A stretch of 64,000 nucleotides of DNA from Oxalobacter sp. (GTDB lineage Bacteria; Pseudomonadota; Gammaproteobacteria; Burkholderiales; Burkholderiaceae_D), in assembly GCA_003605115.1 (NCBI GenBank), contig QZKY01000006.1, forward strand, positions 1-64,000. Reading direction: 5' to 3'. How positions within the stretch are numbered: the stretch's first letter is position 1; every line of letters begins with the position of its first letter. A model generated the notes under the pieces. It was not told the DNA's origin and did not search any database. It saw only the letters and a list, made by a program, of their open reading frames with translations. Shown in pieces: positions 1 through 64,000 of the stretch. The position numbers were made by a program, and so were the translations under genes.

Positions 1-116
1 ATGATTGGCCGCACTATTGAGACCGATTGCGTTGCTAGCTGGCAAGTGGAAATAATAGCAAGAAAATGTCGCAAAAAACACGAAATTTTAACTGATTGCA
101 TCAGCCACGCCAATTC

Positions 117-1466
117 ATGCATTTATTGGACATCACCAAGAAAATCTTCCTAGGAACAACACGCAAAGCGCGGATTGTGTCATCCATCGGCCTTTTTTTG
201 GCCGTGTGTGCGTTTGGTGCCGTTGCGGTAGCACCGGGAGCGGCAGAAGAAGAGGACTTGCCTACGCGGATTGTTACACAAGAGTTGGCTTTGCCGGACA
301 TTTCCAATCAGATTGCAGAATTCGAAACGCAATTGGGACAAGAGTATGTGCGGGAGGAGCGCGTGCTCTCCGGTGACACGCTGTGGGCCTTACTGGCGCG
401 TATGGGCGTCAGCGATCCTGCCGCAATGACCTTTATTCGATCTGATCGCACGGCCAGCCAACTGTTGCGCTTGAAGGCGGGGCGGGTCGTCCAAGCAAAA
501 GTTTCTGGCGTGGGCGAGCTGCTCTGGCTGAGCATGGAAGTGTCAGAAGGCAGAGCGGGGGAGGCGAAGGATATCGTTGTGACGCGCAACGAAAATGGTT
601 TCATCGCCGCAGACGCTTCGACAGCCCTCGAAAAGCGCATCGAAATGCGCACGGGCGTGATTCAATCCTCATTGTTTGGCGCAACTGATGCTGCACGCGT
701 ACCGGATCCGGTGACCAGTCGCTTTGTCGATATATTTGCGACACAGATCGACTTCCGTTCCGATTTGCGTCGCGGCGATAGCTTCAGTGTGGTGTACGAA
801 ACTTTCTGGCAAAACGGCACTTACATTCGTTCGGGGCGCATTCTGGCTGCAGAATATGTGAATGCAGGCAGACCTCATCAAGCGGTCTGGTACGAATCGC
901 AAGATGGGAAGCTGGGCGGTTACTACGACTTCAATGGCAAGCCGCAGAAAAAAGCTTTCCTCAAATCGCCCGTAGCCTTCACGCGCATTTCATCCGGCTT
1001 TGGCGTACGCCGCCATCCGGTGTACGGATATAGTCGAGCGCACAAGGGCATCGATTTTGCGGCACCGTCGGGCACGCCCATCAAAGCGGCTGCCGATGGT
1101 TCGGTAGCGTTCTCGGGGTGGAAAGGCGGCTACGGCAAAATGATTGTGCTCAAGCACTGGGGTTCTTACTCGACTGCGTACGGTCACATGAGTCGGATTG
1201 TCAGCAGCATGCGAAGAGGTGCAAAGGTTCGGCAGGGTGACATCATCGGTTATGTCGGTTCGACGGGCGTATCGACAGGCCCGCATCTTCATTACGAATT
1301 CCGCGTCGGGAAAGCACAGGTAAATCCCAGGGCAATCGTGATGCCAGAAGCGCCACCACTGAGATCTGCAGAGCTGGAAAAATTCCGCAAGGCGGCCGAA
1401 GAAATGGAACATCGCTTTGCCGTACTCAACCCAGATTTCAAACCGGTGAAAGTCGCGAAAAAATGA
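117..1466 (+). CDS. M23 family metallopeptidase (murein DD-endopeptidase-like)
   Basis: Predicted peptidoglycan endopeptidase that cuts cross-link peptides in the periplasm. An N-terminal hydrophobic segment (about residues 18-40) anchors or exports it. An OapA/LysM-like stretch with LSGDTLWALLARMG follows, and the C-terminal half is a LytM/M23 domain. The zinc ligands are visible: His309 and Asp313 in HKGIDF, and the HLH pair at 390-392. I chose the ATG at 117; a TTG seven codons upstream is in frame, but neither start has a clear ribosome site. The gene lies 79 bp upstream of anmK in the same direction, so a shared role in wall turnover is plausible (inference). Family call is firm; exact bond specificity is not known. 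Confidence 0.9.
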   Translation: MHLLDITKKIFLGTTRKARIVSSIGLFLAVCAFGAVAVAPGAAEEEDLPTRIVTQELALPDISNQIAEFETQLGQEYVREERVLSGDTLWALLARMGVSDPAAMTFIRSDRTASQLLRLKAGRVVQAKVSGVGELLWLSMEVSEGRAGEAKDIVVTRNENGFIAADASTALEKRIEMRTGVIQSSLFGATDAARVPDPVTSRFVDIFATQIDFRSDLRRGDSFSVVYETFWQNGTYIRSGRILAAEYVNAGRPHQAVWYESQDGKLGGYYDFNGKPQKKAFLKSPVAFTRISSGFGVRRHPVYGYSRAHKGIDFAAPSGTPIKAAADGSVAFSGWKGGYGKMIVLKHWGSYSTAYGHMSRIVSSMRRGAKVRQGDIIGYVGSTGVSTGPHLHYEFRVGKAQVNPRAIVMPEAPPLRSAELEKFRKAAEEMEHRFAVLNPDFKPVKVAKK

Positions 1467-1545
1467 TGAGGTGCGGTGACTGCACCAGCATCATCGCATT
1501 TTCACCGTTTTACACCTTGTGCCGACTGCGTGATGGGGAAACGGT

Positions 1546-2685
1546 ATGAGCGTTCAGGCAAAATCCACCCACTTCTACATTGGGCTGATGTCCGGCACCA
1601 GCGTGGATGGTGTCGATGGTACTTTGCTTGCCATTCCCGACGACTATTCCGGTGGCGCGCTGATCATGCGCGCGTCTGCTTACGTTCCCTTCCCTTCCGA
1701 ATTGCGCACCAGCTTGATGGCTTTGCAAACGCCCGGCGATCATGAAATTGAACGTGAGGCGCGCGCAGCGAATGCCTTGGTGCATCACTATGCAGAATGT
1801 GTTTCACGAATACTGGAGCAGTCGAAGGGTGATCGAAAAAAAGTGCGCGCGATTGGTGCGCATGGGCAAACGATTCGGCATCGTCCCGATCTGGGGTTTA
1901 CGCGCCAAATCAATAATCCCGCATTGCTCGCAGAGATGACGGGCATCGACGTGATTGCGGATTTCCGCAGCCGCGATATCGCAGCGGGCGGGCAAGGTGC
2001 GCCGTTGGTGCCTGCCTTTCATCAGGCGGTGTTTGCCTCTTCCAAAGAAACGCGTGTTGTGGTCAACATCGGTGGCATGGCGAACATCAGTGTGCTGCAT
2101 GCGGGCGGCACGGTTGCGGGATATGACACGGGTCCGGGCAATGTGTTGATGGATGCGTGGATGATGCGGCAGCGTGGCGCAAGCTACGATGTTGATGGCG
2201 CATGGGCGGCGAGCGGCAAGATCATCCCCGCGCTGTTGGCGGCGATGCAGCAAGAACCATTTTTTACGCTACCGCCGCCGAAGAGCACCGGACGTGATCT
2301 TTTTCACGAGGCATGGCTGCACGCAAAGGTGCAGGATTTTGTCGACGCACGCCCTGAAGATGTGCAAGCCACGCTGGCGGCATTGACGGCGACAACCATT
2401 GCGGACGCGATTGTCGTTGCTGCGCCGGACGTCGCTGCCGTGTATGTCTGTGGTGGCGGCGCACACAACACACATTTGGTGCGGCAGTTGCAAATGGCAT
2501 TGCACGCACGCAAGCGCAAGGCCTTGGTTGCATCAACAGTTGAACTGGGGGTTTCGCCCAATCATGTCGAAGCCATGGCCTTTGCGTGGCTTGCCCACCG
2601 GTTTTGCATTCGTCAGCCCGGCAATTTGCCGGAGGTCACGGGGGCGAAAGGGGCGCGCGTGCTGGGAGCGTGGCATCCCGCTTAA
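1546..2685 (+). CDS. anmK: anhydro-N-acetylmuramic acid kinase
   Basis: Phosphorylates and opens 1,6-anhydro-N-acetylmuramic acid to give MurNAc-6-phosphate, a cytosolic step of peptidoglycan recycling. The 379-residue length is usual for AnmK. The N-terminal GLMSGTSVDGVD motif (about 13-24), the NIGGMANIS motif (about 173-181) and DTGPGN are the family signatures of the ASKHA-type kinase fold. The ATG at 1546 is preceded by a purine-rich GGGGAAACGG. It follows a murein peptidase gene and ends at a bidirectional hairpin shared with erpA, which converges from the other side. Confidence 0.96.
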   Translation: MSVQAKSTHFYIGLMSGTSVDGVDGTLLAIPDDYSGGALIMRASAYVPFPSELRTSLMALQTPGDHEIEREARAANALVHHYAECVSRILEQSKGDRKKVRAIGAHGQTIRHRPDLGFTRQINNPALLAEMTGIDVIADFRSRDIAAGGQGAPLVPAFHQAVFASSKETRVVVNIGGMANISVLHAGGTVAGYDTGPGNVLMDAWMMRQRGASYDVDGAWAASGKIIPALLAAMQQEPFFTLPPPKSTGRDLFHEAWLHAKVQDFVDARPEDVQATLAALTATTIADAIVVAAPDVAAVYVCGGGAHNTHLVRQLQMALHARKRKALVASTVELGVSPNHVEAMAFAWLAHRFCIRQPGNLPEVTGAKGARVLGAWHPA

Positions 2686-2707
2686 AGGCGAGCATCTCGT
2701 GGACATA

Positions 2708-2740
2708 AAAAAGGGCGCTGCCCAAAGCGCCCTTTTTTAA
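2708..2740. terminator. bidirectional rho-independent terminator between anmK and erpA
   Basis: An 8-bp perfect stem (AAGGGCGC / GCGCCCTT) with a short loop sits between the convergent genes. There is a T run after it on the plus strand and an A run before it, so it can work in both directions. Confidence 0.9.
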
Positions 2741-2754
2741 TCTGAACCGAAAAT

Positions 2755-3105
2755 TTACGGCGCGAACGAAGAACCGCAGCCGCAAGTGGTGGAGACGTTG
2801 GGGTTTTTGATGACAAATTGCGCACCGTCCAGACCTTCGCGGTAATCAATTTCAGCGCCGACCAGGTACTGGTAGCTCATGGAATCGATCAGCAGCTTGA
2901 CGCCGTTTTTGACCATCGTGGTATCGTCATCATTGACAGTTTCGTCAAAGGTGAAGCCGTACTGGAAGCCGGAACAACCGCCGCCTTGTACAAATACCCT
3001 TAATTTCAATTCGGGATTGCCTTCTTCGGCAATGAGTTCAGCAACCTTATTGGCAGCACTGTCAGTAAAGTTGATCGGGGCAGGGCTTTCGATCACTGCA
3101 TTCAT
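2755..3105 (-). CDS. erpA: iron-sulfur cluster insertion protein ErpA (A-type carrier)
   Basis: A-type carrier that delivers Fe-S clusters to apoproteins; in proteobacteria its clients include enzymes of isoprenoid synthesis and respiration. The 116-residue protein has the three invariant cysteines: Cys44 in [10 protein letters not shown] and Cys108/Cys110 in the C-terminal [14 protein letters not shown]-like -10 lies at 3136-3141 on the minus strand, inside the gap to the bactofilin gene, so it may have its own promoter. The N-terminal leader before NFTDSAANK is of ErpA rather than IscA type. Very secure. Confidence 0.96.
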
Positions 3106-3156
3106 AATGGCTCCTGTGGGGTAAAGAATGACACCATTATAAAACTGAAGCCAAAA

Positions 3157-3549
3157 TTATGCTTTGGAGGCCATTGCCAACTGGAGGATGGGTTCCGGCG
3201 ATTGCTCGTGTGAGAGTTTGCCCGATACCAAGGCACCCGCGTGCATTTCCAGTTTTTTGTAATTCACGTCGCCGGTAATGCGCGCGCGAGGCTGCATTTC
3301 AAGCATTTCGGAAGAAAAAACAGAACCGTTGATTTCGCCGTTGGTGACAAGGTGCGCCACACGGACTTCGCCTTCAATGCGGGCATTTTCCGAAATGACT
3401 AACAGGCTCAATTCGCCTGATTCAGCAACGACATTGCCTTTAACGTGGCCGTCGATGCGCATGCCGCCCGAAAAGCGAATATCTCCCTGGATACGGGTAG
3501 TGGCACCAATAAGCGTATCGATGGAGTTTTTGGGTTTGCGGTTAAACAT
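3157..3549 (-). CDS. bactofilin family cytoskeletal protein
   Basis: Bactofilins polymerise into filaments without nucleotide and help position cell-wall enzymes or polar structures. The 130-residue protein is nearly all bactofilin domain: after a basic start (MFNRKPKN) come regularly spaced hydrophobic/glycine strands such as GDIRFSGGMRIDGHVKGNV and ARIEGEVRVAHLV, typical of a beta-helix. It is 14 bp downstream of a coiled-coil membrane protein gene (3564-4298) in the same direction and probably co-transcribed with it. Its closeness to anmK and an M23 peptidase fits a wall-related role, which is inference. Confidence 0.93.
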   Translation of the reverse strand: MFNRKPKNSIDTLIGATTRIQGDIRFSGGMRIDGHVKGNVVAESGELSLLVISENARIEGEVRVAHLVTNGEINGSVFSSEMLEMQPRARITGDVNYKKLEMHAGALVSGKLSHEQSPEPILQLAMASKA

Positions 3550-3563
3550 TGTTTCTCCCTCAC

Positions 3564-4298
3564 TTATAAACTGGCCGATTGTTGTGCACGAACTTGGCCT
3601 CTTTCCAGAATTTTGGCTTGCACCGATTTGATAATCGCGCCTGCCGGCAAAGTTAAGGTGCCTTCCAGTCGTTGGTAATGCTTGAAACGGAAGTTGTACT
3701 TTTCTGCATCAGCCGTTCTGTCTTTTGGGAAGGTAATCATAGCACTATTTCCCTCCTGCAAAACAGTGACAACCAGCTGGAGCTGGCCATAGAATTCGCG
3801 TTTGTCTCTTTTACCACCACCCTGTGTCACCAAGATACGGTAGCGAACCTGGTTCGGGTTGACCAGTTCCAGAGAAAGGCTCTGGATGCTGATGCCTTTG
3901 GCACCGGTGTTGGTAGGCAATAAACTTTCAAAGAATGACAAGTCTTCTTTCAGCTTCGTATTTTCCAGTTCCAGCGCTTTGATTTGGTCTTGAAAAGGTT
4001 TTTGCGTCGCGCGCTCAATGTTGATTTCAGAAGCGGCAGCATTGAGTTCGCTAATCAGTCGCTCCCGATCCAGTTCCAGCTGTTTGACGCGCGTATCCAA
4101 GGCATCAACCTGACCGTTAGCGGTGGGGCCAAGGCCAGCAAAGCTTCTCCCCATGTCATACGCCCACAGTGCGGCGGCACCGGCCACGGCCAAGACAAGC
4201 ACCCAAAAGACGAAGCGGATCGGCAGCGGCAATTGGCTGCGAATTTGCATCTTGGGTGCTGAAATGGACATGCGGCGAAGCAAAAGGTTTTTTTTCAT
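3564..4298 (-). CDS. single-pass membrane protein with coiled coil (DUF6776-like)
   Basis: Function unknown. The 244-residue protein has a basic N-terminus, one transmembrane helix at about 27-47, a charged coiled-coil stretch at about 66-120 (RVKQLELDRERLISELN and following), and a C-terminal beta-rich region likely in the periplasm. The domain layout and neighbours match a conserved betaproteobacterial family that I recall as DUF6776; I could not check this. It sits between argC (9 bp) and the bactofilin gene (14 bp), all leftward. Its partnership with the bactofilin is conserved in related genomes as far as I recall, which suggests a membrane partner for that filament (inference). Confidence 0.75.
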   Translation of the reverse strand: MKKNLLLRRMSISAPKMQIRSQLPLPIRFVFWVLVLAVAGAAALWAYDMGRSFAGLGPTANGQVDALDTRVKQLELDRERLISELNAAASEINIERATQKPFQDQIKALELENTKLKEDLSFFESLLPTNTGAKGISIQSLSLELVNPNQVRYRILVTQGGGKRDKREFYGQLQLVVTVLQEGNSAMITFPKDRTADAEKYNFRFKHYQRLEGTLTLPAGAIIKSVQAKILERGQVRAQQSASL

Positions 4299-4307
4299 AG
4301 AAAAGCC

Positions 4308-5354
4308 TTATGGAATGATGGGGGTATGTTGCAGCCCGGTCGTTTCATCGAGGCCAAACATCAGATTCATGCATTGGACGCCTTGACCAGCGGCGCCTTT
4401 GACAAGGTTATCTTCGACAACCAGAATCACCAGCGTATCGCCACCGCCCGGCCGGTGGACGGCGATACGCACAAAGTTGGATGCGCGTACCGTGCGAGTT
4501 TCGGGATGGCTGCCAGCAGGCATGACATCGACGAAAAAAGCATCGCGATAATAGTTTTCATACAGCGCCTGGAAGTCAATGTGACGTGCTTCCGGCAAGA
4601 TGGTCGCATACAGAGTCGAATGAATGCCGCGGATCATCGGCACAAGGTGTGGCACGAAAGTCAGGCCGATGGGGCGGCCTTCCGCAATGGCTTGCAAGCC
4701 TTGCACGGTTTCAGGCAAATGGCGGTGTCCGGCAACGCCATATGCGTGAAAATTGTCCCCCGCTTCCGCGAAAAGGGTGTGCACTTCGGGGTTGCGGCCA
4801 GCACCGGAGACGCCTGATTTGGAGTCCGATACCAAGGCCGATTCATTCACGAGCAGTTTTCCTTGCGCCAGCAAGGGCGCATAGCCCAACTGGATGGAGG
4901 TTGGATAACAGCCGGGCAAGCCGATGACACGCGCTTTTTTGATGGCTTCGCGGTTGATTTCTGGCAGGCCGTATACCGCTTCTTCCAGAATATCTGGACA
5001 GATGTGCTGCATCTTGTACCACTTTTCAAAATCTGCCGTGTTTTTCAGGCGGAAATCCGCAGCCAGATCGATGATTTTGATATTGGCCGCAACGAGTTTT
5101 GGGGCTTGCGTCATGGCGACGCCGTGGGGCGTCGCAAAAAAGACGACATCGCAAGCCGTCAAATCAGCACAATCCGGCATGACGTATTTCAGGTCAACGC
5201 GGCCACGCAGGGAGGGAAACATGTCTGAGACGGCAATGCCATCTTCCTTGCGCGAAGTGATGCAGACCAATTGAACGTGAGGGTGGGCAGAGAGCAGGCG
5301 CAATAATTCGACGCCCGTGTAACCTGTTCCGCCAACGATGCCAACTTTTATCAT
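4308..5354 (-). CDS. argC: N-acetyl-gamma-glutamyl-phosphate reductase
   Basis: Third step of arginine synthesis: NADPH-dependent reduction of N-acetylglutamyl phosphate to the semialdehyde. The NADP-binding [12 protein letters not shown] is at residues 8-18, and the catalytic Cys149 lies in GLPGCYPTS. The 348-residue length fits the long-form (type 1) ArgC. The ATG at 5354 is preceded by a GGGGAG ribosome site. It lies downstream of rplM-rpsI but is separated by a terminator hairpin, so it probably has its own promoter within 5355-5420. Confidence 0.97.
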
Positions 5355-5414
5355 TACTCCCCTTTGGTACAGATACCCATCAGCCTGTCATTGTACCAGT
5401 GTGAAAAGGCTACG

Positions 5415-5462
5415 AGTCAAAAAAGCAAAAAGCCGTGTGGCATATGCCAAACGGCTTTTTGT
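5415..5462 (-). terminator. rho-independent terminator after rplM-rpsI
   Basis: A long hairpin pairs AAAAAGCCGT with ACGGCTTTTT and carries a second inner palindrome, TGGCATATGCCA. On the minus strand it is followed by a T-rich run. It separates rpsI from argC. Confidence 0.85.
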
Positions 5463-5489
5463 TTGCTCGGACGAACCGTGCGGAAGCGA

Positions 5490-5882
5490 TTAGCGCTTGG
5501 AGAACTGCTTGGCGCGGCGAGCTTTGCGCAAACCAACCTTTTTACGTTCCACTTCACGTGCATCGCGGGTCACCAGACCCGCTTTGGAGAGGGTAGGCTT
5601 GAGGGTTGCATCGTAGTCAATCAGGGCGCGGGTGATCCCGTGACGTACAGCGCCAGCCTGGCCGGATTCGCCGCCACCATGTACGTTGACCTTGATGTCA
5701 AAGCGTTCCATGTTGTTGGTCAGTGCCAGGGGCTGGCGGATGACCATCAGACCGGTTTCGCGGGAAAAATATTCATTAGCGGGCTTGCCGTTAACGACGA
5801 TTTGGCCGGTGCCGACCTTGATGAACACGCGCGCAACAGCACTCTTGCGACGGCCGGTTCCGTAATTATAGTTACCGATCAT
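5490..5882 (-). CDS. rpsI: 30S ribosomal protein S9 (uS9)
   Basis: Small-subunit ribosomal protein whose C-terminal tail reaches the P-site tRNA. The 130 residues begin [16 protein letters not shown] and end in the invariant basic tail [14 protein letters not shown]. It is the second gene of the standard rplM-rpsI operon, 9 bp after rplM, and is followed by a strong terminator. Confidence 0.99.
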
Positions 5883-5891
5883 GTCTGCTCC

Positions 5892-6320
5892 TTACAGTTC
5901 AAGTGCTTTGGGTTGCTGCGCAGTGTGCGGATGGGTGCCATCTGCATAGACTTTCAGCTTTTTGATCATCGCATAGCCAAGCGGGCCTTTCGGCAGCATG
6001 CCTTTGACGGCTTTTTCCAGCGCACGACCCGGAAAACGCTCTTGCATTTTCTGGAAAGTGGTTTCTTTGATGCCACCCGGATAACCGGTATGGCGATAGT
6101 ATTTTTTGTCGTTATCTTTGGTACCGGTAACGCGCAGCTTGCTCGCATTGACGACGATAATGAAATCGCCGGTATCGACGTGCGGAGTGAATTCCGGTTT
6201 GTGTTTGCCGCGAAGACGGCGTGCCACTTCGCTGGCGACACGGCCGAGAATTTTATCCGTCGCGTCAATCACGAACCACTCGCGCTGGACTTCGTGTCCC
6301 TTAGCGGAAAAGGTTTTCAT
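5892..6320 (-). CDS. rplM: 50S ribosomal protein L13 (uL13)
   Basis: Early-assembling large-subunit protein. The 142 residues start [15 protein letters not shown] and contain the family stretch [18 protein letters not shown] and the C-terminal [19 protein letters not shown] clear AGGAAG ribosome site precedes the ATG. A strong promoter lies about 100 bases upstream, leaving a leader long enough for autoregulation, which is known for rplM-rpsI in E. coli but not shown here. Confidence 0.99.
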
Positions 6321-6423
6321 GTTGACTTCCTAAGTGTGTAAACGCCCTTAATTAACAAAATGGTGGTTCCGTGCATTGCGGACGCATCCTTATTATGGGT
6401 TCCCGGGCGAATGGGAGCCTGAG

Positions 6424-6453
6424 ATTATAGCTTGTTCAAGCTTGCAGCGTCAA
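6424..6453 (-). promoter_or_regulatory. sigma-70 promoter of rplM-rpsI
   Basis: On the minus strand TTGACG (6453-6448) and a perfect TATAAT (6429-6424) are 18 bp apart, directly upstream of rplM. The predicted transcript has a leader of roughly 95-100 nt. Confidence 0.85.
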
Positions 6454-6507
6454 ACTGATCACGTCGGCGGGGGCGGGAGCCTAATCCGGAAAGAAAACCG
6501 GAAAATT

Positions 6508-6536
6508 GTCAAAGGCACACAAAAAGAGTGTGCTTT
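6508..6536 (-). terminator. possible terminator of the ZIP transporter gene
   Basis: A small hairpin (AAAGCACAC / GTGTGCCTTT) touches the stop codon of the ZIP gene. The following tract is only moderately T-rich, so this is a weak call. Confidence 0.45.
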
Positions 6537-7317
6537 AATGGGAATGCAAGTGGCCGGTTAACAAAAACACGATGAGAACACCAAGGGCAATCAGCATCAC
6601 TTGTGTGCCGGATTCCCTCCAGGAGATATGGCGTTGCATTTGTGGCATCAGATCGCTGACAGCGATGTAGATGAAGCCACTGGAAGCCAGCACCAGTGCG
6701 TAAGGAATGAGGCCGCTGGCATTGGCCAAGGCGAAATAACCGAGCAAACCGCCAAGGAGCGCCATCAGGCTGGAGATCAAGTTATAAACATAAGCCCTTT
6801 TTCTGGAAAACCCCGCATTTTGCAGCACGATGAAATCGCCCACTTCCTGCGGGATTTCGTGGGCAAACACCGCAAGACTGGTCATGATGCCCAGCTTCGT
6901 GTCGACTAAAAAAGCGGCAGCGATCAGAATGCCATCGGTGAAATTATGAAAACCGTCCCCGATCAAAATCATCCAGCCGGATTTGCCTGCCTGGCGGGCG
7001 TCATGTCCATGATGATGGTGGCAGCAGTCATGTTCATGGTGATGGCAATGCCGCAGGATCGCCAGTTTCTCCAGCAGAAAAAAACCGAGTAAGCCAGCCA
7101 AAAGCGTCAAAAAGAGGCGGTGCGGGTCGACCTGGGATTCAAAGGCTTCCGGGAGCGAATGCAAAAAAGCGGTTGAAAGCATGATGCCGACCGACAGGCT
7201 GACCATGCGCTCGACTATTTTTGTGAGCAGGGCAAATGAAAAAAGTGCCGCCGCCGTCAGGCTGACCACGCCCGAAATGAAAGCGGCAAGCAAAATGTAA
7301 AAAAGAACCGGATCCAT
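6535..7317 (-). CDS. ZIP family metal transporter
   Basis: Predicted inner-membrane importer for zinc or related divalent metals. From the ATG at 7317 the protein is 260 residues with about eight hydrophobic segments. A histidine-rich cytoplasmic loop between TM3 and TM4 (CHHHEHDCCHHHHGHD) is typical of ZIPs, and the metal-site helices appear as GDGFHNFTDGILIAAAF and VFAHEIPQEVGDF. Nine further in-frame codons lie upstream of 7317, but MDPVLFYILL is the natural start. Substrate cannot be told from sequence; it resembles the bacterial ZupT/GufA-type members. Confidence 0.9.
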   Translation of the reverse strand: MDPVLFYILLAAFISGVVSLTAAALFSFALLTKIVERMVSLSVGIMLSTAFLHSLPEAFESQVDPHRLFLTLLAGLLGFFLLEKLAILRHCHHHEHDCCHHHHGHDARQAGKSGWMILIGDGFHNFTDGILIAAAFLVDTKLGIMTSLAVFAHEIPQEVGDFIVLQNAGFSRKRAYVYNLISSLMALLGGLLGYFALANASGLIPYALVLASSGFIYIAVSDLMPQMQRHISWRESGTQVMLIALGVLIVFLLTGHLHSH

Positions 7318-7379
7318 GGCGCGCCTTATGCAACACAGTTGCAATCGAAAAGCAGTGTAGCACTTTGTTGTGGCGTGCG

Positions 7380-7850
7380 TTAAAGGCCGTCAGCAAAACC
7401 ATTTTGTCGCCAGGCTTCATACACGACAACCGCTACGGCATTGGAGAGGTTGAGGCTGCGATTGTCCGGGCGCATCGGCAAGCGAATGCGCTGCGCTGCC
7501 GGAAAGCTGTCCCGCAAGTCGGTGGGCAAGCCCTTCGTTTCCGAGCCAAAAACAAAAACATCGCCCGGGCGAAATGTGACGCTGGCAAAAGACGTTGCGC
7601 CATGCGTGGTGAGCGCAAACACGCGATCCGGATCGGGCGCTTCACTCAGGATGAACGCATCCCAGTTGCGATGCACTTTCATGGTGGCGTATTCGTGATA
7701 GTCCAGTCCTGCGCGGCGCATCTTCGCATCTTCCAGCGGAAAGCCTAGAGGTTCGATCAAATGCAATTGTGCGCCAGTGTTCGCGCACAAGCGGATGATG
7801 TTGCCGGTATTCGGCGGAATTTCGGGTTCGACCAGCACAACGTGAAACAC
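7380..7850 (-). CDS. trmL: tRNA (cytidine(34)-2'-O)-methyltransferase
   Basis: SPOUT-class enzyme that 2'-O-methylates the wobble base of certain leucine tRNAs. The 156 residues are the full length of TrmL. The N-terminal NTGNIIRLCANTGAQLHLIEPLG and the C-terminal knot segment PMRPDNRSLNLSNAVAVVVYE match the family closely. It lies downstream of comF but is separated by a 221-bp gap holding REP-like hairpins, so it is probably a separate unit. Confidence 0.95.
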   Translation of the reverse strand: MFHVVLVEPEIPPNTGNIIRLCANTGAQLHLIEPLGFPLEDAKMRRAGLDYHEYATMKVHRNWDAFILSEAPDPDRVFALTTHGATSFASVTFRPGDVFVFGSETKGLPTDLRDSFPAAQRIRLPMRPDNRSLNLSNAVAVVVYEAWRQNGFADGL

Positions 7851-7901
7851 AATATTCTCCTTGCTGAGATTTATATACTTCTGCGATGCTCAAAATATTA
7901 T

Positions 7902-8026
7902 TCCCCTCCCCCTATCAGGGGGAGGGCTAGGGTGGGGGTGTTGTATCAGATTTTATGTGCTCATCTTGAACGAGCAGCGCACCTCCACACCAACCTTCCT
8001 TCCTAAAAAAAGGGGAGGAAAGGAGA
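7902..8026. repeat. BIME-like pair of G/C-rich hairpins
   Basis: A hairpin of CCCCTCCCCC / GGGGGAGGG with a following GGGTGGGGGTG (7902-7940) is paired with a second, inverted and degenerate hairpin (about 7980-8026: CCTTCCTTCC / GGGGAGGAAAGG). The spacer is about 40 bp. The same arrangement recurs at 32028-32142, so this is a dispersed REP-type element rather than a simple terminator. Confidence 0.7.
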
Positions 8027-8071
8027 TGGAGACAAATATTTCTCTGCCATATTATTTTGTGACACTCAAAC

Positions 8072-8815
8072 TTACAATGGGGCGCGCGCAAAAACAAAAT
8101 TGGTAACGCGCGCCGCGCCGCCTTTTTTGAGGGTGGCCGCCAGCTCATGCAAAGTTTCACCCGTGGTCATGACATCGTCGACCACACCGACATGCTCGCC
8201 TTTGATATGTGCGGCAGCCTCATTCGAGAGGGTAAAAGCGCGACGGACATTCTTTCGTCGTTCTTCAGGTGGCAGTGAAGATTGCGCCACGGTTTCGCGC
8301 ACGCGGGAAACGAGTTGCGGCAGTAGCGGAAGTGCCAAGGCGCGCCCGAGCGGGCGCGCAATTTCAAGCGCCTGGTTAAAGCCGCGCTGAATCAATCTTT
8401 CTGAACCCAGTGGCACAATCGTCAGCAGTGAAGGAAGCGCGTCGCGCTGTTCACGCTGCCATGAAGCGTGCAGCAGATTCGCAAAAAGGGGAGCGAGCGC
8501 CAGCTGGCCAGCGAATTTGAGCGAGAGAACCAATTGATCAATGGGTGCAGTGTAATTGGCAGCAACGATGGTGGCATCAAACGCGGGCGGGTCGTTCAGG
8601 CACGAACCGCAGACGTGGCTGTCATGCGCGAGGGCGTGTGGCAGTGTGTTGGCGCATTGCACGCAGCGCGCGGGGTGTTCGCGCAAGAACTGCAATTGGC
8701 AGCCTTCGCAGAGGGCTTCTTTTGCATCCACGCCACAAAGCGCGCAAGACGATGGCATCGCGGCAGCAATGCCATGGTGAAGTTGGCGGGTTAAGCGGTT
8801 GAATGAAGAAAGCAT
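8072..8815 (-). CDS. comF: ComF family phosphoribosyltransferase-like protein
   Basis: Homologue of competence protein ComF, linked to DNA uptake and processing in transformable bacteria; its biochemical role in this organism is unknown. The 247-residue protein has an N-terminal zinc-finger region with cysteines in CALCGVDAKEALCEGC, CVQC and CGSC, then a PRTase domain with the PRPP loop VGVVDDVMTTGETL near the end. I start it at the ATG at 8815 (MLSSFNRLTRQ), because the longer 8887 start would overlap the divergent methyltransferase gene. It is divergent from that BioC-like gene, a common pairing in betaproteobacteria. Confidence 0.9.
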   Translation of the reverse strand: MLSSFNRLTRQLHHGIAAAMPSSCALCGVDAKEALCEGCQLQFLREHPARCVQCANTLPHALAHDSHVCGSCLNDPPAFDATIVAANYTAPIDQLVLSLKFAGQLALAPLFANLLHASWQREQRDALPSLLTIVPLGSERLIQRGFNQALEIARPLGRALALPLLPQLVSRVRETVAQSSLPPEERRKNVRRAFTLSNEAAAHIKGEHVGVVDDVMTTGETLHELAATLKKGGAARVTNFVFARAPL

Positions 8816-8872
8816 CAAAAAGTGGCGTTCGGGAAGTAAACTGTCGAAATTATCGCACTTGTCGAGCATACC

Positions 8873-9784
8873 GTGCCATCTGTTCACTTATCTGAGCCAA
8901 CGCAGAACGCCATCGATCCGGCGCGCGTCGCCAAACTTTTTGCCCATCCCTTGCGTGTGGCGGGTTCCGAATTTTTGCGGCGCGAAATATCAGGCCGGAT
9001 GCAAGAGCGACTGGATGTATTGCGTATCGTGCCGCAGGTGGTGCTCGATGCAGGGTGTGGAGAAGGCGACGATCTGCTGGCTTTGCAACAGCGTTACGCG
9101 AAAGCCAGGATGATCGGTCTGGACGTCTCCGCCGCCATGCTCGCCTTAGCGAAAGCGCTGGCGGCCGTGAAGTCGCCGTGGCAGCGGTGGATTGGTCAGT
9201 TCTTCAGGAAGGATCGCACAAGCTTGTTCCAGGCGGATTTTGCTGCAACGTCCTTGCCGAATGACAGCGTGGATTTACTTTGGTCGAACCTGGCCTTGCA
9301 ATGGCATCCACAGCCTTTTAGCGTTTTTCAGGAATGGTATCGCATCATGCGGCCTGAAGGCGCGTTGATGTTTTCGTGCTTCGGCATCGACACGTTCAAA
9401 GAATTGCGGGATGCTTTTGCTTTGATTGACGATGCCCCGCACACACTGGCCTTTGCCGACATGCACGATGTAGGCGATCAATTGTTGGCCGCAGGTTTTC
9501 CTTCGCCGGTGATGGATCGCGAAACGATCACGCTGACGTATGAAAACGCGAAAGATCTTGTCGCTGATGTGCGCGCCTTCGGCGGCAATCCGTTGATACA
9601 GCGGCGGCGCGGATTATTGAGTCGTGCTCAAGGGGCGCGTGTGATGCAGGCGCTGGAAACGATGCGCGATCCGAATGGCTTCATGCCGCTTACGGTTGAA
9701 GTGGTGTATGGGCATGCGTTCAAGTTTGCATCGACGCGCGGGGTTAAGGACGAGGCGGTGGTGCGGTTTGTGAAGCGTGGATAA
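8873..9784 (+). CDS. BioC-like SAM-dependent methyltransferase
   Basis: Class I methyltransferase most like malonyl-ACP O-methyltransferase (BioC), which starts pimelate synthesis for biotin. The SAM-binding VVLDAGCGEGDDL is at residues 57-66, followed by GLDVSAAMLA and the motif-III-like LLWSNLALQWH, which is characteristic of BioC (SNLALQW). The 303 residues are longer than E. coli BioC (about 250). The start is a GTG, and no better in-frame start is near. No other biotin gene is in the window, so I leave the symbol empty; the family call is good and the substrate is inferred. Confidence 0.82.
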   Translation: MPSVHLSEPTQNAIDPARVAKLFAHPLRVAGSEFLRREISGRMQERLDVLRIVPQVVLDAGCGEGDDLLALQQRYAKARMIGLDVSAAMLALAKALAAVKSPWQRWIGQFFRKDRTSLFQADFAATSLPNDSVDLLWSNLALQWHPQPFSVFQEWYRIMRPEGALMFSCFGIDTFKELRDAFALIDDAPHTLAFADMHDVGDQLLAAGFPSPVMDRETITLTYENAKDLVADVRAFGGNPLIQRRRGLLSRAQGARVMQALETMRDPNGFMPLTVEVVYGHAFKFASTRGVKDEAVVRFVKRG

Positions 9785-9994
9785 ACAAACGCAGCAAGCG
9801 CGCTTTGTGACTGGGTAAGTGGAGGCATGAGCTATACTTGAAGCCAGTACGTATGCAGGTTTCAGGGGTTTTGGTTTGTTACGTCGTTAAGCGTACAACG
9901 ATGTTATTATGACACCCTAAGTTCTAAAACAAGTATCAGACCCTCTTGTTCTTAATCCCAACCTCGGCGAGCTTTAAATTTCTTACATACACTA

Positions 9995-10864
9995 ATGCCG
10001 GAACAGTTTCTCACTTGGGAGGCAGTCAAAAATTTTGCCAACTCTGCCTTTACTACATCTCTGCTCGGCGCCCTCGCTGGTGCCTTCGGCGGTGCTTATG
10101 CGGCACAATTGATTGCAAAGCGCACAAAGCGGCGGGACGACCTTCTTGCCGAGATACGTAACGTAAATGCAGCGATCTCGGTTGCCTTCTCTATCGTCAA
10201 CTCCTTGTTGGCTTTAAAGAAGCAGCATGTGCGCTCTTTACTTGAGCGCCATACAGAGGAGGAGGCCAAGTTGCGCGAGTACAAGCTTAAGCGAGATGCA
10301 GGCTTCATTCAAGGTGATGCGCAACATCGCTTCCAAGCAGATTTCCAAACGCTAGAACCCGTTTCTCTCCCTGTGGCACAACTTATCGAGTTGGTGCTAA
10401 CGAAACTCTCCACTGCAGGACGTCCACTCAACCTAGTCATATCTCTAACGGGAACAGTTGATCGGCTCAATGCTCTCATCGCCAAACGCAACACACTTAT
10501 TTCGGAGTTCCGTGCCAGCACGTTTCCTGAAGGTGCTAATTTGGTTTGCATGTACTTCGGGCTGTCGTATGGTGATGGTCACTTGAACCAAGAGTATCCC
10601 GATGCCGTTCGCGGTATCGCCTCTTACTTGGACGATCTGATCTTCTTCTCGCACCTGCTGTGCAACGACCTGAGGGAACATGGAGAAATACTGGTTAAAC
10701 GTTTCAAATCAGAGGTGGGCGGCTCTGCGCCGCGAATCAGCCAGGTTCGGTTCGATACGCCTGAGGCGAAGGATCTAATACCCCCCGATGCCAACTACGC
10801 GAGTCTACTAGGCGCCTTCTTGAAACGACCAGAGGAAGAGAAGGTGCGTTGGTGGAAGCGCTGA
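9995..10864 (+). CDS. membrane-anchored coiled-coil protein of unknown function
   Basis: I do not recognise this 289-residue protein. A single hydrophobic segment (about 19-40, TSLLGALAGAFGGAYAAQLIA) is followed by a basic stop-transfer AKRTKRR. A long helical, coiled-coil-prone region (about 45-110) comes next, then a mostly helical cytoplasmic part. No nuclease, ATPase or enzyme motif is visible. The ATG has no clear ribosome site. It is a stand-alone gene between a methyltransferase and rpoH, with a 61-bp palindromic element 55 bp after its stop; this fits an accessory insertion (inference). The reading frame is long and intact, so I think it is a real gene. Confidence 0.7.
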   Translation: MPEQFLTWEAVKNFANSAFTTSLLGALAGAFGGAYAAQLIAKRTKRRDDLLAEIRNVNAAISVAFSIVNSLLALKKQHVRSLLERHTEEEAKLREYKLKRDAGFIQGDAQHRFQADFQTLEPVSLPVAQLIELVLTKLSTAGRPLNLVISLTGTVDRLNALIAKRNTLISEFRASTFPEGANLVCMYFGLSYGDGHLNQEYPDAVRGIASYLDDLIFFSHLLCNDLREHGEILVKRFKSEVGGSAPRISQVRFDTPEAKDLIPPDANYASLLGAFLKRPEEEKVRWWKR

Positions 10865-10919
10865 TTTCCAAAAGCAAAAGGGGGGAGTACTCAAATTTTT
10901 TCGAAAGTAAAAGCGCCAC

Positions 10920-10980
10920 GGAAAATTCGGGGTCAGAGTAATTTACGCTACGCGTAAAAAAACTCTGACCCCGGTTTTCC
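10920..10980. repeat. palindromic element, GGGGTCAGAGT core (copy 1)
   Basis: A nearly perfect 61-bp palindrome: GGAAAA...CGGGGTCAGAGT on the left pairs with ACTCTGACCCCG...TTTTCC on the right. An inner TTTACGC-TAC-GCGTAAA forms the loop end. Related copies are at 17557-17619 and 28713-28768. The design is that of REP elements mobilised by REP-associated tyrosine transposases (inference; no such gene is in the window). Confidence 0.85.
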
Positions 10981-10987
10981 TTCCAAC

Positions 10988-11018
10988 AAAAAAAGCGCTG
11001 AATCAGCGCCTTTTTTGT
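10988..11018 (-). terminator. rho-independent terminator of rpoH
   Basis: The GCGCTGAATCAGCGC hairpin (10995-11009) is flanked by A-rich and T-rich runs, giving a T tract on the minus strand just after rpoH. Confidence 0.85.
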
Positions 11019-11034
11019 TTTGCCTATTGCAGAT

Positions 11035-11934
11035 TTATACGTAAGCTGCGAGCGCACCTTTCATTTTCTTGAGTGCAGCCACTTCAATTTGGCGAATGCG
11101 TTCGGCAGACACGCCAAACTCTTCAGCGAGGTCGTGCAGCGTGGCACCCGAACCCTCGTCTTTCGCCAGCCAGCGGGCTTCGACGATGCGTCGTGAACGG
11201 GCATCCAGTTTTTCCAGCGCACATTCCAACCCTTCCGTTTGCAGCTTGTCGTGTTCGCGCGCTTCGAGCACTTGCGTCGGCTCGCTGGCATCCGTGGAGA
11301 GGTAAGCGATGGGCGCAAAGTGATCGTCCTCGTCATCGGTGGGCGCTTCCAATGCGATGTCGCGACCGGAAAGGCGCGTTTCCATTTCGATGACTTCTTC
11401 GCGCTTGACGTTCAGTTTTTTGGCGAGATCCTCCACCTGCGTCGGTGACATGGTTTCAGTATCGCCCTTGAAGCTGCGCAAATTGAAGAAGAGCTTGCGA
11501 TGCGCTTTGGTGGTGGCGACTTTGACCATCCGCCAGTTTTTGAGGATGAATTCGTGGATTTCAGCCTTGATCCAGTGCACGGCGTAAGAAACCAGTCGCA
11601 CGCCTTGCTCGGGGTCGAAGCGTTTGACCGCTTTCATCAGGCCGACATTGCCTTCCTGAATCAGATCTGCGTGGGGCAAGCCGTAGCCCAAATAGCCACG
11701 CGCCACGGAAACCACGACGCGAAGGTGGGACAGAATTAATTGCTGCGCTGCGGCGAGATCGTTATCGTCGCGCAGGCGGCGTGCCAACGAGGATTCTTCT
11801 TCCTGGCTCAACATGGGTAAACGGTTGACGACAGAAATATAGGCGTCAATATTGCCAATTTGGCCAGAAAAACCAAGCGTCAAAGCTTGACGACTCGTCG
11901 GCATCAGTGCTGATGTTGCGGACGCGGCGCTCAT
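11035..11934 (-). CDS. rpoH: RNA polymerase sigma-32 (heat shock) factor RpoH
   Basis: Alternative sigma factor that directs transcription of chaperone and protease genes. From the ATG at 11934 it has 299 residues. Region 2 (YLGYGLPHADLIQEGNVGLMKAVKRF, split here as 81-106) and the RpoH box RKLFFNLRSFK (about 146-156), which separates it from other sigma-70 family members, are clear. The C-terminus carries a region 4.2 helix-turn-helix (GVSAERIRQIEVAALKKMK). A GAAAGGA ribosome site supports 11934; the open frame extends to 12015, but that would place the -10 box inside the coding region. A CIRCE-like operator overlaps its promoter, suggesting HrcA control. Confidence 0.96.
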   Translation of the reverse strand: MSAASATSALMPTSRQALTLGFSGQIGNIDAYISVVNRLPMLSQEEESSLARRLRDDNDLAAAQQLILSHLRVVVSVARGYLGYGLPHADLIQEGNVGLMKAVKRFDPEQGVRLVSYAVHWIKAEIHEFILKNWRMVKVATTKAHRKLFFNLRSFKGDTETMSPTQVEDLAKKLNVKREEVIEMETRLSGRDIALEAPTDDEDDHFAPIAYLSTDASEPTQVLEAREHDKLQTEGLECALEKLDARSRRIVEARWLAKDEGSGATLHDLAEEFGVSAERIRQIEVAALKKMKGALAAYV

Positions 11935-12013
11935 TCGTTGATTTCCTTTCAAAAATGCTATGGCTTGCCCAATGAGTTGCAAAATGGGTTGCCAGTAGAT
12001 TACCAATGGCCGC

Positions 12014-12043
12014 ATTCTAGCACTCTCTAATAAAGAGTGCTAA
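12014..12043 (-). promoter_or_regulatory. rpoH promoter overlapped by a CIRCE (HrcA) operator
   Basis: Reading on the minus strand, TTAGCACTC-N9-GAGTGCTAG (12043-12017) matches the CIRCE consensus TTAGCACTC-N9-GAGTGCTAA at 17 of 18 defined positions, with the exact 9-base spacer. A possible -35 (TTAGCA, 12043-12038) and -10 (TAGAAT, 12019-12014) are 18 bp apart, so the operator covers the promoter. CIRCE is the known binding site of the heat-shock repressor HrcA. Confidence 0.85.
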
Positions 12044-12249
12044 TCGAAAAAATCAAACAATTGCGAAGCGTTTTTGCTGAAAAATCGAATAAAGGAGGGG
12101 TTTTCTGAAAAATAAGTGGGGGAGACCAGCCATTTGGCGTGTGTGGTTATTGAATTGGGTGGGGGCAGGTCGTTGCCGAGCGTGCCTGGCTCGCATATCA
12201 TCCTAGTCAGACTGTAAATACGCCCCAATGACAAGGCTTGCCCAAAAAC

Positions 12250-13170
12250 ATGACGAACCACGCGCTGCCGGAAGAGTATGAGTTGAAAACGCCGGAAGCG
12301 ACGGCGGCGGGTCGGCGCAGCACCTGGGTGAGCGTGTGGGTGAATGTGGTGCTCACGACGGGGCAGCTGGCCGCCGGACTTTTTGCGCAGTCCCAGGCAT
12401 TGGTGGCGGATGCGATTCACTCGCTGTCTGATCTGATGGCGGATTTTGTGGTGCTGATTGCCGGACACCACAGCCAGAAAGAAGCGGATGACGATCATCA
12501 CTACGGTCATCATCGTTATGAGAATGCGGCGTCGCTGGTGCTGGGGGTGCTCCTGCTTTTTGTGGCGGGCGGGATGTTATGGGCGGCGGTGCGAAAGCTG
12601 CAAGAGCCGGACCTGATTCCTACCGTGCACCAGGCGGCGCTTTGGGTGGCCTTGCTCGCATTGATTTCCAAAGAAGTTTTGTTCCGTTACATGCTGAAGG
12701 TGGCGACGCGCATTCGTTCCTCCATGCTGGTGGCCAATGCCTGGCATGCGCGCTCGGATGCCTTGTCTTCGCTGGTGGTGGCGCTGGGGATTATCGGCAA
12801 CATGTTTGGTTACCCCTTGCTCGATCCAATTGCTGCGCTGGTCGTGGGATTGTTAGTCGGCAAGATGGGCTGGGGATTCAGTTGGTCAGCGCTGCATGAT
12901 TTGATGGATCGCGCTGTATCCGAAGAAGAAACCGCCGCCATACGCGAGACGGTGATCGCAACGCCTGGCGTGCGCGGCGTGCATGATTTGCGCACACGGC
13001 GTGTCGGCGATTTCGCGATCGTTGACGTGCATCTTGAAGTCGATGCAAAAATCACTGTGCTGCAAGGACATGACATCGCAGTCGCGGCGCGTCGTCGTAT
13101 TATGGAAAAACACAAGGTGCTGGATGTGATGACGCATCTTGATCCGCACGGACATGCCGATCTGGGGTAG
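12250..13170 (+). CDS. cation diffusion facilitator (CDF) family efflux transporter
   Basis: Predicted inner-membrane divalent-metal/proton antiporter (zinc, iron, cadmium or cobalt). From the ATG at 12250 it has 306 residues and about six membrane helices. The transport-site residues are present: D54, H57 and D61 in ADAIHSLSD, and the helix-5 motif AWHARSDALSSL (HxxxD). A His-rich loop (DDDHHYGHHRYE) follows helix 2, and a C-terminal cytoplasmic domain (TPGVRGVHDLRTRRVGDF) is of the usual FieF type. A TTG four codons upstream is possible. Substrate is not predictable; it is divergent from rpoH. Confidence 0.92.
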   Translation: MTNHALPEEYELKTPEATAAGRRSTWVSVWVNVVLTTGQLAAGLFAQSQALVADAIHSLSDLMADFVVLIAGHHSQKEADDDHHYGHHRYENAASLVLGVLLLFVAGGMLWAAVRKLQEPDLIPTVHQAALWVALLALISKEVLFRYMLKVATRIRSSMLVANAWHARSDALSSLVVALGIIGNMFGYPLLDPIAALVVGLLVGKMGWGFSWSALHDLMDRAVSEEETAAIRETVIATPGVRGVHDLRTRRVGDFAIVDVHLEVDAKITVLQGHDIAVAARRRIMEKHKVLDVMTHLDPHGHADLG

Positions 13171-13184
13171 AAAACGCTGAAAAC

Positions 13185-14975
13185 CTACTGCGCAGTCGTG
13201 TGCTTTACCAACCACGCCTTCGCCTCACCCTCCACATGTGGCAGCAGCCGCGCACGCACGGTAGCGTGATAGTCGTTTAACCAAGCACGTTCACGCGGTT
13301 CCAACAGGGCGACATCGATGCAGCGCGTATCAATCGGGCATAAGGTCAAAGTTTCAAAACGCAAGTAATCACCCTCATCCGTTTCCTGGGTGAGCGCGAG
13401 GTTTTCAATGCGCACACCCCATTGACCCGGACGATACAAGGCCGGTTCAACAGATGTGATCATGCCGGGTTCCAGCGCGGTATGCGGCTCTGGCGGTGTG
13501 TGGAAAGAAATCGATTGCGGCCCTTCATGCACGCCGAGAAAATAGCCAACGCCATGTCCAGTGCCATGGCCGTAATCCAGTCCTTCCGCCCACAGCGGCG
13601 CACGCGCCAGCGAATCCAGCAGCGGCGCGCGTACCCCGCGGGGGAATTGCGCGGCTAGCAGCGCAATCGCGCCTTTCAATACCAGCGTGAAATCACGTTT
13701 TTGTTCTGCGCTCACGTCGCCAATCGCAATGGTGCGAGTGATGTCAGTCGTGCCGCCAAAATACTGACCGCCAGAATCGATCAAGAGTAACCCGTTTCCG
13801 GTGATGGCGGTGTGGCGACCCTTCGTTGCGTGATAATGCGGGAGCGCGCCGTTGGCGTTAAAGCCTGCAATCGTGCCAAAACTCGGTGAAACAAAATGCG
13901 GACGCTTTGCGCGTGCAGCGGTAATGCGTTCGTCAATGGTGAGTTCGGCAATGGTTTCAGCAGGATTGGACAGCGCAGATTCAAGCCATGCAAAAAATTC
14001 GCAGAGTGCTGCGCCATCCTGTTCCATGGTTGCGCGCACATGCGCGATTTGCCCATCCGTCTTGCGTGACTTGGAAAAAATCGTCGGATTGATGGCATCG
14101 ACAATTTTTTCAGCCGAAGGGATGCATTGGCGTAGCCCGAGCGTGACGCGGCGTGGGTCAAGCAGCAGGGGGGCATCCGGTGGCAAGGCGGCGAGCGCGG
14201 CGGCGGCTTGGTCATACGCTGCCAGTTCAACGCCATCGTTGGCAAGCGTTCTTTGCAAATCCGGCGGGACTTTCCCCGCCGTGACAAACAGGGTCGCGCG
14301 TTCATGGCCGATCAATGCGTGCGCGATGAAGTAGGGGCTGTAATTCAAATCGCTGCCGCGTAAATTGAAAAGCCAGGCGATGTCATCCAGCGTGGAAAGA
14401 AAATGCCAATCGGTATTATGCTGGCGCATCGCATGGCGCGTGGCAGCGAGTTTGGCGGCGCGACTGACGTCGGCAAACGGCATGGGGTGTTCATACACGG
14501 GTGTGGTCGGCAGCGCGGGACGGTCAGCCCAAATGTCTGCCAGCAAGTCGATATCGGTGCGCAGCAATATGAGCGAGGGGGTGAAGGCATCCGTCATCTG
14601 GCGCGCAAGCGACCAGCTCAGCACCATGCCATCGACAGCGACGGTTTGCCCCGCACGCAAATTTTCAGCAAGCCAGGTGATGTATGGCGTTTGGTTGGCA
14701 CCGGCCAGCTTCATCAGTTCAATGCCGCTTCCTGCCAGTTGGGTTTCGGCTTGTTCCCAGTAGCGGCTGTCAGTCCAGAGACCGGCGAATCGCGCCGTCA
14801 CGACCAAGGTGCCTGCCGACCCCGTAAAGCCGGACAGCCACTCGCGACTTTGCCAGGGCGGCGGCAAATACTCCGACAAGTGCGGATCAGCGCTGAGGAT
14901 CACGCAGGCATCGATGTGATGGCGCTGCATGGCCTGACGTAAACCTTGAATGCGGGAGACAGAAGGGGGGGGCAT
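13185..14975 (-). CDS. M24B aminopeptidase P family protein (Xaa-Pro aminopeptidase)
   Basis: Predicted cytosolic dinuclear-metal peptidase that removes the N-terminal residue before proline. At 596 residues it is of the long, three-domain type (two creatinase-like domains, then the pita-bread M24 domain), as in eukaryotic XPNPEP1, rather than the shorter E. coli PepP. Metal ligands are visible in LLIDSGGQYFGGTTDITRT (two Asp), GHGTGHGVGYFLGVHEGP (His), MITSVEPALY (Glu) and GVRIENL (Glu). It converges with the CDF gene, 14 bp apart. Family is secure; symbol left open because E. coli pepP is a different subgroup. Confidence 0.93.
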   Translation of the reverse strand: MPPPSVSRIQGLRQAMQRHHIDACVILSADPHLSEYLPPPWQSREWLSGFTGSAGTLVVTARFAGLWTDSRYWEQAETQLAGSGIELMKLAGANQTPYITWLAENLRAGQTVAVDGMVLSWSLARQMTDAFTPSLILLRTDIDLLADIWADRPALPTTPVYEHPMPFADVSRAAKLAATRHAMRQHNTDWHFLSTLDDIAWLFNLRGSDLNYSPYFIAHALIGHERATLFVTAGKVPPDLQRTLANDGVELAAYDQAAAALAALPPDAPLLLDPRRVTLGLRQCIPSAEKIVDAINPTIFSKSRKTDGQIAHVRATMEQDGAALCEFFAWLESALSNPAETIAELTIDERITAARAKRPHFVSPSFGTIAGFNANGALPHYHATKGRHTAITGNGLLLIDSGGQYFGGTTDITRTIAIGDVSAEQKRDFTLVLKGAIALLAAQFPRGVRAPLLDSLARAPLWAEGLDYGHGTGHGVGYFLGVHEGPQSISFHTPPEPHTALEPGMITSVEPALYRPGQWGVRIENLALTQETDEGDYLRFETLTLCPIDTRCIDVALLEPRERAWLNDYHATVRARLLPHVEGEAKAWLVKHTTAQ

Positions 14976-15171
14976 GATCGGTCAAGCGTGGGAAAGCAGT
15001 GGGCAATGGCGCAATGATACAGGAGAGCTTCAGCGGTCAGGACAATCACGATGCAGGAAATGTCACAAAACAGCGACACGGCAAGCGCGATGGATCAGCC
15101 GCATGCATGTCGCAATGGCATAAGAAAGTCCGATGGTGGTACGATAAACGCTGAAAAACACAGGAGGCATC

Positions 15172-15741
15172 ATGTTTGCACAACACAGGCAGCGCGCAAA
15201 AGAGATACTCAAAAAGACCGAACTGATTCACGACACGCAGGCAGTTCAGGCAGCCGTCTCACGTGTTGCCGCCGAACTGAATCGGCGGTTTGATCAACCG
15301 GATGAGACAGCGTTTCCGCTGGTGCTGGGGGTGATGGGCGGTGCGGTCATTTTTACGGGGCAGTTATTGCCGCAACTGACCTTCCCGCTGGAATACGATT
15401 ACATCCATGTATCGCGTTATGGCGATGATGACAAGGGCGGACAACTGCAATGGAAAGTGATCCCGCGCCAGAATGTGAGAGATCGAACGGTCATTGTACT
15501 GGACGATATTCTGGATGAAGGCGAGACGCTGGCAGAGGTCAAGCAGCGGCTGCTGTCAATGGGTGCGCGGGACGTTGTTTTAGCCGTTTTTGCGGACAAG
15601 CAAATTGATAAAAAGAAAGCGGTTGAAGCCGACGTGGTGGGCTTGACCGTGCCTAACAAGTTCGTGATTGGCTTCGGGATGGATACGCACGGCTACTGGC
15701 GGAATTTACCGGAGATTCGTGCGGTCAAATCAGTGGGCTAA
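15172..15741 (+). CDS. hpt: hypoxanthine-guanine phosphoribosyltransferase
   Basis: Purine salvage: converts hypoxanthine or guanine and PRPP to IMP or GMP. The 189-residue type I PRTase shows the PRPP loop VIVLDDILDEGETL at about residues 107-120 and the hood/core stretch EYDYIHVSRYGDD. AGGAGG six bases before the ATG is an excellent ribosome site. It stands alone, divergent from the aminopeptidase gene and convergent with the peptide transporter operon. Specificity for hypoxanthine over guanine cannot be read from sequence. Confidence 0.92.
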   Translation: MFAQHRQRAKEILKKTELIHDTQAVQAAVSRVAAELNRRFDQPDETAFPLVLGVMGGAVIFTGQLLPQLTFPLEYDYIHVSRYGDDDKGGQLQWKVIPRQNVRDRTVIVLDDILDEGETLAEVKQRLLSMGARDVVLAVFADKQIDKKKAVEADVVGLTVPNKFVIGFGMDTHGYWRNLPEIRAVKSVG

Positions 15742-15797
15742 CGGAGAAGACGCGGTTCACTCGAGCAAGGTGTTTCTTGCGAGAGACGGTGCTATTG

Positions 15798-17510
15798 CTA
15801 GGGTTTGCCGCCGGGGATGGCCGATAAAAGCGTCTTCGTATAGACGTGCTGCGGATGACGATACAGATCATCTGAATTAGCCATCTCTACGACTTCACCT
15901 TGATGCATGACCATGACCTGGTCGGCCATGTAGCGGACAACTGACAGGTCGTGCGAGATAAAAATGTAACTGATGCCAAAATCGTCCTGTAAGTCTTGCA
16001 GTAGATTCAGCACTTGTGCTTGCACCGAGACATCGAGCGCGGAAACGGATTCGTCGCACACCAGAATTTCCGGCTGCAAGGTCAGGCAGCGTGCAATCGC
16101 AATGCGCTGACGCTGGCCGCCGGAGAATTCGTGCGGATAGCGATGAAACGCTTCCACCGGCAAGCCAACGCGTTCGAGCCATTTAAAACACAGCGCCGTG
16201 CGTTCTCGGTCGTCTTCGCCGATGCCGTGAATGCGCATCGGTTCGCGCAGAATGTCGGCAACGGTGAAGCGCGGATTCAAGGAGGCAAACGGGTTTTGAA
16301 AAACGATTTGCATACGCCGCTTGATGTCAAAGAAATGACGATAAGGCATCGTCAGAATATTCTCGCCGTTGAACAGCACTTCGCCGCCCGTGGGTTCATG
16401 CAGACGCAACAATGTCATGCCGATAGTAGTTTTGCCGGAGCCGGATTCACCGACAATGCCCAGCGTTTTGCCGCGCGGCAGCGTGAACGAGACATCCTTC
16501 ACCGCCTGAAATTCCCGCTGGCCGAAAAATCCTTCACGCATATAAAAGCTTTTTTGCAGGTGTTTGACGACGAGCAAAGGGGTGTCGTCATGTGCATAGC
16601 CGCGTATACGATGTGCTGAGTGTTCAATCGGTGCGTTGGTGGCCGAAGCGGCATCGTCTCGCATCACATCTTCAATTGTAAGGAGCCGCATGGGACGCGT
16701 ATCGTGCGGTGGGCGGCACAGCATCAGCGCTTTGGTATAAGGGTGGGTGGGTTGTTCGAATATTTGCTGCGCATCGCCTTGTTCCTGAATGCTGCCTTCG
16801 CGCATCACAATGACGTGATCGGCAATTTCGGCAACCAGCGTCAGATCATGCGTGATGAACAAAATCGACATTTGTCGTCGCACCTGAAGGGATTGAAGCA
16901 AATCGATGATTTGTTTTTGAATCGTGACATCCAGCGCCGTGGTGGGTTCATCGGCAATCAAGAGTTGCGGTTCACATGCGATCGCCATCGCGATCATCAC
17001 GCGCTGTTGCTGACCGCCAGATAGTTGACCGGGATAGTAATCGACACGAATCGCCGGATCCGGAATGCCGACTTCGTCAAGTAATGCGACGGTACGGCTG
17101 CGAGCTTCATTTGCAGTCATCCCGAGATGAACGCGCAAAACTTCCGCGATTTGCCAGCCCACAGTAAAAACGGGATTAAGCGAAGACATCGGTTCCTGAA
17201 AAATCATTGAGATGCGCTTGCCACACAATGCGCGTCGTTGCGCGGACGGCATGACGAACAGGTCTTGCTCATCAAAAAAGACGGAGGAACGGGAATCAAT
17301 GACGGCTGTTTCCTGGGGGAGTAATCCCATTACAGCCAGGGCACTGACAGATTTGCCGCTGCCGGATTCACCGACGAGTGCAACCGTTTTGTTGCGCGGG
17401 ATGTCAAACGAAACGCCCTTCACTGCATCGACAGAATTTTTCTTGTCGATGCGAAAAGCGACGCGCAGGTTGCGGACGCTGAGGAGAGGTTGTGTTTCGG
17501 TTGAATTCAT
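15798..17510 (-). CDS. peptide ABC transporter, fused double ATP-binding protein (YejF-type)
   Basis: Cytoplasmic ATPase of the oligopeptide importer coded upstream. The 570-residue protein contains two complete ABC domains in one chain: Walker A motifs GESGSGKSVSAL (N half) and GESGSGKTTIGM (C half), each followed by LSGGQ/FSGGQ signatures and Walker B (LLIADEPTTALD, ILVCDESVSALD). Fusion of the OppD- and OppF-like subunits is typical of the Yej group. I start at the ATG at 17510 (MNSTETQPLLSV); a longer frame would run into a palindromic repeat. It is the last gene of the operon. Confidence 0.94.
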   Translation of the reverse strand: MNSTETQPLLSVRNLRVAFRIDKKNSVDAVKGVSFDIPRNKTVALVGESGSGKSVSALAVMGLLPQETAVIDSRSSVFFDEQDLFVMPSAQRRALCGKRISMIFQEPMSSLNPVFTVGWQIAEVLRVHLGMTANEARSRTVALLDEVGIPDPAIRVDYYPGQLSGGQQQRVMIAMAIACEPQLLIADEPTTALDVTIQKQIIDLLQSLQVRRQMSILFITHDLTLVAEIADHVIVMREGSIQEQGDAQQIFEQPTHPYTKALMLCRPPHDTRPMRLLTIEDVMRDDAASATNAPIEHSAHRIRGYAHDDTPLLVVKHLQKSFYMREGFFGQREFQAVKDVSFTLPRGKTLGIVGESGSGKTTIGMTLLRLHEPTGGEVLFNGENILTMPYRHFFDIKRRMQIVFQNPFASLNPRFTVADILREPMRIHGIGEDDRERTALCFKWLERVGLPVEAFHRYPHEFSGGQRQRIAIARCLTLQPEILVCDESVSALDVSVQAQVLNLLQDLQDDFGISYIFISHDLSVVRYMADQVMVMHQGEVVEMANSDDLYRHPQHVYTKTLLSAIPGGKP

Positions 17511-17556
17511 AATTACTTCATTGTTTGAAAATTCCAGTGCGCAGTAAGTGCGGTTC

Positions 17557-17619
17557 GGAAAATTCAGGGTCAGAGTCAAAATTCGCTTCGCGATATTTGA
17601 CTGCTGACCCCGGTTTTCC
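17557..17619. repeat. palindromic element, GGGTCAGAGT core (copy 2)
   Basis: A 63-bp imperfect palindrome with the same outer arms (GGAAAATTC / GGTTTTCC) and GGTCAG/CTGACC core as the element at 10920-10980. It lies in the 141-bp gap between the YejE-like permease and ATPase genes, so it would be transcribed inside the operon. Confidence 0.8.
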
Positions 17620-17651
17620 TCACTGCTCCGCGGTGCAGCACAGTAAATAAG

Positions 17652-18773
17652 TTACTTAATCTTGGGATCAATCGCATCTCGCAAGGCATCCGTGAACAGC
17701 GAAAACGCTGTGACGAGTACGGCCATCGCGAGGGTTGCTGCCGTCAGTTGCCACCACATTCCAAGAACCAATTCATTTTGCGCTTCATTCAACATGCTGC
17801 CCCATGACACGACGCCGACCGGTACACCAAAACCCAGGAAGCTGAGAATAACTTCCGATTTGATGAAGCCGACAGCCAGCAGCGACATTTGCACCAGGGC
17901 GACATGGCTGATGTTTGGAAAGATATGGATAAACATCCGTCCGACATGCGATGCGCCAATCGCATCGGCGGCCAGTACATATTCGCGTTCCTTGTGTTTC
18001 ATGTATTCGGCACGCACCAAACGGAAGACGCCGGTCCAGCCGGTCAGACCGAGAATCAGGATGATGGTTGTCACCCCTTTCTGTTGGAGCGCGGCAGCGA
18101 CTGCCAGAATCAGGAGCAGATATGGAATGGATGTGAAAATGTTGTAGAACCAGTTGAAGAAATCATCCACGCGGCGTCCAAAGTAGCCCGCAAATGCGCC
18201 GAACAAGGTGCCGAGAAAAGTCGCCAGGAATGCCGCAACAAAGCCAACGAGGATCGAGGTTTCCGCTCCTTTGATCGTTTTCTTGACGATGTCGTGCCCC
18301 CATTTGTCTGCGCCAAATGGCAGCGTTTGTTTTTTGGAAATGCTGGCGTCGTCGAGGTAGGGGTGATTTCCGCGAATTTCCTTAAGCTCCTTTTCAAGCG
18401 GATCGGTGATGCCATAACGGTTGAGGGCACCGGTTGCAGCAGATTGCTCTGCAGCGATCTCGGCGCGCAGGGTGCGAATCACATCTTTGAGCGGATCGAC
18501 CGGGTTTTCCGGGGGCGGCGCTTCTTTGATGAAAAGGTCTGGGGCTTGCTCAGGGGCGCTGGCAGATGGCGCGCCGATGAAGCTGGGCGGCGCATAATTG
18601 ACGGCAACTTCATCTGCCCAATCGTTGGCAATCAGTCCGCTCATGGAGAAGGCAATCATCGCCATGAATGAAAGCACGATGATGAGCGATACCATCGCCA
18701 CACGATCCGTGCGCAATCGCCGCCATGCGAGCGTCCACAGACCGGGGGAGAGGTGTTGAGGGGAGCCGAACAT
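17652..18773 (-). CDS. peptide ABC transporter permease (YejE/OppC-type)
   Basis: Inner-membrane permease of the peptide importer, 373 residues. An N-terminal membrane helix is followed by a long periplasmic region (about 65-150), then the BPD_transp_1 core with about five helices starting near FGADKWGHDIVKKTIKGAETS. The coupling-helix motif EYVLAADAIGASHVGRMFIHIFP is clear. I use the ATG at 18773; a GTG two codons upstream overlaps the stop of the preceding permease gene, so the two are translationally coupled in either case. Confidence 0.93.
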   Translation of the reverse strand: MFGSPQHLSPGLWTLAWRRLRTDRVAMVSLIIVLSFMAMIAFSMSGLIANDWADEVAVNYAPPSFIGAPSASAPEQAPDLFIKEAPPPENPVDPLKDVIRTLRAEIAAEQSAATGALNRYGITDPLEKELKEIRGNHPYLDDASISKKQTLPFGADKWGHDIVKKTIKGAETSILVGFVAAFLATFLGTLFGAFAGYFGRRVDDFFNWFYNIFTSIPYLLLILAVAAALQQKGVTTIILILGLTGWTGVFRLVRAEYMKHKEREYVLAADAIGASHVGRMFIHIFPNISHVALVQMSLLAVGFIKSEVILSFLGFGVPVGVVSWGSMLNEAQNELVLGMWWQLTAATLAMAVLVTAFSLFTDALRDAIDPKIK

Positions 18774-18775
18774 GA

Positions 18776-19714
18776 TCACCGAAGTTTGACGCGCGGATCG
18801 ATGACTTGATACAGCCAGTCCGCCAGCAGGTTAAACAACATGGTTGCGAAAGCCACATAAACGGTGATGGCCTTGATCACAGGAAAATCGCTGCGCTCAA
18901 CCGCGAGAATGATTTCTCGTCCAATACCCGGAATGGAAAAGAAACGCTCGACCAGAAACGCGCCGATCAGAAGCGCCGGCAGATTCGACATCACATGCGT
19001 GACGATGGGGATGCCGGCATTGCGCAAGACGTGTACCCACAGGATGCGCGATTCGCTCAAGCCTTTTGCACGCGCTGTGCGCACATAATCCTGATTGACT
19101 TCATCGAGCATGAACGTGCGGAAGAGACGCAAGTTCGGTGCGAGACTGACCGCCAGCAAAATCAGGATGGGGAGTGCGGCATAACGAAACAGGTTTTCTG
19201 AAAAACCCTCTCCCCAGCCCTGCACAGGAAAGAGGCCGAGTTTGTGGGCGAGGCCATATTGAAAGACAATGATGTATACCAGAATGCTGATCGACATCCC
19301 GATGGTGCAGACGATCATCACCGTGCGATCAGTGAGCGAGCCGCGCAAACGTGCGACGGCCAGCGCGAGTGCTATCGCGATAGTGGTTTCCAGGATCGTC
19401 AAGGGAATCAACAGGGTCAACGAGGGTCCCAGACGTGTGGCCAGAATGCGTGAGACCGGTTCACCGGTACTCCAGCTCGTGCCAAAGTCAAAAGTCAGAA
19501 TTTGTTTAATGAAGATCCAGAGTTGTACAAAGATCGGTTCGTCGATGCCCAACTGCTTGCGGATGTTTGCAATCTGCTCCGGGTTCGACATTTTGCCGGC
19601 CAAAATATAGGCGGGATCACCCGCGACCCAATTGAAGAGCAAAAAGACCAGCAAAATGACCCCCAGCATCGTGGGGATCATTTGCCACAGTCTTCTGATC
19701 AAGTAGGTGGACAT
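18776..19714 (-). CDS. peptide ABC transporter permease (YejB/OppB-type)
   Basis: Second permease of the same importer, 312 residues. It has the OppB-type N-terminus (STYLIRRLWQMIPTMLGVILLVF), six predicted helices and the coupling motif DYVRTARAKGLSESRILWVHVLRNA. It follows the M3 peptidase gene by 72 bp and overlaps or abuts the next permease. With the binding protein, second permease and ATPase it forms a complete ABC importer. Confidence 0.94.
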   Translation of the reverse strand: MSTYLIRRLWQMIPTMLGVILLVFLLFNWVAGDPAYILAGKMSNPEQIANIRKQLGIDEPIFVQLWIFIKQILTFDFGTSWSTGEPVSRILATRLGPSLTLLIPLTILETTIAIALALAVARLRGSLTDRTVMIVCTIGMSISILVYIIVFQYGLAHKLGLFPVQGWGEGFSENLFRYAALPILILLAVSLAPNLRLFRTFMLDEVNQDYVRTARAKGLSESRILWVHVLRNAGIPIVTHVMSNLPALLIGAFLVERFFSIPGIGREIILAVERSDFPVIKAITVYVAFATMLFNLLADWLYQVIDPRVKLR

Positions 19715-19786
19715 GCAATCAATCCCGTTCTACAAAATGCAATGTTGAGCGGCTTTTTGCGAAATTTTGCCCGTCAGACAGGATGC

Positions 19787-21820
19787 TCATGGCTTAGAAA
19801 GTGATGCAGGTACACCACTGATCTCGTTGAAGAATGCCTGACTGCTGGGTTCACGGCCAAGGAAACTGCGCACAAGTGCTCTGCCACGCAATTCGCCGCC
19901 GCGCTCCAGGATGGTTTTGCGGTACAGCATGCCGATGTCCGTGTTCATTAAATTGTCGCCAAAGCGCGAGACCATGTCCATCGCCAGCACTTCGGACCAC
20001 ATGTAACCGTAGTATCCCGCTGCATAGCCTCCCATCAAGTGATTGAACTGCCCCGGGAATTCGGTTCCTTTGACGTATCCGAGCGGTGTCGCGCCTTCCA
20101 TTTTTTGCCAGGTTGTGAGGGGATCGCTTTCGTCGCTCTGGTGGAGTGCCATGTCAAACGTCGCATATAAATGTTGTCGTGCATAACGGTTGCCAAGGCC
20201 GAAATGATGTGCGGCTTTCAGACGCAGCAACAAATCGTTGTCAACCTGCGGGCATGGTGTTGTGCAAAATTGCGGGATCATCGCCAGGGTTTCCTTGCGA
20301 CGCGCCCATTCTTCAAACATTTGCGACGGCGCTTCCACAAAGTCTTGTTCGACGCTGGTGCCCGCGTGATCGACAAAGCGTGTTTTGGAGAGTGCGCCGT
20401 GCATCAGATGACCAAACTCGTGTAGGAGGGTTTCGAGTTCGTTGCTATCCAGACCCTCGCGATTGAAGTTGGCGACCATGACGGATATGGGGGTGCGCTT
20501 TGCCAGTGTACTGGATCCGCGCACGCCGAAGACGGCGGCGTGACCGTATTTTCCTTTGCGCGGGAATAAATCGAAATAAATTCCACCAATGCGCGCCAGG
20601 GTCTTGCTATCGTAAATGTCGTAGTACGTGACATCCTTGTGCCACAGCGGCACTTTTGCGGGCTTGAATTGCACACCATACAGAATGCCGGACATGGCCA
20701 TCACCCATTTGACAGAAGCCTGTGTCGGAAAATATTTGCGCAAGGCATTTTGATCGATATGATGAATCGCCTGTTTCATTTTTTCCTGCCAGTAAGCGAT
20801 GTCCCAGCGTTCAATGACCGTTTCTTCCAGCGGCGTGCCGAGCGCTCTGGATTTGAAGATGCGCATGTCGGCGAGTTCCTGCTTTTCCAGATCGGTTACA
20901 GCGGTTTGTACATCAGCCAGAAAACCATTGACGGCATCCGGCTTGCCCGCCATGCGACGACGCAAAACAAATTCAGCGTAATTATTAAAGCCGAACAGTT
21001 GCGCCATTTCTTGACGTAGCGCGATGGCTTCTTTCATCAGTGCCAGGTTTTTTGGTGTGCCGCGATTGACAAAGGCAAACTGGTAACGCTTGCGCGCATC
21101 GCTGCTGTTGGCGGATTGCATGAAAGGCATGTAGTCGGTGTAATCGAATCCGAGCTGATAATTGCCTTTGGCATCGCGTTTGGCTTTGGCCAGAAAATTC
21201 TCCGGCAAGCCTTGCATTTCCTCCGGCGTGAAACTTAGCTTCTGCGGGTTGTCGCGGATGTTGCGCGCGAAAGTTTGTTTCAGTTCCGTGAGTCTCACGA
21301 GGATTTTTTTCATGCGCTTTTGTTTTTCGGGCGGGAGCGAGACGCCGGTATCGTCAAAACTGTCGAGGATGTCTTGCTTTAGTTTCTTTTCAATGGCATC
21401 CGTAGGTTGTGTGGCTTTGATCTTGTTGTAGAGTTTGGCGTTCTGGAAAAGATCGGTGGCGAATTTCGTAATGCTGATCTGACAGGGTTCGGCGCTTTTC
21501 CGAACCGCTGGGTTAGGAGAGACGTGATTCAGCAGGCCGACCGGGCCATGCAAGTCTTCCAGCGCGATTTGCAGCGCGTTCCATTCTTTAAAGACGAGGC
21601 TGCTTGAGGAGCGCTTCCCCGCGACAGGCGCCTCCAGTTTTTTTACCATCGCGCGCAAATCATCCAGGCCATCTTCGCAGCGCGTGGCCAGCTCACGCGC
21701 TTTCAGAATGGGAATATGCGGACGGTTCCCGGATCGCTCAGCCGAGAAAGCGATGACGGGAATCAGCAAGGATAAAAGAAGCAGGAGACTGGTGCTGAAG
21801 TTGTGGCGAACGGGGTTCAT
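19787..21820 (-). CDS. M3 family oligopeptidase with signal peptide
   Basis: Zinc metallopeptidase of the thimet oligopeptidase/oligopeptidase A family, which cuts short peptides. The catalytic helix HEFGHLMH (HExxH) is near residue 466, and the downstream Glu ligand region is FVEAPSQMFEEW. From the ATG at 21820 the 677-residue protein starts with a signal sequence (about 1-27, LLLLLSLLIPVIAFSA), so it is predicted to be periplasmic, unlike cytosolic OpdA. An AGGA ribosome site supports this start. It lies inside the peptide-importer operon, right after the binding-protein gene, suggesting trimming of peptides before uptake (inference). Confidence 0.93.
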   Translation of the reverse strand: MNPVRHNFSTSLLLLLSLLIPVIAFSAERSGNRPHIPILKARELATRCEDGLDDLRAMVKKLEAPVAGKRSSSSLVFKEWNALQIALEDLHGPVGLLNHVSPNPAVRKSAEPCQISITKFATDLFQNAKLYNKIKATQPTDAIEKKLKQDILDSFDDTGVSLPPEKQKRMKKILVRLTELKQTFARNIRDNPQKLSFTPEEMQGLPENFLAKAKRDAKGNYQLGFDYTDYMPFMQSANSSDARKRYQFAFVNRGTPKNLALMKEAIALRQEMAQLFGFNNYAEFVLRRRMAGKPDAVNGFLADVQTAVTDLEKQELADMRIFKSRALGTPLEETVIERWDIAYWQEKMKQAIHHIDQNALRKYFPTQASVKWVMAMSGILYGVQFKPAKVPLWHKDVTYYDIYDSKTLARIGGIYFDLFPRKGKYGHAAVFGVRGSSTLAKRTPISVMVANFNREGLDSNELETLLHEFGHLMHGALSKTRFVDHAGTSVEQDFVEAPSQMFEEWARRKETLAMIPQFCTTPCPQVDNDLLLRLKAAHHFGLGNRYARQHLYATFDMALHQSDESDPLTTWQKMEGATPLGYVKGTEFPGQFNHLMGGYAAGYYGYMWSEVLAMDMVSRFGDNLMNTDIGMLYRKTILERGGELRGRALVRSFLGREPSSQAFFNEISGVPASLSKP

Positions 21821-21879
21821 GGTCAAAGAGATCCTGACAAGAGAAAGGGGATTTTGCCTGAAATGGAGAGGAGGATGCA

Positions 21880-23661
21880 TTATTTTCGCTTCTTGATGTC
21901 GATATACACCCACTCTGTATGCAAGATGGGATGTTTTTTGTATCCCACAACATGGGCTTGCGTAAGCATGTTGCGATAGCGCGCATAAGCGATCAAGGTC
22001 GGCGCATAGACTTCGATGAGTCGCGCCATCTTGTGATAGAGCAGATCGCGCTCAGCTCCGTGCGGTAATTTTTGGGATTGTTCGTAATAGCCGTCGAATT
22101 CTGCGATTCGCATGCAGCCATTGTTGCTTTGCCCGATATTTTTTCCATAAAAAAGTTGCATGAAATTGTCGCCATCGGGGTAGTCCGCAATCCACGGGCT
22201 GCTGCGCATCATCAGCTTGCATTGCTTTTCCGCTTTGAGCATCTCGGGGAAGAGTCGCTTGTCGCTTTCCATGCGGATGGCCAGCGAATCGAAAGTTCTT
22301 TTCCACATCTCTGCCTGTTGCTGGCCGGTGGAATCAGGGCGCGTTGTGAGGCGAATGGTGAGCGGCAATCCGGTTGGGAGGGTACGCCAACCGTCCGCTC
22401 CTTTTTTGTAGCCGAATCTGTCTAGCAATGCGTTCGCGGTTTTTGGGTCGAAGCGCACGCTGCTACGGTATGCCGGATCGTGACCAACGACGCCGGGCGG
22501 AATCGGAAAGTGAAGTCGAACAGCCTGACCGTTCCAGATGACGGCGATCTCTTCATCCACATTGTGCGCCATGGCAATCGCACGGCGGAGGGCAATTTTT
22601 TCTTTCGTCAAACCGCCCAGGATCGGATCTTGCAGATTGAAATAATAGTGGCTGAGTTCGGGTTCGATTTGTCGCGAAAGAGAGATGCCCTTGGCAGCGA
22701 GGGCTGGACGCAGTCGCCCATTGTCGATGGCCTTGGGTGCCAAGGGGCCATCCAGATTGAAAAGATCAATTTCGCCATTCTGGAATGCGAGCCAACGCGA
22801 TTGATCTTCCGGCACGACACTGATTTCCACCCGGCCAATTTGCGGCATCGTTTTGCCTTGCATGGCCGCGACGATTTTCTGATCTTCCGGATCATGAGCA
22901 GATTCAAAGTTCCAGATGAATCCTCTGTACGACGGGCTCGCGGCGAGCACAATTTTGGCACCCCGCTTCCAGCTTGAGAGGAGGTATGGTCCGGTGCCGA
23001 CTGGGTGTGCCATCGCATGGCCGTTGGTATCTCGATAGGCTTCGATGACTTCGCGTGCGACAGCGCCAGTCGGCGAGTGCGCCAGGATGTGTCCCAGGTT
23101 GTAATCGGGTCGAGTCAGGCGGATGCGCAAGGTGTAGCGATCCAACAGTTCCAGTCCTGCGATTTTGGCATCGTAATCGAATTGCCCAGAGGCTTTGGCG
23201 TTGAGAGCGAGGGCATCCAGCCCGACAAGTTTGCCCTCCAGCAGCCAGCTCCAAGGGGAGCGCAGCTTGGGATCCATGAGACGCTTGAGGGAATAAACAT
23301 AGTCGGCCATGGACAATTCGCGACGATTGCCACCGAAAGCGGGGTCATCGGCAAAATAAATGCCACGTTTTAAACGAATGATCCAGGTTTTTCCGCCATC
23401 GGTGATAACCGGCAATCCGTCAGCCGTTTGCGGGACAAGTTTGGCGGGGCGCGCCAGGTAATCGTAGGTGTACAGTGTCTCGAAGATCGAGGCCACTACT
23501 TGCGAAGAATACAGATCATGCACGGCCACGGGGTCGAATCCCGTTTCGGCCGACGGGATCACCGTGCGCAAGACTTTGTTGGGGTCGGCAGCAATGGCGG
23601 GTCGCCCCAGGGCGCAGGCAAAGAAGATGACGAACAGCCAGCGAAAAAAAGACAAGGGCAT
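21880..23661 (-). CDS. peptide ABC transporter substrate-binding protein (family 5)
   Basis: Periplasmic binding protein of the importer, SBP_bac_5 family, 593 residues. A signal peptide ends at about AIA24, followed by ADPNKVLRTVIPSAETGFDP. The family-5 features are visible: the TGPYLLSSWKRG segment, the long C-terminal lobe and RRAIAMAHNVDEEI. The ATG at 23661 is chosen over an in-frame TTG three codons upstream. It is the first gene of the leftward operon and is divergent from the parvulin gene, with 254 bp between the starts that must hold both promoters. Ligand unknown; peptides are the usual guess. Confidence 0.93.
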   Translation of the reverse strand: MPLSFFRWLFVIFFACALGRPAIAADPNKVLRTVIPSAETGFDPVAVHDLYSSQVVASIFETLYTYDYLARPAKLVPQTADGLPVITDGGKTWIIRLKRGIYFADDPAFGGNRRELSMADYVYSLKRLMDPKLRSPWSWLLEGKLVGLDALALNAKASGQFDYDAKIAGLELLDRYTLRIRLTRPDYNLGHILAHSPTGAVAREVIEAYRDTNGHAMAHPVGTGPYLLSSWKRGAKIVLAASPSYRGFIWNFESAHDPEDQKIVAAMQGKTMPQIGRVEISVVPEDQSRWLAFQNGEIDLFNLDGPLAPKAIDNGRLRPALAAKGISLSRQIEPELSHYYFNLQDPILGGLTKEKIALRRAIAMAHNVDEEIAVIWNGQAVRLHFPIPPGVVGHDPAYRSSVRFDPKTANALLDRFGYKKGADGWRTLPTGLPLTIRLTTRPDSTGQQQAEMWKRTFDSLAIRMESDKRLFPEMLKAEKQCKLMMRSSPWIADYPDGDNFMQLFYGKNIGQSNNGCMRIAEFDGYYEQSQKLPHGAERDLLYHKMARLIEVYAPTLIAYARYRNMLTQAHVVGYKKHPILHTEWVYIDIKKRK

Positions 23662-23915
23662 GGCTCCCAAGGTTCAGAAAGACGGTTTTCGCATTGTACG
23701 ATGCTATTCTCCCCGGAGACGCTTACCGCGCTCCATTTTCTGGCGTAGAATGAGCCGTTCTCGGGAACCCGGAAGGCGTAGGCTGTTAGGCAAGCGTATG
23801 CGCATTTCTGTGACATGCTCCCCGGAATGTGGAGGGGTCGCTGGGGAATCGGCGGTAGGCAGGATTCTTTCGGGCGCATTGAATGATTTTGTTACCCAGA
23901 AAAAGGATACACACC

Positions 23916-24695
23916 ATGAACCTACGTATTGTCCGTTTGTTGGCGGCTTCATGCGCTTTTTTGACGCTGCCTGTTTTGGCGCAAACCCTTGCAACCGTCA
24001 ACGGCAAAGCCATTCCGGCGTCCCGCGCGAACGCGATTATCAAGCAACTGGTGGCACACGGCCAGAAGGACACTCCGGAATTGCGCAACATGATCAAGAA
24101 TGAATTGGTTATGCGAGAAGTGTTGATGCAGGAAGCCAATCGCAAAAAAATTGCCAGCAAGCCCGATGTGAAGATGCAGATCGATAGCACACGTGAGACG
24201 ATCATCATCAATGCACTGCGTGCAGATTTCGCCAAAAAGCATCCCGTGACAGACGACGACATTAGCAAGGAATATGACCGCTATAAAAAAGCGGCTGGCG
24301 ATACGGATTACCGCATACGCCACATTTTGCTGGCCAATGAAGCCGATGCCAAGGACGTGATTGCCAAGCTCAAGGATGGCGGCAACTTTGAAGATTTGGC
24401 CAAGGAAAAATCCAAAGACACGGTTTCAGCGCAAAAAGGTGGCGACATTGACTGGGGTAATCCCAGCAAGTATGTCAAACCGTTTTCTGATGCGATGGTC
24501 AAGCTTTCGAAAGGACAGTACACCGAAACCCCTGTCCAGACTGACTTTGGTTATCACGTAATCAAACTGGAAGACACCCGCCCCAGTGCTTTCCCGGCAC
24601 TGGAAGAAGTGAAGCCACAGGTTGCCAAAGCCGTGACGGAGCGTCGTCTCAAGGAATATTTTGATGGGCTCTTCAAAAAAGCAAAAGTGAAGTAG
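23916..24695 (+). CDS. parvulin-type peptidyl-prolyl isomerase (PpiC/PrsA-like)
   Basis: Predicted periplasmic foldase. From the ATG at 23916 (AAGGA ribosome site) it has 259 residues: a signal peptide (about 1-22, ending VLA/QT), an N-terminal chaperone-like region, and a rotamase domain at about 130-222 with IRHILLANEADAKD, KGGDIDW and DFGYHVIKLED, the standard parvulin motifs. It stands alone and is closed by a strong hairpin terminator. Client proteins are not predictable. Confidence 0.93.
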   Translation: MNLRIVRLLAASCAFLTLPVLAQTLATVNGKAIPASRANAIIKQLVAHGQKDTPELRNMIKNELVMREVLMQEANRKKIASKPDVKMQIDSTRETIIINALRADFAKKHPVTDDDISKEYDRYKKAAGDTDYRIRHILLANEADAKDVIAKLKDGGNFEDLAKEKSKDTVSAQKGGDIDWGNPSKYVKPFSDAMVKLSKGQYTETPVQTDFGYHVIKLEDTRPSAFPALEEVKPQVAKAVTERRLKEYFDGLFKKAKVK

Positions 24696-24730
24696 CTTGG
24701 AATGGTCGGGCAGCTTGTCCGGCCATCAAC

Positions 24731-24768
24731 AAAAAAACACGCGCACGGTAACCATGCGCGTGTTTTGT
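24731..24768. terminator. bidirectional terminator after the parvulin gene
   Basis: A perfect 12-bp stem, AAAACACGCGCA / TGCGCGTGTTTT, has an A run before and a T run after it. It serves the parvulin gene and probably the small convergent gene at 24806-25018. Confidence 0.9.
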
Positions 24769-24805
24769 TTTGTAGGAATTATTCTGATGGCTTGTAGGAT
24801 GATTC

Positions 24806-25018
24806 TTATGATTCTGGTGCAGCAAAGAGCGAGATTTTTCCTGTGGCTGGCGCCATGGCTCTGGTGGCATCCATTCGGATCTCCCGCATTTTTTCTGCCT
24901 TGGCCAAGCGTACCAGGTTGCGCATCGACTCTCTGAAGTAGTACTTTTCCCTGGGGTCTGAAAATTTGGCAAAGCTGACTGCGATTAACTCATCGATAGT
25001 CTTCTCCGTAAGGTTCAT
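24806..25018 (-). CDS. small conserved-looking hypothetical protein
   Basis: A 70-residue protein of unknown function. It is charged and mostly helical (TIDELIAVSFAKFSDPREKY, then FRESMRNLVRLAKAEKMREI), with no membrane segment or cysteine motif. AGGA lies about 13 bases before the ATG, and a good terminator follows it. The amino-acid composition looks like a real protein, and the competing frame on the same strand (to 24673) does not. Could be a small regulator; I see no evidence for any role. Confidence 0.55.
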   Translation of the reverse strand: MNLTEKTIDELIAVSFAKFSDPREKYYFRESMRNLVRLAKAEKMREIRMDATRAMAPATGKISLFAAPES

Positions 25019-25352
25019 TGCGATTCATCCTGTGGTTGTAGGGTTGAAGAAACTGCAGGTCACATTTTGGAAGATGGGCTCCCCGAACTCGTTGAGAAAG
25101 ATCAAGCGCTCTTCGCGTTATTAACTGCTGAACAATAAGAAAATTCTTACAAATGACAATGTTTTTTTAGTGAAACATTCCTGCAAAAAAGTGGCATTTT
25201 GTACATGAGGGGTATGCGGGCAAATAGTGTTGCGGCTCCCTGCACAGCATGGGTGATGAAATTTTTTGTGGGGGAGTATGTGAGACGAAACAGCCCGCTT
25301 ATTTTTTTAAGCGGGCTGTTTGAAGTGATGGGTGAAGTGAGGCGTGAGGCAA
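25019..25352. other. 334-bp gap: AT-rich stretch and one terminator
   Basis: No convincing coding frame. About 25130-25200 is AT-rich and could hold the promoter of the small gene at 24806-25018. The rest is explained by the hairpin at 25288-25322 after the esterase gene. Confidence 0.6.
25288..25322. terminator. terminator after the esterase gene
   Basis: A perfect 14-bp stem, AAACAGCCCGCTTA / TAAGCGGGCTGTTT, with a 7-base T-rich loop lies 30 bp after the esterase stop codon. Confidence 0.85.
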
Positions 25353-26030
25353 TTATTTTGCAAGGAGCTTGCGCAGCCAATTACCGATATCAATGATTTC
25401 CGGCATGCAGAGTGTGTGCGGCATTTCGTATTCATGCCACGTGACATTTTGACCGAGTTCCTGCATCACTTTCAGCGCAGCTTCTGCGCGGAAAATCGGT
25501 ACAACATCATCGTGCGTACCGTGAGCATAGAAAACAGGGACATCCTTGTTGGCGGGGTTGTAGCGCTCCTTGAATTTTCCGAGCATGGGAATGTAGCCGG
25601 AAAGACCAATCACACCAGCGAGTTTTTCTGGATAGCAGAGCGCGGTCTCGAGCGCCATCGCGCAGCCTTGCGAAAAGCCTGCGAGGAAAATCTGGTTTGC
25701 CGGAATGCCGCGTTCTTTCTCTTGCGCGATCAATTCCTCGATCCATTCTTTTGATTGGTTGACGCCGTCGCTGTCTTCGTTCCTGTCGTCTGCGAAATCG
25801 CCGAAGATGTCGAACCACGCGCTCATTTCATAGCCGCCGTTGGCGGTGACGGGGCGTTCGATTGCATGCGGAAAGATGAAGCGAATTGGTGGACAATCGG
25901 AAAGATCAAACTCTGGTACCAGCGGGACAAAGCTGGAACCGTGATCGCCGATACCGTGCATCCAGATAATCGAAACGGTGGGGTTTTCTGCGGTTTCGAC
26001 TACATCGTATTCGAGAAAAGGTGTCGTCAT
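25353..26030 (-). CDS. alpha/beta hydrolase, phospholipase/carboxylesterase family
   Basis: Small cytosolic esterase of the type that includes bacterial carboxylesterase II and eukaryotic acyl-protein thioesterase. It has 225 residues from the ATG at 26030. The catalytic triad is visible: Ser120 in GFSQGCA, an Asp in HGTHDDVVP (174/175) and His205 in EMPHTL. The oxyanion loop is WMHGIGDHGSSF. AAAGG precedes the start; a longer open frame to 26147 has no ribosome site. It lies 43 bp downstream of mog. Natural substrate unknown. Confidence 0.92.
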   Translation of the reverse strand: MTTPFLEYDVVETAENPTVSIIWMHGIGDHGSSFVPLVPEFDLSDCPPIRFIFPHAIERPVTANGGYEMSAWFDIFGDFADDRNEDSDGVNQSKEWIEELIAQEKERGIPANQIFLAGFSQGCAMALETALCYPEKLAGVIGLSGYIPMLGKFKERYNPANKDVPVFYAHGTHDDVVPIFRAEAALKVMQELGQNVTWHEYEMPHTLCMPEIIDIGNWLRKLLAK

Positions 26031-26073
26031 GTGGCCTTTCAAATAAAGTGGAAAAGAAAAATTATTCTCGGGG

Positions 26074-26703
26074 TTATTTTCGAGCGGCTGCCTTCGGCCG
26101 GAATATCTTGCAAAACGCCTCATGCGTTTCGATAGTGGCGCCGCCAATCAAGTCGATGCAGTATGGTACTGCAGCAAAGATGCCCGCCACAAGTTGTTGG
26201 CCATGCGCATCTTTTACGCCGCCAAGTGTTTCACGAATGGCGTTTGGTTGTCCCGGCAGATTCAGAATGAGTGCTGCGTGGGTAGGGGTTTCACGAATGA
26301 CTGCCACCTGGCGCGAGAGCACTGCAGTTGGTACGAAGTGCAAGCTGATTTGGCGCATCTGTTCGCCGAAGCCCGGCATTTCTTTTGTGGCGATAGCGCG
26401 TGTGGCTTCGGGGGTGACATCGCGGCGTGTCGGCCCCGTGCCGCCGGTGGTGATAACGAGATCACAGCCAAGCGTATCGACCAGTTCAATCAGAGTCGAT
26501 TCAATCTCTGCGCGTTCATCGGGGATGAGGCGTGACACACTGCGCCAGGGGGTGGAGATGGCTTGATCGAACCATTCCTGCAAGGCGGGAATGCCCTTGT
26601 CTTCGTAGCGTCCATCGGAGGCGCGATCCGAGATCGAAACGAAGCCAATTAAAGCTTCATCAGGACGCATCTTCGCTGAGGGTGTGTTCGCTGAGGTCAT
26701 CAT
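26074..26703 (-). CDS. mog: molybdopterin adenylyltransferase
   Basis: Adenylates molybdopterin before molybdenum insertion in molybdenum cofactor synthesis. The 209-residue protein has the MoaB/Mog core TTGGTGPTRRDVTPEAT and the N-terminal IGFVSISDRASDGRYEDKG, closest to the MogA branch. GGAG four bases before the ATG supports the start. It overlaps the end of darP by 44 bp in another frame, so translation is likely coupled. No other moa/moe gene is in the window. Confidence 0.92.
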   Translation of the reverse strand: MMTSANTPSAKMRPDEALIGFVSISDRASDGRYEDKGIPALQEWFDQAISTPWRSVSRLIPDERAEIESTLIELVDTLGCDLVITTGGTGPTRRDVTPEATRAIATKEMPGFGEQMRQISLHFVPTAVLSRQVAVIRETPTHAALILNLPGQPNAIRETLGGVKDAHGQQLVAGIFAAVPYCIDLIGGATIETHEAFCKIFRPKAAARK

Positions 26704-27256
26704 CGTTCTCCGGCACAGATGGCTGCAAATCTTTCAGAATTTGAAAAATTTCACGATAGGCTTTGGGTGGCTTGTTCTGTTCCTGTTCTTTGCGGGCATT
26801 GCGAATCAGGGTACGCAAGTGTTGCGCATCGGCGCTCGGATGTTGTGCAATCAAATCCGTCAGCGCTTGATCATCAGTCAGTAATCTGTCGCGCTGACGT
26901 TCCAGTGCGTGCAAAGCGGCGGTTTGCGCTTTGGAGAGACCTTTCCAGCCATCGACGGTTTTTTGTATGGCGGCGACCTGTTCAGGCGTCAAGCCACGCA
27001 TTTGCTTGCCAATGAACTGCATTTGGCGACGACGTCCTTCATGTGCCTTGACGCGTTGACATGCCAGGATTGCGTCACGCAAATCATCCGGCATGGGGAC
27101 ACGCATGATGCGGTCTTTAGGCTCGGCAACGAGCTGTTCTCCCAGTTTCTGGAGTGCGGTCATTTCACGCTTGAGTTGGGATTTGGACGGACCATCGTAT
27201 TCCTGGTCGAATTCGTTAGACTTGAAGCCCGTAGCCCCTCGGTTGGCATTAACCAT
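26660..27256 (-). CDS. darP: ribosome biogenesis factor DarP (YjgA, DUF615)
   Basis: Dual-action 50S assembly factor (formerly YjgA), known in E. coli to bind late 50S intermediates. The 198-residue protein shows the DUF615 signature PSKSQLKREMTALQKLGEQL and the R/Q-rich RRRQMQFIGKQMR. It is highly charged and helical throughout, with an acidic C-terminus. It is divergent from pmbA, the usual arrangement in beta- and gammaproteobacteria, and overlaps mog by 44 bp. Confidence 0.94.
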   Translation of the reverse strand: MVNANRGATGFKSNEFDQEYDGPSKSQLKREMTALQKLGEQLVAEPKDRIMRVPMPDDLRDAILACQRVKAHEGRRRQMQFIGKQMRGLTPEQVAAIQKTVDGWKGLSKAQTAALHALERQRDRLLTDDQALTDLIAQHPSADAQHLRTLIRNARKEQEQNKPPKAYREIFQILKDLQPSVPENDDDLSEHTLSEDAS

Positions 27257-27330
27257 CGTAAATTAGAAAAAAAGTGGTATCGGCTGCTATGATAACCGTT
27301 TTACAAACAATTGATGGAAAGGGCATGCCA

Positions 27331-28683
27331 ATGAGCGATTCTGTCTTTACCCACACCCAGAACCAGCTAAAGGAATTCGTTGACGACATGCTCATGTACG
27401 CCCGCAACCTGGGGGCGACGGACGCAGCAGCCGAGGTATCGGAAAGCAATGGACTCTCGGTCAGCGTACGTAAGGGCAAGGTTGAAACCATCGAGCAGAA
27501 TAACGACAAAGGCGCAGGAGTGACTGTTTACATTGGCCACAAGCGCGGTAATGCGAGCACGTCGGATTTTTCGTCCCAATCCTTGCGCACAACGGTTGAG
27601 GCGGCTTACAACATTGCGCGTTTCACTGCCGAAGACGACGCAGCGGGCTTGCCGGATGTGCATATGCTGGAGCGTCAGCCACAGGATTTGGCACTGTATT
27701 ACCCGTGGCAACCGTCTGTTGCCGAAGCCATTGAAATGGCGGCGCGCTGCGAAGCAGCCGCTTTTGCCGTGGACAAGCGCATCGCCAACAGTGACGGCGC
27801 GAACGTGTATGCGCAACAGTCGCACTTCATCTCCGGCAACACGCGGGGCTTCATGGGGGGCTATCCGTATTCAAGACACATGATGTCCGTCGCACCGATC
27901 GCTGGCAAGGGCGCGAACATGCAGCGTGACGACTGGTATTCTTCCAGCCGCAACGCACAGCATTTGGCAGCGCCGGAAGCCATCGGACGCTACGCTGCGG
28001 AGCGCGCACTGTCTCGTCTGAAAGCGCGACAGATCAGCACGCGTCAATGCCCGGTGCTATTCGAAGCGCCGCTGGCAACCGGTTTGCTGGGCGCGTTCGT
28101 GCAAGCAACATCCGGTGGCGCGCTCTATCGCAATGCAAGCTTCCTCGTCGGTTCAATGGGCATGCTGCTGTTCCCGCAACATATTCGCATTACGGAAGAC
28201 CCGCACGTGCCCGGCGCGATGGGATCGGCGCCGTTCGATGATGAAGGGGTGCGCACAAGCCAGCGAGATGTCGTCACCAATGGTGAAATTCGCGGGTATT
28301 TTCTTTCCACTTATTCAGCGCGCAAACTGGGCATGCAAACCACCGGCAACGCGGGTGGTGCGCATAATTTGAAGCTGCTGTCTTCCCACACACAAGCAGA
28401 AGATGATTTCGAAGGGATGTTGAAAAAAATGGGAACGGGGTTGCTCGTGACGGATTTGATGGGTCAAGGCGTCAATTACGTTACAGGCGATTACTCGCGC
28501 GGCGCTTCCGGCTTTTGGGTGGAGCATGGTGTCATCCAATACCCGGTAGAAGAAATCACGATTGCAGGGAACCTGAAAAGCATGTTTCGCAGTATTGTTG
28601 CGGTTGGCAACGACACGCTCGTGCGCGGGACGATCGAGACGGGATCGATATTGATCGATAATATGACGGTGGCAGGAAGCTGA
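27331..28683 (+). CDS. pmbA: metalloprotease PmbA/TldE family
   Basis: Subunit of the TldD/TldE (PmbA) metalloprotease, known in E. coli to mature microcin B17 and degrade CcdA; its partner TldD carries the metal site. About 450 residues, with typical stretches GLSVSVRKGKVETIEQ, VTVYIGHKRGNAS and GVNYVTGDYSRGASGFWVE. I choose the ATG at 27331, nine bases after GGAAAGGG; an ATG two codons earlier is also possible. It is divergent from darP. tldD is not in the window. Confidence 0.95.
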   Translation: MSDSVFTHTQNQLKEFVDDMLMYARNLGATDAAAEVSESNGLSVSVRKGKVETIEQNNDKGAGVTVYIGHKRGNASTSDFSSQSLRTTVEAAYNIARFTAEDDAAGLPDVHMLERQPQDLALYYPWQPSVAEAIEMAARCEAAAFAVDKRIANSDGANVYAQQSHFISGNTRGFMGGYPYSRHMMSVAPIAGKGANMQRDDWYSSSRNAQHLAAPEAIGRYAAERALSRLKARQISTRQCPVLFEAPLATGLLGAFVQATSGGALYRNASFLVGSMGMLLFPQHIRITEDPHVPGAMGSAPFDDEGVRTSQRDVVTNGEIRGYFLSTYSARKLGMQTTGNAGGAHNLKLLSSHTQAEDDFEGMLKKMGTGLLVTDLMGQGVNYVTGDYSRGASGFWVEHGVIQYPVEEITIAGNLKSMFRSIVAVGNDTLVRGTIETGSILIDNMTVAGS

Positions 28684-28712
28684 AGTAGAAGCTGAAGCAG
28701 TGAAAGTGCAGT

Positions 28713-28768
28713 GAAAATGGGGTCAGGGTAAATGTTTCTTCGAGAAATAAAACGCTGTCCCCATTTTT
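28713..28768. repeat. palindromic element, GGGGTCAG core (copy 3, diverged)
   Basis: AAAATGGGGTCAGGGT pairs imperfectly with ACGCTGTCCCCATTTT, with an inner TTTCTTCGAGAAA loop. It sits between the convergent pmbA and PAS-hemerythrin genes. It may also act as a terminator for both because of its A- and T-rich ends. Confidence 0.75.
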
Positions 28769-28770
28769 AT

Positions 28771-29688
28771 TCAAGGTTCAACAGGAAAGTTCGGATCGAT
28801 GAAGGCAAAGAAATCCCTGTCTGAGTCCAGAAAGTGCCTTGCAATCATATCGTGCGCCAGATATCGGTAAAGCGCTTCAACATGCAATCGATCGCGCGTA
28901 AATTTCTGTATGAGCGTCGTCGCCTCGTTGTGGAGCAGGACATGAATGTCATGGTGCTCTCGGACGTGTGTGTACCCCACTTGTTGCATAATGCTTTCCT
29001 CATCGCGAAAATGTTGCGAGAGTTCAGCCATCAGCGTCGTCATGAGTTGCAAAATCTCAATCTTCGGGACATCGGTGACGACGGCTCTCAGTATGCGGTT
29101 CGACAAATCAAACAGTTCTCGGTGCTGCCGATCGAGCGTTGGGTTGCCGGATTCGTAGGTGCTTCGCCAGATAAGCTGTCCCAATCCCGGTTTGGTTTTT
29201 TGGGAGGGAGGCGGAGGGCTGCTATGCAGGACTGTTTGTTCGCGCGCACGCAGCAACAGGTCGCGCTGCTTGTCGGTCGGGGCGCTGCCTTCCGGGATAT
29301 CAATGGCGACAAAACCGCTGCCAGCGAGCTTACCATTCAGATCGCGGAAAGGAAAACGAATGGTTTCCCAAATGTGGGGGCGACCTCGGATAATCAGGCG
29401 TTCAATAAAATGCGCCGGTTTGCCATCATGGATGATGGCATCTTCCTTTGCATGAATTTCCGCAACGTGCTGCGGCAGAACGTAGGCTTCCGAACTGTTT
29501 CCGATCAAAGCACCATGTGTCACACCATACAAAGATTCTAGCTCCGGATTGGCGTACAGGTAGCGGTGATTCAAATCCTTGAGACCAACGAGGGAAGACG
29601 ATCCATCCAGCAGCAATCCGAGCAATTTGGCTTGCTCCATCGGTGACGCTAGTTGTTCGCTGAGTGGGGGGACAGTCTTGTCTAGCAT
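28771..29688 (-). CDS. PAS domain-bacteriohemerythrin fusion protein
   Basis: Predicted soluble sensor or oxygen/NO-binding protein. From the ATG at 29688 (AAGGAG ribosome site) it has 305 residues. A PAS domain covers about 25-130 (SSLVGLKDLNHRYLYANPELESLYG), then a proline-rich linker, then a hemerythrin domain at about 170-300. All seven di-iron ligands are present: His189, His226, Glu230, His241, His245, His285 and Asp290. There is no output domain such as GGDEF, kinase or MCP, which is unusual for a PAS protein. It may act through a partner or simply bind oxygen. It lies upstream of a divergent-function MscS gene read in the same direction. Confidence 0.88.
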   Translation of the reverse strand: MLDKTVPPLSEQLASPMEQAKLLGLLLDGSSSLVGLKDLNHRYLYANPELESLYGVTHGALIGNSSEAYVLPQHVAEIHAKEDAIIHDGKPAHFIERLIIRGRPHIWETIRFPFRDLNGKLAGSGFVAIDIPEGSAPTDKQRDLLLRAREQTVLHSSPPPPSQKTKPGLGQLIWRSTYESGNPTLDRQHRELFDLSNRILRAVVTDVPKIEILQLMTTLMAELSQHFRDEESIMQQVGYTHVREHHDIHVLLHNEATTLIQKFTRDRLHVEALYRYLAHDMIARHFLDSDRDFFAFIDPNFPVEP

Positions 29689-29744
29689 AATGACACGCTC
29701 CTTTTGTTCAATACGGCCGTTACTCGTTACGTTCTGTTCATGGT

Positions 29745-30602
29745 TCAAGATGCACGGTCTTCTCTGGCGATAATCAGCTTGCGGTGCGGGAATGGGATCT
29801 CAATGCCGGCGGCATCGAAAGCCTGTTTGATGCGACGCAGGAATTCACGACGCACATTCCATTGTTCAAGGGGCGCCACTTGGAAACGGCATCGGATGAT
29901 GACGGATGAATCGGCCAAATTGTCCACGCCTGCGATTTCAAGCTTGTCCAGAATTTTTGGCGCGAAAGCGACATCCTCACGCATGGATTGGCCAACAGAA
30001 TGGATGACGCTGACAACATGATCCGTGTTTTCGCTATAGGCAACCCCAATATCCATGACGGCAAACGCAAAGCCCATGCTCATGTTGGTGACAGTGGAGA
30101 TAGTGCCATTGGGGATGTAATGCACGTTGCCGGAATAATCGCGTAAACGCACATAGCGCAAGGTCACCTCTTCGACCAAGCCGCTTTTCCCGCCGGCTTC
30201 GACTACATCGCCCACGCGCAACTGGTTTTCCATGAGGAGAAAAAATCCCGTGAAATAATCTTTCACGAGACTTTGTGCGCCAAATCCCAAGGCAACGCCC
30301 ACAACACCTGCAGCGCCTAGAATCGGTGCAACGGAAATGCCCAACTCGCTCAGAAGCAAGATGCCAGCGACAACAAAAATGCTTACGTTGGTGATGTAGC
30401 GGATGACTTGAGACAGGGTGTGAATACGTTGCCCCCCGCCATTGGCAGCCTGCTTTTCGGCGAGCGTTTCAAAAACGTGCCGGATAGCACGATGAACCAG
30501 GTGCAGCCCGATAAAGGTAAGCACCAGGATCAGGGAAATCCTGATGGGGGTTGCAAGGTTATGGAAGAGCCAGTCGGTCAATTTTGTCACCAGGTTGTTC
30601 AT
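29745..30602 (-). CDS. small-conductance mechanosensitive channel (MscS family)
   Basis: Inner-membrane tension-gated channel that releases solutes on hypo-osmotic shock. The 285-residue protein has three N-terminal helices; the pore helix TM3 is glycine/alanine-rich (GAAGVVGVALGFGAQSLVKDYFTGFFLL), followed by the beta domain (VGDVVEAGGKSGLVEEVTLRYVRLRDYSGNVHYIPNG, read in parts). The ATG at 30602 (MNNLVTKL) is preferred; one at 30629 is possible, and neither has a strong ribosome site. It lies 56 bp upstream of the PAS-hemerythrin gene and may be co-transcribed with it. Confidence 0.93.
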   Translation of the reverse strand: MNNLVTKLTDWLFHNLATPIRISLILVLTFIGLHLVHRAIRHVFETLAEKQAANGGGQRIHTLSQVIRYITNVSIFVVAGILLLSELGISVAPILGAAGVVGVALGFGAQSLVKDYFTGFFLLMENQLRVGDVVEAGGKSGLVEEVTLRYVRLRDYSGNVHYIPNGTISTVTNMSMGFAFAVMDIGVAYSENTDHVVSVIHSVGQSMREDVAFAPKILDKLEIAGVDNLADSSVIIRCRFQVAPLEQWNVRREFLRRIKQAFDAAGIEIPFPHRKLIIAREDRAS

Positions 30603-30780
30603 GGCAGGGGGAGGCGTGCTATGAGGCATTGCCGATTACGTGAGTCCACTTGAGGATAACCCAAGACGTGCAAACAGCCAAGTTTGTGGCGCATACGGGT
30701 ATTGAAAGTGCGGCACATATTGATAAATGTAGTCACTTCGACGCAACGTGTGGACTGGTTGAGAAGTCCGCGCTTGCGTT

Positions 30781-31998
30781 TCAGGCTGTCGGTTCTGCAG
30801 AGGCTTTCTCGCGTCGGTTGAATCCCGCCACCATATCGAATCGGAACAATCGACATTCAATCGCCCCGTTATACAGCGGCGTCTTGCGCGATTCCTTGAG
30901 GCGCAGCATTTTAGGGGCGCTGAGGTCGGCGGTGAACAAAAAGATTTTCCATCCCGGGAAACGCTGCTTGAGCGTGTTGCCGAATGCCTGGTAAAAACTT
31001 TGGGTTCTGTCGTCAGCAGGCAGGGCTTTTTCACCACGCACGCCAATACGCTCGCCGTAGGGGGGGTTGGTCAGCAGGATGCCAGGGGTGTCGCAGGGTG
31101 GGCGAACTTCTTGCGCTTCGATTTGTTTGAGCGGGACGTCAAATCGCACGCCAGCGCGTTCCAGATTGTGCTGCGTGATCGCGACCATGTCGCCGGAAAT
31201 GTCGCTGCCGAAAATGCTGGGTTCGCTTGGGATGGGGTTGAGTTTGACGTTGGTCTTCATCGCATCCCATGCAGTTGCATCGAATTGTTTGAATTTTTCA
31301 AAAGCAAAGCTGCGACGCAAGCCGGGGGGCATGCCCAGCACCATTTGCGCGGCTTCAGCGAGAATGGTGCCAGAGCCACACATGGGATCGAAAAGCGGGA
31401 TGCCCGGTTTCCAGCCTGCTGCGCGCAGCAAACCGGCGGCGAGATTTTCGCGCAAAGGCGCATCGCCTTTTTCTTCGCGCCAGCCGCGTTTGAAAAGCGA
31501 TTCGCCGGAGGTATCCAGATACAGCGTGAAATTGCTGGCATCGACAAAACCAAAAATGCGCATGTCCGGGTTGCGCGTATTGACCGAAGGACGTTTGCCG
31601 AATTTTTCACGGAAATGATCGCAGGTGCCATCCTTGATTTTGAGCGTTGCAAAGTCGAGACTTTTCAGGGGCGACTTAATCGCGGTGAGATCCACGCGTA
31701 TGGTGCAATCCACGTCAAACCAATTGTCCCAGGTTTGCGCCAAAGCCAGATCGTAAATGTCGTTTTCGTTGGTGTAGCGTCCCTGTGCAATGCGTAGCAA
31801 GACGCGCGAAGCGATGCGGGAATACAGATTGATGCGCCATGCATCTGGCAGCACGCCAGAGCAGTGCACGCCGCCTGGAACCGGATTGTGAATTTTCAGC
31901 GTGGGGCTTTGCTGCGCAATCTCGTTCAGTTCTTCGGCGAGAAAGGTTTCCAGCCCGCGCGGGCAGGGGCAGAAGTAGGAATATGTTTTATTGTTCAT
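30781..31998 (-). CDS. THUMP-domain class I RNA methyltransferase (RlmL N-terminal-like)
   Basis: Predicted 23S rRNA guanine-N2 methyltransferase, like the N-terminal half of E. coli RlmL (m2G2445) or the stand-alone YpsC/YcbY-type proteins. It has 405 residues: an N-terminal ferredoxin-like/THUMP region (to about 165), then a Rossmann methyltransferase with DPMCGSGTILAEAA (about 203-216) and the catalytic NPPYGERIG (about 311-319). The RlmK-like C-terminal half of E. coli RlmL is absent. AAAGG lies 10 bases before the ATG. Target base is inferred from the family. Confidence 0.9.
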   Translation of the reverse strand: MNNKTYSYFCPCPRGLETFLAEELNEIAQQSPTLKIHNPVPGGVHCSGVLPDAWRINLYSRIASRVLLRIAQGRYTNENDIYDLALAQTWDNWFDVDCTIRVDLTAIKSPLKSLDFATLKIKDGTCDHFREKFGKRPSVNTRNPDMRIFGFVDASNFTLYLDTSGESLFKRGWREEKGDAPLRENLAAGLLRAAGWKPGIPLFDPMCGSGTILAEAAQMVLGMPPGLRRSFAFEKFKQFDATAWDAMKTNVKLNPIPSEPSIFGSDISGDMVAITQHNLERAGVRFDVPLKQIEAQEVRPPCDTPGILLTNPPYGERIGVRGEKALPADDRTQSFYQAFGNTLKQRFPGWKIFLFTADLSAPKMLRLKESRKTPLYNGAIECRLFRFDMVAGFNRREKASAEPTA

Positions 31999-32027
31999 GT
32001 CGGGGTACCTTTTGTCCGTTATAAAAA

Positions 32028-32142
32028 TCCCCTCCCCCTTGGAGTGGGAGGGTCAGGGTGGGGGTGTAGTGCCTGAGTGGGACAAGCGTTGATGACAGAC
32101 GCCGCACCCCCATCCTCACCTTCCCCCTCACAGGGGGAAGGA
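32028..32142. repeat. BIME-like pair of inverted G/C-rich hairpins
   Basis: The first hairpin (CCCCTCCCCC / GGGAGGG, then GGTGGGGGTG) and the second, inverted one (CACCCCCATCCTCACC, then TTCCCCCTC / GGGGGAA) are separated by about 40 bp. The unit lies between the convergently unlinked rlmL-like and proA genes and closely resembles 7902-8026. Confidence 0.75.
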
Positions 32143-32143
32143 A

Positions 32144-33409
32144 TTATTTTCTCACTTCACCATGCCCGAGCACGATATATTTTAGCGAGGTCAGCCCTTC
32201 CAGCCCTACCGGGCCACGCGCATGCAGCTTGTCGTTTGAAATGCCGATTTCTGCGCCCAAACCGTATTCAAAGCCATCCGCAAAACGCGTGGACGCATTC
32301 ACCATCACCGATGCCGAATCGACTTCGCGCAAAAAGCGCATGGCGCGCGAGTAATCTTCCGTGATGATTGCATCGGTGTGCTGCGATGAGTAAGTGTTGA
32401 TATGATCAATCGCTTGATCGATGCCTTCCACGACCCGCACGGCAAGGATGGGGGCGAGGTACTCAGTCGTCCAATCTTCTTCGGTCGCTGGTTTGAGGAA
32501 GGGATAGCTCGCGAGAATGCGGGCGCTGGCGTCGTCACAGCGCAATTCCACTTTTTCGTTCAGGTAGGCTTTCGCCAGTTTCGGCAAAATGGTCGGCGCA
32601 ACACCTTTTGCCACGAGCAGTGTTTCCATGGTGTTGCAGGTGCCGTAACGTTGACACTTCGCGTTGAAGCAAACAGTCACCGCTTTATCGAGATCGGCAT
32701 CCTCATCGACATAGACATGGCAAATGCCGTCCAGATGCTTGATCATCGGGACTTTCGATTCCTTCATCAGACGCTCAATCAGCCCTTTCCCGCCACGTGG
32801 CACAATGACATCCACGTATTCTGGCATGGAGACCAGCGCACCGACGGCGGCGCGATCTGTGGTTTCCACGACTTGCACCGCCTGTTCTGGTAGGCCGGCA
32901 CCTGCCAGCCCTTCGCGAACGAGTTTGGCCAGCGCTTGATTGCAGTGAATGGCTTCGGAGCCGCCGCGCAAAATAGTGGCGTTCCCGCTCTTGATGCACA
33001 GTCCGGCTGCATCCACCGTCACGTTGGGGCGCGCTTCATAAATGATGCCGATGACGCCCAGTGGCACGCGCATCTGACCCACCTGGATGCCGGTCGGGCG
33101 GTAGCGCAAGTTGGTTATTTCGCCAATGGGATCGGGTAAGGCGGCGATTTGTTCCAGGCCGACAGCCATCGTGGCAATACCTGCATCGGTCAAGGTCAGG
33201 CGGTCGATCATGGCCGGCTCAAGTTTGTTGGCGCGTGCCGCAGCGAGATCTTTTTCATTGGCATCACGCAGCAGGGCGGCATCACGCCGGATCGCGGCGG
33301 CGATGCGTTCCAAGGCGCGATTCCTGGTGTTGGTGTCGGCGCGTGCCATCACACGTGATGCTGCGCGTGCCTGCTGCCCGACTTTGGTCATGTAAGTATG
33401 AACGTCCAT
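32144..33409 (-). CDS. proA: gamma-glutamyl phosphate reductase
   Basis: Second step of proline synthesis: NADPH-dependent reduction of gamma-glutamyl phosphate to glutamate semialdehyde. The 421-residue length is standard. The catalytic cysteine region [19 protein letters not shown], the NADP-binding [13 protein letters not shown] and the C-terminal [14 protein letters not shown] are family hallmarks. The ATG at 33409 has no strong ribosome site, and one six codons later is possible. It ends next to a BIME-like repeat. proB is not in the window; location after leuS-lptE-holA is normal for this group. Confidence 0.97.
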
Positions 33410-33474
33410 GGATGCAAAAAGAGTTGTTATAAATGAAGGTCAAAAAAACCGGATACAAGTTCGCCAAAATGAGA

Positions 33475-33508
33475 CCGCGCAGACACCCTCTGAGAATGTT
33501 CTGCGCGG
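33475..33508. terminator. hairpin between the small repeat-protein gene and proA
   Basis: A 9-bp perfect stem, CCGCGCAGA / TCTGCGCGG, has a T run on its plus-strand side and an ATTTTG tract on the minus strand. It may end the gene at 33538-33792. Confidence 0.6.
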
Positions 33509-33537
33509 ACGTTTTTGTCTTTGTTAAACGACACTGT

Positions 33538-33792
33538 TCAATTGAACCAGCCCATGTGATCGCAAAGTTTGAACAAACCGTATAGCGCAACACCAAGAAT
33601 GGCGAACATGATACCGACGAACTTGAAATAAAACATGCGGTTTCCCGCAGGCATCCCTGCCGCACAGGCTGCGCTGAAGTCCTGATATTCCTCTGGCTGA
33701 CTGATTGGACCACCACTGATCGGGCTGTTGACAATAGGGGAATTCACAATCGGGGAATTTACGATTGGTGAGTTAGAGTTTGGCGTACTCAT
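33538..33792 (-). CDS. small membrane protein with N-terminal NSPIV repeats
   Basis: Unknown 84-residue protein. Its N-terminus repeats the five-residue unit NSPIV about three times, then a variant SPISGGPIS. A short hydrophilic part (QPEEYQDFSAACAAGMPAG) follows, and one membrane helix near the C-terminus (about 58-76, VGIMFAILGVALYGLFKLC). GAGG lies upstream of the ATG, and a hairpin follows the stop, so expression is likely. I know no function. It is coded between holA and proA, where related genomes as far as I recall also carry a small open frame. Confidence 0.65.
   Translation of the reverse strand: MSTPNSNSPIVNSPIVNSPIVNSPISGGPISQPEEYQDFSAACAAGMPAGNRMFYFKFVGIMFAILGVALYGLFKLCDHMGWFN
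33713..33772. repeat. four 15-bp tandem repeats inside the small gene
   Basis: Four 15-base units (for example TTGACAATAGGGGAA and TTCACAATCGGGGAA on the plus strand) code for the NSPIV-type repeats on the minus strand. The units differ at several bases but keep the reading frame and the peptide, so the repeat is maintained at protein level. Confidence 0.8.
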
Positions 33793-33926
33793 GGGCGACC
33801 TCTTTTTATATGCAATGGAATAGGCAACAAACGATGATATCCGGTTGTTCCGGGGCGCTTCAGCAAGACATACCCTGCTAGAAAAATATCAATTTTGGAT
33901 TGTAACCTGATTTGGGTTAGGGATAG

Positions 33927-34943
33927 TCAACCCTTGGCGACGCGTAAACCGAGTTGCAACAGTGCGTCCCAGGCATCACCGACGTGATGGGTCGCCCGCA
34001 AACCCTTAGCCATTTTGTCAATTTGTGCTGCTTCCTGCTGCGCGCTCACCAGGGTGTTCAGAGAAAGACGTTGCAGCGCGGTACCCATTAACCTTTCTCG
34101 CTGGTTCCAGATGCGGTTTTCCTTGCACAGCACGGCCAGCGGTCGTCCCTGATCCAGACCCGTGCGTAACTTCAGCAAGGTGCGGATTTCTTCAGAAACG
34201 GCCCAGAGGGCGAGGGGCAGGGGTTCACCTTCGCCTTTCAAGCCTTCTACCATGCGCACCAGGCGTTCGACATCGCCCGCGAGCATTGCCTCATTGAGCT
34301 TGAAAATATCGTAGCGCGCAACATTGAGCACGGCGTCACGCACTTGCTCAAAACTGAGTTGACCCTCTGGGTGGAGTAGGCCGAGCTTTTGAATTTCCTG
34401 ATGCGCCGCCAGCAAATTGCCTTCGACGCGATTCACGATGAAATCAATCGCCTGGCGGTCAGCCCGTTGTTTTTGCATGGCCAGACGTGCGCCAATCCAG
34501 GCGGGCAGTTGGGTGCGTTCGACAAGCGGGATATCAATGTAAACAGCGGATTTTTGCAGGGCATTCACCCAGGCTGCTTTTTGCGTTTGCCAATCGAGTT
34601 TAGGCAAGGTAATCAGCGTAACCGTATCTGGTGGCGCATCGCCAGCATATGATTGCAAGGCTTGCCCGCCCTCGCGACCGGGTTTACCAGTAGGGATGCG
34701 AAGCTCGAGTAATTTTTTGTCGCCAAAGAGCGACATGGATTGACCAGACGCATGCAGTTCGCCCCATTTGAAATGACGGTCAACCGTCAAAACGCCGCGT
34801 TCAGTGTAACCTTGTGCGCGCGCAGTCTTGCGAATTTTGTCTGCCGTTTCCAGCGCCAACAGGTGTTCGTCGCTGGCGATCACATACAAAGGTGCCAGCG
34901 CTTGAGCGAGATGCGCATCCAGCGCGTCAGGGCGCAGTTGCAT
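33927..34943 (-). CDS. holA: DNA polymerase III delta subunit
   Basis: Clamp-loader subunit that opens the beta sliding clamp at the replication fork. The 338-residue protein has the HolA N-terminal domain (LAPLYVIASDEHLLALETAD), the middle helical part with VEGNLLAAHQEIQKLGLL and a C-terminal collar domain. It overlaps the end of lptE by 17 bp, so the two are coupled. Order leuS-lptE-holA is conserved across proteobacteria. Confidence 0.96.
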   Translation of the reverse strand: MQLRPDALDAHLAQALAPLYVIASDEHLLALETADKIRKTARAQGYTERGVLTVDRHFKWGELHASGQSMSLFGDKKLLELRIPTGKPGREGGQALQSYAGDAPPDTVTLITLPKLDWQTQKAAWVNALQKSAVYIDIPLVERTQLPAWIGARLAMQKQRADRQAIDFIVNRVEGNLLAAHQEIQKLGLLHPEGQLSFEQVRDAVLNVARYDIFKLNEAMLAGDVERLVRMVEGLKGEGEPLPLALWAVSEEIRTLLKLRTGLDQGRPLAVLCKENRIWNQRERLMGTALQRLSLNTLVSAQQEAAQIDKMAKGLRATHHVGDAWDALLQLGLRVAKG

Positions 34944-35496
34944 TCGGCTCCTTGAGGGGCGAGTCTGGCGTGTGGTGCGCTTTTTTCTGCTCCTGTGAGG
35001 GAAGCTTTATTGTCGCTAGGCGCCTCAAAATTTGTTGTACCAGATCCGTTTGCATCTCTCGATAGAGAGAATCTTCTTCTTGCTCTCGACCAAGAGCCAG
35101 CAGTTCGTTATATACCAGTGTGCGGCTGGCTGCGAGGCGGGTTACACCCAGCAGTTCAGCGTTATTGTTGTCACGCACACGAAAAAGGACTTGATAGCTT
35201 AGTGAATATTCGCGGGCGCGCCCCTGCACATTTAGCGAAAGGAAAGACCGTGTTTTCTTCTCGTCTACAATTTCCAGAATAACTTTCGCCTCATTGGCGT
35301 TGGCCACAACCTTGGTTTTGTTGCTAGCGCGCAAGTTGCGCAGGAGTTCGCGTCCAAAAACGGAGGCTTCAGGAAGGGCGACATAAACTGTTTCGAAGGG
35401 TAAATTATTATAAAAGGCTGTGCCACGCAAATGAAAACCGCAAGCGGATAGCAGTAAGGTCGTTAGCAGCAGAGCCAGAGCAGCATAAGGTTTCAT
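34927..35496 (-). CDS. lptE: LPS-assembly lipoprotein LptE
   Basis: Outer-membrane lipoprotein that plugs LptD and helps insert lipopolysaccharide. A signal peptide with lipobox LLSAC gives Cys19 as the lipidation site, followed by GFHLRG, the LptE family hallmark. The 189 residues include a C-terminal Lys-rich tail that overlaps the start of holA. It lies 30 bp after leuS. Confidence 0.96.
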   Translation of the reverse strand: MKPYAALALLLTTLLLSACGFHLRGTAFYNNLPFETVYVALPEASVFGRELLRNLRASNKTKVVANANEAKVILEIVDEKKTRSFLSLNVQGRAREYSLSYQVLFRVRDNNNAELLGVTRLAASRTLVYNELLALGREQEEDSLYREMQTDLVQQILRRLATIKLPSQEQKKAHHTPDSPLKEPNATAP

Positions 35497-35526
35497 CGAT
35501 TCTCCCGTTCTCGGTAGGCGTATTTT

Positions 35527-38199
<2,673 letters not shown>

Positions 38200-38201
38200 T
38201 C

Positions 38202-38230
38202 ATTATACCGGCAGGCACTGTCCCGTAGGT
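38202..38230 (-). promoter_or_regulatory. probable leuS promoter (-10 TATAAT)
   Basis: A perfect TATAAT (38207-38202, minus strand) lies in the 114-bp gap upstream of leuS. No good -35 is visible at 16-18 bp, so strength is uncertain. Confidence 0.5.
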
Positions 38231-38280
38231 GACGGGTCGGTGGGCGGGGAGAAAAATGTGCCCCACTTAACTTGCTCAAC

Positions 38281-38952
38281 TTACTCCAGCCGAAATGGAA
38301 TGGCCAGTAGATACCACTCGGAGACGGGTTGAAAACTGATGGTGGCGGGGTGAAAGCGCCATTGTTTGACTGCGGCGAGGGCGGATTCATCGAGGAGGGG
38401 ATATCCGCTGGATTGCTTGATCTGGACCGTTTCTGCAGTTCCGTCTGCCTTCACCAGAATGTGCAGCAAGACGGTGCCCTCTTCTCCCTGGCGCCGCGAG
38501 AGTAGCGGGTAAACTGGTTTGCGATTGCTGGTGGCGTAGCCTGCGGGGAGGGATACCCCGGCGTTGCCAGCGGTCGCAAATGCGTCGCGCGAATCGGACG
38601 CGTTGAGTGGGTTTGACTGGGTCGCAGTGTGCGCGCGCGGCTGCGGTGGCGCGGTTGAATGGTTGTCAGCGAGGTGAGACGCATCTTGTCGCATGACAGA
38701 TGACGCGGCTTCGGCGGAGGATGATTTCCCCGATGCCAAAACGACGGAGAGTGCAGATTGTCCATTCTGGGTTGCAGAACTGCCGACGCCAGCATACAAA
38801 ACGATGCCAAACGCGACCGCATGGAACAAAAGAGACGCACCAATGGCTGTGCGATTGAGGGGACGCCTTTGCAGCCAGGTCGGCGCAGAAGCGGGCTGGA
38901 CGTCAGCGTCCCGGTTCTGCGATGAAGGCTTAGGGGCGCAAACCGAGCACAT
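38281..38952 (-). CDS. TonB C-terminal domain protein (energy-transducer-like)
   Basis: Predicted inner-membrane protein of the TonB type. From the ATG at 38952 it has 223 residues: a short cytoplasmic part, one membrane helix (about 35-54, [20 protein letters not shown]), a Ser/Ala/Pro-rich spacer and a C-terminal TonB domain (about 140-223: [20 protein letters not shown] ending in FRLE). The spacer is shorter and less proline-rich than in classical TonB. The start overlaps the end of dapB by 23 bp. Longer frames would lie wholly on dapB and are unlikely. No exbB/exbD is nearby, so partners are unknown. Confidence 0.82.
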
Positions 38953-39739
38953 CCTGCATGTCATACAGACCAACCTTCTTGTCCGAGAGGAATTGCGCAG
39001 CACGCAAACTACCCGTGGCGTAACTGAGGCGACTCGACGATTTGTGTGAAATCTCGATGCGCTCGCCAATGCCGGCAAACAGCACCGTGTGATCACCGAC
39101 GATATCACCACCGCGAATGGTCGCAAAACCGATTGACGAGGGATCGCGTTCGCCGGTCACGCCTTCGCGGGCGTAGACTGCACAATCCTTGAGATTGCGC
39201 CCGATGGCATCGGCAATCACTTCCCCCATCTTGAGCGCGGTGCCGGAAGGCGCGTCGATTTTGTGACGGTGATGCGCTTCGATGATTTCAATGTCGTAAC
39301 CAGTCGAGAAATTTTTCGCGGCCATTTCCAGCAGCTTCATCGTGACGTTCACGCCCACGCTCATGTTGGGCGCGAATACGACAGCGGTTTTTTTTGCGAA
39401 TTCGGCGATGGCAGCTTTGCCCGCATCTTCAAAGCCGGTGGTGCCGATGATGACCTTGATGCCGCGCTTCGCGCAATAGGCAAGGTGCTCCAGCGTGCCT
39501 TCGGGACGCGTGAAATCGATCAGGTAATCAGCATTCGCCAAACCTTTGGCGAGTTCGTTCTCCACTTTGACACCGCAGGGTTTGCCGAGAAATTGGGCGG
39601 CATCGGTTCCAATGGCTGGAGAACCCGGGACGTCCAGCGCACCCGTCAGCACGACGTCAGGAGATTGCGTGATAGTTTCAATCAGCATGCGGCCCATGCG
39701 TCCGCTGGCACCAGCAACGGCGATTCTTAGTTTTCTCAT
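38930..39739 (-). CDS. dapB: 4-hydroxy-tetrahydrodipicolinate reductase
   Basis: NAD(P)H-dependent reductase of the diaminopimelate/lysine pathway. The 269-residue length is typical. The nucleotide-binding GASGRMGR is at 10-17, and the active-site stretch [15 protein letters not shown] carries the catalytic His and Lys. It lies 30 bp after bamE in the same direction, a conserved order (fur/bamE-dapB) in betaproteobacteria. Confidence 0.98.
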
Positions 39740-39769
39740 GCGCTATCTAATAGTGGGGTTGATCCGGTG

Positions 39770-40321
39770 TCAGGATTTGTTTTTATCCTGGTCTTTCTTT
39801 TGAGCCTTGTCTTTTTCCTGCTTGGGCGTTTTGCCAGACATGTGCAACAGGTATTCGGCTTCGTTTGGTAAGGGTGTGCTTTCAAAGCGTGCCAGGCGAT
39901 TGTCGCTGAAGAAAACGGTGAGCCGGTTTGCAGTGAGCGTCCCATCGCCTTTCAGGAGGCGGAAAATATAGTCCCAGCGCTCGGCATGAAACATATCGTT
40001 GAGCAAGGGCGCACCCAGCAGAAAACGTACTTGTTCTTTGGTCATGCCTTCGCGCAGCTTAGAAGCCATTTCTTGCGAAACAAAGTTGCCTTGCTGGATG
40101 TCGATTTTGTAGGGTGTGAAAATACCGAACCAGCGCTTGGGCGCAGGTGGCGGCGTGTTTTTTGAGTCCATGACCGCTCCCGAAGGCGAAATGGTCTCAA
40201 CCTGGGGTTCTGGGGTCGATGAGCAAGCGCTTAGCGCTGTTGCAACAGCAATCACCGAGGAAAGCACAGCAGCGTGGCGCCAGGAAAAGCGTGAACGCTT
40301 GTGAAAAAGTGACATCGACAT
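39770..40321 (-). CDS. bamE: outer membrane assembly lipoprotein BamE (SmpA/OmlA)
   Basis: Small lipoprotein of the BAM complex for outer-membrane protein insertion. The signal sequence has lipobox ALSAC with lipidated Cys33. The conserved BamE core is QGNFVSQEMASKLREGMTKEQVRFLLGAPLLND, read in parts at about residues 77-110. The 183 residues are longer than E. coli BamE because of a Lys/Gln/Asp-rich tail (KTPKQEKDKAQKKDQDKN). It is divergent from fur with 134 bp between starts. Confidence 0.95.
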   Translation of the reverse strand: MSMSLFHKRSRFSWRHAAVLSSVIAVATALSACSSTPEPQVETISPSGAVMDSKNTPPPAPKRWFGIFTPYKIDIQQGNFVSQEMASKLREGMTKEQVRFLLGAPLLNDMFHAERWDYIFRLLKGDGTLTANRLTVFFSDNRLARFESTPLPNEAEYLLHMSGKTPKQEKDKAQKKDQDKNKS

Positions 40322-40455
40322 GGGTAAAGGGAATCCAAAAAGGGAATCGTAGGGAAATCAGTGAAGCCAAAGGTCGAAACATTATATGATAAAGGACTTG
40401 TCGCTAATACGACCAACTGCTGTTTTCTCTACCTCACTTCTTCACCCTACGCAAA

Positions 40456-40887
40456 ATGGACGATAAATCGCTCGGATTCAAGGCAAGTGGCCTTAAGGCA
40501 ACGCTCCCCCGGTTGAAAATCCTCGAAATCTTTCAGAAAAATCAGGATCGGCACCTGGCGGCGGAAGATATTTACAAAATTCTGCTCGCCGAGAATATGG
40601 AAGTGGGCTTGGCTACGGTTTATCGGGTATTGACGCAATTTGAGCAGGCTGGCTTGCTGAGACGGAATTTCTTTGAAACTGGCAAGGCCATTTACGAACT
40701 CAATGAAGGCGAGCACCATGACCACATTATTTGTCTGGATTGCGGGCAGGTCGAAGAATTCCATGATGCGGAAATCGAGCAACTCAAGCAGAAAATTGCG
40801 CGGGAGCGCGGGTTTGAATTGGTGGATCACTCGCTTGTCCTGTACGGCACTTGTCTGAAAGACGATTGCCCGCATCGCAAGAAATAA
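40456..40887 (+). CDS. fur: ferric uptake regulator Fur
   Basis: Iron-responsive repressor that binds Fur boxes when charged with Fe2+. The 143-residue protein has an N-terminal winged helix (recognition region [18 protein letters not shown], 51-68) and the metal/dimer part: HHDH at 87-90, Cys93 and Cys96 in CLDCG, and C133/C138 near the C-terminus. It probably controls the hemP/Feo block about 8 kb away, where a Fur box is present. It is divergent from bamE, as in many proteobacteria. Confidence 0.98.
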
Positions 40888-40907
40888 ACTTTTGAAGTGA
40901 GCGTGCC

Positions 40908-41714
40908 ATGAATGTGTACACCGCAGACTTGCTTGAAACAATCCGTCGTACTTCACCGCTGATTCACAACATCACCAATTACGTGGTGATGAACAGCTCC
41001 GCCAACATCCTGCTCGCAGCAGGCGCATCGCCGGTGATGGCGCATTGCCAGGCTGAAGTGGAAGAAATGGTGTCTTTCGCCGGCGCGCTGGTGCTGAATA
41101 TCGGCACGTTGCAAGAGGATTGGGTGGCGTCGATGATCCTTGCTGCAAAAGCGGCTAACCAGAAAGGCATTCCGGTCGTGCTCGATCCGGTCGGATCGGG
41201 GGCAACGAGGTTGCGCACCGAAGCCGTCAAGCGCATCTTGCGCGAAAGTCGCGTCACGGTGTTGCGCGGCAATGCGTCGGAAATTTTTTCCCTCCAGTCT
41301 GCGGACGTCAAAACAAAAGGCGTGGATTCGTCACTCGATTTTTCCGACGAGATGATCGAAGCGGCGAAGGCGATGGCGAGCGACTTGCAATGCGTGGTCG
41401 CGATCTCCGGAGCCGTGGATTGCATTACGGATGGTGCGCGCGTGTTTCGTGTGGCGAATGGTCATCCGTTGATGACGAAAGTGACGGGGATGGGCTGCGG
41501 CTTGTCTTCTATTGTCGGGGCATTTTGCGCAGTCGATCCTTCTGATCCTGCGAAAGCGACAGCGGCAGCGTTTGGGTATTACGGTTTGTGCGGCGATTTG
41601 GCCGTGAAAGTAAGCGACACTCCCGGCAGTTTCGCAGTGGCATTTGTCGATCAGCTTTACATGGTTGGCAGATCCGAAATCACGCAGCTGTTGAAGCTCA
41701 AGCAAAGCGCTTAG
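40908..41714 (+). CDS. thiM: hydroxyethylthiazole kinase
   Basis: Thiamine salvage enzyme that phosphorylates 4-methyl-5-hydroxyethylthiazole. The 268-residue protein has the family N-terminus PLIHNITNYVVMNSSANILL, a GSGAT loop and the ribokinase-like GMGCGLSSIVGAFCAV. It begins 20 bp after fur and may be read from the fur promoter, an unusual partner. No room exists for a TPP riboswitch in front of it, and no other thiamine gene is in the window. Confidence 0.95.
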   Translation: MNVYTADLLETIRRTSPLIHNITNYVVMNSSANILLAAGASPVMAHCQAEVEEMVSFAGALVLNIGTLQEDWVASMILAAKAANQKGIPVVLDPVGSGATRLRTEAVKRILRESRVTVLRGNASEIFSLQSADVKTKGVDSSLDFSDEMIEAAKAMASDLQCVVAISGAVDCITDGARVFRVANGHPLMTKVTGMGCGLSSIVGAFCAVDPSDPAKATAAAFGYYGLCGDLAVKVSDTPGSFAVAFVDQLYMVGRSEITQLLKLKQSA

Positions 41715-41798
41715 GAAAACAAGCGCGGGAATGGGAGAAACAAAAAAGAGACGCTCATTGCTTTTGCGCCCCTTTTGCTGTTACGCATTGCGGCATCC

Positions 41799-42461
41799 TT
41801 ACCGTACCCACACGGTCAAGTCTTCCAGCGATTGACGCGTCTTTTGGGGTTGCGGTTTATTGCGGTAGCCGAAAGCCACCATCACCGCCAAGCCGAAATT
41901 TTTCCTGTCCAACACACTGGCGTTGGCGAGCACGGTTTCCGTTGCTTCCTGATCGTAGCCTTCAATGGCGCAAGAGTCGATGCCGATCATGGCCGCGACG
42001 GTCATCATGTTGCCGAGCGCGATGTAAGCTTGTTTGCAGGCCCAGTCGAACAGTGAGCGTGGACTTTCCAGCAGGCGCAGGTCATGCTCCTGAAACTTCT
42101 GGTAGCGATCGCGTTTCATTTTGATGACATCTTCCGGAAGTTTTTGCACGTCGCGCATGAAATGATCGACGTAAGCGGAATCAAAGCGCATGTCGTCTTT
42201 TCGGCAGAGGATCGCCACATAGTGGCTGGCAGTTGGCAAGTGGCCTTGCGCGCCCCACGTCACCGCTTTGAGCTTCGCGCGCAGTTCCGGATTTTGAATG
42301 ACGACAAAGCGCCAAGGTTCAAATCCGAAAGAACTGGGGGAAAGTCGCCCCGCTTCCAGGATGAATTGAAAATCTTCATCGGAAATTTTTTTGTCCGGGT
42401 CGAATTGCTTGCAAGCGTGACGAAATTGAAAAGCACCAAGAATGGCTTCTTTGGTCAGCAT
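41799..42461 (-). CDS. NAD(P)H-dependent oxidoreductase, nitroreductase family (NfsB-like)
   Basis: FMN-dependent flavoprotein that reduces nitro compounds or quinones. The 220-residue protein has the family N-terminus AFQFRHACKQFDPDKKIS (arginine of the FMN site), SPSSFGFEPWRFVVI and the C-terminal GYRNKPQPQKTR. It lies 46 bp downstream of a CBS-domain gene with the same direction. Physiological substrate unknown. Confidence 0.92.
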   Translation of the reverse strand: MLTKEAILGAFQFRHACKQFDPDKKISDEDFQFILEAGRLSPSSFGFEPWRFVVIQNPELRAKLKAVTWGAQGHLPTASHYVAILCRKDDMRFDSAYVDHFMRDVQKLPEDVIKMKRDRYQKFQEHDLRLLESPRSLFDWACKQAYIALGNMMTVAAMIGIDSCAIEGYDQEATETVLANASVLDRKNFGLAVMVAFGYRNKPQPQKTRQSLEDLTVWVR

Positions 42462-42507
42462 GGGTGTCTCCAGTCGATGTTGAAAAAGGCAGGCGGGGAC
42501 GATCAGC

Positions 42508-42909
42508 CTACTTGAAAATATTTCTCATGATATCGCGCCAACTGAGAATGCCGACAGGCTTGAAATCTTTATCGACGATGGGAATGCAGGAAATGCGGTG
42601 TGTGTTGAAAAGATTCACCGCATCTTTAACGGTGGCCGTGAGGGGGAGGGTGATCGGTTTGCGGGTCATGATTTGATGCACCCGCTTGTTCAGGGTCGCG
42701 GCATCCTTGTAGGTTTCCGTCATCGTGCCAATGTTGGGACTGACGGCTTTCAACAGGTCACGATCCGAGACCACCCCGAAAAGCTTCCCCCCCTCAACGA
42801 CCAACAAATGATGGAACTTCGAGTTTTCGAAAATATCCTTGACCACAGACAGCTTGTCATCCATCTCGACGGTGACAACCCGTTTGGTCATGATGTCCTG
42901 GATGAGCAT
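42508..42909 (-). CDS. tandem CBS domain protein
   Basis: Small soluble protein of 133 residues made of two CBS domains (a Bateman module): IMTKRVVTVEMDDKLSVVKD at the start and IMTRKPITLPLTATVKDAVN in the second half. Such modules bind adenosine nucleotides and regulate partner enzymes. No catalytic domain is attached. AAAGGAG lies before the ATG. It lies between the two nitroreductase genes; whether they work together is unknown. Confidence 0.93.
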   Translation of the reverse strand: MLIQDIMTKRVVTVEMDDKLSVVKDIFENSKFHHLLVVEGGKLFGVVSDRDLLKAVSPNIGTMTETYKDAATLNKRVHQIMTRKPITLPLTATVKDAVNLFNTHRISCIPIVDKDFKPVGILSWRDIMRNIFK

Positions 42910-43056
42910 GGTGAACTCCTTTCTGGAGAGTTTTTGCGATTCTTCTGACTAAATTATATGCACAAATGGAATTATTTCCTAAGGGAATTTTTCCATAAGG
43001 GAACCCATCGTGTCCGAGGCGCATCTGATGATTTCTTTGCTTCGGAGGCATGGTTT

Positions 43057-43647
43057 TCAGGGGAATTTGAAAAGTCCCTCACACACAATGCTGGACAGGG
43101 GTTTGCGCTCGTTGGGGAATTCTCGTATCTGCAGCGCTTCGGGCAAGTTTTCGATTTTGCCGGGCTTGCCAATGGCGGCCATCGCCTCTACGGCGAAGCC
43201 GTCAGGGATGTTCAGTTCCGCTTTGGCACGGGTATAGTTGAACCCCTGCATGCCATGCATAACGTAGCCCTTGAGGAATCCCTGAAGCGCCAGGTTTTCC
43301 CAGGCGGCTCCGGTGTCGAAAGAATGGGTGATCGAAGCTTTGCCGTTATGGTCGAAAGTGGTCTTCGACACAAAAACGAGCAGCGCCGCGGCATGTTGTG
43401 CCCAGACGCGGTTGGCATCTACCAGCAAGTCGAGAAACAGCGGCCAGTCGGCGCTTTCGCGCGTCGCATATAGGATGCGCCAGGGCTGATTGTTGTTTGA
43501 GGAAGGTGCCCAGCGCGCCGCTTCGAATAAAACCATGAGATCGCTCATCGGGATGGATTCCCCAGACATGGCGCGCGGCGACCAGCGATCAGCAAAGAGG
43601 CTGTCGACAGGATGTTCAACGGTGCGGCGCAGGCTTCCTTTCATCAT
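43057..43647 (-). CDS. nitroreductase family protein
   Basis: Second FMN-type nitroreductase, 196 residues, distinct from the one at 41799. Typical motifs are LFEAARWAPSSNNNQPWRILYA and the C-terminal catalytic-site-like AAIGKPGKIENLP. It appears to be of the shorter subgroup related to YdjA/NfnB-like proteins. It probably forms a unit with the downstream CBS and nitroreductase genes, although 147 bp separate it from the CBS gene. Substrate unknown. Confidence 0.88.
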   Translation of the reverse strand: MMKGSLRRTVEHPVDSLFADRWSPRAMSGESIPMSDLMVLFEAARWAPSSNNNQPWRILYATRESADWPLFLDLLVDANRVWAQHAAALLVFVSKTTFDHNGKASITHSFDTGAAWENLALQGFLKGYVMHGMQGFNYTRAKAELNIPDGFAVEAMAAIGKPGKIENLPEALQIREFPNERKPLSSIVCEGLFKFP

Positions 43648-43849
43648 GGTGATCCTTTCAGAATGTGTGCATAAAGGGTAGGGCGTGCTGGGGTGGCGGG
43701 TGACTAATCATATCGCTTCTGTTGGCAGGGTAGGAAAACTGAATTTTGTCGTGCACACGGGCGTATCGAAACCGCATCATTAAAAAACAGGAAAGGGCAG
43801 CAAGGACAGTGGTATATTGACACGGTTTTATTGTCGGTTCGAGGATGTC

Positions 43850-44782
43850 ATGAAGGTTGCACTGATAGGACAACAGGATTTTGGCAAGGCAGTGATGGAG
43901 GCTTTTCTGGCGCGAGGCGATGAAGTCGTCGGCGTGTTTGTTGCACCGGAAAAGGAAGGTGCCAAGGCTGATCCGCTGAGGGTGGCAGCACAGCAGAAGG
44001 GGATCAAGGTATTCCAGTTACCCAACCTGACGGGTGATGCGGCGAAAGAATTGTTAAGAAACCTGAATGCCGACATCGGTATCATGGCTTACGTGCTGCA
44101 ATTTGCCCCGCAAGATTTCGTGAACATCCCGAAGCACGGTTCGATTCAATATCACCCTTCCCTGTTACCGAAATACCGTGGGCCAAGTTCGATCAATTGG
44201 CCCATTGTGTGCGGAGAAGCAGAAACGGGCATTACCATTTTCAGGCCAGTGGATGGACTGGATGAAGGCCCCGTGGTGCTGCAAAAAGCCATTCCGATTC
44301 AGCCGGACGATACACTCGGGAGCGTTTATTTTGAAAAGCTTTTCCCGATGGGCGTACAAGCTTTGCTGGAGGCGGCCGATCTAGTGGTGGCGGGCAGGCA
44401 TACTGAGCATGTACAGGACGAGAATCGTGCAAGTTACGAAGGCTGGCTGCGTTCTGCGGAAGCCAAAATTAACTGGAGCAATCACGTTAACCATGTGTAC
44501 AACCTGATTCGGGGTTGCAACCCCGTTCCTGGCGCGTGGACGACATTGAACGGAAAAAAGCTGAACATCATGGAGTCGAAAAAACATTTGTTTCGAACCT
44601 TTGCTGGAGTAAAAGGCAAGGTTGGAACGATATCCGAAATCGGCGACAAGAGTATTTTTGTAACGGCGCAAGGCGGACAAATCGAAATTTTTACGATTCG
44701 CGTAGATGAAGGTAGAAAAATGCCTGCTGCCGATTACGCGCGGCAGGAAGGGTTAAGCGTTGGCACACAGCTGGGAAGCTGA
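43850..44782 (+). CDS. formyltransferase-fold protein, 10-formyl-THF dehydrogenase hydrolase-domain-like
   Basis: 310-residue protein from the ATG at 43850 (GAGG ribosome site). The N-terminal formyltransferase fold (MKVALIGQQDFGKAVMEAF) and the HPSLLPKYRGPSSINWP loop resemble the hydrolase domain of eukaryotic 10-formyltetrahydrofolate dehydrogenase (ALDH1L1) more than Met-tRNA formyltransferase: the residue two before the catalytic His is Gln rather than Asn. The conserved Asp is in VDGLDEGPVV. A C-terminal FMT-like domain follows. No aldehyde dehydrogenase or acyl-carrier domain is attached. Possible roles are formyl-THF hydrolysis or formylation of a sugar nucleotide; I cannot decide. Confidence 0.85.
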   Translation: MKVALIGQQDFGKAVMEAFLARGDEVVGVFVAPEKEGAKADPLRVAAQQKGIKVFQLPNLTGDAAKELLRNLNADIGIMAYVLQFAPQDFVNIPKHGSIQYHPSLLPKYRGPSSINWPIVCGEAETGITIFRPVDGLDEGPVVLQKAIPIQPDDTLGSVYFEKLFPMGVQALLEAADLVVAGRHTEHVQDENRASYEGWLRSAEAKINWSNHVNHVYNLIRGCNPVPGAWTTLNGKKLNIMESKKHLFRTFAGVKGKVGTISEIGDKSIFVTAQGGQIEIFTIRVDEGRKMPAADYARQEGLSVGTQLGS

Positions 44783-44859
44783 AGGCGGACGGCGGAACCC
44801 ACTTCGGATAAAACTTAGGCCACTGAATCACCCCATCACACTGCGATTTCAGAAACAAA

Positions 44860-44897
44860 AAAACCAGCGCTTTGCAAGGCTGCATTGCGCTGGTTCC
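44860..44897 (-). terminator. terminator of the feo operon
   Basis: AACCAGCGC (44862-44870) pairs with GCGCTGGTT (44887-44895). On the minus strand the stem is followed by a run of seven T, just after feoC. Confidence 0.85.
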
Positions 44898-44929
44898 GCA
44901 GTTGCGGCAAGGCTCACCGCTCTGGTGTT

Positions 44930-45166
44930 CTAATTATCGCGCGCAGACCCAACCCAATCGTAAATTTCAATCGTCTCTGGTCGGCATTGGCAACACCCGC
45001 CGCCGCACGGTGTACCCGAAGGCAGTCGCTGCACCAAGCCTTTGCGTTCCAGGATTGCCAGCATGTTGCGCAGTGCGTCAGGCGAGGTGTTAAGCGTTTG
45101 CGCCATGTCATGAATGCTGTCACGACGGCGTTGTTTGAGATGGTCGCTGATGCGCTGAAGAATCAT
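44930..45166 (-). CDS. feoC: FeoC-like transcriptional regulator / Feo accessory protein
   Basis: Small 78-residue protein with a predicted winged-helix fold (MILQRISDHLKQRRRDSIHD ... ALRNMLAILERKGLVQRL) followed by a cysteine cluster, Cys54, 58, 59 and 61, in CGGGCCQC, as in FeoC proteins that may bind iron or an Fe-S cluster. The stop of feoB overlaps or touches its start. It ends at a strong terminator, closing the operon. A longer upstream frame lies on feoB and is not used. Confidence 0.87.
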   Translation of the reverse strand: MILQRISDHLKQRRRDSIHDMAQTLNTSPDALRNMLAILERKGLVQRLPSGTPCGGGCCQCRPETIEIYDWVGSARDN

Positions 45167-45167
45167 C

Positions 45168-47504
45168 TTAAGCCCTCTGCGGTTCGGGGTGAAGTAAAGC
45201 GACTTCGGCTTGCCCCATGCGTCGCATGACAAACAATGTGGTCGCGAAAGCGGCGCTCACCAGGCCGAGCCAGAACAACGATTGCACGGGATGCGCCGAG
45301 AAAGTGGCGAGTTGATAGCAGAGCGTTGCAATGCCATAAGCCAGACCGGTTGTCCAGAGAGACACGAAAATTGTCCAGCGTACCCCGCTTTCCTGATACA
45401 CCGCAGCAACCGCAGCAGCGCAGGGAAAGTACAGCAGGATGAAGACCATGTAGGCAAATGCGCCCGCTGCGCCATCAAAGCGTGCCTGCATGGCGCCAAA
45501 GGTGGCTGTGGAAACTTCCAGTTCCTTAGCTGCGCCGGTGGGGTCATTGAGATCGGCCACCACAATGCCAACCGGGTCGCGCCACTTGCCGAAGGCTTCA
45601 CTCAACTTTTCCGGAATGGTGGCAAACGCAGCCGATACTTTTTGGGCGAGGCTGAAGGCTTCTTCTTTCTTTTCAAGATCGTCGGCAGCCGCGCTGTTCT
45701 CTGCCAGCGATTTGTACGTGGCATTGAGGGTGCCTACCGTCGCTTCCTTGGCCAGGATGCCGGTGAAGATGCCTACGGCAGCAGGCCAGTTTTCTTGCGT
45801 GAGTCCCAATGGCGAAAAAGCGGGCGCGATGCTGCGGCCGATTGACGCCAGCACCGAACGATCGCTGTCTTCATTGCCGAAGCTGCCATTCGTTCCCACC
45901 GAGTTTAAGACGTTCAGCACCAGTACCATTGGGACGATGATACGTCCCGCACGGAAAATGAAGCTCTTGAGACGATCCCAGGTGTGGCGCAATACGCCTT
46001 TCAGGGTGGGAAGATGGTAGGGCGGGAGTTCCATGATGAATGGGGTGATCTCACCTTTCAGCAAAGTACGCTTGAGTGCCAGACCCGTGATGATGGCGGC
46101 GGCAAAGCCCATCAAATACAGGGCGAACACGGCGTTTTGCGCGTGCTGCGGGAAAAAGGCGGCAGCGAACAATAAATAAACGGGCAGTCGCGCACCGCAA
46201 GACATGAACGGTGCCATCGCAATCGCCATCAACCTGTCGCGTCGGTGTTCCAGGGTGCGGGTCGCCATGACGGCGGGGACATTGCAGCCGAAGCCGACAA
46301 TCAGGGGGACAAAGGATTTTCCTGGCAAACCGATCCACCGCATGAATCTGTCCATCACGAAGGCCGCGCGTGCCATGTATCCCGAGTCTTCCAGGAAAGA
46401 TAGAAAAAGATAAAGAAAACCGATAATCGGAATAAAGGTGGCCACCGTTTGAATGCCACCGCCGATGCCTTTTGCGAGCAAGAAGGTCAACCATTGCGGC
46501 AAACCGAGGGCACCCAGCCATTCCGTGAGGCCATCGACCAGGAAAGCGCCGACGAACTGTTCAAAGAAATCGATGAATGCCCCGCCAAGCTGAATGGTGA
46601 ACATGAACATGCCATACATCATGAGCAAGAAAATTGGGATGCCAAGAAAGCGGTTGAGCACGATGCGATCAATGCGATCGGTTACATCCCGTTTCACAAG
46701 GCGCTTGCCGGTGACGGCCATATTGGCAAGGCGATTGGCCAGCGTGTAGCGGGCGTCCGCCACCATGATGTCGAGATCTTCTCCGATCGTGACCGTGTAT
46801 TGTGCGGCGATATCGACAGTGGACGGGTCGCAGGCCTGTTGCACCAGCTTGTCTCCTTCAATCAATCGCGTTGCCAGCCAACGCGGCGAGATGCGCGAGG
46901 CAAGCGGAAGGGGTTGCAGACGTTGAGACAATTCGGTGATGGCGGACTCCAGCGGGTCGGGATACATGACACGCAGCGTGGGGCGAGCCAGATTCTGCGC
47001 CGCCTTGACTACTGTAGATTTTAATTCGCTCAACCCTTTTTCTTTGGACGCCACGACGGACACGACTGGGCAACCCAATTGCGCAGCCAGCGATTCGGTG
47101 TTGACTTGCAAGCCTTTGGATTCGGCCACGTCGATCATGTTGAGCGCCACCACAACAGGAACGCCCATTTCCAGCAGTTGAATTGTGAGAAAGAGGTTGC
47201 GCTCGAGATTGGAGGCATCAACAATGTTGACGAAGAGCGTTGCAACACCACTGTGAATGGTATCGCGCGCAATTTTCTCATCAACGGAGGTTGCTTCATC
47301 CACGACGTCGAGCGAATAAATGCCAGGCAAATCGACGATCTCAATTTGCATGTTATCGACGCGGAGTTCACCGCTCTTTTTTTCAACAGTGACGCCAGGC
47401 CAGTTGCCGACGCGTTGCTTCGAGCCAGTCAGTGCGTTAAACAGCGTTGTTTTGCCACTGTTGGGATTTCCCACCAGGCCAATCGTAAAATTTTGTTTCA
47501 TCAT
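45168..47504 (-). CDS. feoB: ferrous iron transporter FeoB
   Basis: GTP-dependent inner-membrane Fe2+ importer. The 778-residue protein has an N-terminal G domain (P-loop GNPNSGKTTLFNALTG at 12-27, VEKKSGEL, DLPGIYSL) and a membrane part with about ten helices. The conserved GFGCNVPAVMATRTLEHRRDRLMAIAMAPFMSCGARLPVYLL stretch, here split, carries the Cys and Asn residues of the gate region. Start overlaps feoA stop (ATGA), so the two are coupled. Confidence 0.98.
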   Translation of the reverse strand: MMKQNFTIGLVGNPNSGKTTLFNALTGSKQRVGNWPGVTVEKKSGELRVDNMQIEIVDLPGIYSLDVVDEATSVDEKIARDTIHSGVATLFVNIVDASNLERNLFLTIQLLEMGVPVVVALNMIDVAESKGLQVNTESLAAQLGCPVVSVVASKEKGLSELKSTVVKAAQNLARPTLRVMYPDPLESAITELSQRLQPLPLASRISPRWLATRLIEGDKLVQQACDPSTVDIAAQYTVTIGEDLDIMVADARYTLANRLANMAVTGKRLVKRDVTDRIDRIVLNRFLGIPIFLLMMYGMFMFTIQLGGAFIDFFEQFVGAFLVDGLTEWLGALGLPQWLTFLLAKGIGGGIQTVATFIPIIGFLYLFLSFLEDSGYMARAAFVMDRFMRWIGLPGKSFVPLIVGFGCNVPAVMATRTLEHRRDRLMAIAMAPFMSCGARLPVYLLFAAAFFPQHAQNAVFALYLMGFAAAIITGLALKRTLLKGEITPFIMELPPYHLPTLKGVLRHTWDRLKSFIFRAGRIIVPMVLVLNVLNSVGTNGSFGNEDSDRSVLASIGRSIAPAFSPLGLTQENWPAAVGIFTGILAKEATVGTLNATYKSLAENSAAADDLEKKEEAFSLAQKVSAAFATIPEKLSEAFGKWRDPVGIVVADLNDPTGAAKELEVSTATFGAMQARFDGAAGAFAYMVFILLYFPCAAAVAAVYQESGVRWTIFVSLWTTGLAYGIATLCYQLATFSAHPVQSLFWLGLVSAAFATTLFVMRRMGQAEVALLHPEPQRA

Positions 47505-47731
47505 AATTTCTCCACATGCATCGCGGCTGCTTCTTCCTTTCGCAGCGTCAGCGAAAATCCGCGCACACGGATTTCTACCGGGTCGCCCATTGGCGCAACA
47601 CGCGTGATCTGAAATTCAACGCCGGGGGTGAGTCCCATCGTGAGCAATTTTCGGCGATAGGCACTGTTTGTCTCGGCAAAGTTTTTAATTTTTGCGCGGT
47701 CACCGATTTTGAGTTGTTCGATGCTCGTCAT
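47501..47731 (-). CDS. feoA: FeoA family protein (copy adjacent to feoB)
   Basis: 76-residue SH3-like protein thought to act on FeoB. Motifs LKIGDRAKIKNF and LLTMGLTPGVEFQITRVAPMGDPVEIRVRG are the standard FeoA signature. It overlaps feoB by 4 bp and is preceded by a second FeoA gene, so this operon has two. Confidence 0.94.
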   Translation of the reverse strand: MTSIEQLKIGDRAKIKNFAETNSAYRRKLLTMGLTPGVEFQITRVAPMGDPVEIRVRGFSLTLRKEEAAAMHVEKL

Positions 47732-47753
47732 GTGATGTCTTTCAAAAAAGTTT

Positions 47754-48032
47754 TCAAGGTTCGACCGGGCTAACAGCAATTTTGTGCGCCATGCCGAAGC
47801 CAATGGCAATGCGCGCGTTGCCACGCATGAGCACCATGCCACCGCACTGGCATTGACGCACGATGAGTTCGGCGCCGATGTTGATGCCGATTTCTGTTAG
47901 GCGCCGGTTGAATGCGCCGCCATTTACAAAGGAAACGACCCGCACGCGCGCGCCTTCGCTTGCCATGCTCAGTGGGAAAACCGGCTGAGTGGGAAGCGAA
48001 GGGTTTGTCTGCAAGTGCGCGGGGGATTTCAT
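47754..48032 (-). CDS. second FeoA family protein
   Basis: 92-residue protein with one FeoA domain (VRVVSFVNGGAFNRRLTEIGINIGAELIVRQ). An N-terminal extension of about 22 residues precedes it; the ATG at 47966 (MASEGARV) is an alternative start. The tract KGGMVLMRGNARIAIGFGMAHKI is well kept. It is the first of two feoA genes, 22 bp before the other. Double feoA operons are known in bacteria; whether the copies differ in role is unknown. Confidence 0.9.
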   Translation of the reverse strand: MKSPAHLQTNPSLPTQPVFPLSMASEGARVRVVSFVNGGAFNRRLTEIGINIGAELIVRQCQCGGMVLMRGNARIAIGFGMAHKIAVSPVEP

Positions 48033-48072
48033 TTCAATTGTGTATTCAGGTGAATTGTTTCAAAGGGTCGGT

Positions 48073-48798
48073 TCAGAATTCCCATGCAAAGCCGGCTTGA
48101 CCAAAATGACGATCATTTCCTTGACCGATGGCAGCGGAGACTTTGAGCCCCTCCTTGATGGTGTAACGCAAGCCAATGGCGCGATCAGGCCCGGAATGTT
48201 CTTCACCGTAGGTTTCCAGCGTCAGTTGGAGTTTGTCGACCAGCGGGAGTTCATAACCAATGCTCCAGGTGCCAACGGTATCGCTGTCATCATCTGTTTT
48301 TGTTTTGACGCCACCGAGATTCAGGTGCGCCGTGTGACCATTTTGGAAGCGGTACGATGCCAGTCCCGTCACCGCATATTCTTTTTCGGTGGTGCGATCG
48401 GAGGTATGATCGTCTGTGATGCGCGTGCGGCCAAAGTCAAAACGTGCGCCGAGTGACCAGCCAGTTTCATTTTGATAGGGCACCCACTTTGCGCCGAATC
48501 CGACGCCGCGCAACTTGTCGTCGGCACCGTCGGCGGTGTCCTTGGCACGAGAGCCGCTGACTTCCAGTTCCAGATTTTTGAGTGGGCTGAAGCCGAACAA
48601 GAGTTCACCACCGCGCTCACCGTCGTCGCGGTGCCAGACGCCCTCAATTTTCATCTTGCCAACATCAAGCGTGCCAGCATCATCGGTGTTCATCGGGGCT
48701 TCGGCGTAGGCGGCCGATGAGAAAAGCAGGCAAATCGAGAAGAGCAAGGCGGTACGCATTTTGGTGGTTGTGCGAGTGTGAGTTGGTACGGAGGTCAT
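48073..48798 (-). CDS. predicted outer-membrane beta-barrel protein
   Basis: I do not recognise a named family. The 241-residue protein starts with a signal peptide (about 1-32, ending SAAYA) and then has alternating short beta-strands ending in a C-terminal aromatic residue (GQAGFAWEF), the usual outer-membrane barrel signature. AAGGACCTGCT before the ATG at 48798 is a good ribosome site. It lies between hemP and feoA, in the same direction, so it may be an iron-linked porin or surface protein (inference). No TonB box or plug domain is visible, so it is not a classical TonB-dependent receptor. Confidence 0.78.
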   Translation of the reverse strand: MTSVPTHTRTTTKMRTALLFSICLLFSSAAYAEAPMNTDDAGTLDVGKMKIEGVWHRDDGERGGELLFGFSPLKNLELEVSGSRAKDTADGADDKLRGVGFGAKWVPYQNETGWSLGARFDFGRTRITDDHTSDRTTEKEYAVTGLASYRFQNGHTAHLNLGGVKTKTDDDSDTVGTWSIGYELPLVDKLQLTLETYGEEHSGPDRAIGLRYTIKEGLKVSAAIGQGNDRHFGQAGFAWEF

Positions 48799-48882
48799 AG
48801 CAGGTCCTTTTTAATTTGAAATGTTCGCTTGCTATGCAATTGTGCAGTGGCTGGCTGATGAATGAAAAATTGTGACGTGTGT

Positions 48883-49086
48883 TTATTTGGTCAGGAGCAG
48901 TCGGTTTTGGCGTGTCAGTTTCAAGCGATAAAAATCGTTTCCATGCTGGATAAGTACCTCATTGTTACCAGAAAGCAACTCGTCCGCATTCAAAATGGTG
49001 GGTTCAGGGGGAAGCCCGCTTATTTGTTCCCGTGTATCACGCGGGGGTTCGTGCCCAAGGGGTAGTAGTGATTTTTTGTGCGCCAT
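48883..49086 (-). CDS. hemP: hemin uptake protein HemP
   Basis: 67-residue protein ending in the HemP family tail GNNEVLIQHGNDFYRLKLTR (48-67 region) and QNRLLLTK. HemP proteins are small Fur-controlled factors linked to haem uptake; the mechanism is not settled. The ATG at 49086 has GGA seven bases upstream and lies 24 bp from a promoter with a Fur box. Longer upstream frames cross that promoter and are rejected. No haem receptor gene follows; instead an outer-membrane-like protein and Feo genes do. Confidence 0.88.
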   Translation of the reverse strand: MAHKKSLLPLGHEPPRDTREQISGLPPEPTILNADELLSGNNEVLIQHGNDFYRLKLTRQNRLLLTK

Positions 49087-49109
49087 ACCAATTTCCAAAA
49101 CATGGCGCG

Positions 49110-49139
49110 ATTTTAAATGATAATCGTTCTCATTGGCAA
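49110..49139 (-). promoter_or_regulatory. hemP promoter with Fur box in the spacer
   Basis: On the minus strand TTGCCA (49139-49134) and TAAAAT (49115-49110) are 18 bp apart. The plus-strand sequence TGATAATCGTTCTCA (49118-49132) matches the Fur 7-1-7 consensus TGATAAT-N-ATTATCA at 12 of 14 positions and lies exactly between them. Confidence 0.85.
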
Positions 49140-49259
49140 GAAAAATTGCAGAATGCTTTCTATGTTTTTTTGACAATTCCATAAAAACAAGAAGGGCGGC
49201 TAAGGGGGGCGCAAGCGGGGTTACAGCACGGTGCGCGCATTTGCCAGAGAGGCGCGCAG

Positions 49260-49289
49260 GCCAGCAAGGTGTATGCACACCCCGCTGGC
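49260..49289. other. imperfect hairpin after pilC
   Basis: GCCAGC...GGTGT pairs with ACACC...GCTGGC in the 234-bp gap between pilC and hemP. It has no T run, so it may be a degenerate terminator or a structured RNA end. Confidence 0.4.
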
Positions 49290-49320
49290 TTGTTGAGACG
49301 TCAATAAAAGCGTGTTGGTG

Positions 49321-50553
49321 CTAGACCACCGAGCCAAGCTTGAAGATGGGCAGGTACATCGCGATGACCATACCGCCAATCAGGACGCCCAGTACCACCA
49401 TGATGAGGGGTTCCATCAAGCTGGATAAAGAGGCGACGGCGTCGTCCACCTCGGCTTCATAAAAATCGGCGACTTTGGTGAGCATGTTGTCCAGCGAACC
49501 GGATTCTTCGCCGATGGAGACCATTTGCGTCACCATATTGGGAAAAATGTCTGTGTTTTGCATCGCGACGGTCAAGCTGGTACCGGTACTGACTTCTGTC
49601 TGGATGCGCTTCGTTGCATCAGCATACAGAATGTTGCCCGATGCGCCCCCGACAGAGTCCAGGGATTCGACGAGGGGCACACCTGCAGCAAACATGGTGG
49701 CGAGGGTACGCGTCCAGCGGGCTATGGTGGCCTTGCGGATGACTTCACCAAATACTGGAATCTTTAACAGCAGCTTATCCATGAATCGCTGCATGTTGGC
49801 AGAGCGCTTCCACGACTGGAAAAAGAAATAAAGGCCACCAAAAAGCGCGCCGAAGATGATGTACCAGTATTTAACAAAGACATCCGAGATGGCGATCACC
49901 ATCAGCGTGGGGGCAGGCAAATCCGCGCCAAAGCTCTTGAAAACGTCCTTGAAAGCGGGCACCACCCAAATCATGATTACGGCGGTGACGATGAAAGCTA
50001 CTGCCATGATGGCGAGTGGGTAAAACATGGCCGACTTGATTTTGGACTTGATGGCCAAGGTTTTTTCTTTATACGTCGCGAGGCGATCCAGCAGATCTTC
50101 CAGAATGCCGGCCTGTTCGCCAGCGGCAACGAGGTTGCAAAACAGCGGGTCAAAGTGCAGCGGAAACTTGCGGAATGCTTGATTCAAGCTGGTACCCGTT
50201 TCCACATCGGCGCGAATATCATTGACGAGCTTGGAGACCGCCGGATTGGCGTGACCACGGGCAAGGATGTCAAAAGATTGCAGGAGGGGGACACCCGCCT
50301 TCATCATCGTCGACATTTGGCGGGTAAACAGGGCAATGTCTTTTTCTTTGACTTTTTTCCGGCTGCTAAAAGATTTTTGCTTGATCTTGGTAACCGAAAT
50401 GCCCTGGCGTCGCAAGCTGGTGCTGACCACGGCTTCGCCCGCCGCGCGCATTTCACCCTTCATGATTTTGCCTGTCCGGTCCTTCCCTTCCCACGCAAAG
50501 ATGCCGTCCTTGGCTTGCGCTGCTTTCTTGGGGGCACGACTTGCGGTGACCAT
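49321..50553 (-). CDS. pilC: type IV pilus assembly / type II secretion inner-membrane protein PilC
   Basis: Platform protein of the type IV pilus machine. The 410-residue protein has the N-terminal soluble part (DGIFAWEGKDRTGKIMKGEM), two T2SSF domains, and three membrane helices. Typical motifs are FTRQMSTMMKAGVPLLQSFDI and TRTLATMFAAGVPLVESL. It follows pilB by 10 bp. The usual third gene of this set, pilD (prepilin peptidase), is not next: hemP is. Confidence 0.95.
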   Translation of the reverse strand: MVTASRAPKKAAQAKDGIFAWEGKDRTGKIMKGEMRAAGEAVVSTSLRRQGISVTKIKQKSFSSRKKVKEKDIALFTRQMSTMMKAGVPLLQSFDILARGHANPAVSKLVNDIRADVETGTSLNQAFRKFPLHFDPLFCNLVAAGEQAGILEDLLDRLATYKEKTLAIKSKIKSAMFYPLAIMAVAFIVTAVIMIWVVPAFKDVFKSFGADLPAPTLMVIAISDVFVKYWYIIFGALFGGLYFFFQSWKRSANMQRFMDKLLLKIPVFGEVIRKATIARWTRTLATMFAAGVPLVESLDSVGGASGNILYADATKRIQTEVSTGTSLTVAMQNTDIFPNMVTQMVSIGEESGSLDNMLTKVADFYEAEVDDAVASLSSLMEPLIMVVLGVLIGGMVIAMYLPIFKLGSVV

Positions 50554-50563
50554 GTTGCTTCTC

Positions 50564-52291
50564 CTATTCGTTGGTGCAACCCAGCACTTCTTCGAGGCTG
50601 GTTAAACCTTGTTTGACTTTGAGCAGTCCGGATTGACGCAAGGATTTCACGCCATCTTTGCGCGCTTGCGTTTCGATTTCCATTGCAGAGCCGTGGTTCA
50701 AGATAATGCGTTCGATTGATTCGGTAATGGGCATGATTTCATAAATGCCTACGCGACCGCGATAACCCGTGTTGGTGCAGCGCTCACAGCCTGCAGGTTC
50801 GAAGGGTGTCCAGGAACCATCCAGTTCTTCCTTGCGAAAGCCAGCCTGGAGCAAAACGGCATCCAGAATTTGCGCAGGTCGCTTGCAGGTACACAGGCGA
50901 CGTGCCAAACGCTGCGCCGTGATCAGAATGACGGAGGAGGCGATATTAAATGGCGCGACTCCCATGTTCATCAAGCGTGTCAGGGTGGATGCGGCATCGT
51001 TCGTGTGCAAGGTCGAGAACACCATGTGACCGGTTTGCGCGGCTTTGATGGCAATGTCTGCCGTCTCCAGATCGCGAATTTCACCTACCATCACTACATC
51101 GGGGTCTTGACGCAAAAAAGCGCGCAATGCGACGGCGAAAGTGAGCCCCGCTCTTTCATTTACGTTCACCTGATTCACGCCCGGCAGGTTGATTTCAGCC
51201 GGATCTTCAGCCGTGGCGATATTGATGCCGGGTTTGTTGAGAATATTGAGGCAGGTATACAGCGACACTGTTTTGCCGGAACCGGTCGGCCCCGTAACCA
51301 GCACCATGCCATAAGGCCGCTGGATGGCATTGAGCATAATCTCGCGTTGGTCAGGTTCATAACCGAGCGCATCAATACCGAGTTGAGCCGAAGAGGCATC
51401 CAGGATACGCAAGACAAGTTTTTCACCGAAAAGCGTGGGCAAGGTGCTGACACGAAAATCAATCGCTCGCGTTGGCGAGAGTGCCAGTTTCATGCGGCCA
51501 TCCTGGGGGACGCGTTTTTCGGAAATGTCCAGCCGGGACAAGACTTTAATGCGGGCAGACAGCTTTTCCTTGATGGCCACAGGGGGTTGCGCATGTTCGA
51601 TCAACTCGCCATCGACACGCAAGCGGATACGGTAAAATTTTTCGAAAGGTTCAAAGTGAATATCGGAAGCGCCAACGTTAATGGCATCCAGCAGAATTTT
51701 TTGCAGGAAGCGTACGACAGGCGCATCGTCTATCTCACTGGTATCGGCTTCACTGGTGCTTTGGGTATCATCTGACAGTAAATCGACATCAAAACTGTCG
51801 TCTACCATGTCATTAAGACTTTGTTCCGTCGATCTGCCTAGGCCATCAAGAATTTGCATGAGCGCATCATGCTGGACAATGACGGGCTCCACCGTAGAGG
51901 CAGTCTGAAACTGGATCTGGTCGAGGGATTGAACCTGGGTCGGATCCGAAATGGCTACGGCAACCCGGTTGCCGCGTTGCGACAATGGCAAGGCGCGCAA
52001 ACGCAGCATGAGTTTGGTATCGACAAGCTTTTCCGGGCGCGTTGAAAGGTCAAATTCGCGCAAATCAAAAACCGGAAAGCCGAAGGCTTCCGAACAAAAC
52101 CCCGCAAGTTCTGAAGACGAGATGTGGCCGCTTTTCAATAACACCTCAATGAATGGGGATTTATCCAATGAGGACTGTCTTTGTGCCGCTTGTAGCACAG
52201 AAGTTGGCAAACGCCCCGCCTGCATCAAGGCGCGCGCCAGACCCGTAAGTGACGCGGCGGCACTGCTTGGTTCGGATTGGGCAACGGCCAT
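50564..52291 (-). CDS. pilB: type IV pilus assembly ATPase PilB
   Basis: Hexameric ATPase that drives pilus extension. The 575 residues contain an N-terminal MshEN-like region (about 1-170) and a secretion ATPase domain with Walker A GPTGSGKTVSLYT, the Asp box LRQDPDVVMVGEIRDLETAD, the His box (MVFSTLHTNDA) and a zinc-binding tetracysteine in CTCKRPAQ ... CERC. It is followed by pilC after 10 bp. No retraction ATPase pilT is in the window. Confidence 0.96.
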   Translation of the reverse strand: MAVAQSEPSSAAASLTGLARALMQAGRLPTSVLQAAQRQSSLDKSPFIEVLLKSGHISSSELAGFCSEAFGFPVFDLREFDLSTRPEKLVDTKLMLRLRALPLSQRGNRVAVAISDPTQVQSLDQIQFQTASTVEPVIVQHDALMQILDGLGRSTEQSLNDMVDDSFDVDLLSDDTQSTSEADTSEIDDAPVVRFLQKILLDAINVGASDIHFEPFEKFYRIRLRVDGELIEHAQPPVAIKEKLSARIKVLSRLDISEKRVPQDGRMKLALSPTRAIDFRVSTLPTLFGEKLVLRILDASSAQLGIDALGYEPDQREIMLNAIQRPYGMVLVTGPTGSGKTVSLYTCLNILNKPGINIATAEDPAEINLPGVNQVNVNERAGLTFAVALRAFLRQDPDVVMVGEIRDLETADIAIKAAQTGHMVFSTLHTNDAASTLTRLMNMGVAPFNIASSVILITAQRLARRLCTCKRPAQILDAVLLQAGFRKEELDGSWTPFEPAGCERCTNTGYRGRVGIYEIMPITESIERIILNHGSAMEIETQARKDGVKSLRQSGLLKVKQGLTSLEEVLGCTNE

Positions 52292-52419
52292 AAGAAAGAA
52301 AGCGTACGCAGGTTAATGTCAAGAAACCAAAATCACATTGGATAATGCAACCGAGAAATTGATTTGTAAAGAATTATTGGCGTGTTTGTTGCGGGGATGT
52401 TCTTTGCGTTTGTTGGAAG

Positions 52420-53721
52420 TCAATCTTGACTTTCATTGTCTTCTTGCAAAGAATGTCTGGTGAGTTTGATGGTTTTGATCGACTGATTTTGAACCTGCAC
52501 GATTTCAACGATGCAGCCCGGCATCTTCAGACTGACGTTCGCTTCTGGAATATCTTGCAAACATTCCAGCAACAAACCGTTTAGCGTTTTGGGGCCATCG
52601 ACCGGGAAGTGCAGTCCCAAGCGGCGGTTGATAGCGCGAAGCGTCGTTCCTGCTTCCAGCATGCACTCGCCGTGCGCGTTCCACACCAAGGCATCTGCGC
52701 GTCCCGGGCTCGGCAGGCTGGTCGTAAATTCCCCAATCATCTCTTCGATGATATCTTCCAGGGTCACCAAGCCCTGCACTTCGCCGTATTCATCCACGAT
52801 GATACCCAGGCGTTCGCGATTTTCTTGAAAGTATTGCAATTGCGTAAAAACGCCCGTTTCTTGCGGGATGAAATAAGCTGGGGTCAGCAAGGCGCGGAAA
52901 TGCTCTGCGGTGAGCGCTTCTTCCTGGTTGAGCAAGGAAACGGTTTTGCGTACATGCAAAATGCCGATGATTTTGTTGATTTCGCCTTCATAAACAGGCA
53001 GTTTGTTGTGGTAGCAGGTCGTCAGTTGGCGCTGGACATCTTCAATCGGCACCGCCAGATTCAAGGCTTCGACTTGCGCGCGCGGCGTCATGATGTCTTC
53101 GACGGTGATCGTCTCCAGATCGAAAAGATTAAGCAAAATGCTCTTGTGTTTGTGCGGGATAAAACTGCCGCTTTCGAGCACGATGGTGCGCAATTCTTCG
53201 GGAGAGAGGCGTTGTTGATGCGCATCCTTTCCTGTTTTGATGCCCATGATGCGCAGCAAAAAATTGACAAACAAATTGACAAACCAGATCGCTGGCGTGG
53301 CAAGCAGCATGATCGGTTTAAGAATGGGGCTGGCTTTGAGTGCAATGCGATCCGGGTACGTCGCGCCGATAATTTTTGGGGTGATTTCGGCGAAAACGAT
53401 CAGCAGGAAAGCAATCGCACCGGTTGCAATCGTCAAGACTTTTTGGTTGCTGCCGAAGGATTCAATGGCAATTGCCGTGACTAGCGCGGTGACCAGCGCG
53501 TTGAGCAAGGTTTGTGCAATCAGAACCAGCGAGAGCAGGCGGTCGGTGCGCTGCAGTAGCCACAAGGTCACTTGCGCACGCTTGCTTCCCTGTTTCGCGA
53601 GGTGTTTGACGCGGTAGGCGTTCAGCGCGATCAGCGCTGTCTCGGAAATCGAGAAAAAGGCCGAGCAACAAATGAGCAAGACCAGCGCAAGAATTTGCGC
53701 CCAAAGCGGTACGGTATTCAA
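52420..53721 (-). CDS. CNNM/CorC-HlyC family membrane protein (hemolysin-like)
   Basis: Integral membrane protein of the CNNM/CorC family, linked to magnesium and cobalt transport; the name haemolysin is historical. The 433-residue protein has an N-terminal DUF21 membrane domain with about four helices (QILALVLLICCSAFFSISETA), two CBS domains (IMTPRAQVEALNLAVPIEDV and following), and a C-terminal CorC_HlyC domain. It is monocistronic by its spacing. The 193-bp gap before rsmI shows no feature I can name. Confidence 0.92.
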   Translation of the reverse strand: MNTVPLWAQILALVLLICCSAFFSISETALIALNAYRVKHLAKQGSKRAQVTLWLLQRTDRLLSLVLIAQTLLNALVTALVTAIAIESFGSNQKVLTIATGAIAFLLIVFAEITPKIIGATYPDRIALKASPILKPIMLLATPAIWFVNLFVNFLLRIMGIKTGKDAHQQRLSPEELRTIVLESGSFIPHKHKSILLNLFDLETITVEDIMTPRAQVEALNLAVPIEDVQRQLTTCYHNKLPVYEGEINKIIGILHVRKTVSLLNQEEALTAEHFRALLTPAYFIPQETGVFTQLQYFQENRERLGIIVDEYGEVQGLVTLEDIIEEMIGEFTTSLPSPGRADALVWNAHGECMLEAGTTLRAINRRLGLHFPVDGPKTLNGLLLECLQDIPEANVSLKMPGCIVEIVQVQNQSIKTIKLTRHSLQEDNESQD

Positions 53722-53914
53722 AGCATTGCCATCATATCCGTTGAAAAAAGCTGAAGGTGCGAAAAATTATCAGCGCCGTGTGCGTAACCAATTTGCGGCT
53801 ACCGGGTTGCCAGGCATGCGTTACATCGAACGCGCCCAGCCATACCGCGCGAATCCATTCTATGGCATACGACACAAAGGAACAAGCGACGTGTGGCAGC
53901 TTGTCTGATAGCGG

Positions 53915-54805
53915 TTAGGTCTTATTTTTTTTGGCGGAAATTTCTAGGGCGCGTTGATACAGTGCATTTTTCTTTTGGCCTGAAATGCGCGCCGCCAGCG
54001 CTGCTGCTTGGCTAACGGGCAGCTCGGCCAGCAAAATTTCCAGCATGTGGTTGGCATCGGCCAACGTAGAGTTGCTTGTTGCAGGCGCGCCCTCCAGCAG
54101 CAAGACGAATTCGCCCCTGCTCCGATTGGGATCCGCTTTCATCCAGGGAATCGCTTCCGACAACGGGCAGCGATGAATTTCCTCAAACAATTTTGTCAGC
54201 TCGCGCGCGATCACAATTTGACGGTTCGGCTCAAAGGCTTGTGCCAAAGCTTCAAGCGTCTCTGCGATACGATGTGGCGACTCCAGAAAAACCAGCGTCG
54301 CGGTCTGATGGCGCAGTGCTGCAAGCGCTTGTTTACGTTGCGAAGCGGTCGAGGGAAGAAAGCCGAAGAAAAGAAATTGATCGTTCACCAGGCCGCTGGC
54401 GGAGAGTGCTGCAACCGGCGAGGCTGCGCCGGGCAAAGGGATAACGCGCAAGCCTGCAGTCCGAACGGCGTCGACGATGCGCCCCCCGGGATCAGAGATT
54501 CCTGGCGTGCCAGCATCGGAAACCAAAGCAATGCGCGCTCCTGCCTGCATGCGGGTGATGAGGCGTTGTGCCACGTCGCGTTCGTTATGTTCGTGCGCTG
54601 CCACGAGGGGCTTCGATAACCCGTAACGCGACAGCAACAAGCCAGTGTTGCGTGTATCCTCGCAGGCAACTGCATCGACAATGGACAAAACATGCAAAGC
54701 GCGCAAACTGATGTCCGCGATGTTACCGATGGGCGTCGCCACGATATACAGGGCGCCGGAAGGATAGTTTTGTTGCGCAATTTCTTCGGCAAGAACGGGT
54801 ATCAT
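53915..54805 (-). CDS. rsmI: 16S rRNA (cytidine(1402)-2'-O)-methyltransferase
   Basis: Methylates the ribose of C1402 in the decoding site. The 296-residue protein has the SAM-binding N-terminus GALYIVATPIGNIADISLRAL and the family motif ALVSDAGTPGISDPGGRIV. It is divergent from yraN, in the standard order rsmI / yraN-diaA-dolP. Confidence 0.97.
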   Translation of the reverse strand: MIPVLAEEIAQQNYPSGALYIVATPIGNIADISLRALHVLSIVDAVACEDTRNTGLLLSRYGLSKPLVAAHEHNERDVAQRLITRMQAGARIALVSDAGTPGISDPGGRIVDAVRTAGLRVIPLPGAASPVAALSASGLVNDQFLFFGFLPSTASQRKQALAALRHQTATLVFLESPHRIAETLEALAQAFEPNRQIVIARELTKLFEEIHRCPLSEAIPWMKADPNRSRGEFVLLLEGAPATSNSTLADANHMLEILLAELPVSQAAALAARISGQKKNALYQRALEISAKKNKT

Positions 54806-54894
54806 AGGGGTTCCAATAACGGCCAGTCCTTCCTATTGTGTCGCAGGAACGCAAGAAAGCAAAGGTTTTCCTCACTCGTTTCATCAGTTGAATC

Positions 54895-55287
54895 ATGACC
54901 GCTTCTTTATCAGGCAAACGCCCCCGGGTTGAAGGGAGCGTGCGAACAGCGAAACAGCAGGCAGGCGATGCCGCAGAGGCTCAGGCGCTGGCGTATCTCC
55001 AGGCGCGGGCACTCAAACTGGTGGCGAGAAATTTTCGCGCGCACACAGGAGAAATCGACTTGATTATGCAAGACCGCGACACCCTGGTTTTTGTGGAAGT
55101 CAGAAAGCGCAAAAACAAACATCATGGCGGCGCAGCGGCCAGTGTGACACCCGCCAAACAGGCCAAGCTGGTATCGGCGGCACGCTTTTTCCTTAAACGC
55201 TACGCGACACTGCCGCCATGCCGCTTCGATGTCATCGCCGTGGAAGGCGAGGAGATTCATTGGCTCAAAAACGCCATTGAAACCTGA
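54895..55287 (+). CDS. YraN family endonuclease-like protein
   Basis: UPF0102/YraN family, a predicted restriction-endonuclease-fold protein of unknown biological role. The 130-residue protein shows AQALAYLQARALKLVARNFRAHTGEIDLIMQDRDTLVFVEVRKRKN, here split, with the GEIDLI ... FVEVRKR catalytic-like D-ExK pattern. It precedes diaA by 114 bp, as in most proteobacteria. Confidence 0.93.
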   Translation: MTASLSGKRPRVEGSVRTAKQQAGDAAEAQALAYLQARALKLVARNFRAHTGEIDLIMQDRDTLVFVEVRKRKNKHHGGAAASVTPAKQAKLVSAARFFLKRYATLPPCRFDVIAVEGEEIHWLKNAIET

Positions 55288-55383
55288 GTGAAACATGTTG
55301 CGATAAGATCCACAGACAGCATTCATCATAAGAGACAGGGAACCAGCCGACGGGGCGTAAACCGACGGAATCCAGGTCGATAA

Positions 55384-55989
<606 letters not shown>

Positions 55990-55990
55990 A

Positions 55991-56758
55991 ATGATGAAAC
56001 AGATAAAATGGCGTCGCACCGCAGGCGCATGCCTGCTGGCAGCTTCTGTCATCGGCCTTGCCGGGTGTGGCATTGAAACAATTGTGGGGGCGACGGTTTT
56101 GGGCACGTTTGCGACCGTAGATCGCCGCACATTGGGGGCGCAAGCGGAAGATAAAACTATTACCCTCAGAGGGGAGTCGCGCGTTTCGGAACTGGTGGGC
56201 GAGCATGGACACGTCAATGTGACCAGCTACAATCGCCGGGTTTTACTCACTGGGGAAGTTCGGGATCAGCAGATGAAGGAGCAGGTCGAGCGTACGGTTT
56301 CGAAGATTGAGAATGTGCAATCTGTGGTCAATGAACTCGAAGTGACGTTTGTGTCCAGCGTGGCGTCGCGCACCAACGATTCCTACATCACGAGCAAGGT
56401 CATCGCAAGCTTTATCGATGCCAAGGATGTTTTCGGGAGCGCCATCAAGGTCGTCACGGAGCGCGGCAATGTCTATTTGTTAGGGCGTGTGACCTACCGA
56501 GAAGGTGAGCGCGCGGCGGAAATCGCGAGTCATGTCGGTGGCGTCAACAAGGTCGTCAAAGTGTTTGACTACATTACCGAAGAAGAATTGAAGCGACTGC
56601 CTGGATTGTCACCACGTGAGGGGGTGGCCAAAGATGCTGCTGCACCGACTACGGCCACACCCGTAGCGGCACCGGCAAGTGCGCCATCACCCGCAACCGT
56701 TCCCGCGCCAATAGAACCAGCGCCGACGGTCACGCCATCGCCCGTTTATCCGCGATAA
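55991..56758 (+). CDS. dolP: BON-domain outer-membrane lipoprotein (DolP/OsmY-like)
   Basis: Lipoprotein with two BON domains, known in E. coli as DolP (YraP), which supports outer-membrane integrity. From the ATG at 55991 (one codon later is equally possible) it has 255 residues. The lipobox is GLAGC, followed by the two BON domains (about 50-115 and 120-190, SRVSELVGEHGHVNVTSYN and SYITSKVIASFIDAKDVFGS). A long Pro/Ala/Thr-rich C-terminal tail (about 205-255) is an addition absent from E. coli DolP. GGAGGAG precedes the start. Confidence 0.92.
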   Translation: MMKQIKWRRTAGACLLAASVIGLAGCGIETIVGATVLGTFATVDRRTLGAQAEDKTITLRGESRVSELVGEHGHVNVTSYNRRVLLTGEVRDQQMKEQVERTVSKIENVQSVVNELEVTFVSSVASRTNDSYITSKVIASFIDAKDVFGSAIKVVTERGNVYLLGRVTYREGERAAEIASHVGGVNKVVKVFDYITEEELKRLPGLSPREGVAKDAAAPTTATPVAAPASAPSPATVPAPIEPAPTVTPSPVYPR

Positions 56759-56797
56759 AAATGCCCGCGCCCACCGAAGCGGTGGGCGCGGCATTTC
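56757..56797. terminator. terminator between dolP and kup
   Basis: A long GC-rich hairpin (AAATGCC-GCGCCCACCG / CGGTGGGCGCGGCATTT, near perfect) stands between the convergent dolP and kup genes. It has A- and T-rich ends of its own and can serve both. Confidence 0.85.
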
Positions 56798-56810
56798 CCA
56801 TCAAAACTTT

Positions 56811-58691
56811 CTAGATTTCCACTTGCGTGCCCAGCTCAATTACCTGATTGGGTGGGATCTGATAGTAATCGGCAGCCCCGCGCGCGTTACGCGAGAGTGT
56901 GACGAAGAGATGTTCGCGCCAGGTACTCATGCCAGCGCCTGGCGTCGAAATGATGGTTTGACGCGAAATGAAGAATGAAGTCGACAGCATGTCGAATTCC
57001 AAGCCCAGCGGCTTGCACAATTCCAGGACGTATGGGATATCGGGCGCATCCTTGAAACCGTAATGTACGCGAATTTGGTAACACTCGTTTCCGAAATTTT
57101 GCAACTGGATGCGTTCTGCAATCGGTATCCAGGGCACTTCATGCATGTGAATGGTGAGAAAAATGACACGCTCATGCAAGATGCGATTGTGTTTGAGGTT
57201 ATGCAGCATCGCGTGGGGGACGCCATCGTTTTCACCGCGCAGGAAAATCGCGGTACCCGGCACGCGCGTTGGTGGTACCAAAAAGAGTGACTCCAGAAAA
57301 CCATCCAGCGGGATCGCATGTTTCTTCAGGTTTTCACCAACGAGTTGTCGCCCGCGTCGCCAAGTCAGCATGATGGTGAAAAGGACGAGGCCGAGCAGCA
57401 AAGGGAACCAGCCGCCGCTCATCAGCTTGAGGGTGTTTGAGGAAAACAGAGCGATGTCAATCACAAGAAACAAGGAGCACAGACTTGAGGCCGCCGCAAG
57501 GCTATATTTCCAGTGGTAGCGAATGACGAAAAACGCCAGGATGGTTGTCATCGTCATGGTGGCGGTGACGGCAATGCCGTAGGCTGCCGCCAGTTCGTCC
57601 GAAGAACCGAATTCAATCACGGCCAGGATGACCGCAGCCAGTTGCAAGCCGTTGATAACGGGGATGAAAATTTGCCCCATCTCCTTGTCGGAGGTGAAAA
57701 CAATTTTCATGCGCGGCAAAAGTCCTAGCGAAATCGCTTGCTTGGCCATGGAAAAGCTGCCGGAAATGGTGGCCTGCGACGCAATGACGGTGGCGAGTGT
57801 GGATAACATGACCAGCGGATAAATGCTCCAGGATTCCAGTTGCTGGAAAAAAGGATTGGAAATGGCCGCAGGGTTGGACAATAACAAGGCGCCCTGTCCG
57901 AGATAGTTGATGGCTAGCGAAGGGAAAACCACGAAAGACCATGCCACCCGGATCGGTTTGGCGCCAAAGTGCCCCATGTCAGCATATAACGCTTCCACGC
58001 CAGTGAATGCCAGCACGATGGCGCCAAGGGCGATGAAAGCAATCATGCGGTTTTTCAGCATGAAATTGACCGCGTGCCATGGATTAAGTGCAGCCAGAAT
58101 TTCCGGGGATCGAAAAACATTGATCAACCCCAGAATGGCCAAAGTGGTAAACCACAAAATCATGACGGGGCCGAACCATTTTCCAATGCCAGAAGTGCCA
58201 CGTGACTGAACGGCATAGAGCCCCAGCAAAACCACAACGGTGATGGGAACGACATAGGGCTTGAGTCCTGGCGCCGCAACTTCCAGACCCTCGATGGCAG
58301 AAAGCACCGAGATAGCGGGGGTAATGACACTCTCGCCAAAAAAGAGTGTTGAGCCGAAAATCCCGATCAGCATCAAGGGGAAATGCCAACGCGAACCTTT
58401 TGGCAAGGAGGACAGCGCAAGCGACATCAGCGCCATGACGCCACCCTCACCCCGGTTATCGGCACGCAAAACCATCGTCACGTACTTCAGCGAAACGATG
58501 ATGATCAAGCCCCAGACGATAAGCGATACTGTGCCAAGGAGATTTGGGGTATTGAGCGTCAGGCCGTGTTCTGGAGAGAACACAGCCTTCATCGTATACA
58601 AAGGGCTGGTACCGATATCGCCGTAGACGATGCCAATGGCGGCGATAGTCAGCGCAGCAATACTGCTGTTATGAGTCGGACGGGCTGCCAC
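56811..58691 (-). CDS. kup: potassium transporter Kup
   Basis: Low-affinity K+/H+ symporter of the KUP/HAK/KT family. It has about 626 residues from the GTG at 58691, which has AAGG seven bases upstream; a TTG at 58742 is possible but less likely, since the shorter form matches the usual length of about 622. The N-terminal GIVYGDIGTSPLYTMK is the family signature, followed by about 12 helices and a soluble C-terminal part. Converges with dolP; divergent from ettA. Confidence 0.95.
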   Translation of the reverse strand: MAARPTHNSSIAALTIAAIGIVYGDIGTSPLYTMKAVFSPEHGLTLNTPNLLGTVSLIVWGLIIIVSLKYVTMVLRADNRGEGGVMALMSLALSSLPKGSRWHFPLMLIGIFGSTLFFGESVITPAISVLSAIEGLEVAAPGLKPYVVPITVVVLLGLYAVQSRGTSGIGKWFGPVMILWFTTLAILGLINVFRSPEILAALNPWHAVNFMLKNRMIAFIALGAIVLAFTGVEALYADMGHFGAKPIRVAWSFVVFPSLAINYLGQGALLLSNPAAISNPFFQQLESWSIYPLVMLSTLATVIASQATISGSFSMAKQAISLGLLPRMKIVFTSDKEMGQIFIPVINGLQLAAVILAVIEFGSSDELAAAYGIAVTATMTMTTILAFFVIRYHWKYSLAAASSLCSLFLVIDIALFSSNTLKLMSGGWFPLLLGLVLFTIMLTWRRGRQLVGENLKKHAIPLDGFLESLFLVPPTRVPGTAIFLRGENDGVPHAMLHNLKHNRILHERVIFLTIHMHEVPWIPIAERIQLQNFGNECYQIRVHYGFKDAPDIPYVLELCKPLGLEFDMLSTSFFISRQTIISTPGAGMSTWREHLFVTLSRNARGAADYYQIPPNQVIELGTQVEI

Positions 58692-58932
58692 GATTAACCT
58701 TTTTGTGAGGTGCGGATTGGACGATAGGCCAAAGCTCCCCAAAACGCAAGCCCCTTTGCCAAGGGATCTGCGCCAAGTGGAAGGAGGTGAAGGCGGAGGA
58801 GAAAAAACAACAATTTATCGAGAGATTAAGGCTGAATTCCTCGACGCAACAGGTATGTTGTGCTATCGCGTTTTGGCGCCATCAGTTATCCTTGCACTTT
58901 GTTTTTTACGGCTCTCTTACTCTGACTGAACT

Positions 58933-60600
58933 ATGTCTCAATACGTATACACCATGAATGGCGTGGGCAAAATCGTCCCGCCCAAACGTCAAATCCTCAA
59001 GGATATTTATCTTTCTTTCTTTCCCGGCGCCAAGATTGGCGTGTTGGGCTTGAACGGCTCCGGCAAATCCACCTTGTTGCGCATCATGGCCGGCATTGAC
59101 AAAGACATCATCGGCGAAGCGCGCCCGATGCCGAATTTGAAAATCGGTTACATGTCGCAGGAACCCGAACTCGATCCGGAGCACACGGTGCGTCAGGCCG
59201 TCGAAAGCGGTCTGGGCGAAGCGTTCGAGGCACGTGCCAAGCTGGACGCGGTGTATGCAGCTTACGCCGAGCCAGACGCCGATTTTGATGCACTGGCCAC
59301 TGAGCAAGCCAGACTGGAAGCGATATTAGCAGCCAGCGACGGCGGCAATCTGGAACAGCAACTTGAAATGGCCGCCGATGCGCTACGCCTGCCGCCCTGG
59401 GACATGAAAATCAGCGTGCTCTCCGGCGGTGAAAAACGTCGCGTTGCACTCTGCCGTTTGCTGCTCTCTCGCCCCGATATGTTGTTGCTGGACGAACCAA
59501 CCAACCATCTGGACGCCGAATCGGTGGAATGGCTTGAACAGTTCCTGCTCCGCTTTCCCGGCACCGTCGTTGCGATTACCCATGACCGCTACTTCCTCGA
59601 CAATGCCGCTGAATGGATTCTCGAACTGGATCGGGGTCACGGCATTCCGTGGAAAGGCAATTACAGCTCCTGGCTGGATCAAAAGGGCGCGCGCTTGAAG
59701 CAGGAAGAGTCGTCAGAATCGGCTCGCCAAAAAGCGATGGCGAAAGAACTGGAGTGGGTACGACAAAATCCCAAAGGTCGTCAGGCGAAAAGCAAGGCGC
59801 GTTTGGCACGTTTCAATGAGCTCTCCGAATACGAATATCAAAAACGAAATGAAACGCAGGAAATTTTCATTCCCGTATCAGAGCGTCTCGGCAATGAAGT
59901 CATCGAATTCAAGAATGTCTCCAAAGCGTTTGGTGATCGCCTGCTGATGGATAACGTGAGCTTCCGCGTGCCCGCAGGGGCGATTGTCGGGATCATTGGC
60001 TCCAACGGTGCAGGTAAATCCACGCTGTTCCGCATGATTACCGGACAGGAAAAACCGGATAGCGGTGAAGTCGTCATCGGGTCGACCGCAAGAATTTCGA
60101 TGGTCGATCAGTCACGCGACAATCTCGACGGCAGCAAGACCGTGTTCGAAGATGTTTCCGGCGGTGCGGATATTCTGACGGTGGGTCGTTTCGAAATGCC
60201 TTCGCGTGCGTATCTCGGGCGCTTCAACTTCAAAGGTTCCGATCAGCAGAAAAATGTTGGTACGCTCTCCGGCGGTGAACGCGGTCGTTTGCATCTCGCC
60301 AAAACGCTGCTCAAGGGCGGCAACGTGCTGCTGCTCGACGAACCGTCCAACGATCTCGACGTCGAAACCCTGCGAGCACTCGAAGAAGCGCTGCTCGAAT
60401 TCGCTGGCAGCGTGCTGGTGATCTCGCATGATCGCTGGTTCCTTGATCGCATCGCCACGCACATTCTTGCGTTCGAAGGCAATTCGCAAGTGGTTTTCTT
60501 TGATGGAAACTATCAGGAATACGAAGCGGACAAGAAGAAGCGATTGGGTGAGGAAGGTGCGAAGCCGAAGCGGTTGAGGTATAAGCCGGTGACAAGATGA
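58933..60600 (+). CDS. ettA: energy-dependent translational throttle protein EttA
   Basis: ABC-F protein that binds the ribosomal E site and links translation to ATP level. The 555-residue protein has two ABC domains (Walker [13 protein letters not shown] and [12 protein letters not shown]; both Walker B motifs with [10 protein letters not shown] and [10 protein letters not shown]). The arm and linker are as expected; it ends in [12 protein letters not shown]. The ATG is preceded by a short gap from kup with no clear ribosome site. A terminator at 60604-60637 ends it. Confidence 0.97.
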
Positions 60601-60603
60601 TTT

Positions 60604-60637
60604 AAAAATAGGGAGGCTAAATGCTTCCCTATTTTTT
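60604..60637. terminator. terminator of ettA
   Basis: AAAAATAGGGA pairs with TCCCTATTTTT over a short loop, with a T run on the plus strand. Confidence 0.85.
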
Positions 60638-60649
60638 TGTGATGGTGTT

Positions 60650-60680
60650 GTCACCCCAGCGGAGGCTGGGATCCAGTGAC
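60650..60680. repeat. short palindromic repeat with GTCAC ends
   Basis: GTCACCCCAGC pairs with GCTGGG...GTGAC. It resembles the common GTCA-flanked intergenic palindrome of proteobacteria with its central GCGG/AGGC part changed. Confidence 0.55.
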
Positions 60681-60740
60681 ATTATTCCTTCCCCTTGTGA
60701 GGGGGAAGGTTAGGTAGGGGGTGCGGCGTTCGGAATTTTC

Positions 60741-61006
60741 GCCCCCTCTCCCCTCGCGGGAGAGGGATGGGGTGAGGGGGCATGAGCGAACGTTGCAGTA
60801 GATTGAACTTGCCGGGGGTAGCCCGGCGGCTACCCACCTTTTTTGTGTCGCCAAAAAAGGTGGGCCAAAAAAAGCGACCGCGGCGCCGCTGAATTCCCGC
60901 TGCCAGTGCAGCAAAAGCGGGAAGCGAAAAAACTCGCTTCGCTCAAACAGTTTTCGCTTCTGATCCGCTTTTGCTTTCTGTCAGCGGCAGCGTCGCAAGC
61001 GGTTGA
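60741..61006. repeat. left arm of a ~265-bp inverted repeat
   Basis: The stretch from the CCCCCTCTCCCC hairpin through CGTTGCAGTAG, CTTGCCGGGGGTAGCCCGGC and CTCGCTTCGCTCAAACAG to CGTCGCAAGCGG recurs almost base for base, reversed and complemented, at 61932-62202. I counted very few mismatches in the ~270 bp, mostly in two short patches. Confidence 0.88.
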
Positions 61007-61075
61007 GCTTGAAATAAACAAAGTAGACCGAAAATTTGAGGCTGACTACGCAGCAGATATCTAGCAGGAGGGAAT

Positions 61076-61297
61076 ATGGTTCCAATCGCAAAACGACTAC
61101 TAAACATCCTTTCAATCATTTGTACTTTGTATTTGCTAACGCTTATATTCACTATGGTGACTGGTAGCGTAGCTAATTGGAGCCAGTTCATCGGCATTAA
61201 CTTTGGTCTTTTAGCTGTCGGATACACCATCATTGCGGCAATAAACTACATTGTTTTTGGTGAAGTCAGGCTATGGCATAAAAAGCCATCACAGTGA
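61076..61297 (+). CDS. small two-helix membrane protein of unknown function
   Basis: 73-residue protein, first of the two genes in the inverted-repeat cassette. Two hydrophobic helices are predicted (about 9-29, LNILSIICTLYLLTLIFTMV, and 43-62, FGLLAVGYTIIAAINYIVFG), with a short polar C-terminus (RLWHKKPSQ). AGGAGG six bases before the ATG is an excellent ribosome site, which supports a real gene. I do not recognise the family. It is followed after 87 bp by a second membrane protein gene. Confidence 0.65.
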   Translation: MVPIAKRLLNILSIICTLYLLTLIFTMVTGSVANWSQFIGINFGLLAVGYTIIAAINYIVFGEVRLWHKKPSQ

Positions 61298-61384
61298 AAA
61301 TAAGGCCAGTCGTTTTTTAAGTGATGTGTAAATTACTTTTGTTCAATTTCCAGTTTCAAAGATATCGAAAAGGAATTTTCAAAC

Positions 61385-61885
61385 ATGGCGAATTGGGTAT
61401 CGATAGTAATCGCGGTGGCGGCATTAGGTGTGACTTTTTGGCAAGTCAGTGTTGCTCGTCGTCATAACAAACTTAGCGTTCTGCCGATGATCGTGCATCA
61501 CAACAAAAAAAACATCACCAATCAAGGAACCACGTTTAGTTATGTGATCAAAAACGTTGGTATAGGTCCGGCGCTAATTACTGATCGCTATTTTGAGATC
61601 CAAAGCAATAGATTTATACCCAATGAAACTGGACATTTAATCAAGGAGTTGTGTGATAAATTGATTGGGCGCTCACACGAATACCATGTTCTTTCGTCAG
61701 GGATGTTCGGAGCCAAGGCTAAAATTCCTGCGGGTGCGGAGTTCACTCTAGCTGAGATTCTTTTCCCAAGAATTGTTCGCGAAGATCAGGTGCAAATTAT
61801 TGAAGCACTGTTTGAGAAAGCAGCTTTTGTAATCAAGTATGAGTCAATTTATGGCGAGCAGTTTTCTTATCACACAGATGAGTGA
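61385..61885 (+). CDS. membrane-anchored protein of unknown function with Ig-like domain
   Basis: 166-residue protein, second of the cassette pair. An N-terminal helix (about 4-20, WVSIVIAVAALGVTFWQ) is followed by the pattern VARRHNKLSVLPMI and then a beta-rich part with the motif KNVGIGPALI, as in a family of bacterial hypothetical membrane proteins I recall but cannot name. AAGGA lies about 11 bases upstream of the ATG. Composition is AT-richer than the surrounding core genes, which fits lateral acquisition. Function unknown. Confidence 0.7.
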   Translation: MANWVSIVIAVAALGVTFWQVSVARRHNKLSVLPMIVHHNKKNITNQGTTFSYVIKNVGIGPALITDRYFEIQSNRFIPNETGHLIKELCDKLIGRSHEYHVLSSGMFGAKAKIPAGAEFTLAEILFPRIVREDQVQIIEALFEKAAFVIKYESIYGEQFSYHTDE

Positions 61886-62205
61886 ACGACACATGAGTCT
61901 TAACTTATGCGGAATCGTTGGTGGCTGTTTTTCAATCCGCTTGCGACGCTGCCGATGGCGGGGAGGCAAAAGCGGATCAAGAAGCAAAAACTGTTTGAGC
62001 GAAGCGAGTTTTTTTGCTTCCCGCTTTGGCCTTCACGACAGCGGGGAAGTCAGCGGCGCCGCGGTCGCCTTTTTTGGCTTACCTTTTTTGGCGAAACAAA
62101 AAAGGTAAGTAGCCGCCGGGCTACCCCCGGCAAGTTCGACCTACTGCAACGTTTGATTATGTCCCCCTCACCCCAACCCTCTCCCGCGAGGGGAGAGGGG
62201 GTAAG
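61886..62205. other. 320-bp gap: right arm of the inverted repeat
   Basis: No gene is supported. Almost the whole gap is the right arm (61932-62202), which ends in a CCCTCTCCC / GGGAGAGG hairpin right at the stop of priA. Open frames inside it are repeat shadows. Confidence 0.85.
61932..62202. repeat. right arm of the inverted repeat
   Basis: Reverse-complement partner of 60741-61006. Both arms end outward in the CCCCCTCTCCCCTCGCGGG hairpin, so the terminal hairpins point away from the two enclosed genes. Confidence 0.88.
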
Positions 62206-64000
62206 TTAAATATCCACCGGATCCACTTCCAGCGTCCACTTCACTCTCGTCTTCATCCCCCGCAATTCTGTCATCCACATTTTCAAAAACGCTTGCAGCG
62301 CAGGACGGGACGACGATTCAATCAGCAGTTGCGCGCGGTGGACATTGGCGACGCGTGTCATCGCCGCAGGCATGGCGGGATTGAGCGTGACGTCGGGATG
62401 CGCAAGACCATCCACCGCTTCTTCCAGAAACGCAATCGCCGCCTCCAGCGTGCGGGCTTCGGCGCGAAGCAGAGCTTGATACTGAAAGGGCGGCAGTTGG
62501 GCTTGCTCGCGCTCTGCGAGCAGACTTGCGGCAAATTGATCGTAATTGTGCGCGATGAGCGCTGCATACATCGGATGATCGGGATAGCGCGTTTGGATAA
62601 GCACTTCGCTTACGCTGCCGCCATCTTTTTGCGCGGTGCGTCCGGCGCGCCCGGCGACTTGCATCAGTTGCGCGAACAGGCGCTCACTCGCGCGGTAGTC
62701 GTGTGAAAAGAGTGCGGTGTCGGGATTGAGTACGCCGACCAGCGTGAGGTTTTGAAAATCGTGTCCTTTGCCGACCATTTGCGTGCCGATCAAAATGTCC
62801 ACCTCGCCGCGATGCACGGCATCGAAAGCTTCTTGCGCGCTGCCTTTGCGACGTGTGGAGTCGGCATCGATGCGCAACAGGCGTGCGTCCGGGAATTGGT
62901 GTTGGATGCTTTCTTCAATGCGTTGTGTGCCGCGTCCGAGGGGTTGCAGGTCGACGTTGCCGCAGGTCGGACAGGATTTCGGAATGCGCAATTCCAGCGC
63001 GCAGTGATGGCAGCGCAAACGTTTTTCGGATTTATGCAGCACCATGAAGGCGGTGCAGCGTGTACAGTGGCTGACCCAGCCGCAGGCATCGCAGGCAATC
63101 ACGGGCGCATAGCCGCGTCGGTTCAGAAACAACAGCGATTGTTCGCCGCGATCAAGTCGTTGTTGCAGCGCGTGCGTGAGTCCAGCGGTTAGACCTTCCA
63201 CGGGTTTGTCGCGTTCCATGTTGATGAGGCGGATGGCTGGCAGGGCTGCATCCTGCACTGCGCGCGCTTTGAGTGCGAGTTTGCGATAGCGCCCCGATTG
63301 TGCGTGTTGCCAGCTTTCCAGCGAGGGTGTGGCCGAACCGAGTACGACCGGAATGTCGAGTTGTTGCGCCCGCCAGATGGCGAGATCGCGCGCCGAATAG
63401 CGCAAGCCTTCTTGTTGTTTGTATGAGGGGTCGTGTTCTTCATCGATGACGATCAGCTTCAGTTTGGGCATCGAGGCGAAAATGGCGAGGCGTGTGCCGA
63501 GCACGATGCGTGCCTGTCCGAGATGGGCGGCAAGCCAGTGGCGTAAGCGTTCACCCTCAGCCAAACCGCTATGCAGCGTGGCGACTGGCACATTGCCAAA
63601 GCGTGCGCGCACATTGTTTTCCAATTGCGGCGTGAGGTTAATTTCTGGCACCAGGATCAGGATTTGCGCGTCGCTCGATGTGTTGAGCAATTGCGCGGCG
63701 GCGTGCAAATAAACTTCGGTTTTGCCGCTACCGGTGATGCCATGCAGCAGAAACGGCGCAAACTTCTGTGTGGAGACGATGGCGTCCACCGCCTGTTGTT
63801 GTTCGGCATTCAGTGCAGGTGCGGCGGCTGGGGCTGAAGCGGTATCAGGTGGTGTAGATATCTTTTTCAGTGCCCGATTGATCGATACGGGATTCTCGCT
63901 GCGCAACATTTTGGGCAGCGAGGGGAGCATGATTTCGCCAAGCGGACGCTGGTAGTAGCCGGCAGCGAAGCGGCAAAGCGCAAGCCAGTCGTCGGAAAGC
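62206..64000 (-). CDS. priA: primosomal protein N' (replication restart helicase PriA), partial
   Basis: Superfamily 2 helicase that reloads the replisome at broken forks. The open frame continues past the window edge: before the ATG-like codon at 63930 it reads LCRFAAGYYQRPLGEIMLPS, the usual PriA sequence, so that codon is internal. About 598 C-terminal residues are visible. Helicase motifs include GITGSGKTEVY (Walker A) and DEEHD, and the zinc-binding cysteines are in CDACGWVSHCTRC, CHHC and CPTC. The stop codon is four bases from the inverted repeat. Confidence 0.96.
   Translation of the reverse strand, partial: LSDDWLALCRFAAGYYQRPLGEIMLPSLPKMLRSENPVSINRALKKISTPPDTASAPAAAPALNAEQQQAVDAIVSTQKFAPFLLHGITGSGKTEVYLHAAAQLLNTSSDAQILILVPEINLTPQLENNVRARFGNVPVATLHSGLAEGERLRHWLAAHLGQARIVLGTRLAIFASMPKLKLIVIDEEHDPSYKQQEGLRYSARDLAIWRAQQLDIPVVLGSATPSLESWQHAQSGRYRKLALKARAVQDAALPAIRLINMERDKPVEGLTAGLTHALQQRLDRGEQSLLFLNRRGYAPVIACDACGWVSHCTRCTAFMVLHKSEKRLRCHHCALELRIPKSCPTCGNVDLQPLGRGTQRIEESIQHQFPDARLLRIDADSTRRKGSAQEAFDAVHRGEVDILIGTQMVGKGHDFQNLTLVGVLNPDTALFSHDYRASERLFAQLMQVAGRAGRTAQKDGGSVSEVLIQTRYPDHPMYAALIAHNYDQFAASLLAEREQAQLPPFQYQALLRAEARTLEAAIAFLEEAVDGLAHPDVTLNPAMPAAMTRVANVHRAQLLIESSSRPALQAFLKMWMTELRGMKTRVKWTLEVDPVDI

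Follow-up and report, generated by a model that had tools for sequence, protein, structure and literature searches.

The insert between ettA and priA

The window, by which we mean the whole 64,000-nt stretch of Oxalobacter sp. contig QZKY01000006.1 that was analysed, carries an accessory two-gene insert at the junction of ettA and priA, two convergent housekeeping genes. Its features are as follows, with coordinates given as positions within this stretch, forward strand.

60742-60780 (+): outermost element on the ettA side, a C-rich REP-type palindrome that matches 62163-62201 at 97% in inverted orientation
60785-61006 (+): left arm, type A, a three-hairpin repeat with its outer end toward ettA (alignment, fold and R1 match)
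60812-60826 (+): hairpin 1 of the left arm, with a T run downstream (arm fold)
60833-60864 (+): hairpin 2 of the left arm (inverted-repeat listing and arm fold)
60897-60987 (+): hairpin 3 of the left arm, a long stem of variable sequence with the conserved loop AACTCGCTTCGCTCAAACA (compensatory changes)
61076-61297 (+): hydrophobic 73-aa ORF, an orphan, with an AGGAGG ribosome site
61385-61885 (+): 166-aa ORF with a hydrophobic N-terminal helix; remote homologues on Alteromonas and Vibrio plasmids
61932-62160 (-): right arm, type B, with its inner end toward the 166-aa ORF and its outer end toward priA (R1 match)
62163-62201 (-): outermost element on the priA side, a C-rich REP-type palindrome (inverted-repeat match)

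A preliminary description of this region had reported near-identical inverted arms of about 265 bp with a REP-like hairpin at their outer ends, enclosing two genes and no transposase. All of these elements were recovered, and alignment of 60742-61006 with 61932-62201 in opposite orientation gave an 89% match, or 11% divergence. The inverted match does not correspond to a single repeat, however, as each arm consists of an outer 39-bp C-rich REP, with approximately 12 further dispersed copies in the genome apart from the pair in the window, and an inner repeat of approximately 200-230 bp. R1, a covariance model built from the arm, matched the inner repeat at 60810-61002 (+) with 200.8 bits on the left and at 61937-62132 (-) with 206.3 bits on the right. 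Hairpins with T runs that resemble terminators are predicted to point inward from both core genes, one of them at 60816-60835 (+) within hairpin 1 of the left arm, and the arms may incidentally serve as additional terminators of ettA and priA transcription.

Remote homologues of the 166-aa protein (29-32% identity) lie on Alteromonas and Vibrio plasmids. A search of 295 family genomes yielded no good relative and a single weak match at 26%, and a scan of genome contigs gave one remote match of 54 residues. No homologue was found for the 73-aa ORF, which makes it less certain as a gene; we considered whether it is the counterpart of a 72-aa neighbour of genes of the 166-aa family, but the two are unrelated. 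Neither Pfam nor PADLOC provided a name for either protein, and the structure that AlphaFold predicted for the 166-aa protein from single-sequence input (pLDDT 44) was set aside. Arm DNA had no match among plasmids. As the preliminary description had proposed, we looked for genomes in which ettA and priA are adjacent, and in both congeners examined (G001 and G002) the two genes adjoin across a short terminator spacer, with neither the two genes nor the arms. Because the junction is empty in the congeners and the relatives of the 166-aa protein are distant and plasmid-borne, these comparisons indicate that the gene pair is an acquired accessory insert. No target-site duplication was seen at the outer ends of the window unit, for which the empty sites of the congeners are too diverged to align, and comparison of the outer flanks of arm loci recovered none.

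We also considered an integron cassette and rejected this for the window unit, which has neither attC sites nor the shared leader seen at other loci. Neither the window unit nor the sibling units bounded by arms contained an attC pair by a strict R''/R' pattern, which recovers one of four attC sites recognized by eye elsewhere, and no integron integrase scored above the cut-off in this genome. The leader is a second repeat of approximately 150 bp with a promoter-like TGTTATTATGC motif that ends in ...CGTTAG directly before genes, and it occurs at loci L114 (1375-1560), L110, L111, L115 and L118 (contigs C1, C7, C11, C4 and C7). It resembles an attI site with a promoter, and attC-like sites follow the genes at four loci with this repeat. 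A 60-bp palindrome, AAAACCGGGGTCAGAGT...ACTCTGACCCCGAATTTTT, lies on both sides of loci with the attI-like leader (L144, 3011 and 5193; L148, 2617 and 5029; L151, 2557 and 3733) and outside many arms as well; its core fits the GGGGWSAS motif published for repeats that flank RAYT genes (PMC3733652). At four loci (L059, L060, L061 and L062), truncated tails of the attI-like leader were found just inside arms, which gives the impression that the leader was severed by the arm.

The arm as a dispersed three-hairpin palindrome

An alignment of 26 arms from six genomes, covering approximately 200 positions, revealed three hairpins common to all of them, with compensatory changes in 34 of 50 base pairs. 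These are frequent in the two helices of hairpin 3 (17 of 21 and 9 of 10 pairs), the stem of which differs strongly in sequence among copies while its complementarity is kept and its loop is conserved. Paired cells made up 95.6% compared to 80.6% in shuffles, and shifting the partner by one to three columns reduced pairing to 39-52%. The helices contain 1200 Watson-Crick, 13 G-T and 29 A-C cells, and as G-T cells are not in excess, complementarity is maintained in the DNA and not as RNA. Judging from this covariation, the inner repeat is a DNA palindrome; a structured RNA was rejected on the lack of G-T excess and of any Rfam match in the window region. In the arm, GTAG forms part of the hairpin 1 loop, and CGTC follows hairpin 3. 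One arm of this genome (L064, 4058-4129, contig C2) has an extra insertion of approximately 71 bp in hairpin 2 that includes a further palindromic stretch.

The preliminary description had noted that many inner tracts of the arms look like widespread intergenic repeats. R1 matched in at least 115 of the 246 family genomes searched, which represent 29 of its 44 genera; these are lower bounds, as ten candidates per genome were scored. When 100 arm loci from approximately 40 genomes were scanned with R1 for pair geometry, we found 53 convergent pairs, no divergent pairs and two tandem neighbours, all with spacers of 62-274 bp, too short for any of these pairs to accommodate a transposase gene between its arms. 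None of the 53 pairs in other genomes contained cargo. The usual form elsewhere in the family is a compact two-armed element with distinct ends, and the mates of such an element within one genome are of different types and 61-86% alike, while same-type arms at separate loci are up to 99% alike. In several genomes the centre sequence is conserved, and both orientations are represented among the copies. On the strength of these heterotypic mates, alike same-type arms, conserved centres and both orientations, the compact element is a real dispersed two-ended unit. The arms and pairs in other genomes lie mostly at gene 3' ends, between convergent (26), tandem (15) or divergent (3) genes. No description of the arm repeat was found in the literature searched on integrons, MITEs and REPs, which offered precedents only.

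Arms and cargoes in the Oxalobacter genome

There are approximately 16 arms in the 2.32-Mb genome, present as four convergent pairs that span cargo and as single arms. The pairs are as follows.

Pair 1, window unit: the 73-aa and 166-aa ORFs
Pair 2, contig C3: Mrr-type nuclease
Pair 3, contig C17: 218-aa membrane protein
Pair 4, contig C5: 136-aa membrane protein

At C5b (DUF6602), C14, C9 (DUF2971) and C8, only one arm faces the accessory gene, and single arms without cargo occur both here and in congener G002. The contig ends of C1, C8, C11 and C17 stop inside an arm, and more arm pairs may hide at assembly breaks. Arm copies within the genome are up to 91-94% identical (C3L with C5c, C3R with C17L), and the right arm of the window unit groups with C3R and C17L. 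Pairs are heterotypic (type A with B or C), as are the two ends of the compact elements, and the closest relatives of pair mates are arms at other loci, often single arms. Mates are not each other's nearest copies, and on this ground we rejected an origin of the pair by inverted duplication of one arm in place.

Random placement of 16 positions in 2.3 Mb produced four close pairs in none of 20,000 simulations, which rules out chance as the source of the pairing itself, and four convergent pairs among approximately 16 arms require either a very small set of permitted sites (approximately 100-200) or a mechanism that links the arms. The flanks could be read for 14 arms. In 12 of these a REP, belonging to one of two kinds, lies approximately 15-70 bp beyond the outer end in fixed polarity, and in none of the 14 is there one on the inner side. 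The resulting order and polarity are fixed: core gene 3' end, REP, arm, accessory gene. The dispersal of both kinds of repeat is compatible with common intergenic repeats that happen to surround two genes, but the simulations and the exclusively outer position of the REPs make such a coincidence very improbable. The preliminary description had offered two copies of a dispersed repeat placed by chance around two genes; the dispersed copies are the better reading, whereas chance placement does not agree with the fixed order and polarity. The same order would also be expected if a REP pair between convergent genes had received a two-armed element in its centre, and this in turn foreign genes, often integron-type cassettes, with every layer thus forming an inverted pair. 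The outer REPs of the window unit are of the same kind and inverted, and cassette loci without arms are likewise bounded by repeats on both sides, but the outer REPs of the C3 pair are of two different kinds, many arms and REPs are single, and mrr occurs in G001 without arms, so that we consider this nested arrangement unlikely.

The purM-mrr locus, where pair 2 resides, provides the decisive comparison on which came first. In congener G001 the Mrr gene is fragmented but occupies the same place next to purM as here, and neither side carries an arm. The main pieces of its protein are 81-92% identical to the gene here and a C-terminal stretch is 74% identical, compared to 51-53% for the next-best Mrr homologues among the genomes searched. 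Congener G002 has neither the Mrr gene nor arms at purM, and the right-hand neighbours of purM-mrr differ between the two species that carry it. Coding DNA of the same genes at this locus is 72-76% identical between these species, and because arm copies are 91-94% identical, the arms would have spread after the species split. These comparisons suggest that the arms probably settled on both sides of a resident accessory gene at purM-mrr. It is possible that G001 lost its arms, which takes as many events as a gain in this genome, and gene conversion among arms could possibly account for their likeness. The mrr evidence comes from one sibling locus, and the genes of the window unit are absent from both congeners.

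The preliminary description also raised a non-autonomous mobile unit. In such a unit the genes would have replaced the approximately 150-bp centre of a two-ended element moved by a transposase acting in trans. Elsewhere the compact elements form genuine units, whose two ends differ, whose centres are conserved and whose copies lie in both orientations; the pairs here are likewise heterotypic and convergent, several arms have a conserved inner boundary, and four different cargoes, including the Mrr nuclease and membrane proteins, are enclosed. This possibility is weakened by the armless sibling gene at the same locus in G001 and by mates that are nearest to arms at other loci. In addition, none of the 53 pairs in other genomes holds cargo, the R1 scan found no compact pair in this genome, no target duplication was seen, no transposase is encoded within the four cargo pairs, and no second copy of the same cargo was seen. 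We retain it as a tentative minority explanation because four pairs are too many for random placement. Its bolder form, a family of two-ended palindromic elements without a transposase that would move varied foreign cargoes (Mrr nuclease, membrane proteins) in their centre as a single unit, by means of DNA hairpins with changing but always complementary stems, seems doubtful.

We lean, by a modest preference, toward independent dispersing palindromes that accumulated around an acquired gene pair, and not a transposon. Each border would be the same stack of gene 3' end, short REP palindrome and one arm with its outer end toward the REP and the core gene. The arms would be independent, non-coding and dispersing units that build up on the accessory side of gene-end REPs, and the two arms here may have arrived separately. 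As arm polarity is fixed and the two core genes are convergent, the product would be a convergent pair that mimics terminal inverted repeats. Spread of the arms probably involved DNA hairpins processed by an enzyme, either HUH (RAYT-like) or of another kind. The strongest candidates for this role are RAYT-type HUH enzymes, because published double inverted repeats of this build flank RAYT genes in Pseudomonas (PMC3733652) and because it is the DNA strands that stay complementary. No RAYT gene was seen in the loci read.

Comparison with known repeat systems

The repeat family is of greater interest than the arrangement around the gene pair. Roughly half of the genomes sampled across this large bacterial family carry it. 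Its DNA stems vary freely yet remain complementary, which makes the repeat well suited to tests of hairpin-dependent mobility and of palindrome repair. Through their fixed layering at the borders of acquired genes, such repeats can imitate a transposon, which is a trap for automated calls of cargo-carrying elements.

Terminal inverted repeats that bound a unit, as in MITEs, are found in the compact elements, and the window unit has inverted arms. Arms and cargo do not always occur together, given the armless mrr in G001 and the single arms without cargo. MITE-flanked integrons, or integron mobilisation units, are known from Acinetobacter and Enterobacter, and they resemble the present loci in having MITE-like repeats on both sides of acquired genes. 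They differ in that here there are several cargoes per genome, the window unit lacks an integron, and a sibling gene exists without arms.

REPINs and BIMEs are REP pairs mobilised by RAYT transposases (PMC3116915). They are likewise inverted palindrome pairs at gene 3' ends, often with two different units per pair, and the intergenic inverted pairs near gene 3' ends described here correspond to this pattern. The arms are several times longer, however, with a long hypervariable stem: each has three hairpins in approximately 200 bp, where REPs are stem-loops of 20-40 bp bearing GTAG or CGTC as an unpaired tag. According to PMC3733652, REPs sit mostly at gene 3' ends, and in Pseudomonas putida and P. 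fluorescens GTAG-REPs and stem-loops form long “double inverted repeats”. In contrast to these repeats, to which we liken the arms by description and not by sequence, no RAYT was seen between the arms here, and each arm has three hairpins in approximately 200 bp. The arm repeat nonetheless works like this REP or “double inverted repeat” class, which likewise consists of joined stem-loops in hundreds of intergenic copies, some of them flanking RAYT genes.
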